NCBI RefSeq assembly: GCF_003931565.1
Contig: NZ_RRYI01000004.1
Location: 124,001-188,000, forward strand
DNA length: 64,000 nucleotides
Direction: 5' to 3'
From: Caulobacter sp. 602-1
GTDB taxonomy: Bacteria; Pseudomonadota; Alphaproteobacteria; Caulobacterales; Caulobacteraceae
Part shown: piece after piece, positions 1-64,000 of the stretch
Layout of the letters: each line of letters opens with the position of its first letter
Position numbering within the stretch: position 1 is the first letter of the stretch
Notes under the pieces: generated by a model
What the model saw: the letters and a program-made list of their open reading frames with translations, nothing else
Database searches by the model: none
What the model was told of the DNA's origin: nothing
Position numbers and translations under genes: made by a program

Positions 1-671
1 TGCTGTGCGTCGGCAATGACGACGACGTCCGCGACGTCGTGGCGCAGGCCCTGCCGGCCTTGGCGAAGGGCGCGACGGTCGTCGACCACACCACCACCTC
101 GGCCAAGGTCGCCCGCGAGATGGCCGAACTGCTCGCGCGGCAGGGCTGCGCCTTCGTCGACGCTCCTGTGTCGGGCGGCCAGGCGGGAGCTGAGAACGGC
201 CAGCTGACCATCATGGTCGGCGCGGACCAGGCGTCCTACGACCACGTGCTGCCGGTGATCGAGGTCTACGCCAAGGCCGTGCGTCGGATGGGCGAGGTCG
301 GTTCGGGGCAGTTGACCAAGATGTGCAACCAGATCGCCATCGCCGGCGTCGTCCAGGGCGTGGCCGAGGCGCTGCACTTCGCCAAGCGCTCGGGCCTGCC
401 GACCGAGGACGTGCTGGCCGCGATCTCCAAGGGCGCGGCCCAGTCTTGGCAGATGGAGAACCGCTGGCCGACCATGGCGCAGGGCAAGTTCGATTTCGGT
501 TTCGCGGTCGACTGGATGCGCAAGGACCTCGGCATCGCCCTGGACGAGGCCCGCTCGAACGGCGCCCAGCTGCCCGCCACGGCCCTGATCGACCAGTTCT
601 ACGCCGAGGTGCAGGCCATGGGCGGCAATCGCTGGGACACGTCCAGCCTGGTCGCGCGGCTAGAGAAGTAG
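1..671 (+). CDS. NAD(P)-dependent oxidoreductase, 3-hydroxyisobutyrate dehydrogenase family, 5' truncated
   Basis: The gene enters from the left edge, read in frame from base 3, so its Rossmann NAD-binding start is missing. The visible part keeps the family landmarks: DAPVSGGQAGAENG (the substrate-binding DxPVSGG motif), LTIMVGA, and GSGQLTKMCNQ, whose lysine is the catalytic one in beta-hydroxyacid dehydrogenases. The C-terminal helical dimerisation domain follows (WQMENRW, FDFGFAVDWMRKDL). Such enzymes oxidise small 3-hydroxy acids such as 3-hydroxyisobutyrate, tartronate semialdehyde or related acids; the exact substrate cannot be read from the fragment. The end overlaps the convergent bioD gene by 12 bases. 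Confidence 0.9.
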   Translation, partial: LCVGNDDDVRDVVAQALPALAKGATVVDHTTTSAKVAREMAELLARQGCAFVDAPVSGGQAGAENGQLTIMVGADQASYDHVLPVIEVYAKAVRRMGEVGSGQLTKMCNQIAIAGVVQGVAEALHFAKRSGLPTEDVLAAISKGAAQSWQMENRWPTMAQGKFDFGFAVDWMRKDLGIALDEARSNGAQLPATALIDQFYAEVQAMGGNRWDTSSLVARLEK

Positions 672-1316
672 GGCCGCGAGTTCCGCCGCGCTCCAGTCCG
701 GATCGCGGGGAGCGACGACGATCGGCGTCTCGTGCTCGAAGGTCCGCAGCATCTCGACGGTCTGATCGAGGTCGGGGGCGTCGAGGCTCTCGCTGACGAC
801 GATCGCGGCGGTCGTCAGACCCCGCGCCCGCAGAACCTCTAGCGCTGTCAGCAGGTGGCTGGCCGTGCCGAGATAGCTGCCGGCGACCAGCAGGACGGGC
901 AGGGCGAGCGCCGTCATCAGGTCGAGATTGGTGGCGTCGTCGGTCATCGGCGACATCACGCCGCCGGCGCCTTCGATCAGCGCGAGATCGACATCGCGGC
1001 CCTCGAGCCAGGTCCGGCAGTCGGCGACCAGGTCAACCATGGCCAGGGTCTGGCCCTCGAGCCGAGCGGCGAGGTTCGGGGCCAGGGGCGCGCGATAGCG
1101 GCGGGGCGAGATCTCGGCCCAGCCCTCGGGGCGGCCCATGGCGGTGGCGAGACGGGCGGGATCGCTGGTTTCCGGCGCGTCGGGATCGAAGCCGCTGACC
1201 ACAGGCTTGAAGGCGTCGACGCTCAGGCCGCGCGCCTGGGCGGCGCGGAGCAGGGCGCAGGCGATGTGGGTCTTGCCCAGATCGGTGCCGGTTCCGGCGA
1301 CGAAGAAACGCTTCAT
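660..1316 (-). CDS. bioD: dethiobiotin synthetase
   Basis: This 218-residue protein makes dethiobiotin by ATP-dependent closure of the ureido ring from 7,8-diaminononanoate and CO2, the penultimate step of biotin synthesis. The N-terminal P-loop reads GTGTDLGKTH (compare family GTDTxVGKT), followed by the substrate loop FKPVVSGF and the EGAGGVMSP motif around residue 115. The length is usual for the family. Its ATG overlaps the end of bioF by 4 bases, so it is the second gene of a translationally coupled bioF-bioD unit. It converges on, and overlaps by 12 bases, the upstream dehydrogenase gene. Confidence 0.96.
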   Translation of the reverse strand: MKRFFVAGTGTDLGKTHIACALLRAAQARGLSVDAFKPVVSGFDPDAPETSDPARLATAMGRPEGWAEISPRRYRAPLAPNLAARLEGQTLAMVDLVADCRTWLEGRDVDLALIEGAGGVMSPMTDDATNLDLMTALALPVLLVAGSYLGTASHLLTALEVLRARGLTTAAIVVSESLDAPDLDQTVEMLRTFEHETPIVVAPRDPDWSAAELAALLL

Positions 1317-2455
1317 CGCAGCGCCGCAACGGCGTCGGCCAGGCGCATGACGTCCGCGTCGGCGTGCTCGGCGCTGAAGGCCACGCGCAGGCGAGCCGTG
1401 CCCTCGGGCACCGTCGGCGGACGTATGGCGACGACCAGGAACCCTTGCGCCTCCAGCGCGGCCGAGGCGGCGAGGGCCGTGCCGGCCTCACCCATGATCA
1501 CAGGCACGATGGGGCTCTGGGCGTCGGGCAGGCCCAGGCGCTGAGTGAATAGGCGCGCCTTGGCCAATGGCCGCTCGGTCAGTTCGGGCTCGGCTTCGAT
1601 GATGTCCAGCGCCGCCAGGGCCGCGGCGGCCGAGGCCGGCGGCAGGCCGGTGGCGTAGACCAGTGTGCGGGCGCGGGTCTTCAGAAGATCGATCGCAGCC
1701 TGAGAGCCGCATACATAGCCGCCGTACGAGCCCAGGGCCTTTGACAGGGTGCCCATCTGCAAGGGGATGTCGGCGTCCGGGAAGAGGGCGGCCGAACCCT
1801 TGCCTTGCGCCAGCACGCCCACCCCGTGGGCGTCGTCGCTCAGCAGCCAGGCGTCGTGCTCGGCGCACAGCGCGGACAGCCGATCGAGCGGCGCGATGTC
1901 GCCGTCCATCGAGAACACGCCGTCGGTGGCGACCAGGACGCGGCGGGCGAGGGGACGTTCGGCCTCCAGCAGGCGCGTCAGGTCCTCGACGTCGTTGTGG
2001 GCGAACTTGACGATCCTGGCGCCGGACAGCTGCGCGCCGCTCCAGATGCAGGCGTGGGCCAGGGCGTCGACGAAGACCGCGTCACCGGGACCGACCAGGG
2101 TCGGGATCGTGCCGGTATTGGCCAGATAGCCCGAGCCGAACACGCAGGCGGCCTCGGTTCCCTTCAGGCGGGCCAGGCGCTTTTCAAGGTCACTCAGCAG
2201 CGGATGGTCGCCCGTCACCAGCCGCGAGGCGGCCGCGCCCGCGCCGTAGTTCAGCGCCGCCTCGGCGGCCGCCGCGCGAACGACGTGATGGTGCGACAGG
2301 CCCAGATAGTCGTTGCAAGAGAACGAGATCAGCCGCTTGCCGTCGCGCTCGACCACGGCGCCGTCATGGCGGCGGGTGGGCTTGAGGCGGCGGCGCAGGC
2401 TCTTGGCGTCCAGGGCCGCCAGCTTCTCGCCAGCGAAGGCGTCAAGGCTCTGCAT
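1313..2455 (-). CDS. bioF: 8-amino-7-oxononanoate synthase
   Basis: This PLP enzyme (380 aa) condenses pimeloyl-ACP/CoA with L-alanine to give 8-amino-7-oxononanoate, the first committed step of the biotin ring pathway. Fold-type I aminotransferase marks are clear: FSCNDYLGL near the start, the SRLVTGDH glycine-rich region, LLSDDAHGVGVL (PLP-contacting Asp and His), and TLSKALGSYGGY with the Schiff-base lysine. It heads the minus-strand bioF-bioD pair and is divergent from bioA, with 71 bases between the start codons that must hold both promoters. I saw no clear BirA or BioR operator there. Confidence 0.95.
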   Translation of the reverse strand: MQSLDAFAGEKLAALDAKSLRRRLKPTRRHDGAVVERDGKRLISFSCNDYLGLSHHHVVRAAAAEAALNYGAGAAASRLVTGDHPLLSDLEKRLARLKGTEAACVFGSGYLANTGTIPTLVGPGDAVFVDALAHACIWSGAQLSGARIVKFAHNDVEDLTRLLEAERPLARRVLVATDGVFSMDGDIAPLDRLSALCAEHDAWLLSDDAHGVGVLAQGKGSAALFPDADIPLQMGTLSKALGSYGGYVCGSQAAIDLLKTRARTLVYATGLPPASAAAALAALDIIEAEPELTERPLAKARLFTQRLGLPDAQSPIVPVIMGEAGTALAASAALEAQGFLVVAIRPPTVPEGTARLRVAFSAEHADADVMRLADAVAALR

Positions 2456-2526
2456 GTCGTTTCCCTTTGCCGTGGCTGGTGGGCGGGAATAGGCAGAGCG
2501 CCCCGAGTCCGCAAACGGAAACCGTC

Positions 2527-3789
2527 ATGTCCGATCCAGCCTGGCTGACCGCTGGCGCGCCCCATGTCTGGCGGCCCTACTGCCAAATGAAGACGGCGCG
2601 CCCGCCGCTGCCCGTCGTGGCGACGCGGGGCTCGCGGTTGATCCTGGCCGATGGGCGAGAGCTGGTCGACGGCCTGGCTTCCTGGTGGACGGCCTGCCAC
2701 GGCTACAACCATCCGCATATCGCCGACGCCTTGCGGGCGCAGGTCGAAACCATGCCGCACGTGATGTTCGGAGGCCTGGCGCATGAGCCGGCCTATCGCC
2801 TGGCGGCGCGGCTGGCGAAGAGGCTGCCGGGCGACCTGGACCACGTGTTTTTCGCCGAGAGCGGCTCGGTCTCGGTCGAGATCGCCATGAAGATGGCCCT
2901 GCAGTTCCAGATCAATCGCGGGGTCGAAGGACGCACGAAGTTCCTAGCCTTCCGGGGCGGCTATCATGGCGACACCCTGGCGACGATGACGGTCTGCGAC
3001 CCGGAGGAGGGGATGCACAGCCTGTTCGCCGGCGTCATGCCCGAACAGGTGATCGCCGACCTGCCGCGCGATGCGGCGAGCGAGGCGGCGCTCGACGCGT
3101 TGCTGACCGCGCGCGGCCACGAGATCGCGGCGATCCTGATCGAGCCGCTGGTCCAGGGCGCGGGCGGCATGCTGCTGCATTCGCCGGAGGTGCTGCGAAC
3201 CTTGCGCCGTCTCGCGGACAAGCATGGCGTACTGCTGATTTTCGACGAGATCTTCACGGGTTTCGGTCGCACCGGAACCCTGTTCGCCATGCAGGCAGCG
3301 GGGATCGAGCCCGATATCGTCACCCTGTCCAAGGCCCTGACCGGCGGGACCCTGCCGTTGTCGGCGGCCGTGGCCTCGCGCAGGGTGTTCGAGGCCTTCT
3401 GGTCCGATGATCCGGGCGCGGCCCTGATGCACGGTCCGACCTACATGGCCAATCCGCTGGCCTGCGCGGCGGCCAACGCCTCGCTGGACCTGTTCGAGGA
3501 TGGGTCCTGGGCGGCCAATGTAGCGCGGGTTTCCGCAGCCCTGGCCGACGGGCTGGAACTTTGCCGGGCGGGACGTGGCGTCGTCGATATCCGAACCCTT
3601 GGGGCGCTCGGCGTCGTCGAGTTCGATGCGCCCGTGGCGGTGGGCGCGCTTTGCGCGCGCTTCGCCGAGCTGGGCGTCTGGATCCGGCCGATGGGCAAGG
3701 TCGTCTATCTCACGCCGGCCTTCAACACGCCGGACGAGGATCTCGAGCGGTTGACCGCGGCCATCCGCCAGGTGGTCGGCGTTTATTGA
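2527..3789 (+). CDS. bioA: adenosylmethionine-8-amino-7-oxononanoate aminotransferase
   Basis: The 420-residue class III PLP aminotransferase converts 8-amino-7-oxononanoate to 7,8-diaminononanoate using S-adenosylmethionine as amino donor. HVWRPYCQMK at the N-terminus is typical of BioA; FDEIFTGFGRTG carries the PLP-contacting Asp, and LSKALTGGTLPLSA carries the PLP lysine. I placed the start at the ATG at 2527, which gives the usual BioA N-terminus; an upstream in-frame start at 2467 would add 20 residues with no similarity to the family. Together with divergent bioF-bioD it covers three of the four late biotin steps; bioB is not in the window. Confidence 0.95.
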   Translation: MSDPAWLTAGAPHVWRPYCQMKTARPPLPVVATRGSRLILADGRELVDGLASWWTACHGYNHPHIADALRAQVETMPHVMFGGLAHEPAYRLAARLAKRLPGDLDHVFFAESGSVSVEIAMKMALQFQINRGVEGRTKFLAFRGGYHGDTLATMTVCDPEEGMHSLFAGVMPEQVIADLPRDAASEAALDALLTARGHEIAAILIEPLVQGAGGMLLHSPEVLRTLRRLADKHGVLLIFDEIFTGFGRTGTLFAMQAAGIEPDIVTLSKALTGGTLPLSAAVASRRVFEAFWSDDPGAALMHGPTYMANPLACAAANASLDLFEDGSWAANVARVSAALADGLELCRAGRGVVDIRTLGALGVVEFDAPVAVGALCARFAELGVWIRPMGKVVYLTPAFNTPDEDLERLTAAIRQVVGVY

Positions 3790-3820
3790 CCCGGAGAGCC
3801 TGGTCTGGTCCAAGCCCCTC

Positions 3821-4732
3821 ATGTCCTCCAAGTCGTCTCCACTGACCGGTCTGGAATACCTCGCGATATTGGGGATCATCCTGACCTGGGGGATCAATAA
3901 CGCCGCCGCCAAGGTGGCGACGCACTATCTGCCGCCGATGCTGATGGGCGGGCTGAGGTTCGCCTCGGCTCTGGCCTTCCTGTTCCCGTTCATCAGGCCG
4001 CCGTTTCCCGAGCCGAGGAAGCTGCTGACCATCGTACTGCTGACCGGGCCGATCCATTTCGGCGTGATCTATATCGCCTTCAGCATGGCCGATGCTCTGA
4101 GCCCGCTCGTGGTTGCCAGTCAGCTTTGGATCCCGTTCACCGCCATCTTCGCCTGGCGGATGCTCGGCGAGACGATGCGAGCGCCGGCGGTTGTCGGATT
4201 GGTGGTCGCCTTCGTCGGCGTGGCGTGGATGAGCCTGGACCCGCACGGAGCGCGCGACCTGCCGGCGATCCTGCTGATTGTCTTCGCCAGCGCCTGTTGG
4301 GCCGTGGCCACGGTGCTGGTGCGCAAGACGCCCGGCATCAAGCCGCTGAAGCTGCAGGGCATGACGGCGCTGGTCGCCGCGCCGGTGCTGCTGACCATGT
4401 CGGCCGTGTTCGAGACAAACCAGGTCGAGAAGATGCAGGCCGCTCCGCCGATCGCCTGGCTGTGCGTGCTGTTCGCCGGCGTGGTCTCGACCATCGGGGC
4501 CAGCGCCCTGCTGTTCTGGCTGGTCCAGCGCCGCGAGGCCGGGCGGGTGACGCCTTACTTCCTGCTTACACCGCTGGTCTCGTGCACGATCGGCGTGCTG
4601 CTCCTGGGCGACAGGCTGACGGCTCAGTTGCTGATCGGCGGCGGCGCGACCATGGTCGGCGTGGCGCTGGTGGCCCTGACCGAAAAGCGCGCCAAGACCG
4701 CCGTGGCGGTGGCCGAGACCGCTAACCCTTAG
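3821..4732 (+). CDS. DMT-superfamily (EamA) transporter
   Basis: A 303-residue integral membrane protein with about ten hydrophobic helices in two repeated EamA halves (residues about 10-145 and 155-290). The first half opens with LGIILTWGINNAAAKVATHYLPP, and the repeat starts around VFASACWAVATVLVRK. EamA proteins export amino acids, metabolites or toxic compounds from the cytoplasm in exchange for protons; the substrate cannot be assigned here. It lies 31 bases behind bioA on the same strand, so co-transcription is possible, but a vitamin-related role is only a guess. The 3' end overlaps the convergent lipoprotein gene by 11 bases. Confidence 0.85.
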   Translation: MSSKSSPLTGLEYLAILGIILTWGINNAAAKVATHYLPPMLMGGLRFASALAFLFPFIRPPFPEPRKLLTIVLLTGPIHFGVIYIAFSMADALSPLVVASQLWIPFTAIFAWRMLGETMRAPAVVGLVVAFVGVAWMSLDPHGARDLPAILLIVFASACWAVATVLVRKTPGIKPLKLQGMTALVAAPVLLTMSAVFETNQVEKMQAAPPIAWLCVLFAGVVSTIGASALLFWLVQRREAGRVTPYFLLTPLVSCTIGVLLLGDRLTAQLLIGGGATMVGVALVALTEKRAKTAVAVAETANP

Positions 4733-5207
4733 GCGGCGGACATTCGACGGCGGGCTCGCGCCGGAGGAGGGCGGGCGTCGCCGCCAGTTCGCTTTGACCG
4801 CCGTCGTCGGCGTAGACGCCCGTCAGCAGCTTGCCGCTGACCCCTAGGGGCTGGCCAGCTTTGGTCTGAATCAGGAAGAGGCCGTCGAGGTCGTCCAGAT
4901 GCTCGACGCCGACGAAGCCCGCGCCGACCGTGGCGTAGCCTTTGATCTTGTCACCCGCGCCCTCGACGATCCAGCCGGGCGGCTTGTTGCAGAGCGAGAC
5001 GATCTCGGCGCCGGTCAGGCGCAGCTCGAAGGACTGAAGGTTCTGGTCGCCGCTCGTCGGCTTCCAGGCGAGCGAGACGAGTTCCGTCGACGGAGGACTG
5101 ACCGCCGGCCTTTCTGGCGGCTTGGCGTCCTTAGGCGTCTTGGCGTCGTGGCAGGCGGCCGTCGCGGCCAGCAGAACGGCGAGAAGCGACAGCCGCCAGG
5201 TACGCAT
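4722..5207 (-). CDS. putative lipoprotein of unknown function
   Basis: The 161-residue product starts with MRTWRLSLLAVLLAATAAC, a short charged, then hydrophobic segment ending in a cysteine at residue 19, which suits a lipoprotein signal although the -3 position (Thr) is not the commonest. A Pro/Lys-rich linker follows (residues 20-45), then a compact domain of about 110 residues with no motif I recognise. It probably sits in the inner or outer membrane facing the periplasm. It is followed on the plus strand by the convergent DMT transporter and preceded by sodC on the same strand, 43 bases away, so the two may share a transcript. No function can be assigned. Confidence 0.7.
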   Translation of the reverse strand: MRTWRLSLLAVLLAATAACHDAKTPKDAKPPERPAVSPPSTELVSLAWKPTSGDQNLQSFELRLTGAEIVSLCNKPPGWIVEGAGDKIKGYATVGAGFVGVEHLDDLDGLFLIQTKAGQPLGVSGKLLTGVYADDGGQSELAATPALLRREPAVECPPPKG

Positions 5208-5250
5208 GGGATCCCCGCCACGAACAGAACCGTGGCGGGAACCTAGAGCC

Positions 5251-5787
5251 TTACTTGAACACGCCGCAAGCGGCGCGCGCGCCGGCGTCGCCGATCGGCT
5301 GGCTCTTGTGGTCGTCGGGGCTGGCGTGGACGACGATCGACGAGCCGTCGGCGTCCAGCAGGGCGGGGCGGCCGCCCGCGCCCTTCAGCGACACCAGGGT
5401 CGAATAGGCCTCGGCCGTGGCCGAACCGTCAGCGCCGGCGAAGACGTTGGGCAGGTCGCCACTGTCGTTGGCCTCGGGGTTCAGCAGGCCGTGGATGGTG
5501 GTGGCGGCGGTGTGGACGTGGGCGCCGGCCGACTTGAAGTCCGGCGCGCCGCAGTCACCCTTTTCGTGGAAGTGCACCGCGTGCCAGCCCGGCGTCAGGC
5601 CCTTCAGTTCCAGCTTCAGCAGCACCCCATGAGGGGCCTCGGTCAGCGTGACCACGCCGGCGTCCTTGCCGTCGCCAGTCTTCACCACGGCGGTCGCGGA
5701 GGTCTGGGCCCAAGCGGCGCCGGCGCCGGACGAAGCGGCGATCAGAGCGGCGAGGGCGAGCGTGGTCGCGGTGGGGAGGCGGATCAT
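5251..5787 (-). CDS. sodC: periplasmic Cu/Zn superoxide dismutase
   Basis: The protein (178 aa) converts superoxide to hydrogen peroxide and oxygen in the periplasm. A cleavable signal runs to about residue 28 (AALIAASSGAGAAWAQ). Copper and zinc ligands are visible: HAVHFHEKGDC (Cu ligands and first disulfide Cys), the zinc cluster in HVHTAATTIHG, and IVVHASPDDH; the second disulfide Cys is in RAACGVF at the end. I chose the ATG at 5787, which starts a normal signal peptide (MIRLPTATT); an ATG 21 bases upstream (5808) is possible. It is divergent from gyrA. Confidence 0.95.
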   Translation of the reverse strand: MIRLPTATTLALAALIAASSGAGAAWAQTSATAVVKTGDGKDAGVVTLTEAPHGVLLKLELKGLTPGWHAVHFHEKGDCGAPDFKSAGAHVHTAATTIHGLLNPEANDSGDLPNVFAGADGSATAEAYSTLVSLKGAGGRPALLDADGSSIVVHASPDDHKSQPIGDAGARAACGVFK

Positions 5788-5911
5788 GCGTTTTTCCTTC
5801 GGATTCAAGCAAACGGACGGGATGCAGCGGCCGGAAAGGTGGCGCCTTCCCCATCCGAATGCTAACTGTTTTCGACGGTTCCGTGTCCGATTCTGACGGC
5901 GAAAAATCCCC

Positions 5912-8671
<2,760 letters not shown>

Positions 8672-8701
8672 ACCCTCGAACCCTTAGAGGAAGGGGGCTG
8701 C

Positions 8702-9193
8702 ATGCGGGTTGGGCTTTATCCGGGGACTTTCGATCCGGTCACCAACGGTCATCTCGACATCATCGGTCGGGCCGTGAAGCTGGTCGACAAGCTGGTGATC
8801 GGCGTGGCGGTGAACATCGGCAAGGGGCCGCTGTTCTCGCTGGATGAGCGGGTCGCCATTCTTGAGAAGGAAACGGCCCACCTGACCAAGATCGCCCAGA
8901 TCGAGGTTCGGCCGTTCGAGAGCCTGCTGATGCACTTCGCTCGCGACGTGCATGCTCAGATGATCGTGCGCGGCCTGCGGGCCGTGGCCGACTTCGAATA
9001 CGAATTCCAGATGACGGCGATGAACCAGCAGCTGGATCGCGAGATCGAGACGGTCTTCCTGATGGCCGATCCGCGCCACCAGGCGATCGCCTCGCGCCTG
9101 GTCAAGGAGATCGCGGCTCTGGGCGGCGATATCACCAAGTTCGTGCCGGCAGGCGTCGCCGAGCAACTGCTGGCCAAGGTTGGCAGGGCCTGA
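8702..9193 (+). CDS. coaD: phosphopantetheine adenylyltransferase
   Basis: CoaD (163 aa) transfers AMP from ATP to 4'-phosphopantetheine, giving dephospho-CoA, the fourth step of coenzyme A synthesis. The nucleotidyltransferase signature is at the very start (GLYPGTFDPVTNGHLDII, with the TxGH motif), RGLRAVADFEYEFQM is the second ATP/substrate loop, and the ISSTxxR-equivalent region is ASRLVKEIAALGGD. Length is normal. A strong Shine-Dalgarno (GGAAGGGGG) lies just before the ATG, 30 bases after gyrA, so the two are probably co-transcribed. A hairpin terminator follows the stop codon. Confidence 0.96.
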   Translation: MRVGLYPGTFDPVTNGHLDIIGRAVKLVDKLVIGVAVNIGKGPLFSLDERVAILEKETAHLTKIAQIEVRPFESLLMHFARDVHAQMIVRGLRAVADFEYEFQMTAMNQQLDREIETVFLMADPRHQAIASRLVKEIAALGGDITKFVPAGVAEQLLAKVGRA

Positions 9194-9205
9194 TCGAAGA
9201 TTTTT

Positions 9206-9237
9206 CGACCGGGCGGCGTCGGAACGCCGCCCGGTCG
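9206..9237 (+). terminator. Rho-independent terminator behind coaD
   Basis: A perfect 14-base-pair stem (9206-9219 with 9224-9237) closes a CGGA tetraloop and is followed by TTCGTTCTT. It starts 13 bases behind the coaD stop codon and should end the gyrA-coaD transcript. Confidence 0.85.
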
Positions 9238-9275
9238 TTCGTTCTTCGGGACAGCGACAGCCCGGAGGCCGCTTC

Positions 9276-9926
9276 ATGAGCCCGACCATCACCGCCTTCA
9301 AGCAATCGCCCGATCGCGGCCGCGGTTTGGCGCGGGACATGGCCGTCCGCTGGGCGCTGGAGGAAGTGGGTCAGCCCTACGACGTTCGCCTGGTCGCCTT
9401 CTCCGAAATGAAGGCCCCCGCGCACTTGGCGTTGCAGCCGTTCGGCCAGATCCCGACCTATGAGCACGGCGACCTGGTTCTGTTCGAGTCCGGCGCCATC
9501 GTTTTCCACATCGCCGAGCGCCATGCCGGCTTGCTGCCGGACGACGCCAACGCTCGGGCGCGAGCGCTGACCTGGATGTTCGCGGCCGTCAGCACCGTTC
9601 AGCCGCCGATCGTGGAATTCGGCATGGCCACGATCCTGGAGCGTGACAAGCCCTGGTTCGCGGCGCGTCAACCGATGCTGGAGCAGTCGGTCCGCGCGCG
9701 GTTGGATCAACTGGCCGAGCGCCTGGGCGACGCGGACTGGCTGGACGGCGACTTCAGCGCCGGCGACCTGATGATGGTCGTGGTGTTGCGTCGGCTGGGT
9801 TCCTCCGGGATCTTGGGAGACTATCCGAGCCTCTCGGCCTATGTCGCGCGCGCCGAGGCTCGCCCGGCTTTCCGACGCGCCTTCGACGATCAACTGGCGG
9901 TCTTCAAGGCCGCATCGGAAGCGTAG
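9276..9926 (+). CDS. glutathione S-transferase family protein
   Basis: This 216-residue protein has the two-domain GST layout: a thioredoxin-like N-terminal domain (residues 1-80) with PFGQIPTYEHGDLVLFESGAI, where QIP is the cis-proline glutathione-binding loop and FESGAI supplies the ESxAI contact, and a helical C-terminal domain with DWLDGDFSAGDLMMVVVL (the N-capping box of GST helix 6). It probably conjugates or reduces electrophiles with glutathione in the cytoplasm. The start at 9276 lies behind the GGAGG in cccggaggccgc; further upstream in-frame codons would run into the coaD terminator. The physiological substrate is unknown. Confidence 0.88.
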   Translation: MSPTITAFKQSPDRGRGLARDMAVRWALEEVGQPYDVRLVAFSEMKAPAHLALQPFGQIPTYEHGDLVLFESGAIVFHIAERHAGLLPDDANARARALTWMFAAVSTVQPPIVEFGMATILERDKPWFAARQPMLEQSVRARLDQLAERLGDADWLDGDFSAGDLMMVVVLRRLGSSGILGDYPSLSAYVARAEARPAFRRAFDDQLAVFKAASEA

Positions 9927-10033
9927 CCGTCGCCCCGTTCCAGCCGGAATCGTGCGGTTGAAAGGTCGTCGCACTTGTCGGGGCGACCGTGGCGTTCTAC
10001 GCCGACGCCCGACTATTCTGTTCGGGGATTTCC

Positions 10034-10864
10034 ATGAAGCTCGCCATGACCGCCGCCGCCCTGGCGCTTGTCGCTACGACGGCCACGGCTCAGACCGCCT
10101 CTCCTGCGGGCTCGGACTGGCGCACGCCTGATCCGAACAACGTCATTGTCGTCGAGACCAACAAGGGCCGGATCATCGCCGAACTGGATCCTGTCGCCGC
10201 GCCCAACCATGTCGAGCGCGTGCGCGGCCTGGTGAAGAGCGGGTTCTATGACGGCCTGACCTTCTTCCGGGTCATCGGCGACTTCATGGCTCAGACCGGC
10301 GACCCGAAGAACACCGGCGAGGGCGGTTCGGACCTGCCCAACCTGACGGCCGAGTTCACCTTCCGCCGTGGCATGGACCTGCCGCTGAGCGCGGGCTTCA
10401 AGGTCGGCAGCAGCGAGCTCGGCTGGATCGGCGCAATGCCGATGACCAGTCAGAACTCGGCCTTGGCCGTAATGACCGCGGATCGCAAGGTGGCCAGCTG
10501 GGGCAATTTCTGCTCGGGCGTGCTGGGCATGGCCCGCGCCGGCGATCCCAACAGCGCCAACAGCCAGTTCTTCTTCATGCGCCAGCCCAATGCCTCGCTG
10601 GACAAGACCTACACCGCCTTCGGTCGCGTGCTGTCGGGTCTGGACGTCGTGCGCAACATCAAAACCGGCGAGCCCGTGCCCGATCCGCAGGACAAGATGA
10701 TCAGCGTGAAGATGCTGGCCGATCTGCCAGCCGACAAGCGTCCCTCGATCCAGGTGATGGATACCCGCGGCGCCGCCTTCAAGGCTCTGGTGACCAAACG
10801 CCAGGCCGAGATGGGCCCCAGCTTCACCAATTGCGACGTCGACGTCCCCGTGCAAATTAAGTGA
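10034..10864 (+). CDS. periplasmic cyclophilin-type peptidylprolyl isomerase (first of pair)
   Basis: A 276-residue exported cyclophilin that should catalyse cis-trans isomerisation of X-Pro bonds during folding in the periplasm. A signal peptide covers residues 1-19 (ending ATTATAQ). The core motifs are FFRVIGDFMAQTGDP, NSANSQFFF and YTAFGRVLSGLDVV. It is longer than simple cyclophilins: about 50 extra residues sit between EFTFRRG and GMARAGDPN, and about 60 follow the core. One cysteine is in the insert (NFCSGV) and one near the C-terminus (NCDVDVP). The stop codon lies one base before the next gene, a paralogue with the same additions. Start at 10034 opens the signal peptide. Confidence 0.9.
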   Translation: MKLAMTAAALALVATTATAQTASPAGSDWRTPDPNNVIVVETNKGRIIAELDPVAAPNHVERVRGLVKSGFYDGLTFFRVIGDFMAQTGDPKNTGEGGSDLPNLTAEFTFRRGMDLPLSAGFKVGSSELGWIGAMPMTSQNSALAVMTADRKVASWGNFCSGVLGMARAGDPNSANSQFFFMRQPNASLDKTYTAFGRVLSGLDVVRNIKTGEPVPDPQDKMISVKMLADLPADKRPSIQVMDTRGAAFKALVTKRQAEMGPSFTNCDVDVPVQIK

Positions 10865-10865
10865 C

Positions 10866-11717
10866 ATGATCTTCTCGCGCGCGCTCCTGGCCGGGCTCTG
10901 CCTGGCGGTCATCACCGGTCCTGCCCTCGCGGCGACGCCCTCGACCCCGGCCAAGCCCGCCGAGCAGGACTGGCGGACGCCGGCTCCAGACACGGTGATG
11001 GTGATCGACACCAACAAGGGGCGGGTGCTGGTCGAGCTGATCCCGGAGGTCGCGCCCAATCACGTGGCGCGGCTGCAGGACCTGACCCGCGCGGGCGTTT
11101 ATGACGGCCGCACCTTTTTCCGGGTCATCGACAGGTTCATGGCCCAGACGGGCGATCCGACCAATACGGGCGAAGGCGGCTCCGACAAGCCAAACCTCAA
11201 GGCCGAGTTCACCTTCCGACGCGGCGCCGAGACGCCATTCGTGGCCATGGCCGCGCCGGCCGGCCTGGAGGTCGGCTACCTGAAATCATTGCCGGTCTTC
11301 AGTCAGGCCTGGACCTGGAGCGACATGACCGCCGACAAGAAGGTCTCGGCCTGGGGAACCTACTGCCCCGGCGTGATCGGTATGGCCCGCGACGAGGACA
11401 ACAACTCGGCCAACAGCCAGTTCTTCCTGATGCGCCAGCCCTATCCATCGCTGGACAAACGCTACACCGCCTTTGGCCGCGTGATCAGCGGGCTGGACGC
11501 CGTGCGCGCCATCAAGACCGGCGAGCCCGTTCCGGCCCCGCAGGACCAGATGCAAAAGGTTCGTCTGCTGTCGGACATTCCCGAAAGCCAGCGTCCGAAG
11601 GTGCGGGTAATCGACCCGAAGGGCGCCTGGTTCGCCGCCGAAACCCAGCGCCTTCGTAAGCTGAAAGGCGCCGATTTCTCGGTCTGCGATCTCGATCTTC
11701 CGGTCGAGGTTCGCTGA
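10866..11717 (+). CDS. periplasmic cyclophilin-type peptidylprolyl isomerase (second of pair)
   Basis: This 283-residue paralogue of the preceding gene also has a signal peptide (residues 1-21, ending PALAA), the cyclophilin core (FFRVIDRFMAQTGDP, NSANSQFFLMRQP, YTAFGRVISGLDAV), the same internal insert and the same C-terminal extension ending CDLDLPVEVR. Its mature cysteines (TYCPGV and SVCDLD) align with those of its partner. The ATG comes one base after the neighbour's stop, so the two are translationally coupled and probably arose by tandem duplication. The role is predicted to be folding of exported proteins; clients are unknown. Confidence 0.9.
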   Translation: MIFSRALLAGLCLAVITGPALAATPSTPAKPAEQDWRTPAPDTVMVIDTNKGRVLVELIPEVAPNHVARLQDLTRAGVYDGRTFFRVIDRFMAQTGDPTNTGEGGSDKPNLKAEFTFRRGAETPFVAMAAPAGLEVGYLKSLPVFSQAWTWSDMTADKKVSAWGTYCPGVIGMARDEDNNSANSQFFLMRQPYPSLDKRYTAFGRVISGLDAVRAIKTGEPVPAPQDQMQKVRLLSDIPESQRPKVRVIDPKGAWFAAETQRLRKLKGADFSVCDLDLPVEVR

Positions 11718-11809
11718 GACCGAACGGTTTCGGGCCTCAACTTGGTTCACACGGGGGCGTGAACCGCGCTAGAAGCGCGTTCACAACACTTGTCACCCAA
11801 GGGAAGACC

Positions 11810-12277
11810 ATGTCGGCCGATCTCGAAAACACCCTGATCCTGACCCTCGAGAGCGGTCCGGTCACGATCAAGCTTCGTCCCGACCTGGCTCCAGGCCACG
11901 TGGCGCGGATCAAGGAACTGGTGCGCGAAGGTTTCTATGACGGCGTCGTCTTCCACCGCGTGATCCCGGGCTTCATGGCCCAAGGCGGCGATCCGTCGGG
12001 CACCGGCCGTGGCGGTTCGGACAAGCCGGACCTGAAAGCCGAGTTCAACGACGAGCCGCACGTGCGTGGCGTGGTGTCGATGGCCCGCACCCCGAACCCG
12101 GACTCGGCCAACAGCCAGTTCTTCATCGTGTTCGACGACGCCACCTTCCTGGACAAGCAATACACCGTCTGGGGCCAGGTGACCGAGGGCATGGAACATG
12201 TCGACGCCCTGCCGAAGGGCGAGCCGCCGCGCGCGCCGGGCAAGATCATCAGCGCCAAGATCGCCGCCGACGCCTAA
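11810..12277 (+). CDS. cytoplasmic cyclophilin peptidylprolyl isomerase
   Basis: A compact 155-residue cyclophilin without signal peptide, of the PpiB type. All core motifs are present: FHRVIPGFMAQGGDPSGTGRGG (with the catalytic Arg), FNDEPHVRGVVSMAR, DSANSQFFIVF and YTVWGQVTEGMEHV. It lacks the insert and C-terminal tail of the two exported paralogues just upstream. The start at 11810 (MSADLEN) follows a GGGAAG ribosome-binding site; in-frame codons upstream encode nothing conserved. It is followed by a hairpin terminator shared with the convergent gene. Confidence 0.94.
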   Translation: MSADLENTLILTLESGPVTIKLRPDLAPGHVARIKELVREGFYDGVVFHRVIPGFMAQGGDPSGTGRGGSDKPDLKAEFNDEPHVRGVVSMARTPNPDSANSQFFIVFDDATFLDKQYTVWGQVTEGMEHVDALPKGEPPRAPGKIISAKIAADA

Positions 12278-12299
12278 GCGTTCGCGCGCATTGATCTGG

Positions 12300-12330
12300 A
12301 AACGGCCTCGGACTTGGTCCGGGGCCGTTT
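12300..12330. terminator. Bidirectional hairpin terminator
   Basis: Arms 12300-12312 and 12318-12330 pair over 13 positions with one G-T wobble, around a 5-base loop. The outer bases are AAA and TTT, so either strand ends in a short U-run. It separates the cyclophilin gene from the convergent EEP-family gene, whose stop codon touches it at 12331. Confidence 0.75.
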
Positions 12331-13308
12331 CTATTTGCGGCGCAGCGTCACGACCATCGGCCGGTGGTCCGAGCCTAGCGACGGACCGCGCTCGACGCTG
12401 ACCGCGTGCCACTCGCTGCCGGCATAGACGTGGTCGATCGGCAGGAAAGGGGCGGGGGCGGCCATCACGCGCGAGAACTTGCCGGCTGGCCACGAGGGCA
12501 GGGCGCGGGTCCAGCGGCGCAGGCCCAGCGCCTTGTCCTGGCGCTTGAGGGTCCACGACCAGGGCGTGGAGTTGAAATCGCCGCTCAGGATGGTGCTCTT
12601 CTGCCCGAACGGCGCCAGGGTTTGGGCCAGCTTGCGGCTCTGGGCCTGTTGAAGGCCGGCCGGCAGGGGCCAGGTATAGTGCGTGGCGACGACGGTGAAG
12701 GCGCCCTTGGGATCGGCCAGGGTCGCCCAGGCGCCGGCCAGATAGGGCTGCGGCGTCGGCATGCCGCCGCGCGCGAGCATCTTCTTGCGCGAGAAGATCC
12801 AAGTCTCGCAGCGGGTGATCTTGTCACAGGAGGCGAACGGATAGGCGTCACGCAGGCCCTTCACGATTGGCCAGGAGTCGCCGCCGCCTTCCTCGATCTG
12901 CACGACATCGGCGTCCTGCGACAGGATCCAGGCCAGGCTCTTCTCGGGCGTGCGGTTGTCGTGCCAGACGTTGAACTGAATGATCTTCAGGTCGCTGGCG
13001 GCGGGCGTCGTCGGCTTAAAGCGCCAGGCGGCCCAGTATTCCGGCAGCATCAGAACGGCGCAGGCCAGGATCGTCGTCGCGCCCAGCCCGACCATCACCC
13101 AGCGCTCGCCGCCGCGCGCGAAGACGCCGCCCAGCGCCAGCGCGCCGACGCCCATCATCAGCCACAACGGGGCGACGTGGGTGAAGGCGTCCAGCCGATC
13201 GCTCCAGGCTCCGCCCAGGCAGGCGATAGCCAGGCCCGCGCCGACCAGACCCAGCATCAAGGCCGTGCCGCGAACAAGGAGACTCAGGAGCTGGACGATC
13301 AGGCGCAT
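12331..13308 (-). CDS. membrane-anchored endonuclease/exonuclease/phosphatase family protein
   Basis: The 325-residue product has about three hydrophobic segments in its first 95 residues and then an EEP domain likely facing the periplasm. Domain marks are LKIIQFNVWHDN (start of the fold), QIEEGGGDS (metal-binding Glu), LSGDFNSTPWS (GDFN), LPIDHVYAG (DHV) and SLGSDHRPMVV (the SDHRP metal/phosphate motif). The family cleaves phosphodiester bonds in nucleic acids, phospholipids or sugar phosphates; the membrane anchor makes DNA an unlikely physiological target, but the substrate is open. Its 3' end abuts the terminator of the convergent cyclophilin gene. Confidence 0.85.
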   Translation of the reverse strand: MRLIVQLLSLLVRGTALMLGLVGAGLAIACLGGAWSDRLDAFTHVAPLWLMMGVGALALGGVFARGGERWVMVGLGATTILACAVLMLPEYWAAWRFKPTTPAASDLKIIQFNVWHDNRTPEKSLAWILSQDADVVQIEEGGGDSWPIVKGLRDAYPFASCDKITRCETWIFSRKKMLARGGMPTPQPYLAGAWATLADPKGAFTVVATHYTWPLPAGLQQAQSRKLAQTLAPFGQKSTILSGDFNSTPWSWTLKRQDKALGLRRWTRALPSWPAGKFSRVMAAPAPFLPIDHVYAGSEWHAVSVERGPSLGSDHRPMVVTLRRK

Positions 13309-13487
13309 GCGCCGCCCATACCATGCCTTCCGTAAAGGATGCGTCGCCTTGCGCGCCGGACGGCGGAAGAAGTCGAGGTTGCGGCTCCGCTGAGCGGGTT
13401 GTCGTGGCGCGGAGTGTCACCTGCTTGCCATCGATCGAGGACCTATGTCTTGACGTCCTTGGCCCATCGTGCGCTTGAAGCCCGCCC

Positions 13488-14585
13488 ATGCGCCTTTCCG
13501 ACTTCGATTTCGACCTACCCGAGGATCATATCGCCCTGCGCCCGGCCGAGCCGCGCGACGCCGCGCGCCTGCTGGTGGTCCGTCCGGGGGAAGAACTCGC
13601 CGACCACATTGTCCGCGAATTGCCCGACTTCCTGCGCCCGGGCGACGCCCTGGTGTTCAATGATACGCGCGTGATCCCCGCGCGCCTGTCCGGCCTGCGC
13701 GAGGGCCGCACGACCGGCGGGGCGGACGGCACGCCCGTGGCCGTCGAGGCGACCCTGCACCGCCGCGTCTCGCCCAGCCGCTGGAGCGCCTTCATGCGCC
13801 CGGGCAAGCGGCTGAAGGTCGGCGACCGTGTGGCGTTCGGTTCTCGTGAAGACCGCGCCTGCGAGGGTGATCGGCTCGACGCCACCGTCGCTGAAAAGCA
13901 CGACGGCGGCGAGGTCGTACTGGCCTTCGACGTCTCCGGCCCGGACCTCGATGTCGGCATCGCCAGGCACGGCGACATGCCGCTGCCGCCCTATATCGCC
14001 GCCAAGCGGGGTGAGGACGAGCGCGATCGCGCCGACTACCAGACCGTCTACGCCCGCGAGGACGGGTCGGTGGCCGCCCCGACCGCCGGCCTGCACTTCA
14101 CGCCGCAGTTGCTCGAAGCTCTGAAGGCCAAGGGTGTCTCCCTGCACTTCGTGACGCTGCACGTCGGCGCGGGAACCTTCCTGCCGGTCAAGACCGACGA
14201 CGTTTCCGAGCACAAGATGCACGCCGAGTTCGGCGAGGTGACGGCCGACGTCGCCAACGCCCTGAACACCGTCCGCGCCGCTGGCGGCCGCATCGTCTGC
14301 GTCGGCACCACGTCCCTGCGCCTGCTGGAGAGCGCCACGGGGGAAGACGGGATCGTGCGGCCGTTCGCCGACGAGACGGCCATCTTCATTACGCCGGGCT
14401 ATCGCTTCCGCGCCGCCGATGTGCTGATGACCAATTTCCACCTGCCCAAGTCGACCCTGTTCATGCTGGTCAGCGCCTTCGCCGGATCGGCGACCATGCG
14501 CGCGGCCTACGAACACGCCATATCGACGGGCTACCGCTTCTATTCCTACGGGGATGGCAGCCTATTGTTCAGGAACGAGACTTGA
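13488..14585 (+). CDS. queA: S-adenosylmethionine:tRNA ribosyltransferase-isomerase
   Basis: QueA (365 aa) transfers and isomerises the ribosyl part of S-adenosylmethionine onto preQ1 at tRNA position 34, forming epoxyqueuosine. Recognisable family segments are [17 protein letters not shown] at the start, [32 protein letters not shown] and [23 protein letters not shown], and the C-terminal [19 protein letters not shown]. The length is usual. The stop codon overlaps or lies within 6 bases of the tgt start, so both queuosine genes are one transcription and translation unit. No preQ1 riboswitch structure was recognised in the 179 bases upstream. Confidence 0.96.
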
Positions 14586-14587
14586 GC

Positions 14588-15703
14588 ATGGCGTTTCCCT
14601 TCGAGATCAAAGCCACCGAAGGCAAGGCCCGCACCGGCGTCCTGAAGACCCCGCGCGGCGACATCCGCACGCCGGCCTTCATGCCCGTGGGCACTGCCGC
14701 CACCGTGAAGGCCCTCACCGTTGACCAGGTTAAGGACACCGGGGCGGACATCATCCTGGGCAATACCTACCACCTGATGCTGCGACCATCGGCCGAGCGG
14801 GTGGCGCGCCTGGGCGGGCTGCACAAGTTCATGCGCTGGGACAAGCCGATCCTGACCGACAGCGGCGGCTTCCAGGTCATGTCGCTGTCTGGGATCAGCA
14901 AGCTGACCGAGGAGGCGGTGACCTTCTCCAGCCACGTCGACGGCTCCAAGCACGTGCTGACCCCCGAACGCTCGATCGAGATCCAGGCCGATCTGCTCGG
15001 CAGCGACATCGTCATGCAGTTGGACGAGTGCGTCGCCTGGCCGGCCGAGGAGGCGAGGGCGCGCAAGGGCATGGAACTGTCCGCCCGCTGGGCCCAGCGC
15101 TCGAAGGACGCCTTCGGGACGCGCGACAGCCAGGTGCTGTTCGGCATCCAGCAGGGCTCGACGTTCGAGAATCTGCGCCGCGAGTCTTCCGATCGCCTGC
15201 GGGAGATCGGCTTCGACGGCTACGCCATCGGTGGTCTGGCGGTGGGCGAGGGGCACGAGGCGATGTGCGATGTGCTGGACTACGCGCCAGGCCTGCTGCC
15301 CGAGGATCGTCCGCGCTACCTGATGGGCGTCGGCAAGCCGATCGACCTGGTCGAGGCCGTGGCGCGCGGTGTCGACATGTTCGACTGCGTGCTACCGACC
15401 CGCTCGGGCCGTCACGGCCAGGCCTGGACCTGGGACGGCGCCATCAACCTGAAGAACGCCAAGTTCGCCGAGGATGAGACGCCGCTGGATCCGGACAGCG
15501 ATTGCCCGGCCAGCCGCGACTACTCGAAGGCGTATCTGCGCCACCTGTTCAAGGCCGAGGAGATCCTGGGACAGGTGCTGCTGTCCTGGCACAACATCGC
15601 CTTCTTCCAGGCGCTGACGGCGGCGATGCGCGCGGCGATCGCCGAGGGGCGGTTCGAACAATTCCGCCGCGACTTCCGCGCCCGGCACCTGAACGAAGGC
15701 TAG
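14588..15703 (+). CDS. tgt: queuine tRNA-ribosyltransferase with altered zinc site
   Basis: Tgt (371 aa) exchanges guanine-34 of Asn, Asp, His and Tyr tRNAs for preQ1. The catalytic parts look intact: [14 protein letters not shown] and [12 protein letters not shown] hold the two aspartates, MQLDECV holds the preQ1-pocket Cys typical of bacteria, and GGLAVGEG is present. The structural zinc site normally reads CxCxxC and a later His; here residues 304-309 read SDCPAS, so two of three cysteines are serine, although the downstream SWHN His remains. A TTG at 14582 could be the start instead, adding two residues; I chose the ATG at 14588. The 3' end overlaps a convergent gene by 4 bases. Confidence 0.95.
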
Positions 15704-16437
15704 TTCCTCGGTCCCTGAGGCACTGTCGGCGCCTCCTCCTTCACGATCGGGAAACGGGGCTTGCGCGGGCCGTAGGGATCGCGTGGCGGCGGCATGCCCG
15801 GGTCGACGACCACGGGGGCGGCCGGCGGCTTATGCTGCGGCGTGGCCGGCGGATTGCAGCCGCGCGCCTCGCCCAGACCCTTCAGATAGGCCCGGCGGAC
15901 ATTGCCAGAGGTGATGGCGCTCTGCACCAGACGGTCGTGCCGCTCGGCCCCGGTCAGCTTCCGCACCCAGCCGCGCATCGGGATCATGTCCTGGGCGGTG
16001 CTGGCGAGCGCGCCGAGCGCCGCCTGACCAGCCGCCCTGCGTCCGCGATCCATCAGATCCTCGCCGTCGACCGGTGGATTACGATCGATATCCTCGCCCA
16101 GGGCGCTGTCGAGCGGCGCGACCAGGGCGATCAGGCTCACGCAGTCGGCGCGGGCGGGGCGCTGATAGGGATCGTCCATCGCCTCCAGCAGCACGCGCGG
16201 GATCTTAGTGCGGACGATGTTCACATCGCGCAGCGGCGCGCTCATGGCGCCCGAGATGCCCTCTCGGTTCGCCTCGGAGGTCGACTTGATTCGTCCGTCG
16301 TCGACCGGCTCGACCGGGGTTTCCTGCCGTGGGGGAGCCGCGCCTAGCAGCGGCGGCGTTTCTTGTCGCTGGCGCGCGCCGGCCGTTCCAGCCAGCGCCG
16401 CGCCGCAAAAGACCGCCAAAAGCAAGGTTCCACGCAT
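15700..16437 (-). CDS. exported protein of unknown function
   Basis: A 245-residue protein with a clear signal peptide ([21 protein letters not shown], cleavage near residue 21). The mature part has a Pro/Gln-rich start, a central domain of about 140 residues with one cysteine ([15 protein letters not shown]) and a helical segment, and a Pro-rich C-terminal tail (residues 195-245) containing [14 protein letters not shown] second cysteine is in ARGCNPP, so a periplasmic disulfide is possible. I recognise no family. It converges on tgt with a 4-base overlap and its start faces the tRNA-Lys gene. Confidence 0.75.
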
Positions 16438-16564
16438 GACTCACCCTAACCCGCTCACAGCTTTGCCGTCATCCACCGGAAAAACGGCGAAACCATGCTT
16501 GCGACCGCGAAGACCCCCGACTATGGTCCGCGCCGCTTCCACCGGTCCCCGCCGGATCGTGAGC

Positions 16565-16639
16565 GGGCCGGTAGCTCAGTGGTAGAGCATTCGACTTTTA
16601 ATCGAATGGTCGTGGGTTCGAACCCCACCCGGCCTACCA
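16565..16639 (+). tRNA. tRNA-Lys, anticodon TTT
   Basis: The 75-base gene folds into a full cloverleaf: acceptor stem GGGCCGG with CCGGCCT (closing G-T pair), D arm GCTC-AGTGGTA-GAGC, anticodon stem TTCGA/TCGAA around CTTTTAA, a 5-base variable loop, and T arm GTGGG-TTCGAAC-CCCAC. The discriminator A and CCA end are encoded. It stands alone between an unknown exported-protein gene and the sulfate transport operon. No truncated copy of its 3' end was seen nearby, so it is not visibly used as an attachment site. Confidence 0.97.
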
Positions 16640-16903
16640 ATTCAAGCTTCTGATGTTCTGGAGCTTTCGTCGCGCGCAAGGCGCGGATCCCTGACAATCT
16701 CGGCCTTTCGCTCATGCGGACCTGTGGTTCGCGCGCCAGTTTTTCTCCACGTCCATGCCCGCTTTTCTCGTTTGCCCTATTGTCGAGGTAGAGATTTAAG
16801 CGGCCTAGTTTCAACGACGTCGCGGGACCCGGATGGGGCTCTGCGCGTTCAGCCTTTGCCTAGAGCCATGTGGCGAGCCCGGACCCTGGACGACGATCAG
16901 ACG

Positions 16904-17776
16904 ATGACCGCCGAGACCGCCGCCCGCCGGCCGCCCGCGCCGCCGAGCAAGCGGACATTGTTCCGGCGACGGTCCGCCATTCCGGGCTTCGGCCTGACCA
17001 TGGGCGTGACGTTGACCGTGCTGTCTCTGATCGTCCTGATTCCGTTGAGCGCCGTTGTGCTGAAGGCCGCGCAACAGTCGCCAGCCGAGTTCTGGGCCGT
17101 GGCGACGTCGCAGCGGTCATTGGCCGCCTATCGCCTGAGCTTCGGCGCGGCGTTCGTAGCGGCGGTGATCAACGGCGTGTTCGGCGTGCTGACCGCCTGG
17201 GCGCTGGTGCGCTATGACTTTCCGGGCAAGACTCTGGTCAACGCCTTGGTCGATCTGCCGTTCGCCCTGCCAACCGCCGTGGCCGGCATAGCCCTGGCGA
17301 CGCTCTACGCGCCGACCGGCTGGGTCGGGCAGTTCCTGACGCCCCTGGGCATAAAGGCGGCCTACAACCCGGTGGGCGTGACCATCGCCCTGATCTTCAT
17401 CGGCCTGCCGTTCGTGGTCCGAACCATAGAGCCGGTTCTGCGCGACGCCGCCGAGGACGTGGAAGAGGCCGCCGCCAGCCTGGGCGCCAACCGGATCGAC
17501 ACCATCCTGCGGATCGTCCTTCCGGCCTTGGCCCCCGCGTGGCTGACGGGCTTCGCCATGGCCTTCGCGCGTGGTGTCGGGGAGTACGGTTCGGTGATCT
17601 TCATCGCCGGCAACATGCCCTACAAGTCCGAGATCGCGCCGCTGCTGATCATCATCCAGTTGGAGCAGTTCGAGTACGCGCGCGCCGCCACGATCGCGGT
17701 GGTGATGCTGACGGTCTCGTTCACGATGCTCTTGGTCATCAACGCCATTCAGGCCTGGGCGCGGAGGTTCGACTGA
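16904..17776 (+). CDS. cysT: sulfate ABC transporter permease CysT (CysU)
   Basis: First permease of the sulfate/thiosulfate importer, 290 residues with six predicted membrane helices after a basic N-terminal tail (RRPPAPPSKRTLFRRR). The binding-protein-dependent transport EAA loop is EEAAASLGANRIDTILRIVLPALAPAWLTG (near residues 190-220), the contact for the ATPase. I chose ATG 16904; upstream in-frame sequence runs back towards the tRNA with no conserved coding. The ATGA overlap with cysW couples their translation. No periplasmic sulfate-binding protein gene is found next to it, so one must be elsewhere. Confidence 0.93.
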   Translation: MTAETAARRPPAPPSKRTLFRRRSAIPGFGLTMGVTLTVLSLIVLIPLSAVVLKAAQQSPAEFWAVATSQRSLAAYRLSFGAAFVAAVINGVFGVLTAWALVRYDFPGKTLVNALVDLPFALPTAVAGIALATLYAPTGWVGQFLTPLGIKAAYNPVGVTIALIFIGLPFVVRTIEPVLRDAAEDVEEAAASLGANRIDTILRIVLPALAPAWLTGFAMAFARGVGEYGSVIFIAGNMPYKSEIAPLLIIIQLEQFEYARAATIAVVMLTVSFTMLLVINAIQAWARRFD

Positions 17777-18627
17777 TGGCGGCCGCTTCCCACCGTCGCG
17801 CCACCGAGGATCCGCTCTGGGCCAAGGTCCTGGTGATCGGGACGGTCATGGCCTTCCTGGCCCTCGTTCTGATCCTGCCGCTGGCCGCCGTGTTCGCCGA
17901 GGCCCTGCGTAAGGGTCTCGACGCGGCGCTGCTCGCGATCAACAACGCCGACGCCCTGGCGGCCGTGAAGCTGACCCTGATCACCGCGGCGATCGCCGTG
18001 CCGTTCAACGCCGCCTTCGGCCTGTGCGCGAGCTGGGCGATCGCCAAGCACGACTTCAAGGGCAAGCCGCTGCTGATCACGCTGATCGACCTGCCGTTCT
18101 CGGTGTCGCCAGTGGTGGCGGGTCTTATCTACGTGCTGATCTTCGGTCTGCAGGGCTGGTTTGGCGACTATCTTGTCGACAACGACATCAAGATCATCTT
18201 CGCCGTGCCCGGCATCGTGCTGGCGACCGTCTTCGTCACCTTCCCCTTCGTAGCCCGCGAGCTGATCCCACTAATGCAGGAGCAGGGGACGGCGGAGGAG
18301 GAAGCCGCCGTGTCCATGGGAGCGAGCGGGTTGACGACCTTCTGGCGGGTGACCGCGCCGAACGTCCGCTGGGGGCTGATGTACGGCGTGCTGCTGTGCA
18401 ACGCCCGCGCCATGGGCGAGTTTGGCGCGGTATCGGTGGTCAGTGGCCACATTCGCGGCCTCACCAACACCATGCCGCTGCACGTCGAGATCCTCTACAA
18501 CGAGTACGATTTCGTCGGCGCCTTCGCCGTCGCGGCCTTGCTTTGCCTGCTGGCCGTGGTGACCCTGGTGCTGAAGACGGCGCTGGAAATCGTCCAACCC
18601 GGCGTGCGCGGGCGCGGCGGACACTGA
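17776..18627 (+). CDS. cysW: sulfate ABC transporter permease CysW
   Basis: Second permease of the sulfate importer, 283 residues with six predicted helices. The ATPase-binding EAA loop reads [19 protein letters not shown], and [16 protein letters not shown] is typical of CysW. The ATG overlaps the cysT stop codon (TGATG at 17774-17778), so both permeases are made in step for a heterodimer in the inner membrane. cysA follows after 17 bases. Confidence 0.94.
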
Positions 18628-18644
18628 ACGGACCTAGCAGTCAA

Positions 18645-19664
18645 ATGACCATCTCCATCCGCTCCGTCGACAAGCAGTTCGGTCGTTATCCTGCCCTGAG
18701 CAAGGTCGATCTCGAGATCGCCGACGGCGAACTTCTGGCGCTGCTGGGACCTTCGGGCTCGGGCAAGACCACGCTGCTGCGGACGATCGCCGGCCTGGAG
18801 TTCCCCGACGCCGGCCAAGTGCTGTTCGATGGCGAGGACGTGACCTTCGCTTCGGCGGCCGATCGCCGCGTGGGTTTCGTCTTCCAGCAGTACGCGCTGT
18901 TCAAGCATATGACCGTGGCCAAGAACATCGCGTTCGGCCTGGACGTGCGGAAGGGCAAGGACAAGCCGTCCAAGGCCGAGATCGCTCAACGGGTCGAGGA
19001 TCTGCTGAAGCTGGTCGAGCTGGACGGCCTGGGGAAGCGCTACCCCTCGCAGCTTTCGGGTGGTCAGCGCCAGCGCGTGGCCCTGTCGCGAGCCCTCGCG
19101 GTGCAGCCTAGCGTGCTATTGCTCGACGAGCCGTTCGGCGCTCTGGACGCCACGGTCCGCAAGTCTCTGCGCAAGGAACTGCGCCGCGTCCACGACGCCA
19201 CGGGCGTCACCACCATCTTCGTGACCCACGACCAGGAGGAGGCGTTGGAGCTGGCCGATCGCGTGGCCATCCTGAACAAGGGTTCGATCGAGCAGATCGG
19301 CACGCCCGATCAGGTCCACGACCAGCCCGAAACGGCCTTCGTCTGCGGCTTCGTCGGCGAGGCCAACTGCTTCGAGGGGCAGGTCGGCGGCGGTGAATTC
19401 AAGGCCGGCGCGCTGCGTCTGCCGGCCGGCGGCGTTCGCGACGGCTCGGCCACGGCCTATGTCCGGCCGCACGACTTCGTGCTGGACGATGGCGGCTTCG
19501 CGGTGAGGGTCGACCGCGCCCATGTGCAGGGCGCCCTGACCACGGTCAACGCCACCGCCGCCGATGGTCGCCCCATCGAGATCAGCGCCTCGCGCGCCGA
19601 AGCGCCCCGGTTCCAGGGCACGGTGAAGATCGCCGCCCGCAAGGCCCACGTTTACGCTGCCTAA
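18645..19664 (+). CDS. cysA: sulfate/thiosulfate ABC transporter ATP-binding protein
   Basis: CysA (339 aa) powers sulfate import. The nucleotide-binding domain (residues 1-235) has Walker [11 protein letters not shown]-loop [10 protein letters not shown], signature LSGGQRQR, Walker [12 protein letters not shown] and the switch histidine in [12 protein letters not shown]-terminal TOBE-like regulatory domain (about 240-339) follows, containing YVRPHDF, the usual CysA/TOBE strand. It completes the cysT-cysW-cysA operon, with a start 17 bases behind cysW. No hairpin terminator is obvious before dgrA, 107 bases downstream. Confidence 0.95.
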
Positions 19665-19771
19665 GTTTATACCCGTTACACAGGGATCGGACGAACGGCG
19701 TTCAAGGTTGGCGCGTGGAACCGTCGTTCGCGCTAAGGTCGTCGACGACTCGACGGGAGTTCTAAGGTCGC

Positions 19772-20128
19772 ATGGTCATGGTCGAGCCCTCGGGCGCTGA
19801 ACGCCGCGCGCATCCTCGGATGCCGGCGGCGCGCAAGATCTACATCGTCGACGATCCGCGCTCGTGGAAATGCTCGCTGCTGGACGTGGCCGAGAAGGGC
19901 GCGCGACTGTCGACGGCCGGCATCGCCTCGCCGCCGGACAAGTTCATCTTCGTCGACGCCGGCGGGCGCCGGGTGCATCTGGCGCATGTCGTCTGGCGTT
20001 CGGGCGCCGAGGTGGGCGTGCAGTTTCTGCAGACCGAGCGCATGGGGCCTCGCGCGGGCGGCGCGGCCGGCGCTCTCGATATCGCCCGCCGGTTCGCGGC
20101 CAACCTGCCGCCGGAGATCCTTCAGTAG
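19772..20128 (+). CDS. dgrA: PilZ-domain cyclic di-GMP receptor DgrA
   Basis: A 118-residue single PilZ-domain protein. It carries the RRxxR motif (RRAHPR, Arg11, Arg12, Arg16), Asp38 in LLDVAEKG and Trp75 in HVVW. These are the same residue numbers that were shown in C. crescentus DgrA to matter for c-di-GMP binding and for its effect on the flagellar motor, and its place right behind the sulfate transport genes also fits what I recall for that species. In C. crescentus, DgrA with bound c-di-GMP lowers motility by reducing the motor protein FliL. The second PilZ motif (D/NxSxxG) is degenerate (DVAEKG). The 5-base gap to the convergent transglutaminase-like gene leaves no room for a terminator. 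Confidence 0.93.
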   Translation: MVMVEPSGAERRAHPRMPAARKIYIVDDPRSWKCSLLDVAEKGARLSTAGIASPPDKFIFVDAGGRRVHLAHVVWRSGAEVGVQFLQTERMGPRAGGAAGALDIARRFAANLPPEILQ

Positions 20129-20132
20129 GGCG

Positions 20133-21110
20133 CTATTGCTGCTGTTGCTGTTGTTGGTGAAGTTCTTCCCTCAACGCCGCGTCGGGTCGGCGACGCCCGC
20201 CGGCGAAGCTCGGGCGGGCCATGCGCAGGAATTCCGGCTCGGCAAGGGCGGCCCTCGCGCGGCGGACCGTGACCCCCACGGCCAGCTGGCTCTCCGCATC
20301 CCCCTTGTAGACCCCGCGTGAGGGGGTGACGTCGGCATAGTCGCGGCCGACCGCCACGCCGACATGGCGTTCGCTGGTCATCATGTTGTTCGTCGGGTCC
20401 AGGCCCACCCAGCGCAGGCTGGGCAGGAACACCTCGACCCACGCGTGGGTGGCGTCCGGGTCGGAACGGTCGCCGGCGTCGCGATCGGTGAACAGGTAGC
20501 CGGACACGTAGCGAGCCGGTATGCCCCACTCGCGGCAGATGGCCAGCATGATATGCGCGAAGTCCTGACAGACCCCGCGCCCGGCGCTCAGGGCCAGGTC
20601 GATCGGGCTGTCGGCGTCGGTGACGCCCGGTTGGTATTCGAACGCCCTGTAGATGGTTTCGGACAGCGTGCGGACCGCTGTCAGCGGGTCCTTGCGCCTT
20701 AGGGTGTCCAGGTTGTGCTCGTAAATGAAGGTCCGCAGGGCTTCCGTGGTCCGGACAAAGCCATGGGGGCGCAGGAAGTCGAAGCACTCGCCACGCACGA
20801 ACTCGCTGCGCAGGCGGTCCCACTCGCCCATGTCCAGATAGTCTGGACGCTCGCCGGTCGGCTCGGTCTCGACGGCCGAGCGGGCGACGATGGTCAGCTT
20901 GTCGTGGGGCTGGGGCACGTCGAAGTGGTAGACGGCGTTGCCGAAGCTGTCGGCGTACGAGAACACCTGGGCGGCCGGCTCCAGGTCCAGCTCGAAGCTG
21001 ACCAGGCGCTGGCGGGCGGTCTTCTGAGGCTGCATCCACAGCTCCATCAGGCTTTCCCGCACGGGCTTCTCGTAATGGTACTGGGTGACGTGGCGGATTT
21101 CGAGCAGCAC
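20133..21110 (-). CDS. transglutaminase-like cysteine protease family protein
   Basis: A 325-residue protein with a bacterial transglutaminase-like N-terminal beta domain (residues 1-80) and the papain-like core. The catalytic triad is visible as Cys in AGRGVCQDFAHIM, His in DATHAWVEVFLP and Asp in GLDPTNN. It lacks a signal peptide. It is the last gene of a minus-strand operon with an alpha-E protein and a circularly permuted ATP-grasp enzyme, a set found together in many bacteria and proposed to make or trim a peptide-like product. The C-terminus ends in seven glutamines, encoded by a CAA/CAG run. The start is 11 bases after the alpha-E stop codon. Confidence 0.9.
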   Translation of the reverse strand: MLLEIRHVTQYHYEKPVRESLMELWMQPQKTARQRLVSFELDLEPAAQVFSYADSFGNAVYHFDVPQPHDKLTIVARSAVETEPTGERPDYLDMGEWDRLRSEFVRGECFDFLRPHGFVRTTEALRTFIYEHNLDTLRRKDPLTAVRTLSETIYRAFEYQPGVTDADSPIDLALSAGRGVCQDFAHIMLAICREWGIPARYVSGYLFTDRDAGDRSDPDATHAWVEVFLPSLRWVGLDPTNNMMTSERHVGVAVGRDYADVTPSRGVYKGDAESQLAVGVTVRRARAALAEPEFLRMARPSFAGGRRRPDAALREELHQQQQQQQ

Positions 21111-21120
21111 GGGTTCGGTC

Positions 21121-22068
21121 CTATGCGGGCAAGCGCGTTTCGAGCGGATAAGCCACGAAGGTCTCGTAGATCGCTTCGTGGATGCGCGCGCATTCGTTGA
21201 CGACGGTGGTCAGCAGCGGTCCGGCCCCGACGGCTTCCAGCTCGTCGACATCGGCGAACTGCAGGCGGGCCTTGAGGCGGCCCGCGAGGCGCTCGGGACC
21301 CGGGCGTTCGCCGATGAAGGCGTTGCGGGCCATGGCCGACAGGTGCTGTTCGATCTGGGCGGTGGCGAAGCGGATCGAGCGCGGGAAGTCCTCGTCGAAG
21401 ACCAGGAATTCGAGGATGTGTCGTGGTTCGATCTCGGCGGTGTAGACCCGCAGATAGGGCTCCAGCGCGCAGGCCATCCGAAGCACGCTGACCAGGGCCA
21501 CGTGGTCGTCGACGTGGCCGTGCACGGGGCTCTCGGCGAAGCACACTTCGAGCAGGCGCGAGACCAGCTGCGCGCGCTCCATATAGATGCCCAGCATCAT
21601 GAACCGCCAGCTCTCGCCGTGGCTCATGGTGGTGTCGGCTGCGCCCTTGAACAGGTGCAGGTCGGCGATGACGTCGTGCAGGAAGTTGGCCGAGCCGTCC
21701 GAGAATTCCTTGGCGGCCTTGTCGTCCGTGACCTTCAGATAGAGCAGGTTCAGGCGCTCCCAGGTCTCGGTGGTGATCTGGTCGCGGACCTGGCGGGCGT
21801 TCTCGCGCGCCCGGGCCAGGGACGAGACCACCGAATTGGTGTCGCTGCGATCCAGGACCAGGGCCTCGGCGGCCTCGAAAGAGCCGACGTCCACACCGTC
21901 GGCGGGATCGCCCACCGCGGCCATGGCGATCCGCACCGCGTGGGCGCCGGAGTCAGTCTGGTCCAGGGTCGCGTTCAACATGACGCTGGAGAGGCGCGAA
22001 AGGTGCTCGGCCCGTTCGATGTATCGACCCAGCCAGTAGAGGCTGTCAGCCACGCGCGCGAGCATCAT
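21121..22068 (-). CDS. alpha-E domain-containing protein (DUF403)
   Basis: The 315-residue, mostly helical protein begins MMLARVADSLYWLGRYIERAEH, the standard opening of alpha-E proteins. It has no catalytic motif of its own and is nearly always next to circularly permuted ATP-grasp and transglutaminase-like genes, as here, which suggests it is a partner subunit. The start overlaps the ATP-grasp stop codon (ATGATG at 22068 and 22065 with TGA at 22067), so the two genes are translationally coupled. A longer in-frame reading extends upstream only inside the ATP-grasp gene and is not the start. Confidence 0.92.
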   Translation of the reverse strand: MMLARVADSLYWLGRYIERAEHLSRLSSVMLNATLDQTDSGAHAVRIAMAAVGDPADGVDVGSFEAAEALVLDRSDTNSVVSSLARARENARQVRDQITTETWERLNLLYLKVTDDKAAKEFSDGSANFLHDVIADLHLFKGAADTTMSHGESWRFMMLGIYMERAQLVSRLLEVCFAESPVHGHVDDHVALVSVLRMACALEPYLRVYTAEIEPRHILEFLVFDEDFPRSIRFATAQIEQHLSAMARNAFIGERPGPERLAGRLKARLQFADVDELEAVGAGPLLTTVVNECARIHEAIYETFVAYPLETRLPA

Positions 22069-23609
22069 GGGCGGGCGCTCCCATTGGCGTGGCCATTGGT
22101 CTGGCTGTTCTCCTCGGCCAGAACCCAGGTGTCCTTGGAGCCGCCGCCCTGGCTGGAATTGACCACCAGCGAGCCTCGCTTCAACGCCACGCGGGTAAGG
22201 GCGCCGGGCGTGACGATGGTCTTCTCGCCCGACAGGATGAAGGGACGCAGGTCGACGTGACGGGGCTCGATGCGGCCGTCCACCAGGCACGGCGCGGTCG
22301 ACAGCTGGATGGTCGGCTGGGCGATGTAGTTGTCCGGATCGGCCTTGATCGCCTGGGCGAACTCCTCGCGCTCCTTCTGGCTGGCGTGCGGGCCGACCAG
22401 CATGCCGTAGCCGCCCGAGGCGCCCACCGCCTTGACCACGTACTTGTCGAGATTGTCGAGCACGTGACCCAGCTGGCGCGGTTCGCGGCAGAGGAAGGTC
22501 TCGATATTGGGCAGGATGGCGTCCTCGCCCAGATAGTAGCGGATGATGTCGGGAACATAGGCGTAGACGGCCTTGTCGTCGGCGACGCCGGTGCCCGGCG
22601 CGTTGCAGATCACCACATTGCCGGCGCGATAGGCGTTGAACAGACCGGCCGCGCCCAGCGAGCTGTCGCGCCGGAAGGTGAGGGGATCGATGAAGTCGTC
22701 GTCGACCCGACGATAGATCACGTCCACCCGGCGGATGCCGGTTGTGGTGCGCATATAGACCATGTTCTCGTGCACCACGAGGTCACGGCCCTCGACCAGC
22801 GGCACGCCCATCAGCCGAGCCAGATAGGCGTGCTCGTAATAGGCGCTGTTATAGACGCCGGGCGTCAGCACCACGACCTGCGGGTCGCCGCGCCAGTCCG
22901 CGGCCATGCTCTTCAGCGTGGCCAGCAGCAGGTCGGGGTAGCGCTCGACCGGCCGCACGCCAGCGGCCCGATAGGTGCCGGGGAAGGTCCGCTTGGCCGC
23001 GTCGCGATTGGCCAGCATGTACGAGACGCCGGACGGGACCCGAAGATTGTCCTCCAGCACCGCGAACTGGCCGTCCTGGCAGCGGATCAGGTCGCTGCCG
23101 CAGACATTGGCGTAGGCCTTGTGCGGCACATAGACGTGCTGCATCTCGCGGCGATACGACGGCGCGCCCAGCACGAGCTCGCGCGGAACCACGCCGTCCA
23201 TCAGGATCTGCTGGTCGCCATAGATATCGGCCAGGAACAGGTTCAGCGCCTGCAGCCGCTGGGCCAGGCCCGCCTCGATCTTCGACCATTCCGCCGCCGG
23301 GATGATGCGTGGGAACAGGTCGGTCGGCATGACCCGCTCGGTGGTGTTGTCGGCTCCATAGACGGTGAAGGTGATGCCCTGGAGCAGGAACGAACGTTCC
23401 AGCGTCCGCTGACGCCCCGCCAGTTCCTCGGCGCCGAGGGTCGACATGCGGCCATGCAGCGGATCGTAGTGCGGCCGGACCTCGCCTTCGGGCGTGAACA
23501 TCTCGTCGTAGGCGATCCCCGGCAGGTACGCCGCCTCCGTCATCGGCAGGGTCGGTGCGTCCACGAGGGTTTGGGTCTTCGCCGCCACGCTTTTATCCAC
23601 GTTTCTCAT
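22065..23609 (-). CDS. circularly permuted ATP-grasp protein
   Basis: A 514-residue enzyme of the circularly permuted type 2 ATP-grasp family (formerly DUF404/DUF407). Typical segments are YDEMFTPEGEVRPHYDPL near the start, YGDQQILMDGVVPRELVLG, VLEDNLRVPSGVSYMLANR, the ATP-grasp loop VVKAVGASGGYGMLVG, and the metal-site region ending NSSQGGGSKDTWVL. The family is predicted to join a carboxylate to an amine using ATP, probably making a peptide or amide. I placed the start at ATG 23609, behind AAGG; upstream in-frame codons lack conservation. It heads the operon with the alpha-E and transglutaminase-like genes and is divergent from tamA. Confidence 0.9.
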   Translation of the reverse strand: MRNVDKSVAAKTQTLVDAPTLPMTEAAYLPGIAYDEMFTPEGEVRPHYDPLHGRMSTLGAEELAGRQRTLERSFLLQGITFTVYGADNTTERVMPTDLFPRIIPAAEWSKIEAGLAQRLQALNLFLADIYGDQQILMDGVVPRELVLGAPSYRREMQHVYVPHKAYANVCGSDLIRCQDGQFAVLEDNLRVPSGVSYMLANRDAAKRTFPGTYRAAGVRPVERYPDLLLATLKSMAADWRGDPQVVVLTPGVYNSAYYEHAYLARLMGVPLVEGRDLVVHENMVYMRTTTGIRRVDVIYRRVDDDFIDPLTFRRDSSLGAAGLFNAYRAGNVVICNAPGTGVADDKAVYAYVPDIIRYYLGEDAILPNIETFLCREPRQLGHVLDNLDKYVVKAVGASGGYGMLVGPHASQKEREEFAQAIKADPDNYIAQPTIQLSTAPCLVDGRIEPRHVDLRPFILSGEKTIVTPGALTRVALKRGSLVVNSSQGGGSKDTWVLAEENSQTNGHANGSARP

Positions 23610-23849
23610 AACCTTGGGCGCGGACCGGTGAGCCCGCGCCGTCCCCGACTCTAGAGTGTAGCGACCACCATGCGCGCCGGATTCGACGTCCGCCACGTGG
23701 ATGCGCATGACTGCTTATCATTTGGGCGCCATTCGCCCGCTTTGAGAAGCGCCGCTCGGGCAAGGTTCGTTGCATTTCCTGTCGTGACAGCGGCGCCACC
23801 CCGGACTACAGCAGGGCCCGGGGGCGCTTCGCGCGGGGAACGTGATTTG

Positions 23850-25631
23850 GTGCTTGGGCGGACTACCCTCGCGTTGACGGCGGCGACTTGGCTTATCGCC
23901 TCGGCTGCGCTTGCCGACGAGCCGATGGCCCAGATTCAAGGTGTCGAAGACAGATACCTGCGTGACGCCATCCAGCGCGCCCTCACCCAATCCAAGACGT
24001 CCGCCCAAAGCCGGGCCGAAGCCCGTCGACGCGCCCGCCAGGCTGGCGAGGACGCCATCGCCGTCCTGAGGGCCGAGGGCTACTACGGCTACACCGTCGA
24101 GCCCGATGTCCTGGACGGCGAGCCGCCGCGCGCCGTGGTCAAGATCACGCCCGGTCCCGTGTTCCTGATCGCCGACCCGCGGATCGACTGGTCCGGTGCG
24201 CCGCCGGATGAAGGCACCCGCCAGCGCGCCGCCGCCGCCATGCGCCTGACCGAGGGCGAGCCCGGCCGTTCCGCGGATGTCGTGGGCGCCGAGGGGCGTG
24301 TCGTCGCCCAGGTGGCCAAGCTCGGCTATGCCGACGCGGCCGCCGAGCCGCGCGAGGTCATTGTCGACCACGCCGACCACACGGTCCGGCCGGCCTTCAA
24401 GATCGCGGCCGGTGAACTGGTCCATCTCGACGGCATCGAGCTTGTGACCAAGGGGCGCACCAACGCCGCCTGGGTTGGTCGCTTGGCTCCCTGGGTGTCT
24501 GGCGACGTCTACGATCCAGAGGACGTGGCCGAGCTGGAGCGTCGCCTGCGCGACACCAGCGTCTATGATTCGATCTCAGTCTCGCTGGCGGGGACGGACA
24601 AGGCCACGGCCGAGGGCTATCGCCCCGTCGTTGTCACCCTGGCGGATCGCAAGTCGCGCACCATCGAGCTGGGCGCCGGCTATTCGACCAGCGAAGGCGC
24701 GGGCATCGACGCGCGCTGGATCCGTTACAACCGGTTGAAGCGCGCCGACACCACGACCTACGCCCTAAGATTCGCCAAACTGGAGCAGCGCCTGGGGGCC
24801 GAGATCTCGTTGCCGCACTGGCGGCGGCCTCAGCAGACGCTAAAGCTGAACAGCGCCATATTCCGCAACGACACCGACGCCTACAACGAAACCGGCGCCA
24901 CGGTCGGTGTGGACCTGACCAAGCGACGGCAGACGACCGCCTATCGCACCTTCGGCGTCTCGCTGGATATCTCCCAGACCAAGGAGCAGGTGAACCGAAA
25001 CGGCCTGGTGGCGGGTCGCAAGCTGAATCTGGCGACCTTCGCTGGCTTGGCGGCCTATGCCTGGGACTTCTCGGACAACATTCTGGATCCCAAGCGCGGC
25101 TGGCGTCTGGAGGCCCGGGGCGAGCCGACCTACGTGGTCGGCGACACGACCGTTCCCTACCTGAAGCTGGCCACCCAGGGCTCGGCCTATATCCCGTTCG
25201 GTCGGCAGGCCAGCACCGTGATCGCCGGCCGTGTGAAGCTGGGCGCCATTGTCGGTGGCGGCGTCCAGGACGTTCCGGCTTCGCGGCGTTTCTATGCCGG
25301 CGGCGGCGGCTCGGTGCGAGGCTATTCCTACCAGGCCATCGGGCCACGCCTGACCGACAACACCCCGCAGGGCGGCATCTCGCTGGTCGAGACCTCTGTC
25401 GAGCTGCGCCAGAAGATCACCTCGAAATGGAGCGGCGTGGTCTTTATCGACACCGGCGCCATCGGCACGCACAATACGCCGCAACGCGAGGACTTCCGGG
25501 CTGGCGCTGGTCTTGGCGTCCGCTATGACCTGGGTTTTGGCCCTATTCGCGCCGACGTCGCCGTGCCCATGGGGCGCCGCAAGGGCGATCCCGCCTTCCA
25601 AGTCTATCTCAGCATCGGTCAAAGCTTTTGA
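23850..25631 (+). CDS. tamA: translocation and assembly module TamA (Omp85 family)
   Basis: TamA is the outer-membrane half of the TAM complex that helps insert autotransporters and other outer-membrane proteins, and with TamB is linked to lipid transport. About 593 residues: signal peptide (TTLALTAATWLIASAALA), POTRA domains to about residue 270, then a 16-strand beta-barrel with the Omp85 motif in GGGGSVRGYSYQ (VRGY) and a terminal strand ending in Phe (LSIGQSF). The start is uncertain: I chose GTG 23850 behind GGGGAA, with TTG 23847 as an alternative; both begin a normal signal peptide. tamB starts inside its stop codon. Confidence 0.92.
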   Translation: MLGRTTLALTAATWLIASAALADEPMAQIQGVEDRYLRDAIQRALTQSKTSAQSRAEARRRARQAGEDAIAVLRAEGYYGYTVEPDVLDGEPPRAVVKITPGPVFLIADPRIDWSGAPPDEGTRQRAAAAMRLTEGEPGRSADVVGAEGRVVAQVAKLGYADAAAEPREVIVDHADHTVRPAFKIAAGELVHLDGIELVTKGRTNAAWVGRLAPWVSGDVYDPEDVAELERRLRDTSVYDSISVSLAGTDKATAEGYRPVVVTLADRKSRTIELGAGYSTSEGAGIDARWIRYNRLKRADTTTYALRFAKLEQRLGAEISLPHWRRPQQTLKLNSAIFRNDTDAYNETGATVGVDLTKRRQTTAYRTFGVSLDISQTKEQVNRNGLVAGRKLNLATFAGLAAYAWDFSDNILDPKRGWRLEARGEPTYVVGDTTVPYLKLATQGSAYIPFGRQASTVIAGRVKLGAIVGGGVQDVPASRRFYAGGGGSVRGYSYQAIGPRLTDNTPQGGISLVETSVELRQKITSKWSGVVFIDTGAIGTHNTPQREDFRAGAGLGVRYDLGFGPIRADVAVPMGRRKGDPAFQVYLSIGQSF

Positions 25632-28600
25632 GCACGGAGCGCGACAAGCCTGACCTGGCGGAGACCGTCGCCAACGCCGCCGAGGCCACCGGCGAGGCCG
25701 CCGTGAAGGTCTCTAAGAAGATCGGCTGGGGCGGCGCGGTGCTGATCGCCGCGGCGATCCTGGCCGGCATCCTGATCGTCATGGCTGGAGGCCTGCGCCT
25801 GGCCCCGATCACGCCGCAGGGCCGGATGTTCCTGGAGGCTCGCGCGTCGGGACTCAAGCTGGGCCGCATCGGCAGGCTGCATATCGAAGGCCTGTCGGGC
25901 GACATCTGGAAGAGCTTTGGCGTCAGCCGTCTGACCATCTCCGACGAGAAGGGGATCTGGCTGGAGGCGCACGACCTGCGCGTGGCCTGGCGGCCCCCCG
26001 AGCTCTTCGGCCGCCGTTTCCACGCCGAGAGCATCGATGCGCGGGATGTCATCGTCCTGCGTCGTCCGACGATGGAGCCCAAGGGGCCGAAGTCCAGCGC
26101 CGCGCCGGTGTCGGTCGATCTCGACGCCTTCCGGTTCCGGCTGATCACCCGCCCGGCCTTCAGCGGCAAGGATGGCGACTTCGACGTCGCGGGCGCCTAC
26201 GAAATGGCGCGACAAGGGGGACAGAAGGGCAAGCTGGGCGTGGCCTCGCGCCTCCACGTCGGGGATCACCTGAACCTCGATTTCGACCTGGGGCGCTCCA
26301 AGAGCCTGCGCCTGGTCGCCGACGCGACCGAGGCCAATGGGGGCGCGATCGCCGGCGCGCTGGGTCTGCCGGCGGATCGAACCTTCGATCTCAAGGCCAA
26401 GGCCGATGGCACGACCAGCCGAGCGGCGTTCAACGTCACGGCGCGTTCGGGCCAGACGACGCCGCTTGAGGCTAAGGGCGCCTGGACAGAGCAGGGCGGT
26501 TCGGCGGGAGGCCGCATCGATCTCACGGCCTCGACCCTGACCAAACGTCTGGCCCAGATGTTCGGGCCGGAAGCCAACTTCACGATCGATGGCAGGAAGA
26601 CGGCCCAGGACGGCCTGTCGGACCTGAACCTGGCGATCATCGCTCAAAACCTGACCCTGCGTGGCCATGGCCTGGCGGACCTCGCCAAGAAGCGGACCGG
26701 TCCGGACGGCGTCGCCTTCAGTGCCCAGGTCGGCGCCCTGAAGCGGATCGTCACCATCCCGCAGATGGGGCGCGGTCTGGCCGACGGCGTCTTCCGGCTT
26801 GAGGAGGGCGGCTTCTCGGTCGAGGGCGATGTCGACGTCGCCGACCTGGAACTGCTGGGCTACCATCTCAAGCGCGCCAAGGGGCCAGCCAAGGTGCGCT
26901 GGGCCAAGGGCGAGCTGGAGATCAAGGCTGCGGCGACCTCGTCGGGCGGCGGCGGCGCGGGCATTCTGGCCCTGCTCGGCCCCAGCCCCAAGGCGACGTT
27001 CGAGGGCGCGCGGATCAAGGGTGGCCGCTTCCTGATCAAATCGGCCCGCATCGATGCTCCGAACCTCATCGTCACCGGCAAGGGCGAACGCGGCCCGCTG
27101 GGCGGCCTGTCGTTTGATGGCGACATGAAGGTGGCCAGCATGGGCCCAGTGCGGCCGGGCGCGAAGGGTTCGGTCACCGCCAAATGGACGGCCAACAGCT
27201 TCGCCAACCGGCCCTGGAGCTTCACGGTCGACGGTCGCGCGGCGGGTTTCGCCACTGGCTATCCCGAGATCGACCGCCTGCTGGGCGCAACGCCCCGCCT
27301 GAACGGCAAGGCCAGCTGGAACGACGGCGTCCTGGCCGTCGCGGACGCCAAGCTGGAGGGGACCAACGCCAGCTTGCAGTCCTCCGGAAAGATGACGGTC
27401 GCCAAGGCCCTGGAACTCGACTTCAAGCTGGATTGGACCGCGACGGGTCCGTTCCGCGCCGGTCCGGTCGAGGTCGCCGGCAAGGCGGCGGGGGACGGCC
27501 ACGTCGGCGGCACACTGGCCGCCCCGAAGGCCGAGCTGAACGCCGACTTCGACCGCATTGACCTGCCCATGTTGCCCCTGACCAAGGCGCATCTGACCCT
27601 GACCTTCGCGCGTGGCCCCAACGCCACCGATGGTGTCGCGGCGCTGCAAGCCGACAGTGGCTATGGTCCGGCTCGCGGCCGCACGGCCTTCCGCTTCTCG
27701 CCGGGCGGCATCGAGCTCAGCGAACTGGACGTCGACGCCGGGGGCGCCAAGGCCAAGGGGGCGATGAGCCTGCGTGACGGCCTGCCGGCCACGGCCGACC
27801 TGACCGTCGCCATTGGCCCGGGCGCCTTCCTGCCTCAGGGCCAGGTCAGGGGCGCGGCCAAGCTGGTCGACGCGCCCGGCGGCGGCGGCGCCAGCGCGAC
27901 CCTGGACCTGACCGCCGAGGACGTCGCGACCGGAGCCTGGAAGGTCCGTTCGGCGCGCATCAAGGCAGACGGCCCGCTGGCGCGCCTGCCGCTGTCGATC
28001 GATGCGCGCGGCGAGGCTCCCGGTGGCCGCTGGCGCATCGGCGGCACGGGGGACCTGGCGCAGAACGGCAAGATCTACGACCTCAGCCTCGACGCCGCCG
28101 GCCGCATGGGCCGCACCGAGGTCAAGACCCGCGAGACGGCCAAGGTGCGTTTCGGCGACGGCCCGACCCAGGCCCGTTTGCGCTTGGCCATCGACAAGGG
28201 ACGCGCCGATATCGACGCCGACCTGGGCGGCGCCACGGCGATGCTGAAGGCGGAACTGGCCGGCGTGGCGATCACCGCCTTCAACCCCGATCTCGACGGC
28301 GACATCGACGGCTCCTTCAATCTGCGCGGCCAGGGCGAGACCCTGGGCGGCGACTTCACCATGCGGCTGTCGAACGCCCGCGAGCGCGGCGCGAAGATCG
28401 AACAGTCGCTCAACGCCAAGGTCCATGGCGACCTGACCGACAGCCACCTGACCATTGTCGCCGACGGCGACAACAGCCAGGGCCTGAAGGCCGACGCCAA
28501 CCTCGTCCTGCCGGTCGAGGCCTCGGCCCGGCCGCTGCGTCTGGTGATCGACAAGAAGCGCGGCGTGCAGGGGCAATTCTCGGCAAAGGGCGAGATCAAG

Positions 28601-29833
28601 CCGCTGTGGAACCTGCTGATGGGCGCCGACCGCTCGCTGTCGGGGCGCATCAATCTGCAGGGCAGCATCGGCGGCACGCTCGCCGATCCGCGCCTGCTGG
28701 GCTCGGCGACCCTGGACAATGGCGGCTTCGAGGACGGCCAGACTGGCCTGCGCCTGCGCAACGTCGTCCTTCGAACGGCTCTGGCCGACAACGCCATCGA
28801 CGTCAGTCAGGCCATCGGCGAGGACGGGCAGGGCGGTACGATCTCCGGTCAGGGGCGGATCAGCCTGGCGCGCGACGGCGTCGGCAACTTCAAGCTGGAC
28901 ATGAAGAGCTTCCGCCTGATCGACAACGATCTGGCCTCGGCGGTCGCCAGCGGGCAGGCCGCGGTGAACCGCTCGGCCGACGGCAAGATCAAGCTGACGG
29001 GCGCGGTGACCCTCGATCGCGCCGATGTCTCGGCCCAGAGCAAGACGCCGGTCGGCGTCGTGGCCATGGACGTCATCGAGCGCAACCGCCCGCAGGACCT
29101 GGACCAGGGCCTGCAGCGCCGCCCGACCACCGGCGGCATGATCCTGGACCTGGACCTGAAAGCGCCGCGCCGGGTGTTCGTGCGCGGTCGCGGCCTGGAT
29201 GTCGAGTTGTCGCTGGACGCCCACGTCGGCGGCACGTCCCTGGCCCCGCAACTCTCGGGCGTGGCGCGCATGGTGCGGGGCGAGTACGACTTCGCCGGCA
29301 AGCGGTTCGAATTCGACGACGACGGCGTGGTCTATCTGTCCAGCCAGTTGGACCGCATCCGCCTGGACCTGTCGGCGACCCGCGAGGATACGTCCCTGAC
29401 GGCGGTGGTTCGCATTCAGGGCACGGCGGCCAAGCCCGAGATCACCCTGACCTCCAAGCCCGAGCTCCCCAGCGACGAGGTGCTCAGCCAGGTGCTGTTC
29501 GGCGCCTCGGCCGCGCAGCTGTCACCGATCGAGGCCGCACAGCTGGCGTCCGCGCTCGCCTCGCTGGCGGGCGGCGGCGGCTTCGACGTGATCGGCAACC
29601 TGCGCAGCTTCGCGCGCCTCGATCGACTGGCGTTCGCCGAGAGCGCCACGGGCATGACGGTGTCGGGCGGCAAGTACGTGACCGACGATGTCTATGTCGA
29701 GATCATCGGCGGCGGCCGGGAGGGACCCGCCGCTCAGGTCGAATGGCGTATCCGCCGGACGCTGTCGCTGGTTTCGCGCATTGGCGGCCAAAACGACGCC
29801 AAGCTTTCCGTTCGCTGGCGAAAGGACTACTAA
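25628..29833 (+). CDS. tamB: translocation and assembly module TamB
   Basis: A 1401-residue inner-membrane-anchored protein. A short cytoplasmic start is followed by one helix (AVLIAAAILAGILIVMAGGL, residues about 38-57); the rest is a long periplasmic beta-rich taco-like structure spanning towards the outer membrane, closed by the C-terminal TamB/DUF490 domain (about 1040-1401). TTG at 25628 overlaps the tamA stop codon (TTGA), so TamA and TamB are made together. Length is usual for Alphaproteobacteria. A very long open frame on the opposite strand is a composition effect. Confidence 0.94.
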   Translation: MSTERDKPDLAETVANAAEATGEAAVKVSKKIGWGGAVLIAAAILAGILIVMAGGLRLAPITPQGRMFLEARASGLKLGRIGRLHIEGLSGDIWKSFGVSRLTISDEKGIWLEAHDLRVAWRPPELFGRRFHAESIDARDVIVLRRPTMEPKGPKSSAAPVSVDLDAFRFRLITRPAFSGKDGDFDVAGAYEMARQGGQKGKLGVASRLHVGDHLNLDFDLGRSKSLRLVADATEANGGAIAGALGLPADRTFDLKAKADGTTSRAAFNVTARSGQTTPLEAKGAWTEQGGSAGGRIDLTASTLTKRLAQMFGPEANFTIDGRKTAQDGLSDLNLAIIAQNLTLRGHGLADLAKKRTGPDGVAFSAQVGALKRIVTIPQMGRGLADGVFRLEEGGFSVEGDVDVADLELLGYHLKRAKGPAKVRWAKGELEIKAAATSSGGGGAGILALLGPSPKATFEGARIKGGRFLIKSARIDAPNLIVTGKGERGPLGGLSFDGDMKVASMGPVRPGAKGSVTAKWTANSFANRPWSFTVDGRAAGFATGYPEIDRLLGATPRLNGKASWNDGVLAVADAKLEGTNASLQSSGKMTVAKALELDFKLDWTATGPFRAGPVEVAGKAAGDGHVGGTLAAPKAELNADFDRIDLPMLPLTKAHLTLTFARGPNATDGVAALQADSGYGPARGRTAFRFSPGGIELSELDVDAGGAKAKGAMSLRDGLPATADLTVAIGPGAFLPQGQVRGAAKLVDAPGGGGASATLDLTAEDVATGAWKVRSARIKADGPLARLPLSIDARGEAPGGRWRIGGTGDLAQNGKIYDLSLDAAGRMGRTEVKTRETAKVRFGDGPTQARLRLAIDKGRADIDADLGGATAMLKAELAGVAITAFNPDLDGDIDGSFNLRGQGETLGGDFTMRLSNARERGAKIEQSLNAKVHGDLTDSHLTIVADGDNSQGLKADANLVLPVEASARPLRLVIDKKRGVQGQFSAKGEIKPLWNLLMGADRSLSGRINLQGSIGGTLADPRLLGSATLDNGGFEDGQTGLRLRNVVLRTALADNAIDVSQAIGEDGQGGTISGQGRISLARDGVGNFKLDMKSFRLIDNDLASAVASGQAAVNRSADGKIKLTGAVTLDRADVSAQSKTPVGVVAMDVIERNRPQDLDQGLQRRPTTGGMILDLDLKAPRRVFVRGRGLDVELSLDAHVGGTSLAPQLSGVARMVRGEYDFAGKRFEFDDDGVVYLSSQLDRIRLDLSATREDTSLTAVVRIQGTAAKPEITLTSKPELPSDEVLSQVLFGASAAQLSPIEAAQLASALASLAGGGGFDVIGNLRSFARLDRLAFAESATGMTVSGGKYVTDDVYVEIIGGGREGPAAQVEWRIRRTLSLVSRIGGQNDAKLSVRWRKDY

Positions 29834-29934
29834 GCAAGCAAGGCTGTTGCGCGGGTGACCGGTTTCCTCTGTCGAGGTGACAACGTTTTACCCGCGGCCC
29901 TTGGTTATCGTGACTGAGGGAGGGCCGTCTTTTC

Positions 29935-31179
29935 ATGCGACTCAATTCAGAAGATCGCGCGGTTCTGGATCACATCGCGCGCGATGGCGGTCTGATCGTC
30001 GACCGCGCCGTGGACTGGTGCGCCATCAACTCCGGCAGCCGGCATCTGGCCGGGCTGGAGCGCCAGAGGCAAATCCTGCTCGATGCGGCCGCGCGCCTGC
30101 CCGCCGCGCCGATCGAGATACCGCTATCGCCCTCGCGCGAGATCGCCGCCGACGGTCGCGAGACCGAGTTTCACCACCCGCCATCCCTGGCTGTCGTGGT
30201 GCGTCCCGAGGCCCCGGTCCAGGTCGTGCTGACCGGTCACTACGACACCGTCTACCCCGAGACGAGTCCGTTCCAGGTCGTGCGAACGCGTCCCGATGGC
30301 GCGCTGCACGGTCCGGGCATCGCCGACATGAAGGGCGGCATCTCGGTCATGCTGGCGGCGCTGGAAGGGTTCGAAGCCCACCCTGCCTCGCGCAATATCG
30401 GCTACCGCGTGCTGCTGTCGCCGGACGAAGAGATTGGCTCGATCGCCTCCGGGCCCGCGCTGGCGGATTTCGCGCGGCGCGGTCATGTCGGCCTGACCTA
30501 TGAGCCGGCTCTCGCCGACGGGGCCCTGGCCTCGGCTCGCAAGGGCTCGGGCAACTTCCACATCGTCATCCACGGCCGCGCGGCCCATGCCGGCCGCGAC
30601 TTCGCCGCTGGCCGCAACGCCATCATCGGCGCGGCGCGCGTGGCCGAGAAGCTGCACAGGCTGAACGGCCATCGCGACGGCGTCACGGTCAATGTCGCAC
30701 GCATCGATGGTGGCGCGCCGCTGAACATGGTGCCGGACGTGGCGGTGGTCCGCTTCAACGTCCGCTTCCCTGAAGCGCAGGCCGCCGCCTGGTTCGAGGG
30801 CGAGGTGGCCCGCATCGTCGGCGAGATTGGCGACGACCTGCACGCGCACCTGCATGGCATGATCACCCGCGGCGCCAAGCCGTTCAACGCCGCCCAGCAG
30901 CAGCTCTTCGGGGTGGTGAAGGACGTCGGCGCGCTGCTCGGACAGGACATCGTCTGGAAGCCATCCGGCGGCGTCTGCGAGGGCAACAACCTGTTCGCTT
31001 CGGGGTTGCCGAACGTCGACACCCTGGGTGTGCGGGGCGGCGACATTCATAGCGAGGCCGAGCATGCCTTTCCCGAGAGCTTCGTCGAGCGCGCCCAGCT
31101 CTCGGCCCTGATCCTGATGAAATTGGCCAGCGGCGAGATCGACGCCAGGGCGATCCACGCGGCCATGGGGAGTATCTGA
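29935..31179 (+). CDS. M20-family metallohydrolase of the ast operon
   Basis: A 414-residue M20 peptidase/deacylase. The di-metal site is complete: TGHYDTVYPE (His and Asp), GIADMKGG (bridging Asp), SPDEEIGS (catalytic Glu pair) and GGDIHSEAEHAF (last His); the lid dimerisation domain is about residues 185-295. M20 relatives include ArgE, DapE (a succinyl-diaminopimelate desuccinylase) and carboxypeptidase G2. It is the first gene of the arginine succinyltransferase operon, with its stop codon directly followed by astA, and no astE is present here. I infer it removes succinate from N-succinylglutamate, taking the place of AstE, but this is not proven by sequence. Confidence 0.85.
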   Translation: MRLNSEDRAVLDHIARDGGLIVDRAVDWCAINSGSRHLAGLERQRQILLDAAARLPAAPIEIPLSPSREIAADGRETEFHHPPSLAVVVRPEAPVQVVLTGHYDTVYPETSPFQVVRTRPDGALHGPGIADMKGGISVMLAALEGFEAHPASRNIGYRVLLSPDEEIGSIASGPALADFARRGHVGLTYEPALADGALASARKGSGNFHIVIHGRAAHAGRDFAAGRNAIIGAARVAEKLHRLNGHRDGVTVNVARIDGGAPLNMVPDVAVVRFNVRFPEAQAAAWFEGEVARIVGEIGDDLHAHLHGMITRGAKPFNAAQQQLFGVVKDVGALLGQDIVWKPSGGVCEGNNLFASGLPNVDTLGVRGGDIHSEAEHAFPESFVERAQLSALILMKLASGEIDARAIHAAMGSI

Positions 31180-32184
31180 ATGCTTGTCGTCCGTCCCGCC
31201 GGCCCCGCCGACTTCGACGCCCTGATGGAGCTGGCCGTCTTGTCCGGTCGCGGCTTCACCAGCCTGCCCGAGGATGAGCCGACCCTGCGTGCGCGCCTGG
31301 CGCTGTCGGAGGCCAGCTTCCAGTCCGGGGTCGCGCCGCCCGAGGCCTGGTACACCTTGATGCTGGAGGACTTGGAGGCCAATGACGTGATCGGCGTCGC
31401 CGGGGTCAAGGCGGGGGTGGGGCTGAAGCGGCCGCACTTTTCGTTCCGGGTGGTCACCCTGGCCCAGTCGTCGCCGACCCTGGAGAAGCGCTTCGATCAC
31501 CGGGCCCTGGTGCTGGTCAATGAATGCGCCGGATGGTCGGAGGTCGGTTCGCTGTTCCTGCGGCCCGAGCGCCGCAAGGGCGGGGCGGGGCGCCTGCTGG
31601 CCCAGTCGCGCTACATGCTGATCGGCCTGGAGCCCCAGCGTTTCGCCGAGATGGTGCTGGCCGAGCTGCGCGGCTGGTTCGACGAGGATGGCGGTTGCCC
31701 GTTCTGGGAGCACGTGGCCAGCAAGTTCTTCCGCCTGGAGTTCGACGAGGCCGACATGATGAGCGCCTCGACCGACGGCCAGTTCATCCTCGACCTGGCG
31801 CCGCGTCATCCGATCTACGCCGAGCTGCTGCCCAAGGAGGCCAGCGAGGTGCTGGGCCGCGTCCACCGGGAAGGCGAGGCGGCGCGGGCCATGCTGGAGA
31901 CCGAGGGCTTTCGCTATCAGGGCCTGATCGACATCTTCGACGCCGGGCCAACCGTCGCCGCGCGGCGCGACGACATCAAGACGGTCCGCGAGGCGCGCAG
32001 CCTGTGGGTGAAGATCGGCGAGGACGCCTTCGGCGAGGAGGCCCTGATCTCCACCGGCGCGCTTGCCCGGTTCCGGGCGGTGCGAGCGCCTGCGCTGATC
32101 GACGGCGAGACCGCGATCCTGGGGCGGGAGACGGCGCAAGCCTTGGGCGTGCATGAAGGCGACATGGTGCGGGTGAAGGCATGA
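31180..32184 (+). CDS. astA: arginine N-succinyltransferase
   Basis: AstA (334 aa) transfers succinate from succinyl-CoA to the alpha-amino group of arginine, the first step of the ammonia-producing AST pathway. It has the family's N-terminal MLVVRPAGPADFDALMELA, the SLFLRPERRKGGAGRLLAQSRY acetyl-CoA-like binding segment (GNAT fold) and PFWEHVASKFFRLEFDEAD. Length fits. The ATG directly follows the stop codon of the M20 hydrolase and its own stop overlaps astD by 4 bases. Confidence 0.95.
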   Translation: MLVVRPAGPADFDALMELAVLSGRGFTSLPEDEPTLRARLALSEASFQSGVAPPEAWYTLMLEDLEANDVIGVAGVKAGVGLKRPHFSFRVVTLAQSSPTLEKRFDHRALVLVNECAGWSEVGSLFLRPERRKGGAGRLLAQSRYMLIGLEPQRFAEMVLAELRGWFDEDGGCPFWEHVASKFFRLEFDEADMMSASTDGQFILDLAPRHPIYAELLPKEASEVLGRVHREGEAARAMLETEGFRYQGLIDIFDAGPTVAARRDDIKTVREARSLWVKIGEDAFGEEALISTGALARFRAVRAPALIDGETAILGRETAQALGVHEGDMVRVKA

Positions 32185-33632
32185 GCGGCTTGTTCATCGA
32201 CGGGAAGTGGCGTTCGGGACGTGGTCCGGAGCTGGTCTCGACCAACCCGGCGACCGGCGAGGCGGTGTGGCGCGAGGCGGCCGCCAATGAGGCCGACGTC
32301 GCCGAGGCCGTGGCCGCGGCGCACCGGGCCTTCCCCGCCTGGGCCGACCAGCCGCGCGAGGCGCGCATAGCTGTCCTTCGCCGCTACAAGGAGATCCTGG
32401 TCGAGCGCGCCGCCGCCTTCGCCGAGGCCCTGAGCCGCGAGACTGGCAAGGCTCTTTGGGAAACCAAGGCCGAACTGGGCTCGATGGCCGGCAAGGTCGA
32501 CCTGTCGATCAAGGCCTATGACGAGCGCACGGGCGTCACCGAGAACGCCATGCCGTTCGGCCGCGCCGTGCTGCGCCATCGGGCCCATGGCGTCATGGCG
32601 GTGTTGGGACCGTTCAACTTTCCCGGCCACCTGCCCAACGGCCATATCGTGCCGGCGCTGCTGGCGGGCGACACCGTGGTGTTCAAGCCGTCGGAAGAGA
32701 CCCCCCTGGCCGGTCAGCTGATGGTCGAGGCTTTCGAGGCGGCTGGCGCGCCGGCGGGCGTCGTCAATCTCGTTCAAGGGGGGCGGGAGACCGGCCAGGC
32801 GCTGATCAACCAGGAGATCGATGGCCTGCTGTTCACGGGCTCGGCCGCCGCTGGAACCTTCTTCCGCCGCCACTTCGCCGACCGACCCGATGTGATCCTG
32901 GCCCTTGAGCTTGGCGGCAACAATCCGCTGGTGGTCTGGGACGCGGATGACCCGGAGGCCGTCGCGGCGCTGGTCGTGCAGTCGGCCTTCATCACCACGG
33001 GCCAGCGCTGTTCGTGCGCCCGGCGTCTGATCTTGCCGGACGACGCCTTCGGCCGGAAGGTGATCGAGGCGACAGCGGTCCTGGCCGACCGGCTCTCGAT
33101 CGGACCCTGGAACGGGGAAGGCGAAGCGTTCATGGGGCCGCTGATCTCGGCTCGCGCCGCCGAGGCCGCTCGCGCCATCGCTGACACCATGGGCGGCGAG
33201 CGCATCCGTTCTCTAAGGTCAGTCGAGGGGCTCAGCGAGGCCTTCGTGACGCCTGGGATCGTCGACGTCACCGGCGTTGACACGCCCGACGAGGAGCTAT
33301 TCGCGCCGTGGCTGCAGGTGCGCCGCGTGGCCACCTACGACGAGGCGCTGAAAGCCGCCAACGCCACACGCTATGGTCTGTCGGCGGGGCTTATCTCCAA
33401 CGAGTCAAAGCGTTGGGATCAGTTCCTGAACCGAATTCGCGCCGGGGTGGTGAACTGGAACCGGCCGACGACGGGCGCGGCGGGGTCGATGCCGTTCGGC
33501 GGCCTGGGCGCCTCCGGCAACCACCGGCCCAGCGCCTATTACGCCGCCGACTACTGCGCCTATCCGGTCGCCAGTTTCGAGGCGCCGTCCATCACTGACA
33601 CCTTGAAGGACATCAAGGGGCTGCGCGGATGA
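32181..33632 (+). CDS. astD: N-succinylglutamate 5-semialdehyde dehydrogenase
   Basis: AstD (483 aa) oxidises succinylglutamate semialdehyde to succinylglutamate with NAD+, the fourth AST step. The aldehyde dehydrogenase signature is complete: GPFNFPGHLPNGH, FTGSAAAG (coenzyme site), LELGGNNP (catalytic Glu) and TTGQRCSCARRL (catalytic Cys). The gene overlaps astA and astB by ATGA junctions, so the pathway enzymes are translationally coupled. Confidence 0.95.
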   Translation: MSGLFIDGKWRSGRGPELVSTNPATGEAVWREAAANEADVAEAVAAAHRAFPAWADQPREARIAVLRRYKEILVERAAAFAEALSRETGKALWETKAELGSMAGKVDLSIKAYDERTGVTENAMPFGRAVLRHRAHGVMAVLGPFNFPGHLPNGHIVPALLAGDTVVFKPSEETPLAGQLMVEAFEAAGAPAGVVNLVQGGRETGQALINQEIDGLLFTGSAAAGTFFRRHFADRPDVILALELGGNNPLVVWDADDPEAVAALVVQSAFITTGQRCSCARRLILPDDAFGRKVIEATAVLADRLSIGPWNGEGEAFMGPLISARAAEAARAIADTMGGERIRSLRSVEGLSEAFVTPGIVDVTGVDTPDEELFAPWLQVRRVATYDEALKAANATRYGLSAGLISNESKRWDQFLNRIRAGVVNWNRPTTGAAGSMPFGGLGASGNHRPSAYYAADYCAYPVASFEAPSITDTLKDIKGLRG

Positions 33633-34969
33633 GCAGTGCGGTCGAGGCCAATTGCGACGGCCTGGTCGGGCCGACCCACTCCTACGTCGGTCTCTCGCCG
33701 GGGAACCTGGCCAGCCAGAAGAACGCCGGCGAGGTATCGAACCCTCAGGCCGCGGCGCTGGAAGGGCTTGGCAAGATGCGCCGCCTGGCGGATCTGGGCA
33801 TCCCGCAGTTTGTGTTGCCGCCGCATGAGCGACCGGCTGTAAGCCTCTTGAAGTCGCTGGGCTTTTCCGGTTCGGAAGCGGCGGTGATTGAGCAGGCGTG
33901 GAAGGACGCGCCGGCGCTGGCCGCCGCCGCCTGTTCGGCCTCGCCGATGTGGGCCGCCAACGCCGCTACGGTGACCCCCAGCGCCGATACGGCCGACGGC
34001 CGAGTCCACTTCACGCCGGCCAATCTGCTGACCAACCTGCATCGCAGCCTGGAAGGTCCGCAGACCACGCGCGCCCTGCGTCGGCTGTTTCCCGACGAAG
34101 CCCGCTTCGCCGTCCACGACCCGCTGCCGGCCCAGCCGCACTTCGCCGACGAAGGCGCGGCAAACCATGTCCGGCTTTGCGCCGATCATGGCGCGCCGGG
34201 CGTCAACCTGTTCGTCTGGGGGCGCGAGGCCTGGGGCCATTGGGACGGCAAGTTCCCGGCCCGCCAGACTCGCGAGGCCTTCGAGGCCATCCAGCGTCGT
34301 CACGGCGCGGCGCGGTCGGTGTTTCCGCGGCAGGGCCGCGCGGCGATCGAGGGCGGGGCGTTCCACAACGACGTGGTCTGCGTCGGGACGCGGGAGTGCC
34401 TGTTCTTCCACGAACGCGCCTTCGAGGACCGCGCCGGGATGGAGCGAGCTGTTCGCGCCGCCGCCGAGGGCCTGTTCGAGCCGGCCTTCGTCGAGGTCTC
34501 GGAGGCTGACCTGCCGATGGCCGATCTCGTGGCCAGCTATCTGTTCAATTCGCAGCTGCTGGTGATTCCGGGCGAGGGCCGTCTGGTGCTGCTGGCCCCG
34601 GCCGAGACGCGCGACAACCCGCGCGCTTTCGCGGTGGCTGAGAGCCTGGCTTCTTCCAACGGTGCGATCGGGCGTGTGGAGTATGTCGATGTGCGCCAGA
34701 GCATGCGCAACGGCGGCGGACCGGCCTGCCTGCGTTTGCGGGTGGTCCTGACCGACGCCGAGTTGGCGGCGACGAATTCCGCTCAGCGGTTCACGCCGGG
34801 TCTGCACGCCGTCTTGGCCGACTGGGTGCGGCGCCGCTATCGCGACCGCCTGGCGCCGGCGGACCTGGCCGATCCCGACCTGCTGATCGAGAGCCGGGAG
34901 GCTCTGGACGAACTCAGCCAGATCCTGGACCTTGGCGGAGACTTCTATCCATTCCAGAGGGCGTCATGA
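33629..34969 (+). CDS. astB: N-succinylarginine dihydrolase
   Basis: AstB (446 aa) hydrolyses succinylarginine to succinylornithine, CO2 and two ammonia, the second AST step. It has the amidinotransferase-like fold; marks are DGLVGPTHSYVGLSPGNLAS at the start, MWAANAATVTPS, the NDVVCVGT segment with the active-site His and Asp region, and the C-terminal NGGGPACLRLRV with the catalytic Cys. It overlaps astD and the following GNAT gene by 4 bases each. The ornithine aminotransferase step (astC) is not in the window. Confidence 0.95.
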   Translation: MSSAVEANCDGLVGPTHSYVGLSPGNLASQKNAGEVSNPQAAALEGLGKMRRLADLGIPQFVLPPHERPAVSLLKSLGFSGSEAAVIEQAWKDAPALAAAACSASPMWAANAATVTPSADTADGRVHFTPANLLTNLHRSLEGPQTTRALRRLFPDEARFAVHDPLPAQPHFADEGAANHVRLCADHGAPGVNLFVWGREAWGHWDGKFPARQTREAFEAIQRRHGAARSVFPRQGRAAIEGGAFHNDVVCVGTRECLFFHERAFEDRAGMERAVRAAAEGLFEPAFVEVSEADLPMADLVASYLFNSQLLVIPGEGRLVLLAPAETRDNPRAFAVAESLASSNGAIGRVEYVDVRQSMRNGGGPACLRLRVVLTDAELAATNSAQRFTPGLHAVLADWVRRRYRDRLAPADLADPDLLIESREALDELSQILDLGGDFYPFQRAS

Positions 34970-35466
34970 GCGTCACTATCCGGCAGGCGAGCCTCGACGA
35001 CCTTTCCGGGATCTTGGCCACGCACAAGGCCGCGGCGGTTCAGCCGGGGCGGCTGGCGCGCACGCCCGAGGAAATCACGGAGGCCTATGTTCGCGGCGTG
35101 ATCGAGACGCCAGGCGGCGTTTGTCTCGTGGCGGTCGATCAGGAGGGGAGCATCTGCGGCGAGATCCATGCGCGCCGTGAGCATATCGCCCTCTTCGCCC
35201 ACGTGCTGGGCGGGGTGACGGTCGCGGTCCAGCCGGATCACCAAGGACGGGGCATCGGCTCCAAGCTCTTCATGGCCCTGATCGCCGAGGCGCGCACCAT
35301 GAGTCCTCCGGTGCTGCGCATCGAGCTGGCGGCTGGGGCCGGAAACCCGGACGCCATCCGGCTCTACGAGCGCCTGGGCTTTCAGCAGGAGGGGCGTCAG
35401 GCCAAGCGCGGTCTCTACCCCGACGGCCATTTCGAGGATGACATCCTGATGGGGATGCTGCTTTAG
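34966..35466 (+). CDS. GNAT-family N-acetyltransferase
   Basis: A 166-residue acyltransferase of the Gcn5-related fold. The acetyl-CoA-binding motif A is VAVQPDHQGRGIGSKLFMALI (Q/RxxGxG/A at residues about 88-95), and NPDAIRLYERLGFQQEG is motif B. It is the last gene of the coupled ast operon (ATGA overlap with astB), which hints at a role around arginine or its succinylated intermediates, but the acceptor is unknown. Its stop overlaps the convergent LytTR gene by 4 bases. Confidence 0.88.
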   Translation: MSVTIRQASLDDLSGILATHKAAAVQPGRLARTPEEITEAYVRGVIETPGGVCLVAVDQEGSICGEIHARREHIALFAHVLGGVTVAVQPDHQGRGIGSKLFMALIAEARTMSPPVLRIELAAGAGNPDAIRLYERLGFQQEGRQAKRGLYPDGHFEDDILMGMLL

Positions 35467-36383
35467 CGCCGTAGCGCCGCCAAGGCCTCGGGGAAGCGCC
35501 GCGACAGCGGAGCCTCCAGGCCATCGAGCTCGACGGCGTAGTCGCCAGAGCCTTCCGGCTTTAGACCCGTCACGCGGGCCGTGTTGACCAGCCAGGACTT
35601 GTGGGTGCGCACGAAGCCCCGCGGGGCCAGTTCCTCCAGCACGGCGCTCAGCGACGAGCGCATCAGCGGTCGTCGGTCGTGGGCGAGGACGAATTCAACA
35701 TAGTTGCCCGCCGAACGCACGGCCAGGATCTCGGCGACGGGAACGCGGATCAGCCGCGCGCCCGCCTGTATGTCGAACGTGGCGGGCGGGGCGGGGACAT
35801 AAGCCTCCGGGGGCCTCTGGGCGCTGCGCCGCAGAGCCAGCCAGTAGATGATCGTCGCCAGACCGTACGACATCATGTCCTTGCGGAACTCGTACGGGAA
35901 CTCGGTCGAGATCGGCCCGAAGTCGTAGCCCTCGTGCAGGATCACCGCGTGACCGAGCTTGCGCAGGGCCACGAAACTGGAGACGTGCAGGACCGAATAG
36001 ACGAACACGGCGACGAGGTGGGCCGGGACCGCTCGCCACCAGCGCGGCTGCTTGCGCACCATCCAGAGGGCCATGGCCGCCGGAATGCCGAAGATGACCA
36101 TGGTGACCAGCGCGCTGCTCACCTCCCAGATCGCCGGCCGGATCACGCCCAGTCTAGGCGCGTCGTGCTGGATGGTTAGGACGTTGACCACCGTGATCGC
36201 CGCGATCAGACAGGCTCCAAGAATCCAGGCGCGGGTTAGCCACAGGCGTTCTTCGCCGATCATCCCGAAAAGCCCGCCGCTGGTCCCTGAAGCCTTTCCG
36301 GTCGTCCCAGCCAGCGACCGCTGATCCCCGGACGCTTGGCTGGCCGGGGCGCGCTGCGTCAGGTCCTTGGCATCGCTTTTCAA
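35463..36383 (-). CDS. membrane-bound LytTR-family transcriptional regulator
   Basis: A 306-residue protein with a polar N-terminus (1-45), four predicted membrane helices (about 50-185; e.g. AWILGACLIAAITVVNVL, WEVSSALVTMVIFGIPAAMALW) and a C-terminal LytTR DNA-binding domain (about 205-306: LIRVPVAEILAVRSAGNYVEF, FVRTHKSWLVNTARVTGL). It would bind DNA from the membrane, so its signal is probably sensed in or across the inner membrane. It is divergent from an acyltransferase gene with only 15 bases between start codons, and I infer it controls that gene and itself. Confidence 0.88.
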   Translation of the reverse strand: MKSDAKDLTQRAPASQASGDQRSLAGTTGKASGTSGGLFGMIGEERLWLTRAWILGACLIAAITVVNVLTIQHDAPRLGVIRPAIWEVSSALVTMVIFGIPAAMALWMVRKQPRWWRAVPAHLVAVFVYSVLHVSSFVALRKLGHAVILHEGYDFGPISTEFPYEFRKDMMSYGLATIIYWLALRRSAQRPPEAYVPAPPATFDIQAGARLIRVPVAEILAVRSAGNYVEFVLAHDRRPLMRSSLSAVLEELAPRGFVRTHKSWLVNTARVTGLKPEGSGDYAVELDGLEAPLSRRFPEALAALRR

Positions 36384-36398
36384 GCCGGACGCCTCTTC

Positions 36399-37616
36399 AT
36401 GACCACGACAGTCCTACCCCTCGACCGGCGCTACGACCTCGACTGGATTCGGGTCGGCGCGTTCTTCCTGCTGATCCTCTACCACACCGGCATGTTTTAC
36501 GTGCCGTGGGAATGGCATGTGAAGTCGCCGCACATCGTCGAGGGCCTGATGCCCTTCATGCTGCTGACCAATCCCTGGCGGCTGACCCTGCTGTTCCTGG
36601 TCTCGGGCGCGGCGACGCGGTTCATGGCCGACAAGACATCGGTCGGGAAACTGACCTGGGCGCGGATCGCACGGCTGCTGCCGCCGCTGCTGTTCGCCAT
36701 GTTCGTGATCGTGCCGCCGCAGTCCTACTATCAGGTGGTCGAGTACATCGCCCTGCATCCGAACAGCGGTCTGACGGTCGACAACTTCTGGATCCGCTAC
36801 GCCACGGCCTCGGGCCACTGGTGCGGGACCGACGGCGAGTGCCTGACCACACCGACCTGGAACCACATGTGGTTCGTGGCCTATCTGCTCTTCTACACCC
36901 TGGTCCTGGCCGTCATGCTGCTGGTCTGGAAGAAGGCAGGCCAGCACATCCAGAAGGCCGCCGAGTGGACGCTGAAGGGCGTGGGTCTGTTCGTCTGGCC
37001 GATCCTGTTCCTGGGGATGCTGCGCGCCACGCTCTACGCCAAGTATGGCGAGACCCACGCCCTGGTCGGCGACCACTATGTCCACGCCGTCTCGTTCAGC
37101 GCCTTCCTGCTGGGCTTCGGCCTGGCCAAGTCCGAGGTTCTGCGCGATCGCCTGACCGCCATGCGCTGGGTGGCTCTGGCGCTGGCTGTCGCCGCCTGGG
37201 CGGGCTGGAGCGTCTATGTCTGGACCTATCGCAGCGACACGGCCGTCCCGCCGCCGCAACTGAAGCTGCTGATGCGTTTCGTCTTCGCCGCCGATACCTG
37301 GTGCGCCATCGTCGCTATCCTGGGCTTCGGCGCCAAGCACCTGACCAACAAGGGCGGACCGGCGCTGCGCTACCTGACCCTGGGCGTTTTCCCGTTCTAC
37401 CTGGTGCACCAGACCCTGATCGTGGTCATGGCCTACCATCTGGCCAAGCTGGGCCTGCCTCAGGGGCTGGAGGGCGCGATCCTGGTCGTGGCGACCTTCG
37501 CTGGCTGCTTCGCCACCTACGAGATCGTCCGGCGCATCCCCGGCGTGCGGATCCTGTTCGGCCTGAAAGGTCAGCCGGCTGGAGCAGAGGCCAAGCGCCC
37601 GCCGGCCTTCGCATAG
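36399..37616 (+). CDS. acyltransferase-3 family membrane protein
   Basis: A 405-residue integral membrane protein with about ten helices. The opening RRYDLDWIRVGAFFLLILYHTGMF is the acyltransferase-3 pattern, with the catalytic His in LYHTG, and FLVSGAATRF is the next conserved segment. Relatives O-acylate surface glycans, glucans (OpgC) or lipids. The substrate is unknown. The start at 36399 is preceded only by a weak ribosome site and sits 15 bases from the divergent LytTR start. Its 3' end overlaps the convergent phhA gene by 46 bases. Confidence 0.87.
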   Translation: MTTTVLPLDRRYDLDWIRVGAFFLLILYHTGMFYVPWEWHVKSPHIVEGLMPFMLLTNPWRLTLLFLVSGAATRFMADKTSVGKLTWARIARLLPPLLFAMFVIVPPQSYYQVVEYIALHPNSGLTVDNFWIRYATASGHWCGTDGECLTTPTWNHMWFVAYLLFYTLVLAVMLLVWKKAGQHIQKAAEWTLKGVGLFVWPILFLGMLRATLYAKYGETHALVGDHYVHAVSFSAFLLGFGLAKSEVLRDRLTAMRWVALALAVAAWAGWSVYVWTYRSDTAVPPPQLKLLMRFVFAADTWCAIVAILGFGAKHLTNKGGPALRYLTLGVFPFYLVHQTLIVVMAYHLAKLGLPQGLEGAILVVATFAGCFATYEIVRRIPGVRILFGLKGQPAGAEAKRPPAFA

Positions 37617-38455
37617 GCCTGGGTGCCGCGCGTGATGACGGTGTCGCCGGGAAGGATCTCGGCGACACCGATTTCGCTGGCGCCCGCCAGGCGCTCATAA
37701 AGGGCGCTGAAGTCGCGCAGCGTCACCTCCTGCAGGGTCTGGATCGAGTCGATCACGAAATAGGCCTGCTGGAAGTCGTCGATCCGGTAGTTGGTGCGCA
37801 TCACACGTTCCAGGTCGAAGCCGATGCGGTTGGGCGAAGGGTCATCCAGGGCGAAGATCGACTCCGCGCGCGACGAGACGATTCCTGCCCCGTAGATCCG
37901 TAGCCCAGCGGGTGTCTTCATCAGGCCAAACTCCACCGTGTACCAGTAGAGGCGGGCGAGGTTGGTCAGGCGCCCCAGTCCCACCGCGCGCTGGCCGCCT
38001 TGGCCATAGGCCTGCATGTAGTCGGCGAAGACCGGGTCGGTCAGCATCGGCACGTGGCCGAAGACATCGTGGAAGATGTCCGGCTCCTGCAGATAGTCCA
38101 ACTCGTGGGGCTTGCGGATGAATTGGCCGGCCGGGAAGCGCCGATTGGCTAGGTGATCGAAGAACACGTCGTCGGGCACCAGGCCTGGCACGGCGACCAC
38201 GCTCCAACCGGTCAGGCGTTGGAGTTCCTCGTTGATGCGATTGAAGTCGGGAATGCCGGTGCGGTGCAGGTCCAGCGCGTCGAGACCGCGCATGAACGCG
38301 TCGCAGGCGCGGCCGTGCAACATGTCGGCCTGGCGCTCGTACAGGGTGATCCAGACGTCGTGCTCGGCCGGGGAATAGGTTTCCCAGCCCTGATCGATCG
38401 TCCAGTCGGGGCGGGCGCCCGGGGGCGGTCCGTTGCTAAAGCCATTTCCGCTCAT
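37571..38455 (-). CDS. phhA: phenylalanine 4-monooxygenase
   Basis: PhhA (294 aa) hydroxylates phenylalanine to tyrosine using tetrahydropterin and O2, starting aromatic amino acid breakdown. The non-haem iron ligands are visible: HDVFGH at residues 129-134 (His129, His134) and Glu175 in WYTVEFGL. It is of the bacterial monodomain type without the regulatory ACT domain. The last 46 bases overlap the convergent acyltransferase gene. No pterin-recycling enzyme is adjacent. Confidence 0.95.
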   Translation of the reverse strand: MSGNGFSNGPPPGARPDWTIDQGWETYSPAEHDVWITLYERQADMLHGRACDAFMRGLDALDLHRTGIPDFNRINEELQRLTGWSVVAVPGLVPDDVFFDHLANRRFPAGQFIRKPHELDYLQEPDIFHDVFGHVPMLTDPVFADYMQAYGQGGQRAVGLGRLTNLARLYWYTVEFGLMKTPAGLRIYGAGIVSSRAESIFALDDPSPNRIGFDLERVMRTNYRIDDFQQAYFVIDSIQTLQEVTLRDFSALYERLAGASEIGVAEILPGDTVITRGTQAYAKAGGRLASAPAG

Positions 38456-38536
38456 GGAGGGACGCTACGCCCGGATTTTCGCAAGTGCTGTTCGGAGTTT
38501 GCGACGAAAGCGGGGTTCGGCGGAGAAACCTTGTTC

Positions 38537-38866
38537 TCAGTGCGAGATCCGGGGACGAAGCTTGTAAAGCCCGTGATCGAAGGACTCGAAGATCACCGCG
38601 GTCTGGGGATGCCCCACGGGCTCGCCGCTATCGTCGGGCAGCAAGTTCTGCTCGGACACATAGGCGACGTAGCTGTTGTCCTCGTTCTCGGCCAGCAGGT
38701 GATAGAAGGGCTGGTCCTTGGTCGGCCGGATGTCTTCCGGGATGGACTGCCACCATTCCTCGGTATTGGCGAACACAGGGTCGACGTCGAACACCACGCC
38801 CCGGAACGGGAAGATGCGGTGCCTGACGACCTGTCCGATCGCGAATTTGGCGAGTCTCGAGTTCAT
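38537..38866 (-). CDS. hspQ: heat shock protein HspQ
   Basis: A 109-residue protein of the HspQ/YccV family. The pattern AKFAIGQVVRHRIFPFRGVVFDVDPVF and WWQSIPEDIRPTKDQPFYHLLAEN is characteristic. In E. coli HspQ binds hemimethylated DNA and enhances degradation by the Lon protease; which role dominates here is not known. It is divergent from the ppx/gppA gene with 163 bases between starts; no clear heat-shock promoter was recognised in that gap. Confidence 0.93.
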   Translation of the reverse strand: MNSRLAKFAIGQVVRHRIFPFRGVVFDVDPVFANTEEWWQSIPEDIRPTKDQPFYHLLAENEDNSYVAYVSEQNLLPDDSGEPVGHPQTAVIFESFDHGLYKLRPRISH

Positions 38867-39029
38867 GGCGTTAAGGATAGCCGGGCGGACCTGACTGAAT
38901 CCTGAACGTAGAGGTCAGAACGCGGAACACAAGCGGGCGCCTTTCGAGAGGCGAGCGCCGTGCTATGGTCGACTCGAAGTGAGGCTTCGCGACCGTTCGC
39001 GAAGGCCTGCGAGACAGGTAGTAGAGACC

Positions 39030-40139
39030 ATGTCGGAGGCGCCGCGCGCGCCCGGCGCGCCACACGGCCGGCGCCGGAGGTCTCAGGAGGAGTCCGTCGC
39101 TTGCTACGCGGCGCTCGACCTGGGGACCAACAACTGCCGCCTTCTGGTGGCCACGCCCACGCCGCGCGGGTTCCGCGTCGTCGAGGCCTATTCCCGCATC
39201 GTGCGTCTTGGCGAAGGGCTGTCGCAGACCGGCCAGCTGTCCGAGGCGGCCATGGAGCGCTCGCTGGCGGCCCTGAAGGTCTGCGCCGAGAAGATCCGTC
39301 GTCGCAAGGCGATCCGGGTGAAGGCCGTGGCCACCCAGGCCTGTCGGGGTGCGACCAATGGCCCCGACTTCGTCCGGCGCGTGCAGGAAGAGACCGGCCT
39401 CAAGCTGCAGATCATCAGCCCGCGCGAGGAGGCTCAGCTCTCGGTCGCCGGCTGCATGAGCCTGTTCGACCGCGCACAGGACGCGGCCCTGGTGGTCGAT
39501 GTCGGCGGCGGCTCGACGGAGCTGTCCTGGGTCGATCTGAAGGGCGGCGGTCTCGACGCCAAGCCGCGCCAGTTCGCCGCCTGGAAGCTGCCGATCAAGG
39601 CCTGGCTGTCGATCCCCGTCGGCGTCGTCACCCTGGCCGAGCGCTTCCCCGAGGGCGAGCGCGCCGAGGAAGGCTGGTTTCGGGCCATGGTCGAAGACGT
39701 CAAGGCCCGGATCGAGGCCTTCCCGCACGCCGAGCCGATGCGCGAGATCTTCGCGGAGGGCAGGGCGCACCTGATCGGCACGTCCGGGGCGATCACCAGC
39801 CTGGCGGGTCTGCATCTGGGCCTGCCGCGCTATGACCGCAACATCGTCGACGGCCTCTGGATGGATCGCGCCGACTGCGACGCGGCGTCCGAACGCCTGC
39901 AGGGGCTGACGGCGGCCGAGCGGGCCCTGGAGCCGTGCATCGGCGCGGATCGGGCCGATCTCGTCCTCGCCGGCGCGGCCATTCTCCAGGCCGTTCAGGA
40001 GCTGTGGCCATGTTCGCGCGTGCGTGTCGCCGACCGAGGGCTTAGAGAGGGGCTTCTGATGTCCCTGATGTCCGACCAGCAGAAGCGCCCGCGTCGGCGT
40101 CGTCGCGGCGGATCGTCCAAGAAGCCGGTAGCCGCATGA
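39030..40139 (+). CDS. Ppx/GppA-family phosphatase
   Basis: A 369-residue protein with the actin-like ATPase fold of exopolyphosphatases and guanosine pentaphosphate phosphohydrolases. Phosphate-1 motif: ALDLGTNNCRLLVA; phosphate-2: VDVGGGSTELSW; and GTSGAITSLAG for the adenosine/phosphate loop. The basic tail (KRPRRRRRGGSSKK) may bind RNA or polyphosphate. It lacks the long C-terminal HD-like extension of large Ppx enzymes. Start at 39030 (MSEAPRAP) was chosen over an in-frame upstream codon because conservation begins after it. Its stop overlaps rlmE by 4 bases. Confidence 0.92.
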   Translation: MSEAPRAPGAPHGRRRRSQEESVACYAALDLGTNNCRLLVATPTPRGFRVVEAYSRIVRLGEGLSQTGQLSEAAMERSLAALKVCAEKIRRRKAIRVKAVATQACRGATNGPDFVRRVQEETGLKLQIISPREEAQLSVAGCMSLFDRAQDAALVVDVGGGSTELSWVDLKGGGLDAKPRQFAAWKLPIKAWLSIPVGVVTLAERFPEGERAEEGWFRAMVEDVKARIEAFPHAEPMREIFAEGRAHLIGTSGAITSLAGLHLGLPRYDRNIVDGLWMDRADCDAASERLQGLTAAERALEPCIGADRADLVLAGAAILQAVQELWPCSRVRVADRGLREGLLMSLMSDQQKRPRRRRRGGSSKKPVAA

Positions 40140-40842
40140 GCGATGAAGAGCCTCCCCGCAAGCGCATGGTCAAGCCGCCGGCCGGAGGCACCGAAGGCGG
40201 CCGCGCCAAGCCCGCGCGCCTGAAGACCGCCTATGGTCGCACGCCCAGCCAGCAGGCCTGGCTGGAGCGCCAGATCAACGATCCGTTCTCGGCCAAGGCC
40301 CGCGCCTTGGGCTATCGCAGCCGCGCGGCCTTCAAGATCAGCGAGATCGACGACAAGTTCCGCTTCTTCCACAAGGGCGCGAAGGTCATCGATCTGGGCT
40401 GCGCGCCGGGCGGCTGGCTGCAGATCGCCGTCGAGCGCGGGGTGACTCAACTGGCGGGGATCGATCTTCTGCCCGTCGACCCGGTGGCGCCGGCCCACAT
40501 CCTGGAGATGGACTTCACCGCCGACGACGCGCCGGGCAAGCTTCTGGAGCTGCTGGACGGCCCGCCGGACATCGTGCTGTCCGACATGGCGCCCAACACC
40601 GTCGGCCACCGCGAGACCGATCACCTGCGCATCGTCGGCCTGATCGAGATCGCGGCGGAGTTCGCCATCGACGTGCTGAAGCCGGGCGGCGCTTTCGTCG
40701 CCAAGGCCTTCCAGGGCGGCGAGACCGCCGAGGTCATTGGTCGCCTCAAGCGCCACTTTGACAAGGTCCAGCACTTCAAGCCCAAGGCCAGCCGCGCCGA
40801 CAGCTCGGAGGTCTTCCTGGTCGCGACGGGGTTCAAGGGACG

Positions 40843-40846
<4 letters not shown>
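40136..40846 (+). CDS. rlmE: 23S rRNA (uridine-2552-2'-O)-methyltransferase
   Basis: RlmE (FtsJ/RrmJ, 236 aa) methylates U2552 in the A loop of 23S rRNA at a late stage of 50S assembly. The SAM motif is VIDLGCAPGGWLQIA; the catalytic K-D-K-E tetrad is represented by Lys in YRSRAAFK, Asp in LSDMAPN, Lys in FVAKAFQGG and the final Glu in SSEVFLVATGFK. An N-terminal extension of about 30 residues (KRMVKPPAGGTEGGRAKPARL) is basic. It is coupled by ATGA overlap to the Ppx gene and by GTGA overlap to the channel gene behind it. Confidence 0.95.
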
Positions 40847-43508
<2,662 letters not shown>

Positions 43509-43511
43509 GCG

Positions 43512-43907
43512 ATGCGGATGGCCTTCGAGCTGCAGATGCTGGCGGCGGCGGTCCTGATCGGGATCGTCCACCTTTTGTGGGCGGCCGTGGCCGCCCAGCC
43601 CCAGCGCGGCTTGAAGTGGAACGCGGGTCCCCGTGACGAGCCGGTCGTGCTGACCGGCGTCGCGGGGCGTCTGGAACGCGCCTTCGCCAATTTCCGCGAG
43701 ACGTTTCCGTTCTTCGCGGCCCTGGTGTTAGTCGACTATCTGGGCGGCCGCCTGGGCGAGCTCACCTCGGTGGGCGCGCTGATCTATGTGGCGGCCCGGG
43801 CCGTCTATATTCCGCTCTATGCCTTCGGCGTGCCCTATGTGCGCAGCTTGACCTGGGTCGCCTCGATGGTCGGGATCTTGATGCTGCTCGCGGCCCTGGT
43901 GGTCTGA
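43512..43907 (+). CDS. MAPEG-family membrane protein
   Basis: A 131-residue protein with four predicted membrane helices, of the MAPEG family (membrane-associated proteins in eicosanoid and glutathione metabolism). The segment AGRLERAFANFRETFPFFAALVLVDYLGG is the family's conserved helix 2 region. Bacterial members are poorly characterised and may be glutathione-dependent peroxidases or transferases. It starts 3 bases behind guaB and overlaps the next gene's start (TGATG), so it belongs to the same transcript. Confidence 0.85.
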   Translation: MRMAFELQMLAAAVLIGIVHLLWAAVAAQPQRGLKWNAGPRDEPVVLTGVAGRLERAFANFRETFPFFAALVLVDYLGGRLGELTSVGALIYVAARAVYIPLYAFGVPYVRSLTWVASMVGILMLLAALVV

Positions 43908-45184
43908 TGCGCGACGGCGGACGGGTTTCGGCGGCGATCGAGGTTTTGACCGAGATCGAGACACGGCATTTCCCCTCGAAAATGGCCTTGAAGCGCTGGG
44001 GCGAGACGGCGCGGTACGCCGGTTCGAAGGACCGCGCCTTCGTCTCGGGCCTGGTGCTGGACGCCCTGCGCCGCAAGCGCTCGCTGGGCTGGATGATGGC
44101 CGATGCGAGCGCACGCGGCGTCGTGCTGGGCGTGCTGGCCTTCGTCTGGAACTGGACGCCAGAGCGGATCGCCGAGGCCGCCTCGGAAGAACACGGCTTC
44201 GGCGCGTTGACTGACGCCGAGCGAGAACGCCTCGCGAACCCGGTTTCGCTGGACGGCGCACCAGCGCCGGTCGCTGGCGACTATCCCGACTGGCTGGAGC
44301 CGCGCCTGGTCCGGGCTTTCGGCGCCGACCAGGCCGTCGAGATGCGGGCGCTGTCCGAGCGCGCGCCGGTCGACTTGCGGGTCAACACGCTGAAGACCGA
44401 CGCCGAGCGCGCCGCCAAGGCTCTGGCCCCCATCCACGCCACGCCGGCGGGGATCCTGCCAAACGCCTTCCGCATCCCGCCTCCGGCCGCCGCAGACCGC
44501 ACGCCATCGGTGGAAGCCGTGCCGGCCTTCTCCAAGGGCTGGTTCGAGGTGCAGGACCTGGGCTCCCAGATCGCCGCCGCCGTGGCCGGCGAGGTCAAGG
44601 GCAAGCAGGTGCTGGACTTTTGCGCTGGCGGGGGCGGCAAGACGCTCGCGCTCGCCGCCGCCATGGGCAACACCGGCCAGATCTTCGCCCATGACAGCGA
44701 CGCTCGCCGTCTGGCCGACTGTATCCGGCGGGGCCAGAGGGCAGGGGTCCGCAACCTGCAGATCCGCTCGCCGATCGAAGCCACGCCGCTGAAGGGCCTG
44801 GAAGGCAAGATCGACGTTGTGTTCGTCGACGCCCCCTGCACCGGCGCTGGCACCTGGCGTCGCCATCCCGACGCCAAGTGGCGCCTGTCGCCGGACCAGC
44901 TGGCCAAGCGCCAGATCGAGCAGGACAGCGTGCTGGAGGACGCCTCGACCTTCGTGAAGGCTGGCGGCCGCATGGTGTACGTGACCTGCTCGCTGCTGAC
45001 CGATGAGAACGAGGACCGCGTCGCCGGATTCCTCGAGCGCCACCCGGAATTCACCGTAAAGCCGATCGCTCTGGAGGGCGTCGAGCACGTCACGCCCGAA
45101 GGCTATCTGCGCCTGACTCCTTACCGCGCCGGAACGGACGGCTTCTTCGCCGCCGTGCTGGAGCGATCCTCGTATACGCCCTGA
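43907..45184 (+). CDS. RsmB-like rRNA cytosine-C5 methyltransferase
   Basis: A 425-residue RNA (cytosine-5) methyltransferase of the RsmB/NOL1 group. The SAM site is VLDFCAGGGGKTLALA; the two active-site cysteines are in DAPCTGAGTWRRHPDAKWR and YVTCSLLTDENED. An N-terminal NusB-like helical region (about 1-130) precedes it. Targets are likely 16S rRNA, by homology; the exact base is not determined. Start is ATG 43907, overlapping the MAPEG stop codon. guaA follows after 30 bases. Confidence 0.92.
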   Translation: MRDGGRVSAAIEVLTEIETRHFPSKMALKRWGETARYAGSKDRAFVSGLVLDALRRKRSLGWMMADASARGVVLGVLAFVWNWTPERIAEAASEEHGFGALTDAERERLANPVSLDGAPAPVAGDYPDWLEPRLVRAFGADQAVEMRALSERAPVDLRVNTLKTDAERAAKALAPIHATPAGILPNAFRIPPPAAADRTPSVEAVPAFSKGWFEVQDLGSQIAAAVAGEVKGKQVLDFCAGGGGKTLALAAAMGNTGQIFAHDSDARRLADCIRRGQRAGVRNLQIRSPIEATPLKGLEGKIDVVFVDAPCTGAGTWRRHPDAKWRLSPDQLAKRQIEQDSVLEDASTFVKAGGRMVYVTCSLLTDENEDRVAGFLERHPEFTVKPIALEGVEHVTPEGYLRLTPYRAGTDGFFAAVLERSSYTP

Positions 45185-45214
45185 TCCGCCCGATAGACCG
45201 CTGGAGACCCGCCG

Positions 45215-46777
45215 ATGACCACCGAAACCCACCACCAGCGCGTCCTGATCGTCGACTTCGGCAGCCAGGTGACCCAGCTGATCGCGCGCCGGGTGCGGGA
45301 AGCCGGCGTCTATTGCGAGATCCATCCGTTCGACAAGGCCGAGGATCTGGTCGACGGCTACAAGCCGTCGGCCATCATCCTGTCGGGCGGCCCCGCCAGC
45401 GTGCTGGAGGATGACAGCCCCCGCATCGGCAAGAAACTCTTCGAGCTGGGCGTGCCGCTCATGGCGGTCTGCTACGGCCAGCAGTTGCTGTGCGACGTGA
45501 TGGGCGGCCGGGTCGAGGGCGGACATGCCGGCGAGTTTGGCCGCGCCGAACTGACCATCGGCAAGGTCAGCCCGCTATTCCAGGGTCTGGCCGACATCGG
45601 CGGGCTGGAAACCGTCTGGATGAGCCATGGCGACCGCGTCACCGCCATCCCCGAAGGTTTCGAGGTCATCGCCACCTCGACCGGCGCGCCATTCGCGGCG
45701 ATCGCCAATGACGAGAAGAAGATCTACGCCGTGCAGTTCCACCCCGAGGTGGTCCACACGGTCAACGGCGCCAAGATCTACCGCAACTTCCTGTTCAACA
45801 TCGCCGGCCTTAAGGGCGACTGGACCATGGCGGCCTTCCGTCAGGAGATGGTCCAGAAGATCCGCGACCAGGTCGGGACCGGCAAGGTGATCTGCGGCCT
45901 GTCGGGCGGCGTCGACAGCTCGGTGGCCGCCGTCCTGATCCACGAGGCGATCGGCGATCAGCTGACCTGCGTGTTCGTCGACACGGGCCTCTTGCGAAAG
46001 AACGAGGCCGAGCAGGTCGTGACGCTGTTCCGCGACCATTACAACATCCCGCTGGTCCACGTGGACGCCGGCGAGCTGTTCCTGGGCGAACTGGCCGGCG
46101 TCACTGACCCGGAGACCAAGCGCAAAACCATCGGCCGTCTGTTCATCGACGTCTTCGACAAGGAAGCCGCCAAGATAGACGGCGCACAGTTCCTGGCCCA
46201 GGGCACGCTCTATCCTGATGTCGTCGAAAGCGTCTCGGCCCGGGGCGGCCCCTCGGCGGTGATCAAGAGCCACCACAATGTGGGTGGCCTGCCGGACTAT
46301 ATGAAGCTGAAGCTGGTCGAGCCGCTGCGCGAGCTGTTCAAGGACGAGGTTCGCGCCCTGGGCGTCGAGCTGGGTCTGGCCCCGGCCTTCGTGGGGCGCC
46401 ATCCGTTCCCCGGTCCGGGCCTGGCCATCCGCATCCCCGGCGAGATCACGCCCGAGAAGGTCAAGGTCCTGCAGGACGCCGACGCCATCTATCTGGAGGA
46501 GATCCGCAACGCCGGTCTCTACGACCAGATCTGGCAGGCCTTCGCCGTGCTGCTGCCGGTGAAGACCGTCGGCGTCATGGGCGACGCCCGCACCTATGAG
46601 AACGTCCTGGCCCTGCGCGCCGTCACCTCGACCGATGGCATGACCGCCGACTTCTTCGAGTTCCCCTGGCCGATCCTGGGCAAGACCGCCACGCGGATCA
46701 TCAATGAAGTCCGAGGCGTCAACCGGGTAGTCTACGACGTGACGTCCAAGCCGCCCGGCACGATCGAGTGGGAGTGA
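45215..46777 (+). CDS. guaA: GMP synthase (glutamine-hydrolysing)
   Basis: GuaA (520 aa) aminates XMP to GMP. The class I glutamine amidotransferase domain (1-200) has Cys86 in [10 protein letters not shown] and the His/Glu in VQFHPEV; the ATP-pyrophosphatase domain holds the P-loop [13 protein letters not shown], and the dimerisation domain ends [11 protein letters not shown]. The reading frame is complete to its normal C-terminus even though an integrase gene begins 316 bases downstream, as expected for an element that inserts at the 3' end and restores the end of the gene. Confidence 0.97.
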
Positions 46778-47093
46778 TTTAGGGCCTTTTGGGGACCTTC
46801 GCGGACCATCGCGAATATCGATTAACTCATTGAAATAATAAGTGTTCTGGCTCTCCAACGATCGGCGACGATCGAGGGGAGCCAGTTCAAATTTCGTGCG
46901 ATTGACGGTACGCCCGCGACCTTGCTCGCGAGGGTGAGCGGCTGATACCGTCAGGCAAGTCAGGCCTGACGGTATTTTTTCTCACATCAAGCCCCTGAAT
47001 TTCCTCAGAAAAGGTGCTCCCGACATGCCGTTTTTGGCGTGACGGTATTTTGCGGCCTTTTCGTCGGTTTTCGGGGCAAGAAGGAGGCCGTTC
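46778..47093. other. guaA-integrase intergenic region with repeat cluster
   Basis: No gene. It holds an imperfect hairpin (46847-46856 with 46876-46885, CTGGCTCTCC against GGGGAGCCAG), three direct and one inverted copy of TGACGGTA, a perfect 12-bp stem-loop with a T-run, and the integrase ribosome-binding site (AAGGAGG before 47094). This should be the left attachment junction and integrase promoter. Confidence 0.7.
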
Positions 47094-47166
47094 ATGCTCA
47101 CCGATGCCGCACTCAAGTTTTTGAAACCAAAGAAGAAACCGTACAAGGTCGCGGACCGTGACGGTA
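46903..47166. repeat. TGACGGTA repeats, candidate integrase arm sites
   Basis: The octamer TGACGGTA occurs at 46903-46910, 46967-46974, 47040-47047 and 47159-47166, and inverted (TACCGTCA) at 46946-46953. The copies at 47038 and 47157 share 13 bases (CGTGACGGTATTT). The last one lies in the integrase coding sequence. Several short repeats beside an integrase gene at the island end is how arm-type integrase sites look; function is inferred. Confidence 0.6.
46945..46980 (+). terminator. Hairpin with T-run between guaA and integrase
   Basis: A perfect 12-bp stem (46945-46956 with 46964-46975), 7-base loop and TTTTT tail. It has the form of an intrinsic terminator for guaA. Because its arms are the TGACGGTA repeat in inverted orientation, it may instead or also be a binding site of the integrase or its regulator. 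Confidence 0.6.
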
Positions 47167-48350
47167 TTTACGTCGTGGTCTCTCCCGCCGGCTCCATCAC
47201 CTTCCGTCTCGACTACCGGATCAACAACCGCCGGGAGACCCTGACGCTTGGTCGCTACGGGCGCGATGGCGTCAGTTTGCTAAAGGCGCGAGAGCTTGGA
47301 ATGGAAGCTCGGCGCAAGGTGAGGGAAGGGGTCTCGCCGGCGATCGAAAAGCAGCGCGACAAGGCGCGCATCAAGGCGGCCAAGACCTTCGCCGACTTCG
47401 GGCGCAAGTGGATCGAGGAAGGTCGCATGGCCGACAGCACTCGCGCCATGCGTCGCGCGATCTACGAGCGCGACGTCGAGCCGGCCTTCAAGAACCGGAT
47501 GCTGACGGAGATCGAACCGGGCGATGTTCGCGCGCTCTGCCAACTGGTGAAGGATCGCGGGGCGCCCGCGACCGCCATCCACATCCGAGATCAGATCAAC
47601 CTGATCTTCGCCTTCGCGCGCCTGCACGGCGAGAAGGTGGAAAACCCCGCCAAGGACGTCAGCCCGTCGTCGATCTGGTCTTTCACGCCGCGCGAGCGGG
47701 CGTTGTCGCCCAAGGAGATCCGGCTGCTCTATCCGCTTCTTGAGCAGGTCCCCACCTTGCCGACGATCCGGCTTGGCATGAAGCTCATCCTGCTGACCCT
47801 GGTGCGCAAGAGCGAGCTGCAGGACGCCACCTGGGACGAGGTCGACTTCGTCAACGCGATCTGGAGCATTCCCGCTGCCCGGATGAAGGCCAGCCGGGCC
47901 CACAACATCTACCTGTCGACCCAGGCCCTCGACATCATGATCGCGCTGAAGACCTGCGCAGGAAACTCGCCGTACCTCCTGCCTTCGCGCTATGAGGCCG
48001 ACCAGCCCATGTCGCGGGCTACGTTCAACCGCGTGACCATGAGCATTGCCGAGCGGGCCAAGGCGCAGGGGCTCCCGCTCGCGCCGTTCACGGTCCACGA
48101 CCTGCGCCGGACGGGCTCGACTCTGCTCAACGAGATCGGGTTCGAAAGCGACTGGATCGAGAAGTGCCTGGCCCACGTCGATCGGCGAACCTCCCGTCGC
48201 GTCTACAATGTCGCCGAGTACGCCCAGCAGCGCCGGCACATGCTTCAGGAGTGGGCGGACATGATCGACGCCTGGGTGCGGGGCGAGCGGCATATCCCGA
48301 CCTTGAAACCGGCGGACATCCACGGGGTCACGCTGGATCCACGGACCTGA
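47094..48350 (+). CDS. tyrosine-type site-specific integrase
   Basis: A 418-residue integrase of the phage/island type with an N-terminal arm-binding DUF4102-like domain (residues 1-85: KKPYKVADRDGIYVVVSPAGS), a core-binding helical domain (about 105-190) and the catalytic domain. Catalytic residues: Arg in LTLVRKSELQDATWDEVDF, His and Arg in FTVHDLRRTGSTLL, His in CLAHVDRR and the nucleophile Tyr in RVYNVAEYAQQRRHM. It should insert and excise the island at the guaA 3' end. A strong AAGGAGG lies 7 bases before the ATG. The gene seems intact. Confidence 0.95.
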   Translation: MLTDAALKFLKPKKKPYKVADRDGIYVVVSPAGSITFRLDYRINNRRETLTLGRYGRDGVSLLKARELGMEARRKVREGVSPAIEKQRDKARIKAAKTFADFGRKWIEEGRMADSTRAMRRAIYERDVEPAFKNRMLTEIEPGDVRALCQLVKDRGAPATAIHIRDQINLIFAFARLHGEKVENPAKDVSPSSIWSFTPRERALSPKEIRLLYPLLEQVPTLPTIRLGMKLILLTLVRKSELQDATWDEVDFVNAIWSIPAARMKASRAHNIYLSTQALDIMIALKTCAGNSPYLLPSRYEADQPMSRATFNRVTMSIAERAKAQGLPLAPFTVHDLRRTGSTLLNEIGFESDWIEKCLAHVDRRTSRRVYNVAEYAQQRRHMLQEWADMIDAWVRGERHIPTLKPADIHGVTLDPRT

Positions 48351-48436
48351 ACAGCGCCCGCGACCCTCTCGGTGTAAACGAGACGCTCTACCGGCTGATC
48401 GACCGGCTCGGCGCCGACCGTTCAGTAGCGCAGTCA

Positions 48437-48481
48437 GGTCCAGCCACCGCGCCGGGGCAGGACTGCGCCCCGGCCTGGACC
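48437..48481. repeat. Nested inverted repeat behind the integrase gene
   Basis: Outer arms GGTCCAG (48437-48443) and CTGGACC (48475-48481) enclose inner arms GCCGGGGC (48451-48458) and GCCCCGGC (48467-48474). A stable branched or bulged hairpin is expected. It sits in the 177 bases between the convergent integrase and AlpA-like genes, so it may end both transcripts, although there is no T-run. Confidence 0.5.
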
Positions 48482-48527
48482 CAGCCCGAGGCGTCATCCC
48501 CGAGAGCTGTCGTGCCGCGCTGCTCGA

Positions 48528-48827
48528 CTATCGGTTCCTGACCGGTCGGATCTTGCGGTCGCGGACATCGGGCAGGGGCGCGCGCTCTTGGGTCCCTTCC
48601 TGAGCTTGCCGCTTGCGCTCGGCCAGCCAGGTCTCGACCTCCGTCAGATCCCAGACGACGCAGCGGCGGGTCAGGGCGAAGCGGCGGGGGAATTCGCCGC
48701 GACGCTCCATCTCATAGATGGTCGTGTCGGCTAGCGGGACGATCTTGTGGAGCTGGGCGCGGCGGATCGCACGCAGGGGCGGGCCGTCGGCGGTCCGGGC
48801 TTTGTCAGGGGATGGGATTTGGGTCAT
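48528..48827 (-). CDS. AlpA-type helix-turn-helix regulator (excisionase-like)
   Basis: A 99-residue protein with a winged helix of the AlpA/excisionase group: LRAIRRAQLHKIVPLADTTIYEMERRGEFPRRFALTRRCVVWDLTEVETWLAERKR. AlpA proteins switch on integrase genes or act as recombination directionality factors for islands; this one lies right beside the integrase gene, convergent to it. The start at 48827 (MTQIPSP) was chosen because an in-frame upstream start adds unconserved Arg/Ser-rich residues. The C-terminal 25 residues are polar and probably disordered. Confidence 0.88.
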   Translation of the reverse strand: MTQIPSPDKARTADGPPLRAIRRAQLHKIVPLADTTIYEMERRGEFPRRFALTRRCVVWDLTEVETWLAERKRQAQEGTQERAPLPDVRDRKIRPVRNR

Positions 48828-48975
48828 GGCGTCCTCACGCCGTGACCCTGCTGCGCTGCCGATAGAGCGCGCAACCGACAAGCGGCCATCGGCGCGGGCC
48901 GGAAATCAAAGACAACAAGACGGCGGGGCGACGCGACCGCGGTCCGTTCGGGACCTGGGTCGCGCCGCCGTATCG

Positions 48976-49254
48976 TCAGCCGTTGACGGCGTCCTTCAGT
49001 TGCTTGGCCGGGGTGAAGGCGACCTTCTTGCTGGCGGCGATCTCGATCGTCGCGCCGGTCGAGGGATTGCGGCCGGTGCGGGCGGGCTTGGCCTGGACCT
49101 TGAACTTGCCAAAGCCCGGGATCGAGACTTCCTCGCCCTTCACGGCGGCGTCGGTCAGCGCCTTGAAGACGCCGTCGATCATGGCCTTGGCCTGGGTCTT
49201 GGTGAGCTTGGGCTCGGCGGCCACGGCGGCGTCGACGAGGTCTGAAACGTTCAT
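48976..49254 (-). CDS. HU-family DNA-binding protein
   Basis: A 92-residue histone-like protein with the full HU pattern: MNVSDLVDAAVAAEPKLTKTQAKAMID, the IPGFGKF turn, and the beta-arm with RTGRNPSTGATIEI that inserts prolines into the minor groove, followed by KKVAFTPAKQLKDAVN. It bends DNA and may assist integrase-mediated recombination or compact the island. It is one of several HU/IHF proteins an alphaproteobacterium would carry; its island location marks it as the element's own copy. A GGAG precedes the ATG. Confidence 0.93.
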   Translation of the reverse strand: MNVSDLVDAAVAAEPKLTKTQAKAMIDGVFKALTDAAVKGEEVSIPGFGKFKVQAKPARTGRNPSTGATIEIAASKKVAFTPAKQLKDAVNG

Positions 49255-49357
49255 GGAGAAGCTCCTACGCTGTTGGGCCGGCCAAACTGGCCGCGCGGCG
49301 CTGGCTTGTCATCCCTGTATTGGACTCGCCCGCTGGGGCGGCGACCGGCGCTCAGCC

Positions 49358-49777
49358 TCAGTCCTGGCCCAATGGGCGTCCGCCGTAGATCGCGGCCGGA
49401 TCGGCGCCGTCCCGGATGGCGATGCGGTTGCGGATGCCCTGGGCCATCTTCTCGTCGAGTTTGGGCGTGTTCCAGCCGGCCGCGCCGCCCAGTTGGATAG
49501 GCTGGTCGGGGAAGCTGAGGAAGGTGAAAACCCGATTGGTGACCTCGATCATCCAGGCCTTCATCTCGGGGTCGGAAATTCGCGAGGCTTCAAGATAGGG
49601 GATCTCGCCCGTCGGGGTGACGATCTTCACGTCGCTGAAGTCGCCGGCCGGGCTGACGACCTCGCGACCGGCGTGCCAATCCTCGATCTTGGTGTTGCGT
49701 ACGCAAGTCTCGACCAGCGCCAGCGTCGCGCGGGTCAGCGCCCGGCGTTCGGTTTCAGTCCACGGAGCCTCGGTCAT
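49358..49777 (-). CDS. hypothetical protein (139 aa)
   Basis: A soluble protein without signal or membrane segment. Noticeable parts are an N-terminal helix (ERRALTRATLALVETCVRNTKIEDWH), a central strand-rich stretch (DVKIVTPTGEIPYLEASRISDPEMKAW) and a conserved-looking end (NRIAIRDGADPAAIYGGRPL). I recognise no family. Coding seems real from GC-rich third positions and a clean start at 49777. It lies alone between the HU gene and a small gene at 49966, in the same direction, and belongs to the island. Confidence 0.65.
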   Translation of the reverse strand: MTEAPWTETERRALTRATLALVETCVRNTKIEDWHAGREVVSPAGDFSDVKIVTPTGEIPYLEASRISDPEMKAWMIEVTNRVFTFLSFPDQPIQLGGAAGWNTPKLDEKMAQGIRNRIAIRDGADPAAIYGGRPLGQD

Positions 49778-49965
49778 GCGCGATCCTCTTCAGGGACGAT
49801 CTGTTGTCCGCCAGGGCCGATCGGAGGTCAAACGTCGCGACAGGGTTGGGCGCCTCGCGCGGAACACGCGCGACTGGGCTCTACGTCGCCATGCGCGGCG
49901 CGAATGGTCGCCGACGAGCCCCTTCGGGTCTCGTCCCATGCGGGTCACGATCCCGGGCGCGGACT

Positions 49966-50154
49966 TCAGGCCTGGATCGGTTGGAAGTTGCCGGGGTCCA
50001 GGCCTTCTGGGATGCCGCGCACATAGAGGCCTTCGGCGTGATGGCGGGCGAAATCCTCCACCTCGTAGACCTGTCCGTTAAAGATCCCCAGGTGCGGAAG
50101 GTCGGGGCCCGTGCGCATCACCGGCTGGCCGGGTTCGAAGGCATGCTCGATCAT
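49966..50154 (-). CDS. small hypothetical protein (62 aa)
   Basis: A 62-residue acidic protein (MIEHAFEPGQPVMRTGPDLP, then HLGIFNGQVYEVEDFARHHA) with a beta-rich look that could be a small SH3-like fold; no family recognised. The start at 50154 has GGGAGACCTCC directly upstream, a good ribosome site. It follows the AlkB gene by 53 bases on the same strand and may be the last gene of that SOS-linked operon. Confidence 0.6.
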   Translation of the reverse strand: MIEHAFEPGQPVMRTGPDLPHLGIFNGQVYEVEDFARHHAEGLYVRGIPEGLDPGNFQPIQA

Positions 50155-50207
50155 TGGAGGTCTCCCGTCCTGGTCCCCGGTATTGTTGAGGGGAGTGGAG
50201 GCGCGGT

Positions 50208-50855
50208 TCAAAACACGTGTTCGTCAGAGAGGTGAATGCGTTCGGGCGCTCGCGTGGGCACGGTGCGGAACGTTACCGAGTAGCGCAGGGCCTCCACCGG
50301 CGGGATGCTGTGCTGCCATTGGCTGCGCGAGGGACCGCTCATCAGATAGACCGAGCGCGGCTGGGCCTCGATCGAGGCCCGGTCCCAGGCTTGGCCCGAC
50401 CGACGACGCAGGCGGAAGGTGCAGGGGGACAGCAGCGAGACCCCGGCGATGGCGATGGCCGGTGGCCGGTCGCGATGCCAGCCGATCCCCGCGCCTGGCG
50501 CGTATTCGGTGACCAGGGCGTGGGCGAAGGTGGTGCGAGCAAACCCCGTGAAGGCCGCGACCTTGTCCAGCAGCGGAGCGAGGAAATCGGGCAGAGGCTC
50601 GCCGGTCTCCACCAGCGCGCCGTCCGGTCCGCGTCGCCAGCCGAACCCAGCGACCCGCCGGTGGCCCTGATAGCCCTTGTGCTCATAGGGCTGAAAATCC
50701 AGGTCCGCGAACCGCGCGACCAGGGCTTGCTCCTCGGCCAGCGTGATCAGCTCGGTCTGGTGGCGAAAACCCTCAGGCAGGGGCGTCTTGGGGGCGATCG
50801 GCAGGTCAAAGAGGCTGGGCTGGAAATCGATTGCGCGCGAGGGGCGGGGGCTCAC
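50208..50855 (-). CDS. AlkB-like 2-oxoglutarate/Fe(II)-dependent DNA repair dioxygenase
   Basis: A 215-residue AlkB homologue that should oxidatively remove alkyl groups (1-methyladenine, 3-methylcytosine) from DNA. Iron ligands are His and Asp in GIGWHRDRP and the later His in QWQHSIPPV; the 2-oxoglutarate contact is Arg in LRYSVTFRTV. YEHKGYQGHRRVAGFGW is the nucleotide-recognition lid seen in ALKBH2/3-like bacterial enzymes. GTG at 50855 is the start and overlaps the stop codon of the gene before it, so the two are translationally coupled. The operon begins with a perfect LexA box. Confidence 0.92.
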   Translation of the reverse strand: MSPRPSRAIDFQPSLFDLPIAPKTPLPEGFRHQTELITLAEEQALVARFADLDFQPYEHKGYQGHRRVAGFGWRRGPDGALVETGEPLPDFLAPLLDKVAAFTGFARTTFAHALVTEYAPGAGIGWHRDRPPAIAIAGVSLLSPCTFRLRRRSGQAWDRASIEAQPRSVYLMSGPSRSQWQHSIPPVEALRYSVTFRTVPTRAPERIHLSDEHVF

Positions 50856-51226
50856 AGGCCGACCTCCTCGGGCAGAACCCCGGCGTCGAGCAGCATCGTC
50901 ACAACATGTGCGCGCTGGGTGGCGGGGGTGTCGGCCTGGGCGTCCTGGTAGCCGCCCCGCATCAGGCGGACGATGGGCCAATGGCCGCCGCAGCCGCGCT
51001 GGGGGCAGAACACTCCGGCCTGGACCTGGGCGATGGTGCGGGCCAGGCGCTTGCGCAGGCGCTGGCCGAGAAACTCGCGACGCCCCCAGGTCCGCTCCAT
51101 GCCACAGTACTGGCAACGGAACTGGACGTCCCAGCCACGCTCCAGGCAGTCGACCAGGCGCATGGCGGCCATGGCCGGCTGCAATCGGGCGGCCTTGCGC
51201 CGGTCGCTTTCGCTGGGTTCAGGCAT
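50852..51226 (-). CDS. hypothetical protein with cysteine-pair motifs (124 aa)
   Basis: A 124-residue protein with two cysteine pairs spaced like a zinc ribbon (RCQYCGMERTWG and FCPQRGCGGHW, residues about 38-80). A polar start (MPEPSESDRRK) and a C-terminal helix (TQRAHVVTMLLDAGVLPEEVGL) flank it. It probably binds zinc and perhaps nucleic acid, but no family is recognised. It overlaps both neighbours (8 bases with the gene before, 4 with AlkB), placing it in the SOS-linked AlkB operon. Start chosen at ATG 51226. Confidence 0.7.
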   Translation of the reverse strand: MPEPSESDRRKAARLQPAMAAMRLVDCLERGWDVQFRCQYCGMERTWGRREFLGQRLRKRLARTIAQVQAGVFCPQRGCGGHWPIVRLMRGGYQDAQADTPATQRAHVVTMLLDAGVLPEEVGL

Positions 51227-51539
51227 CGGCCGGCGGCTCCACCTGCCGCACCGCCCGCCACCAGGGCCAGCGGTGATCGCCGCCGCGCTCGATCTTCTCA
51301 ACCTCGAACCAGGCAACGTCGCCGTCGAAGTCCGGCACGTGCTGCGGATCGACGTAGTCGGCGCGGCTGCTCAGGCCCCGATCCGTGTGCAACAGGAAAT
51401 GTAATGTGCGACGGGTCTGCGTCGACCCATAGCCCTCGGTGACGGCGATCCGCGTCAAGCGGGCGATGGTCCTCTGGTAGACCCGCGGCGATCGTGGGAC
51501 ATGTGGGCGCGCGCGCGGATCGGCGCGTTTGGGCGGCAT
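51219..51539 (-). CDS. hypothetical protein, first gene of AlkB operon (106 aa)
   Basis: A 106-residue protein: basic N-terminus (MPPKRADPRARPHVPRSPRVYQRT), a helical middle (IARLTRIAVTEGYGSTQTRRTLHFLLHTDRG) and an acidic, Trp-rich end (VAWFEVEKIERGGDHRWPWWRAV). No family recognised; the basic tail and the operon suggest DNA binding, but that is a guess. The ATG at 51539 is 16 bases downstream of a LexA box, so LexA bound there would cover or sit next to the promoter. It is the first of at least three coupled genes. Confidence 0.65.
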   Translation of the reverse strand: MPPKRADPRARPHVPRSPRVYQRTIARLTRIAVTEGYGSTQTRRTLHFLLHTDRGLSSRADYVDPQHVPDFDGDVAWFEVEKIERGGDHRWPWWRAVRQVEPPADA

Positions 51540-51554
51540 GATAGGGCTCCAGAT

Positions 51555-51569
51555 GTTCCCTAATTGTTC
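51555..51569 (-). promoter_or_regulatory. LexA (SOS) box of the AlkB operon
   Basis: GTTC-CCTAATT-GTTC, a perfect match to the alphaproteobacterial LexA operator GTTC-N7-GTTC. It ends 16 bases before the first start codon (51539) of the minus-strand operon that includes AlkB. Confidence 0.8.
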
Positions 51570-51682
51570 CCATTTATCGTGAGCGAGAGTCAATCATCCG
51601 CAGGTTGGCCGATCGCTGTTCAAGCTGTCGCTGACCGCTAGGTCGTTGGAATAAGCGACACGGCCCCCGATATTATTCGGGA

Positions 51683-52906
51683 GTGAGCAGACAGATCATC
51701 ATGGTTAAGAACGAAGACATGGCCGCCGATCCATTTTTCGGCGGCCTGGAGAATACCGAGTGGAACGCCTGCATTGGCACGCAGGCCACCGAGGAGAACT
51801 ATGTCGACGGCTACATCGAAGCCGCGATCGAACTGGCGAGCGCGGCGATCGACAAGAACCTCGTCGGCAGCCGCGACACCCTGGCGATGCCAATCCTCTA
51901 CAACGCGCGCCACGGTCTGGAGCTGTCGCTCAAATACGCGATCGGCCAGCTGGTGGACCAAGGCGTTTTGCCGTCCAGGCATGAGGTGAACCATGATGTG
52001 ATGTCCCACTGGCGGTTGCTGGACCGGGCCCAACTGGGCGACGAGGCCCTATGCAAGATCGTGCGGGTTCTTGGGCCGTTCGTGACCAGCCTGGCGCAGA
52101 TCGACGACGACGGGCAGGCGCTGCGCTACCCGGAGGATCGGGAGGGCAACAAAAGCCTGGAGGACCGCTCGCTCGCTAACATCGTCCGGATCCGCAACGG
52201 CGTGACGATCATGGGCAAAATCCTTGAGCAGATGAAGTACCGGATCAAGGACCTCGGTGAGGAGCGGGCGACTGGCAGTTATACCGCCGAGTGTTCTCGC
52301 AAGGACCTGCTGGCGATCGCCGACATGCTTCCGCCCGTCAGTGAGTGGGGAGAGGCGCCGTTCCTGGCCGCCAAGGCCGCGGTGATGGAGCGTTTCTCGA
52401 TCGGCAGCCGTAAGTTTTCCGCCGCCGCCGACGTGATCAAGAAAAGCCCGGAGATGCGCCTGAAGATCGGACTTCAAAGCGATCTGGCCTATCTGACCGA
52501 CGCCCACGCGGTGTTCGCTATCAAGCAGTGGGCGCTACGTCATCCGCCGAAGGCGCCTGGTAACCCGCTGGGCCTGGATTATTTCGCCAGTCGTGCTCAG
52601 CTGAGGACGATGCTGGACAGGACGGACGTGGCCGGACCGGTCAATGGCGCGATCATCGCGACGCTGTCGCCAGATGAGATCGCCGACCTAGCGACGATTT
52701 TCCAGATCGGCCGGGAAAAGTGGTTCGGGGAGCACTACGCCGAAGATTTGGAGCGCACGAGAAAACGCCACGCCCTGGGCGACAGCCTCTGGGAGCCGGT
52801 GAACTATCTCACCGAAAAGACCAATCTTCGCGACGCGGTCGTTCGCGGCATGACCATTCTGGGGCGGCCAGACTTGGCGGCGACGATTGCGGCCATTCCG
52901 CAGTGA
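51683..52906 (+). CDS. HEPN-like domain protein of unknown function (407 aa)
   Basis: The N-terminal half (about 30-190) has the look of HEPN-like helical domains: ILYNARHGLELSLKYAIG (the RHxxELxLK pattern), a following conserved His region (NHDVMSHWRLLD), IDDDGQALRYPED and RIRNGVTIMGKILEQMKYRI. The rest (200-407) is helical with no recognised motif. HEPN proteins are often RNases or regulators in antiphage systems; it has the RxxxH-like context but no proven active site. It stands alone, divergent from the AlkB operon. GTG 51683 is used as the start; ATG 51701 is as likely. Confidence 0.6.
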   Translation: MSRQIIMVKNEDMAADPFFGGLENTEWNACIGTQATEENYVDGYIEAAIELASAAIDKNLVGSRDTLAMPILYNARHGLELSLKYAIGQLVDQGVLPSRHEVNHDVMSHWRLLDRAQLGDEALCKIVRVLGPFVTSLAQIDDDGQALRYPEDREGNKSLEDRSLANIVRIRNGVTIMGKILEQMKYRIKDLGEERATGSYTAECSRKDLLAIADMLPPVSEWGEAPFLAAKAAVMERFSIGSRKFSAAADVIKKSPEMRLKIGLQSDLAYLTDAHAVFAIKQWALRHPPKAPGNPLGLDYFASRAQLRTMLDRTDVAGPVNGAIIATLSPDEIADLATIFQIGREKWFGEHYAEDLERTRKRHALGDSLWEPVNYLTEKTNLRDAVVRGMTILGRPDLAATIAAIPQ

Positions 52907-53040
52907 CGACGCCTTGGTACGGCTGGCGCGACGGCCGCGCCGCCTAGGGCGAGCAGGGCACGACCGCGGCGACGCGCCTGCAGCCAATCATCTCAAGCGC
53001 AAGGGTGGACCCTTGGCCGGCGCCTTGCAGACCCATAGGT

Positions 53041-53796
53041 CTAACGGCGGTCAGGGCGCTTCCAGGCGACCTCGATCTGGCCCGCGTCGAACAGCACTTC
53101 CTCGGCGATCTCGCCGAGCACCATTTCGATGGTGTCCGTGCACCGTTCGGTGTCGGCCAGGACGTCGAGCGCGCTGAACGAAATGACCTTGATGCCGCGC
53201 GCCAAGAGCGCGTTCTCGGCCTGCACTTTCTCCGGAAGGCGCTCGCCCGGCCGGTGAATATCGATGAACACCGCCAACTGCTTGGCGACATTGTCAAAGC
53301 GGGTTTCAAATCCGATCGTCGGACGCGCGGCCTGGAAGTCGGGGCGAAACGCGAAGGTCGTGTGCCAGCCGCTCTTGGGCCGCTGAGACCAATCATCGTA
53401 GAGCTGGGTCCACTGATAGCCGTCGCTGACGTGGATCATGTGCGCCAAGATCAGCATTTCGGCTGGTGTGGCGTCGTCGCGCAGCGCGCGCGCAAAGTCG
53501 TCCTCGTGTCGCGCGACCTCGTCATCGCCCAAGAGCTGGAAGCGGCGCGTGGCCGCCTCGCGAATGTCGGCGGGGCTCGAGTCGGGCCCGATCGGCGTGG
53601 GAAGCCGCCAGGGCTCAAGCTTGCGCTCAATCGCCGCCAGCACAAGACGAAGGAGGGGCGGGGGCTGGCGTCGGCCAGCTTCCCAATCTTCGATGGTGCG
53701 CACCGCGCCGCCGATCCGATCGGCGAGGTCCAGACGGCTCAACTCGTGCGCTTCCCGAAAGGCTTTCACGTCGTCGCCGGTGATCGCGTCAACCAT
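53041..53796 (-). CDS. HTH protein fused to a possible Vsr-like nuclease domain (251 aa)
   Basis: Residues 1-60 are an XRE-type helix-turn-helix (FREAHELSRLDLADRIGGAVRTIEDWEAGRRQPP). The central part is unassigned; residues about 155-235 resemble the restriction-endonuclease-like fold of Vsr/DUF559 proteins: strand AVFIDIHRP, helix EKVQAENALLARG, strand IKVISFSALDVL, then a cysteine-containing loop. The start at 53796 follows GGAGG by 6 bases. A 15-base palindrome and a half-site lie just upstream, as expected for an autoregulator. A toxin, a defence nuclease or a repressor are all possible. Confidence 0.6.
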   Translation of the reverse strand: MVDAITGDDVKAFREAHELSRLDLADRIGGAVRTIEDWEAGRRQPPPLLRLVLAAIERKLEPWRLPTPIGPDSSPADIREAATRRFQLLGDDEVARHEDDFARALRDDATPAEMLILAHMIHVSDGYQWTQLYDDWSQRPKSGWHTTFAFRPDFQAARPTIGFETRFDNVAKQLAVFIDIHRPGERLPEKVQAENALLARGIKVISFSALDVLADTERCTDTIEMVLGEIAEEVLFDAGQIEVAWKRPDRR

Positions 53797-53824
53797 GTAT
53801 GCCTCCACGCATAATGTATTATTC

Positions 53825-53839
53825 CCACGCATTGCGTGG
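53825..53839. promoter_or_regulatory. Palindromic operator candidate of the HTH-nuclease gene
   Basis: CCACGCATTGCGTGG, a perfect 7+1+7 palindrome 29 bases upstream of the start at 53796, with a further half-site CCACGCAT at 53805-53812. Two sites before an XRE-domain gene suggest autorepression. Confidence 0.55.
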
Positions 53840-53974
53840 AGTGTCCATGCTTTCGTAGGGCTCTCGTTGAGACGTTGAGGATCGCTGGCGAGACGCCATC
53901 GTCACGGCGGGCCGCTGGCCCGCATAAGGCCATCGCGCGGCGCGCGATGACTCTCTTGAAGATCCTTTCTCCAA

Positions 53975-54124
53975 AAAGGGGGGTGGGCGACGCGCCCTTC
54001 TAGGCCCGCCACGGACGGCGGCAACCGGCCTTCGGCCGGTCCTCCACTCACGTTGCGGCCCTTCGGGTGCCGCCGCCCGCTGCGGCGGGCCTCTCCGGTC
54101 GCTCATCGCCGCCCACCCCCCTTT
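53975..54124. repeat. 15-base inverted repeat upstream of ardC
   Basis: The arms AAAGGGGGGTGGGCG (53975-53989) and CGCCCACCCCCCTTT (54110-54124) are exact complements, 120 bases apart. Their role is unknown: a terminator pair, operator, or a relic of an insertion are possible. Confidence 0.5.
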
Positions 54125-54169
54125 CCGGCGAAAGGACGCGGGGTTTGGGGCGGGGATGGAGGCCACCTC

Positions 54170-55276
54170 ATGCGCTCTTCCCGGAAAGGCCGTCAGGGAA
54201 CGGTCAAGCTTGCGTCAAGGACGTCCGCCGTCGGTTCGGCGGCCCGGCCGGGGGGCGCTGCCCCGGCCTGCGGTGGGGAGGGCGACGGTTCGGGCGACCC
54301 GGATGAAACCCGCCGAGAGGGCGAGCCGGAGCGTTCGCGCGCCAGCCTCTATGACGAAGTCACCGGCCGGATCATCGGCGAACTGGAGGCCGGGCGCCTG
54401 CCCTGGGTCAAGCCGTGGGGCAAGGTCGGCGGGACCGGGCCGGGCCTGCCGCGCAACGCCACCACGGGGCGCAGCTACTCGGGGGTCAACATCCTGCTGC
54501 TGTGGGGCGCGGTCATCGAGCATGGCTATGAAACCCAGGGCTGGCTGACCTTCCGCCAAGCCCAGAAGGCGGGCGGACAGGTGCGGCGGGGCGAGCGTGG
54601 GACCACCGTGGTCTTCGCCGACAAGTTCACGCCCAAGGCCGAGCAGGAACGAGCGGCGCGCGCGGGCGACGCGCCCGGCGCCGTGCCCTTCCTCAAGCGC
54701 TTCACCGTCTTCAATGTCGATCAATGCGAGGGCCTGGAGACCTTGGCGGCGGCGCCCGCGCCCTTGCCCGAGCGTCAGGTCATCCCCCACGTCGAGGCCT
54801 TGATCGCCGCGACGCGGGCGGATTTTCGGATCGGCGGCCATGAGGCCTATTACGCCCCGGCGCTCGACTATATTCGCGTTCCCCCTCAACCGGCCTTCCG
54901 CCAGCAGATCGACTATTACCGCACCGCCCTGCATGAGCTGTCGCACTGGACGGGCCATCCCACGCGCCTGAACCGCGACCAGAGCGGGCGGTTCGGCTCC
55001 AAGCCCTACGGTTTCGAGGAACTGGTCGCCGAACTGTCGGCCGCCTTCGCCTGCGCCGCCTTGGGCGTTGTTCCCACCGTGCGCCATGCCGACTACCTGG
55101 GCGCATGGCTGGCGATCCTGAAGGAGGACAACCGCGCGATCTTCCGCGCCGCCTCCAAGGCCAGCAAGGCGGCCGACTACCTGCTGGCCTTCGCGCCCAA
55201 CCGGGCGGGCGAGGGCCAAGGCAGAGGTGAGGGCGAGGCGCGGGACACCGCGCCGGTCTCGGAGGTCGCGGCATGA
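54170..55276 (+). CDS. ardC: ArdC-family antirestriction protein
   Basis: A 368-residue protein: an Arg/Gly-rich N-terminal stretch (1-57), the ArdC N-terminal single-strand DNA-binding domain (about 58-190; SLYDEVTGRIIGELEAG, PWVKPWG, GWLTFRQAQKAGGQVRRGERGT) and a zinc-metalloprotease-like domain with HELSHWTGH at 255-263. ArdC proteins protect incoming single-stranded plasmid DNA from restriction after conjugation. The start follows GGAGG. The stop overlaps the DUF2958 gene (ATGA), a pairing common on alphaproteobacterial plasmids and ICEs. Confidence 0.92.
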   Translation: MRSSRKGRQGTVKLASRTSAVGSAARPGGAAPACGGEGDGSGDPDETRREGEPERSRASLYDEVTGRIIGELEAGRLPWVKPWGKVGGTGPGLPRNATTGRSYSGVNILLLWGAVIEHGYETQGWLTFRQAQKAGGQVRRGERGTTVVFADKFTPKAEQERAARAGDAPGAVPFLKRFTVFNVDQCEGLETLAAAPAPLPERQVIPHVEALIAATRADFRIGGHEAYYAPALDYIRVPPQPAFRQQIDYYRTALHELSHWTGHPTRLNRDQSGRFGSKPYGFEELVAELSAAFACAALGVVPTVRHADYLGAWLAILKEDNRAIFRAASKASKAADYLLAFAPNRAGEGQGRGEGEARDTAPVSEVAA

Positions 55277-55662
55277 AAACGCCCCTGATCCCCGACGCGA
55301 TCATGGCCCAGCTGATCGCCAATGGGGCCGCCGAGGAGGAACGCGACCCGGTCCCGCCGCTCAAACTCTTCAATCCGGTCGGGCCGGGGCGCTGGCTGAT
55401 CACCGAGATCCTGGGCGACGCCGACACCCTGTTTGGCCTGTGCGACCTGGACCAGGGCTTTCCCGAGCTGCGCTACGTCAGTCTCGACGAGATCGAGGCC
55501 ATCGCCTTGCCGCACGGCTTTCGGATCGAGCGCGACCGCTTCTTTGTCGGGCGCGTCCCGCTGTCGATGTGGGCTGAGCTCGCCCGTCGCCTGGGCTCGA
55601 TCGTCGCGGCCGAGGGCATGGTCCGCCTGATGTCCCATCACGCCAAGGACGGCCCGTCCTGA
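55273..55662 (+). CDS. DUF2958-family protein
   Basis: A 129-residue protein of the DUF2958 family: IPDAIMAQLIANGAAEEERDPVPPLKLFNPVGPGRWLITEI and GLCDLDQGFPELRYVSLDEIEAI are its typical segments. The function is unknown. It is coupled by ATGA overlap to ardC, and homologues sit beside ardC and parB-like genes on plasmids and integrative elements, which suggests a role in establishment of the element. Confidence 0.88.
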   Translation: MKTPLIPDAIMAQLIANGAAEEERDPVPPLKLFNPVGPGRWLITEILGDADTLFGLCDLDQGFPELRYVSLDEIEAIALPHGFRIERDRFFVGRVPLSMWAELARRLGSIVAAEGMVRLMSHHAKDGPS

Positions 55663-55803
55663 ACCGGTTTTCGCCCTTCCGCGCGCCGGGTCCGCCCGGC
55701 GTCGGATCGCCCGCGCCAATCCCGGCGCATCCCCGGTCCCGCCCTTCGCCTTGGACAGCATCACGGGCGGGACCGGTTCACCCCTGAAAACAGGAGCCGA
55801 CCC

Positions 55804-57684
55804 ATGAGACTCTCCCACGCCGACCCGCGCAAGCTGGTCATCTCACCGCTCAACATGCACCATGACGAGCCCGCGCCCGACGTCTCCGACATCATCGGCT
55901 CGGTGCGCCAGCACGGCGTCCTGGAAACCCTCCTCGTGCGCGAGACCTTCCAGGACGGCGTCCTGGTTCCCGAGCATTTCGAGGTGGTGGCCGGGCGGCG
56001 GCGCTGCTTCGCCGCCCAGGCCGTGGCGGGCGAGGGGATCGACATCGATCCCGTCCCCATCGGCATCCTGGAGGCGGGCGACGACGCCGCCGCCCTGGAA
56101 ATCTCGCTGATCGAGAACATGGCTCGGCTGCCGCCGAACGAGGTGGCCTGCTGGGAAACCTTCGCGAAGTTGATCCGCGAAGGCCGCACGCCCCAGGACT
56201 TGGCCGCCACCTTCGGCAAGACCGAGGTGGTCATTCACCGGGTTCTGGCCCTGGGCGCCCTCCTGCCGCGCATCCGCAAGCTCTATCGCAAGGAGGCCAT
56301 CGACGTGGCCACGGTCCGCCAGCTGACCCTGGCCAGCAAGAGCCAGCAGAAGGACTGGCTCAAGCTCTACGACGATCCCGCCCAGCGCGAACCGCGCGGC
56401 GCCAGTCTCAAGGCTTGGCTGTTCGGCGGCGAGGCGATCCCGACCAGCTTGGCGCTCTTCGCCCTGGACGACTATCCCGGCGCGATCATCGCCGACCTGT
56501 TCGGCGAGGAGGCCTACTTCACCGACGCGGCGCTGTTCTGGACCCACCAGAACCAGGCCGTGGCCGCCAAGGCCGAGGCCTTGCGGGCCGAAGGCTGGAG
56601 CGATGTCGAGGTGCTGGAGGTCGGCCAGATGTTCCATGGCTACCAGCACGTCTCGACCTCCAAAGCCAAGGGCGGCAAGGCCTTCATCACCGTAAGTCGC
56701 CGGGGCGAGGTCACGGTGCATGAAGGCTGGCTGACGGCCAAGGAGGCCCGCCGCGCCGAGGCCGCCGAGCGGGCCGCTGCGCGCGGCGACGGCAAGGAGG
56801 GTTCCGTCGCCAGCGGCGAGGCGCCCAAGGCCGAGCGCTCGGAGGTCACCGCCAACCAGCAGGCCTATATAGACCTGCACCGGCGGGCCGCCGTGCGCGC
56901 GGTGCTCACCGACCACTTGGACGTCGCTTTGCGGCTGCTGGTCGCCCACGCCGTGGCCGGGTCGCGCTACTGGCGAGTGGAGACCGATCCGCTGGGCGCC
57001 GGGTCTCAGATGGCCGCCGACAGTCTCAAGACCAGCCCCGGCGAGACGACCTTCGCGGCCAAGCAGTCGCAAGTTCTGCGTCTGCTGGGTCTGACGGCGG
57101 GCGGTGATCTGGTCGGTCGGGGGCACGCGGGCGGGGCGGCGGCGGTGTTCGTCCGGCTGCTGTCGCTCAGCGACGCCGAGGTCCTGGCCGTCGCGGCGGT
57201 GGTCATCGGCGAGACCCTGGCGGCCGGGAGCGCCGAGGTCGAGGCGGCGGGGACCTATCTCCAGGTCGACATGAGCGACTTCTGGCGGCCCGACGAGGCG
57301 TTCTTCGACGGCATCAAGGACCGCGAGACCATAAACGCCATGCTCAGGGAGGTGGGCGGCAAGAAGGTCGCCGACGGCAACCTCGCTGAGAAGGTCCGCA
57401 CCCAGAAGGGCATCTTGCGCGACTTCCTGGCCGGGACCAACGACCGGCCCAAGGTCGAGCGCTGGACGCCCCGCTGGCTGACCTTCCCCGCCCAGGCCTA
57501 TACCCGCAGGCCCTTCGCCACGGCCCAGAGGTCCAAGGCGGTGGCGCCGCTATTGCGCCGCGTGCGCTCGCCCCTGGACGAGGCGGGCTCCCCGGAGACC
57601 GTCGCGCCCGACGCGGTCGCGCGCCAGACCCGCGCGGCGGCTCCGGCGGTGGCGGCTGACGCCGAGGCCTTCGCCGCCGAGTAG
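55804..57684 (+). CDS. ParB/Spo0J-type partition protein, orphan
   Basis: A 626-residue ParB-like protein. The N-terminal ParB/Srx domain (about 1-105) has VVAGRRRCFAA (the conserved GxRR CTP/DNA patch) and SLIENMARLPPNEVACWETF; a helix-turn-helix follows (TPQDLAATFGKTEVVIHRVLAL). The long C-terminal half (residues about 230-626) is helical with no known domain and is typical of plasmid or ICE ParB-like proteins. There is no parA in the window, so classical partition is uncertain; it may act as a regulator or nuclease-like factor. Ribosome site ACAGGAG precedes the ATG. A hairpin terminator follows. Confidence 0.88.
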   Translation: MRLSHADPRKLVISPLNMHHDEPAPDVSDIIGSVRQHGVLETLLVRETFQDGVLVPEHFEVVAGRRRCFAAQAVAGEGIDIDPVPIGILEAGDDAAALEISLIENMARLPPNEVACWETFAKLIREGRTPQDLAATFGKTEVVIHRVLALGALLPRIRKLYRKEAIDVATVRQLTLASKSQQKDWLKLYDDPAQREPRGASLKAWLFGGEAIPTSLALFALDDYPGAIIADLFGEEAYFTDAALFWTHQNQAVAAKAEALRAEGWSDVEVLEVGQMFHGYQHVSTSKAKGGKAFITVSRRGEVTVHEGWLTAKEARRAEAAERAAARGDGKEGSVASGEAPKAERSEVTANQQAYIDLHRRAAVRAVLTDHLDVALRLLVAHAVAGSRYWRVETDPLGAGSQMAADSLKTSPGETTFAAKQSQVLRLLGLTAGGDLVGRGHAGGAAAVFVRLLSLSDAEVLAVAAVVIGETLAAGSAEVEAAGTYLQVDMSDFWRPDEAFFDGIKDRETINAMLREVGGKKVADGNLAEKVRTQKGILRDFLAGTNDRPKVERWTPRWLTFPAQAYTRRPFATAQRSKAVAPLLRRVRSPLDEAGSPETVAPDAVARQTRAAAPAVAADAEAFAAE

Positions 57685-57712
57685 CCCGGCGTCTTGCCGA
57701 ACCCGCCTCCAG

Positions 57713-57743
57713 GCCCCCGCGCTCGCGCGGGGGCTCTTCTTTT
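57713..57743 (+). terminator. Intrinsic terminator behind the ParB gene
   Basis: A 9-bp stem (57713-57721 with 57726-57734, GCCCCCGCG against CGCGGGGGC), CTCG tetraloop and a TCTTCTTTT tail, 28 bases behind the stop codon. Confidence 0.8.
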
Positions 57744-57754
57744 GGGGCTTCGGC

Positions 57755-57774
57755 GAGACGAGACGAGACGAGAC
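57755..57774. repeat. Pentanucleotide tandem repeat (GAGAC)x4
   Basis: GAGAC occurs four times in a row (57755-57774), followed by GGGGC twice. The copies are exact. It lies between the ParB terminator and the end of the decayed DUF736 copy. Confidence 0.8.
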
Positions 57775-57812
57775 GGGGCGGGGCGCGGCCTGTGCGCGGC
57801 GTGAACCCAGGC

Positions 57813-58202
57813 CTAGCCTTTGCCCTTTCCTTGCCGCGCCAAAGCCCCCGCGCCTCGCGGCGCCGGGGACGGCGAGCCCCCGTCCTCGGGGTTCCAGACC
57901 AGGGCGAAGACGTCGCCGTCGTCCTGAGCGGCGGCCCGGCCTAGCATGACCGTGACGGCGCGCGGGCCAAGGTCGCGGTGGGCCAGGAACCAGCCGACAA
58001 AGTCTCGACCCGAGACCTGGCCGACATCGAGCCAGCCGGCCCCAAGGTCCACGCCGTTCGAATAGACGCGACGGCCGGGAGGGGCGGGCGAGGCGCTTGT
58101 CCGGCTTCGGCGGGGTCTCGACGCCCGCGCGGCAGCGGGTGGGCGCAGCCGACCTTTGAAGACACCGGTTCGACGCCGCGCGCGACGTCGCCCAGAGGCC
58201 AT
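57813..58202 (-). pseudogene. Decayed inverted copy of a DUF736 gene
   Basis: This minus-strand reading mirrors the intact DUF736 gene at 58486. Its second half is nearly the same protein (RVYSNGVDLGAGWLDVGQVSGRD... LGRAAAQDDGDVFALVWNPED), but the first half has several small insertions and deletions against that copy (2 bases lost after ATGGCCTCT, others later), so residues 4-60 are out of frame (RRRARRRTGVFKG and so on). The stop codon is also lost (GACTGAGGG has become GACGGGGGC), and translation runs on into the terminator repeat. Homology continues past the gene end. I take it as a pseudogene from an inverted duplication. Confidence 0.75.
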
Positions 58203-58485
58203 GACGGCGTCCTCGCCCGTCATCCGCCCGCGTGTCGATCCCCCGACTATGGCTTGAACCCTATGGGCGGCCGCCCCGCCCACAAACCCTCGCGCCCAGC
58301 TTTTTTCCCCGCCGCCTTCGCAGAAGGACGGCTCCTCGCGGCGCTGCGCTTCAAAAAAGACCGTGCGCTCGGGTCCTTCGCTGGCGCTGCGGCCCTGCCG
58401 GGTTGGGGGCGGCGCGGCCCGCCCATCACGGGGCGCCTGTCGCCGGGGATCGGCCCCGACAGATCACAGGATAAGGAACACCATC

Positions 58486-58812
58486 ATGGCTTCTCTGGGC
58501 AACGTCACTCGCGGCGCCGAAACTGGCGCCTTCAAGGGCGAGCTGCGCACCACCCGCTTCCGCGCCGACATCGAGATCGTGCCGGCGCCGGACAAGCCCT
58601 CGGCCGCCCATCCCGACTACCGCGTCTATTCGAACGGCGTGGACCTTGGGGCCGGTTGGCTCAACGTCGGCCAGATCTCGGGCCGCGAATATATCGGCCT
58701 GACCCTGGCTCACCCCGACCTTGGCCCGCGCGCCATCAAGGTGACGCTGGGCCGGGCCGCCGGCCAGGACGACGACGACGTCTTCGCCCTGATCTGGAAC
58801 CCCGAGGACTGA
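58486..58812 (+). CDS. DUF736-family protein (first intact copy)
   Basis: A 108-residue protein of the DUF736 family found on alphaproteobacterial plasmids and ICEs: TGAFKGELRTTRFRADIEIVPAPDKP, then DYRVYSNGVDLGAGW, ISGREYIGLTLAHPDLG and a closing FALIWNPED. Function unknown; the beta-rich fold and island context suggest a DNA or protein-binding helper. The start follows AAGGA by 7 bases. The 120 bases upstream carry no other gene; a decayed inverted copy lies at 57813-58202. Confidence 0.85.
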   Translation: MASLGNVTRGAETGAFKGELRTTRFRADIEIVPAPDKPSAAHPDYRVYSNGVDLGAGWLNVGQISGREYIGLTLAHPDLGPRAIKVTLGRAAGQDDDDVFALIWNPED

Positions 58813-58822
58813 GGGTTCGCCG

Positions 58823-58850
58823 CCCCCGCGCCGCAAGGCGCGGGGGCTTT
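58823..58850 (+). terminator. Hairpin behind the first DUF736 gene
   Basis: A perfect 10-bp stem CCCCCGCGCC (58823-58832) with GGCGCGGGGG (58837-58846), GCAA tetraloop, then CTTT. A related sequence is fused to the end of the decayed inverted copy. Confidence 0.75.
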
Positions 58851-58905
58851 GGCGCGTCGGGGAAAGGGCAAGGCCAGGCCCCAAACCGGAGGCCGACCGG
58901 ATCGA

Positions 58906-59271
58906 TCAGGCCGCGTGGCCGGCGGCGGGCGCGGCCGGCTCGGCGAGCGCCTCGCTCTCCTCAAGCAAGGCGTAGCGGATCGGCGGCCAGGTCGCGCCCG
59001 GCTCGACCTCGCCGGGCGTCTGCTGCGATCCAGCCAGGTGGACCAGCAATTCATTCATCCCGTGGGAAACCGCGTGCGCCCAGGCGGCGTGACCGCAGTC
59101 GGCCTGGCGGCTGATGTCCTGGGCCAGGTCCAGGCAGAAGATCGTGCGCCCGCCGTCAGGATCGCGGCGGGCGAAGGCGAACAGGCCGCCGCCGCGCACG
59201 AAGCGGCCATCATGATGGTAGAGGCTCATGAACTGGACGCCGCCGATCACCACGCTGTCGTCCGTCGTCAT
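58906..59271 (-). CDS. hypothetical protein with LexA box upstream (121 aa)
   Basis: A 121-residue protein: MTTDDSVVIGGVQFMSLYHHDGRF, then GLFAFARRDPDGGRTIFCLDLAQDIS, CGHAAWAHAVSHGMNELLVHLAGS and a Pro/Glu-rich tail (ALLEESEALAEPAAPAAGHAA). No family recognised; it looks like a soluble, single-domain protein. The start at 59271 follows GGGAG by 8 bases. A LexA box GAAC-N7-GAAC sits 31 bases upstream, so it should be induced by DNA damage. Confidence 0.65.
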   Translation of the reverse strand: MTTDDSVVIGGVQFMSLYHHDGRFVRGGGLFAFARRDPDGGRTIFCLDLAQDISRQADCGHAAWAHAVSHGMNELLVHLAGSQQTPGEVEPGATWPPIRYALLEESEALAEPAAPAAGHAA

Positions 59272-59640
59272 GTCGCGTCTCCCAAGGCGTCTGAGGAATA
59301 AGAACAAAAATAGAACGAACTTCGGCCGCGAGTCGAATCCGTTCGGCGCCGAGGCTAGGGCAGGGCGCCGAGTCTTTCCCACAGGGTCTCTCTGATCGAT
59401 CGCCTTTCCCTGTGGATTGAGGGTCTCAACGCCCTGATCCACAACGTTTTGGCGCGATCCGGACAGACGCCTCCACCGCCCGCCAGGCGTCGTTGAAAAG
59501 ATCCGCGCAGGCCAGACCGGCCAAGCGCCTCGTCCCCCGGGCGCGGCCGGTCGCGGCGGCCCGGCCCGACGGTCTCCCCCGCCGTCGCCCGGGCCGCCGT
59601 TCCTAGCGCTTTCCTTGGCACGGCGGGCCGGAGCACCATC
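59272..59640. other. Intergenic region with LexA box
   Basis: No gene supported. It carries the LexA box at 59302-59316 serving the minus-strand gene, and a long G+C-rich stretch (59500-59630) before the DUF736 gene at 59641, whose promoter must be here. No stable RNA or further repeat was recognised. Confidence 0.55.
59302..59316 (-). promoter_or_regulatory. LexA (SOS) box of the 121-residue protein gene
   Basis: On the plus strand GAAC-AAAAATA-GAAC; read on the gene's strand it is GTTC-TATTTTT-GTTC, a perfect alphaproteobacterial LexA box. A third GAAC follows directly (59317-59320). It lies 31 bases upstream of the start at 59271. Confidence 0.7.
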
Positions 59641-59967
59641 ATGTCGGTCATTGGTCATTTCCGCCGCGAGGGCGACGGGTTCACCGGGCGCATCGCGACC
59701 CTGGCGCTGGACGTCACCCTGCGGCTGGCGCCGGCGACCCGCGTCTCCGCCAAGGGGCCGGATTACATCGCCCTGGTCGGAGAGAACGAGGTTGGGGCCG
59801 CCTGGAGGGCGCGAGACGAGACGGGCGCCATCCTGAACCTCAAGCTCGACGATCCAGCTTGGCCCGAACCGGTCAACACCCGATTGATGGCCGCCGAGGA
59901 CGGCGTGCTGCCTCTGACCTGGATCCGCAGGAGCGAGACCCCCGACAAGCCACCGCCGCCAGAATAG
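59641..59967 (+). CDS. DUF736-family protein (second intact copy)
   Basis: A 108-residue DUF736 protein with the standard opening SVIGHFRREGDGFTGRIATLALDVTLRLAPA, the middle DYIALVGENEVGAAWRARDETG and LNLKLDDPAWPEPVNTRL, and the end LPLTWIRRSE. It is only distantly related to the copy at 58486. Function unknown. The closing PPPPE tail is unusual. It converges on the HTH gene at 59992 with 24 bases between. Confidence 0.87.
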   Translation: MSVIGHFRREGDGFTGRIATLALDVTLRLAPATRVSAKGPDYIALVGENEVGAAWRARDETGAILNLKLDDPAWPEPVNTRLMAAEDGVLPLTWIRRSETPDKPPPPE

Positions 59968-59991
59968 CAGCGTTGCGCCGAGGCCGGATCG

Positions 59992-60528
59992 CTAACGAAG
60001 GCCAGCCCCATCGCTTTTGGGCGGACCAGACTCGGAGGTCGCGTCGGCATCGTCCGGCGTCTCGTATGTCTCGTTGATGGCGCGCTCGATATAGTCTTCC
60101 GCCGAGGCGTCCTGGCGCGCGAAGAGCTTGAGCACCTCGTCGCGAATGAACCGGAAGCCCGTCACCAATAGGCCCGCCGGCACCCGCGACAGGCGCGGCC
60201 CGACCTCGGTGAAGAGGTCGCGCATCACAATGAAGAACGCGGTCGCCATCTTGTTGTCGATCAGCAGCAAGGCCAGGTCCGGCCAGTTGAAATAGATGGC
60301 CAGCAAGATGGCGACCGCGTCGGACCGGGTGGCCTTGGCGAACAGGCGGACCTTGTTGAAATCGAACGCGCGGCGGCCCGCCTCGAAGTCCTGGTAGGTC
60401 CGCAGCGACACGCCCATGCCGACGGCGACCTGCGCTCCGGTCATGTTCCGCTCCTTGCGGATGGCCTTGACGATCTGGGACAGCAGTCTCGCCTGACGCG
60501 CCAAAGGCGCTTTGGGTGAGGCGGCCAT
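59992..60528 (-). CDS. XRE-type helix-turn-helix regulator
   Basis: A 178-residue protein with a Cro/C1-like HTH near the N-terminus (about 17-62: QIVKAIRKERNMTGAQVAVGMGVSLRTYQDFEAGRRAFD), followed by a helical middle (DLALLLIDNKMATAFFIVMRDLF) and an acidic tail (EDYIERAINETYETPDDADATSES). It probably represses island genes or acts as an immunity-type switch. The start at 60528 follows GGAG by 6 bases. It faces away from the GntR/lasso region, so the 324 bases between hold divergent promoters. Confidence 0.8.
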   Translation of the reverse strand: MAASPKAPLARQARLLSQIVKAIRKERNMTGAQVAVGMGVSLRTYQDFEAGRRAFDFNKVRLFAKATRSDAVAILLAIYFNWPDLALLLIDNKMATAFFIVMRDLFTEVGPRLSRVPAGLLVTGFRFIRDEVLKLFARQDASAEDYIERAINETYETPDDADATSESGPPKSDGAGLR

Positions 60529-60852
60529 GATACGCTCCGGACCGAGAACAACTACAGGTACAGTAGGCCAGCGCCGCCTCGACCTCGCAACCGTTTTGCG
60601 CGAATGGCTTCGTCTGTGGTCGGACAGATTGCACCTGAGAAGTCTTGCGATCGCAAAGCCCGCGCCAGCTTTGCGGTGGGATGTGCAACGATCCGGGAAA
60701 TCGTGCGCAACGATCAGGGAGCGGCGTCCCGAAACGTTGCCGGTCGATTCGCTTATCCACAGGCATGGACCGGTGCGCGCGACTTAATGGCCGCGAGGCG
60801 TCGACCGACTGGGGGCCAGCACCAAGAGTCCCGGCTTTGCCGGAGACACATC
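60529..60852. other. Divergent promoter region of the HTH and GntR genes
   Basis: No gene supported. Elements seen: a perfect 12-base palindrome TTGCGATCGCAA (60645-60656), and two near-identical 14-mers GCAACGATCMGGGA at 60685 and 60707, 22 bases (two helical turns) apart. These are candidate operators for one of the two flanking regulators. A GGAG ribosome site ends the region. Confidence 0.5.
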
Positions 60853-61407
60853 ATGGCCCGAGATCGCGACCCGTTTGACCGGACCTTGGAGACCCTGCGC
60901 CGCCGCCTGGTTGACGGCGCGCCCCTCCAGGGCGTCGCCTTGCCTGTCAAGGCGCTGGCCGCCGAACTTGGGGTCAGTCCCACGCCCGTGCGCGAGGCGC
61001 TGTCGCGCCTGGCCGGCGAAGGCTTGGTCGCGCGGACGGCGGCGGGCTATGCCGGCGTGATCCACGACGCCCGAAGCCTGGCCGAACTCTACCATCTTGC
61101 CGGCGTGCTGCTGGGCGGCCTGGTGAGCGTCTCACCGGCGCCGGCGGCCTCGGCGTCCATATCGGAAGCCCTGGACTGGCTGGAGGCCGAGGCGGGCGAT
61201 CAAACCTTGGCGACGGCGTTTCGCCGGGTCCGCGCCCAGATTTCGCCCTTCGCCGCAGCCGAACGCAAGTGTCTCTCACCGGAGCGTTGGCCCCCCGCGA
61301 GCGCCGACCTGGCCGCGTCTCTGCGTCGGTACTACGCGCGCCGCGCACACCGCAGCGGCGACATCCTCGGTGCGGCGATCGCCGAGCAGATCGGGTCGCG
61401 AATATAG
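60853..61407 (+). CDS. GntR-family regulator of the lasso peptide cluster
   Basis: A 184-residue transcription factor. The GntR winged helix is at 12-72 (FDRTLETLRRRLVDGAPLQGVALPVKALAAELGVSPTPVREALSRLAGEGLVARTAAGYAGV; the recognition helix is VSPTPVREALSRL). The short effector domain (75-184) is FCD-like and lacks an obvious metal site. It directly precedes the lasso precursors in the same direction, so I infer it controls them and perhaps itself. Start at ATG 60853 behind GGAG; upstream in-frame sequence is not conserved. Its stop lies inside the first copy of a 20-base repeat. Confidence 0.87.
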   Translation: MARDRDPFDRTLETLRRRLVDGAPLQGVALPVKALAAELGVSPTPVREALSRLAGEGLVARTAAGYAGVIHDARSLAELYHLAGVLLGGLVSVSPAPAASASISEALDWLEAEAGDQTLATAFRRVRAQISPFAAAERKCLSPERWPPASADLAASLRRYYARRAHRSGDILGAAIAEQIGSRI

Positions 61408-61417
61408 ATTTGAATAT
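61398..61417. repeat. 20-base repeat before first lasso precursor
   Basis: GCGAATATAGATTTGAATAT, repeated exactly at 61639-61658. It starts inside the end of the GntR gene. AT-rich in a GC-rich setting, it may be a promoter or operator element of the precursor unit. Confidence 0.75.
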
Positions 61418-61484
61418 AGGCGCCCGCCGTCGCCTGCTGGTCGGGCCGCATCTGTGCGGCGAACCCGTACCGAAAGGAACGACG

Positions 61485-61598
61485 ATGCAAACCACCTTCA
61501 AACTGATCGCGGTCGGATCGGCCAAGGCGCTGACCCAGGCCGGCGAGATCCAGCTCGTGCCGGAAAACATGACCCCCCGGCTCTACGAGGGTTCGTGA
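61485..61598 (+). CDS. lasso peptide precursor 1
   Basis: A 37-residue precursor. The leader MQTTFKLIAVGSAKALTQ has the GSAxxLT pattern seen in Caulobacter lasso leaders, with Thr at position -2 before the cut. The core would be AGEIQLVPENMTPRLYEGS: Ala1 with Glu9 gives a nine-residue ring, and PE precedes the ring acceptor as in caulonodin VI, whose core also starts AG and has PE at 8-9. An alternative cut before Gly2 would give an eight-residue ring but put Thr at -3. A ribosome site AAAGGAAC is upstream. It is followed by a second precursor and the B and C genes. Confidence 0.85.
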   Translation: MQTTFKLIAVGSAKALTQAGEIQLVPENMTPRLYEGS

Positions 61599-61638
61599 AC
61601 CGAGGGCGGCGGGCGGTTTCCGCCCGCCGCCGATCGCG

Positions 61639-61658
61639 GCGAATATAGATTTGAATAT
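61639..61658. repeat. 20-base repeat before second lasso precursor
   Basis: Exact copy of the 20-base sequence at 61398-61417, 84 bases upstream of the second precursor start (the first copy is 87 bases before its precursor). The spacing suggests a duplicated promoter-precursor unit. Confidence 0.75.
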
Positions 61659-61722
61659 CAATCACGCCGGTCGCTTCCTGATTGTCACCGCAAGTCGCGG
61701 TTGAACGAAAGGAGAGACCAAG

Positions 61723-61827
61723 ATGACCCAGAGACTGATCCGCGTCGGCTCCGCGTCGAGCCTGACCCACGGCACCGAAGGCGTGTTCCCTGAGGACATT
61801 TCGCCCCGGCCGCATGAAGGCATCTGA
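61723..61827 (+). CDS. lasso peptide precursor 2
   Basis: A 34-residue precursor that is easy to miss because of its length. Leader MTQRLIRVGSASSLTH, again with VGSAxxLT and Thr at -2; core GTEGVFPEDISPRPHEGI. Gly1 and Glu8 fit the standard eight-residue macrolactam ring with a ten-residue tail. Both precursors share the tail pattern PRxxEG. The ATG follows AAAGGAG by 9 bases. It is transcribed with the B and C genes 74 bases downstream, and its own copy of the 20-base repeat precedes it. Confidence 0.85.
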   Translation: MTQRLIRVGSASSLTHGTEGVFPEDISPRPHEGI

Positions 61828-61901
61828 GCCTTGCCGGCGGCGGCCGGCCAGGTCGCCGCCGGTCTTCACTTCCCTGGCTTTCCGTTCCAAGCGAGCTGAC
61901 C

Positions 61902-62558
61902 GTGCAACTTGAACTGCCCCCGGCGGTGCATGCGGTGATGATCGACGATGACCTCGTCCTTCTCGACGCGGACGCCGACATCTATTTCTGCCTGCCCTTG
62001 CCAAACGGTCTGGCGCGACTGGAGGGGCGGGGCCTGCACACGGCTGACGCCATGCTCGGCGCGGAATTGATCGGCGCGGGTCTGGCGCGGCCGGCGAGCG
62101 GGCAGGGCCCAGATCTGCCGGCGCTGCCCGCGACGCCGACCCGCACAGCCCGTGCGGTGCTGGAGGACCATCCCGATCTCCACGTCCGGTTTCGCCCGAT
62201 CCACCTGGTCGCCCTGATCGCCGCCGTCCGCGCGGCGCTGGCGAGCCGGCGCGAGACGTTCGGCGACCTGATCGCGTCCACGCCGCGGCGAGTGGGGCAG
62301 GGGCGAGGTCAGGCCGCGCTGCTGGCCGACCTCGCCGTCTGGCGGCGCATCACGCCCTGGCTGCCGCTGGATGGCCTCTGCCTCTTCCGCAGCCGCATGC
62401 TCCTGGCCTTCCTGCACGCTCTGGGCCACCGGCCCGGTTGGGTCTTCGGCGTCAGGACCTGGCCGTTCCGCGCCCACTGCTGGCTGCAGGCCGGCGACAT
62501 GGTCTTGGATGACGAGGCCGAGCGGGTGAGCGCCTTCGCGCCGATCCTGGCGGCCTGA
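61902..62558 (+). CDS. lasso peptide B protein (leader-binding domain plus cysteine protease)
   Basis: A 218-residue fused B protein. Residues 1-80 form the PqqD-like RiPP recognition element that holds the leader (HAVMIDDDLVLLDADADIYFCLP); residues about 95-218 form the transglutaminase-like protease that removes it. The triad is visible: Cys160 in DGLCLFRSRML, His192 in FRAHCWLQ and Asp203/Asp204 in MVLDDEAE. GTG at 61902 is the start. The C gene follows 3 bases after its stop. In actinobacteria these two domains are separate genes; the fusion is normal for proteobacterial lasso clusters. Confidence 0.92.
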   Translation: MQLELPPAVHAVMIDDDLVLLDADADIYFCLPLPNGLARLEGRGLHTADAMLGAELIGAGLARPASGQGPDLPALPATPTRTARAVLEDHPDLHVRFRPIHLVALIAAVRAALASRRETFGDLIASTPRRVGQGRGQAALLADLAVWRRITPWLPLDGLCLFRSRMLLAFLHALGHRPGWVFGVRTWPFRAHCWLQAGDMVLDDEAERVSAFAPILAA

Positions 62559-62561
62559 GCC

Positions 62562-64000
62562 ATGGCCTACCTGATCCTGTCCTGTCTCGGCGGCGCCAGC
62601 GCCCAGCCGTTCGAAACGATGATCCTCGACCTGCGGGCGCGCGGCTGGACTCAGGCCCTTGGGACCCATGGCCTGGCGGTCATGGTGCGGGGTCAGGCGA
62701 ATACGCCCGTCCGGGCCTTGGGCGATTGGCGGGGGACCGTCGGCGCGGTTGTCGGCGAAGTCTTCGATCGCGCCGCGCTCGACGAGGATGGCGCGGCCCT
62801 GTTCGATCTTGAGCCGCTGGGCCAGAGCGCCCGCGAGGATCCGCCCCAGGTGGCCCGGGCCTTGGCGCGCGAAGCGTTCGGCGACTATGTCGGCCTGATC
62901 CGCCGCTTCCATGGCGGCGCGCCGGTGGTGTTCACCGACCCGCTCGGCGGCCGGCCGGCCTTCGCCTGGGGAGGGGACGGGGTCACCGTCGTCGGCGACG
63001 CCCCGCCCGAAGGCTTGGCCGGGCCGCGCGACGTGGCCATCGACTGGGAGGGCGTGCGGGACCTGATGGCGGACCGGCGCCGCATGGGCGGCGCGCCGCC
63101 GCTCAAGGGCGTGACCTGGATCGAACCGGGCGTCTGTCGCCAGGGACCAGAGCTGTCCTTGCGCGAGACCCTATGGACGCCGGCGAGGGCGGCGCGACCG
63201 GGGTGGCGAGCGGGTTATCCGGCGCGCCTGCGACGGGCGGTCGATGGCGCGGTGCGGGCCTTCCTGCTCGGCAGGCGGCGGGTGCTCTGCGAGATTTCGG
63301 GCGGCCTGGACTCTGCGATCGTCGCCACCAGCCTCAAGGCGGTCGGGCGCCCGGCCGATCAGGCGCTGAACTTCTATCGCGCTCAGGTCGAAGCCGACGA
63401 AAGGGTCTATGCCGAGGCCGCCGCCGAGCGGGCCTCCACGCCCCTGCGCTGCGTGGAGCGGCCGCTGTTGGCCCTTACCGAAGCGGGGCTGATGCGCGGG
63501 GCCGGGGCCTTTCGGCCCAATTTCGAGGTTCTCGACACCGACTATGACGACTTCACCTTGGCCGCGATCGCCGAGACGCGGGCCGACATCGTCTTCACAG
63601 GCCACGGCGGGGACGTGGTCTTCTATCAGCTCCAAGCGGCGGCATTGGCGGGGGATCTCTTGCGCGGTGTCCCTTGTGAAGGCTCACGCCTGGCGCGGCT
63701 GGTCGAAGTGTCGTTGCGCACCCGACGCTCGATCTGGAGCCTTGCCGCCCAGGCGGTGCGGGGGCGGCCCAACGCCAGCGTCGTGGCCGCCACGACCGCG
63801 CCCCGGATGATCGCGCCGCCCATCCGGCCCGGGCTTTGGCATCCATGGATGGCGGGACTGGGCGCGATGCCGCCGGCCAAGCGCGCCCAGATCTCCGGCC
63901 TGGCGTTGACGCAAGGAGTGTTCGCCGACACCCGGCGCGGCGCGGCCGCGCGCCAATGCCACCCGCTGCTCAGCCAGCCGGTGGTCGAAGCATGCTTGGC
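62562..64000 (+). CDS. lasso peptide macrolactam synthetase (McjC-like), 3' truncated by window
   Basis: The gene is open from ATG 62562 to the window edge, 479 codons and still in frame. It resembles asparagine synthetase: a degenerate N-terminal amidotransferase-like domain without the catalytic Cys2 (MAYLILSCLGG, about 1-200), then the PP-loop CEISGGLDSAIVATSL (SGGLDS at residues 246-251) and the downstream TDYDDFTLAAIAETRADIVFTGHGGDVVF region. It activates the Glu/Asp side chain as an AMP ester and closes the ring with the N-terminus of the core peptide. It follows B by 3 bases, so the order is A-A-B-C. Genes beyond it are not seen. Confidence 0.93.
   Translation, partial: MAYLILSCLGGASAQPFETMILDLRARGWTQALGTHGLAVMVRGQANTPVRALGDWRGTVGAVVGEVFDRAALDEDGAALFDLEPLGQSAREDPPQVARALAREAFGDYVGLIRRFHGGAPVVFTDPLGGRPAFAWGGDGVTVVGDAPPEGLAGPRDVAIDWEGVRDLMADRRRMGGAPPLKGVTWIEPGVCRQGPELSLRETLWTPARAARPGWRAGYPARLRRAVDGAVRAFLLGRRRVLCEISGGLDSAIVATSLKAVGRPADQALNFYRAQVEADERVYAEAAAERASTPLRCVERPLLALTEAGLMRGAGAFRPNFEVLDTDYDDFTLAAIAETRADIVFTGHGGDVVFYQLQAAALAGDLLRGVPCEGSRLARLVEVSLRTRRSIWSLAAQAVRGRPNASVVAATTAPRMIAPPIRPGLWHPWMAGLGAMPPAKRAQISGLALTQGVFADTRRGAAARQCHPLLSQPVVEACL

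Follow-up and report, generated by a model that had tools for sequence, protein, structure and literature searches.

A probable SOS-controlled alkB operon on an ICE-like island of Caulobacter sp. 602-1, and a family of related cassettes with varying cargo

The window, by which we mean the whole stretch of 64,000 nucleotides of Caulobacter sp. 602-1 that was analysed, contains a compact group of genes read from the minus strand behind a LexA (SOS) box. The features of this locus are:

51588-51593, minus strand: TTGACT, a probable -35 element that precedes the box by 18 bp
51555-51569, plus strand: LexA (SOS) box GTTC-CCTAATT-GTTC, GTTCCCTAATTGTTC, assigned by pattern match and by conservation among relatives
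51219-51539, minus strand: gene1, a basic protein of 106 aa that leads the cassette; OB-like beta fold predicted (model and profile searches)
50852-51226, minus strand: gene2, 124 aa, C38/C41 and C74/C79, probable zinc ribbon (conserved Cys pairs)
50208-50855, minus strand: alkB, 215 aa, 2OG-Fe(II) oxygenase with a GTG start (Pfam and motifs)
49966-50154, minus strand: orf62, a 62-aa frame downstream of alkB and a possible fourth gene of the operon (a similar frame follows alkB in locus L153)

A preliminary description of this DNA had presented the locus as a tightly overlapping three-gene operon behind a perfect LexA box. The box is there, read directly from the sequence, and gene order and coordinates are correct, with overlaps of 8 bases between gene1 and gene2 and 4 bases between gene2 and alkB. 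The distance from the box to gene1 was given as 16 bases; counted from the ATG at 51539 it is 15. Read on the operon strand the box is GAACN7GAAC. The gene1 promoter thus carries a box of the GTTCN7GTTC type by which the alphaproteobacterial LexA regulon is recognised, and GTTCN7GTTC is also the Caulobacter SOS motif according to excerpts of PMC12700426. A fourth gene of the operon is possible, because a frame like orf62 also follows alkB in L153.

The third gene product matches the Pfam family 2OG-FeII_Oxy_2 with 63.4 bits against a gathering score of 31.2. The motif of the AlkB superfamily consists of H-x-D, a distal H and R-x5-R, and these are present as WHRD, QHS and RYSVTFR. With this score and these motifs the identification as an AlkB dioxygenase holds at the level of the superfamily, the same Fe(II)/2-oxoglutarate oxygenase superfamily to which E. 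coli AlkB belongs. The cut-offs of the E. coli-type equivalogs are not reached (TIGR00568, 19 against 231.05 bits; PRK15401, 20.1 against 267 bits), and the nearest solved structures are AlkB homologs 8, 6 and 2, all of them remote.

In searches of Pfam and NCBIfam the two proteins encoded ahead of AlkB reached no curated cut-off; PHROGs gave nothing for them at E <= 0.1, and the PDB sequences nothing below E 0.2. A defence system was considered and rejected, PADLOC giving no match for gene1, gene2 or alkB. The AlphaFold2 model of gene1 has five strands and a pLDDT of 81.5. In the structural comparison its best match (Z 7.1, rmsd 2.0, 60 residues) is middling and within the range of common arrangements, and a Foldseek search with the gene1 and gene2 models returned nothing at E <= 0.001, the best for gene1 being E 0.098. 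Most of the structural matches are to OB-type domains, among them those of cold shock proteins, RNase II and R, and initiation factor 5A; the comparison is suggestive of an OB fold. The calculated pI is above 8 in 29 of 29 aligned gene1 proteins, and judged from the model the protein is probably nucleic-acid-binding. For gene2 the model has a pLDDT of 82.8 and matches PDB structures weakly, zinc-ribbon types among them (best Z 3.5, rmsd 2.3, 51 residues). The Cys pairs noticed earlier in this protein, C38/C41 and C74/C79, turned out to be conserved.

By profile search gene1 is present in 28 of the 75 genus genomes examined, which makes it an accessory gene, and in 50 of 299 genomes of the family. 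The class-wide sample gave a single genome out of 372, the window's own, and in the searches made here gene1 appears only in Caulobacteraceae. Matches to gene2 occur in 9 of 299 genomes of the order, two of them at E near 0.001, and in 3 of 385 genomes of the class sample, two of these being weak. In the open-access literature that we searched we found no description of gene1 or of the cassette that it leads.

How much weight the box can bear depends on how often such a pattern turns up by chance. The window holds five copies of GTTCN7GTTC against a mean of 1.63 after shuffling, and five or more were found in 2 of 100 shuffles. Across the whole genome (5.44 Mb) there are 126 sites, while the reversed pattern occurs 93 times; most bare matches are therefore noise, and the bare pattern by itself is weak evidence. 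A tighter form, GTTCYN4WTGTTC, which was chosen after inspection of the list of 126 sites, occurs 17 times against 3 times reversed; two of the 17 lie in the window, the box at 51555 and another at 59302. By simple proportion, 126 sites in 5.44 Mb correspond to about 0.7% per 320 bp. An alternative background of 4.0% of 320-bp windows (2.5% for the tight form) comes from loci rich in gene1, and the rate of the own genome is the fairer one.

The conservation check that the preliminary description had proposed was run on the relatives of gene1. The hits from profile searches at genus, family and class level, from GTDB contigs and from IMG/VR were collapsed to 52 distinct places. A broken gene1 (L118) is entered twice among these 52 rows, leaving 51 loci, and 48 of the 52 places have at least 300 bp of upstream sequence. 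A perfect GTTCN7GTTC lies within 300 bp upstream of gene1 at 42 of the 48, in the tight form at 33. Among the other six, L047 has a perfect box further upstream, ahead of an extra first gene, L154 has one about 1 kb upstream, where a longer row of genes starts, and in L093 it lies at -360; the best upstream match of L152 is 7-of-8 at -400, and L091 and L092 have no convincing box within 600 bp upstream. This conservation among relatives, read from sequence, is the decisive support for the box being real.

The promoters add a second element. Of 28 aligned promoters, 22 have TTGACT 14-20 bp ahead of the box and 25 have TTGAC. It should be noted that these 28 were picked out of the 48 for having a box, so that half-site conservation among them is there by construction; that of TTGACT is not. 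This spacing would suit a LexA that covers the -10 region; a -10 element itself could not be identified.

The genome of the window also encodes a LexA (PF01726, 58.6 bits, G000:C208:274194; G000 denotes this genome), with a second, borderline match at C175, and a perfect GTTCN7GTTC, bare and not of the tight form, lies just upstream of the lexA gene at C208. Tight sites precede genes for an MmcB-like repair protein, a DNA glycosylase and two radical-SAM proteins, one of the latter of a DNA modification/repair family; another stands before an ImuA-like protein which scores below its curated cut-off. Further tight sites precede MraZ, a glyoxalase, a DUF72 protein, a SocA-like antitoxin and frames without matches, where a role in repair is not evident. 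At the antitoxin gene (L034, G000:C186:57908) the tight box lies 10 bp before the start. Because of the excess of tight sites, the repair-type targets and the lexA gene with its own upstream site, the box is very probably the SOS operator of this genome.

The second tight site of the window belongs to another unit on the island, about 7 kb from the alkB operon, and further along lies a cluster resembling those of lasso peptides (61485-63998, plus strand):

59302-59316, minus strand: second LexA-type box on the island, GTTCTATTTTTGTTC (pattern match, tight form)
58906-59271, minus strand: gene5, 121 aa, no known domain, behind the second box
61485-61598, plus strand: 37-aa precursor-like ORF of the lasso-peptide-like cluster, assigned by eye
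61902-62558, plus strand: transglutaminase-type protein of this cluster (PF13471)
from 62562, plus strand: asparagine synthase-type protein of this cluster (PF00733)

In the genus the gene5 family has a box 40-58 bp before the match at 9 of 20 loci, all nine with at least 65% identity, and no box within 300 bp at the other 11, all with at most 64% identity.

These counts bear on the simplest alternative, that the box at 51555 is a chance match and the operon lies outside LexA control. The bare pattern is certainly common, in the window and in the genome, also when reversed. The recurrence upstream of gene1 in 42 of 48 relatives stands against chance; so does gene5, where the absence at 11 loci tells us that a match is not automatic, and so do the 19 alkB relatives lacking gene1 and gene2, only two of which have a box within 150 bp, six of the 19 lying behind a polymerase gene and possibly using a promoter further upstream. 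The proportion of 17 to 3 tight sites together with the conservation at gene1 rules out a chance box as far as we can judge, and we give this explanation next to no credence.

Among the 75 genomes of the genus, AlkB matches were found at 39 places in 27 genomes, and 30 of these loci were read. In ten of the 30 gene1 lies upstream of alkB, and for nine of these ten the stretch read includes a perfect box; one has gene2 and no gene1, with a box at -976. At six loci (L160, L164, L165, L166, L173 and L175) alkB directly follows a gene for an error-prone DnaE-type polymerase; for L160 the best NCBIfam match is to the error-prone model, and the other five were assigned by eye. L169 may be a seventh such locus. 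The arrangement is possibly an alkB extension of the imuA-imuB-dnaE2 operon. In a tree built from 27 AlkBs, one clade of 16 (support 99/98) takes in all ten that are linked to gene1, together with four of the six polymerase-linked ones. AlkB must therefore have changed context at least once, and the AlkB type of the window is tied to SOS genes by two routes, through the gene1 cassettes and through the polymerase genes.

What follows gene1 differs from relative to relative. If genes that lie within 3 kb of gene1 and on its strand are counted, which does not prove a single transcript, the 52 rows divide as follows:

gene1-gene2-gene3-SRAP: 11 of 52 rows
gene1-gene2-alkB (the type of the window): 5 of 52 rows
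gene1-gene2-gene3: 4 of 52 rows
gene1-gene3: 4 of 52 rows
gene1-alkB-dinB: 3 of 52 rows (L138, L142 and L143)
gene1-alkB: 3 of 52 rows, two of them the broken L118
gene1-dinB: 1 of 52 rows
gene1-SRAP: 1 of 52 rows
gene1-gene3-SRAP: 1 of 52 rows
gene1-gene5: 1 of 52 rows
gene1-gene2: 1 of 52 rows
gene1 with no recognised cargo in the stretch: 17 of 52 rows, some stretches being short

In all, SRAP is found in 13 of the 52 rows, alkB in 11 (the broken L118 being counted twice; 10 of 51 loci) and dinB in 4. Pfam confirmed one example of SRAP, one of DinB and two of a DnaQ-like exonuclease which occurs in 7 rows and is transcribed away from the gene1 region; NCBIfam concurs on DinB and the exonuclease and gave no match for the SRAP example. 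SRAP is found only in the cassettes of relatives, gene1, gene2, alkB and orf62 of the window having no Pfam match to it. The own genome has three copies of gene1, all with a box: the one in the window, a gene1-alkB-dinB at C197 and one without cargo at C175. At L138, L142 and L145 the dinB downstream of gene1 has a GTTCN7GTTC of its own, about 50 bp ahead of where the conserved part of the protein starts.

By its arrangement in these sequences, gene1 is the constant member and the cargo varies behind the box. Because of this variation, the cargo being SRAP, DinB or AlkB, we reject a partnership of gene1 and gene2 specific to AlkB. The preliminary description had suggested that the two proteins are new partners in alkylation repair or in DNA repair generally. 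The two do not look specific to alkylation; with boxed gene1 found next to SRAP, DinB and AlkB, a role in general SOS repair fits better.

The same constancy of gene1 beside a variable AlkB can be turned into a different explanation, in which AlkB is a passenger gene, while gene1 and gene2 serve to regulate or to sense damage (one could think of a factor for transcription or for a checkpoint). Small basic OB-like proteins and zinc-ribbon proteins can also target RNA or polymerase, as this explanation would have it. It has to account for recognised cargo that consists mostly of repair or damage-tolerance enzymes and for an AlkB that has kept its catalytic motifs, and we consider it quite unlikely.

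The reading that we prefer is that gene1-gene2-alkB, perhaps with orf62, is a LexA-repressed repair operon carried as cargo by an ICE-like island. We put its probability at roughly 0.7. The mobile part of this reading depends on the surroundings of the operon:

45215-46777: guaA frame, named by eye
47094-48350, plus strand: the island's tyrosine integrase, adjacent to the guaA 3' end
48528-48881, minus strand: AlpA-type regulator of the island

The 3' end of guaA is repeated together with the sequence that follows it: positions 46759-47000 of the window align over 243 bp with G000:C186:456352-456592 (84%), which lies 285.6 kb downstream in the same contig, and the alignment reaches the end of the query that was used. 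The length of the repeat suggests a second related island or a remnant at the far end. Between the repeats lie genes for TrbE-, TrbL- and TrbI-type proteins and a secretion ATPase (C186:371583-380569), and the window itself encodes ArdC and a ParB-like protein. The earlier claim of a mobile island is borne out by the integrase at guaA, the distant end repeat and the trb genes in between; the operon of the window is, as these features are read, carried on an ICE-like island at guaA whose boundaries are putative.

Relatives are found in similar company. One relative of the operon is on a conjugative Caulobacter plasmid. At L056, whose contig equals in length one classed as viral by IMG/VR, tail and endolysin genes follow the gene1 cassette, and at L060 an endolysin gene is nearby; L059 has one large protein without a PHROGs match. 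At L139, L140, L143, L146 and L153, five loci picked by eye from 17, gene1 has a gene for a recombinase or integrase at a distance of a few kb. In five of nine IMG/VR loci (L129, L130, L132, L133 and L134, on contigs of 40-54 kb) gene1 stands at the start or the end, as if the prophage prediction cut there.

All of this could mean that the cassette works for the mobile element and not for the host: single-stranded DNA exposed during conjugation or prophage excision would induce the SOS response, and the operon would repair or protect the DNA of the element itself as it enters or replicates. This is the main rival of our reading. It is favoured by the presence of gene1 cassettes on the ICE-like island, on the conjugative plasmid and near phage tail and lysis genes, by the IMG/VR loci that begin or stop at gene1, by the five recombinase loci and by a recognised cargo suited to damaged single strands or gaps, on which AlkB, SRAP and DinB act. 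The gene1-alkB-dinB arrangement points the other way, as it couples the cassette with an ordinary polymerase of the host, in the own genome (L138) as well as at L142 and L143. At L138 and L142 no recombinase was noticed by eye in the stretch read; the recombinase gene near L143 weakens this part of the case. Moreover, the operon of the window lies about 2 kb from the integrase and far from the trb genes. On balance we find service to the element unlikely.

For the LexA-repressed repair operon the following course of events is hypothesized. In undamaged cells LexA would sit on the box, just downstream of the -35-like TTGACT, and block RNA polymerase; from this position the box probably lies over the -10 element or the start site. 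When RecA filaments form on single-stranded DNA LexA would be cleaved and the overlapping genes be made together. AlkB would reverse alkylated bases in exposed single strands. The predicted OB-like, basic gene1 protein would most likely bind single-stranded nucleic acid, the predicted zinc ribbon of gene2 would bind DNA or a partner, and together they would bring AlkB to damaged gaps. The box with its conservation, the promoter element, the order of the genes, the AlkB motifs, the exchange of cargo and the mobile surroundings are read from sequence, and the folds are predictions; LexA binding, induction, single-strand binding and recruitment we infer.

The control of an alkB gene by LexA is not new in kind. 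The alkB gene of Streptomyces venezuelae is listed as a LexA target, with binding and expression data (PMC9380542). That organism belongs to another phylum and has another box, and the excerpts of the paper mention no gene1, gene2 or mobile island. In E. coli alkB is under Ada control (PMC1839093, in excerpt), whereas a LexA-type box takes this place here. Excerpts of other studies describe the alkB gene of Pseudomonas putida as constitutive (PMC3788762), that of C. crescentus as cell-cycle dependent and the C. crescentus dinB gene as without evidence of SOS control (both PMC1839093), and another AlkB-like gene of C. crescentus as responding to methylation damage (PMC10957082).

Two known kinds of SOS operon come closer. 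The imuA-imuB-dnaE2 operon has been characterised in Caulobacter crescentus, as cited in excerpts of PMC1839093 and PMC3765255. It is alike in being an SOS-controlled operon of Caulobacter, as the present one probably is, and the six AlkBs of relatives directly behind an error-prone DnaE-type polymerase gene recall it; in contrast, the operon of the window is without a polymerase and is led by gene1. The SOS neighbourhoods of SRAP (YedK/HMCES), which also occur in prophages, contain uncharacterised zinc-ribbon-like proteins and DinB or DnaE2 (PMC3765255, in excerpt), and are similar to the Caulobacter relatives with gene1-gene2-gene3-SRAP. The excerpts of that paper describe no gene1-like protein, and the words "alkB" and "dioxygenase" have 0 occurrences in it. 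From the sequences compared here, the cassettes form a family of repair units, some of them mobile, that are probably wired to the SOS response and are led by a new protein; in kind this family extends the known SOS operons, and two small protein families, gene1 and gene2, have been named.

A further hypothesis is that gene1 is the first member of a new family of adaptors which are induced in the SOS response and bind single strands. It would be an interchangeable front end, one LexA promoter with gene1 being combined, on mobile elements and on chromosomes, with AlkB, SRAP, DinB or small zinc-ribbon proteins. We regard this as possible, with the odds somewhat against it. If true, it would mean that damage-tolerance kits spread as plug-in modules which are pre-wired to the SOS switch of the host.

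The AlkB of the window is under probable SOS control, as opposed to the cell-cycle-dependent alkB that excerpts of PMC1839093 describe for C. crescentus. The findings raise the question whether mobile elements bring along ready-wired damage tolerance to survive single-strand transfer, and they point to LexA-wired repair modules which move among an island, a plasmid, prophages and chromosomes within one bacterial family.
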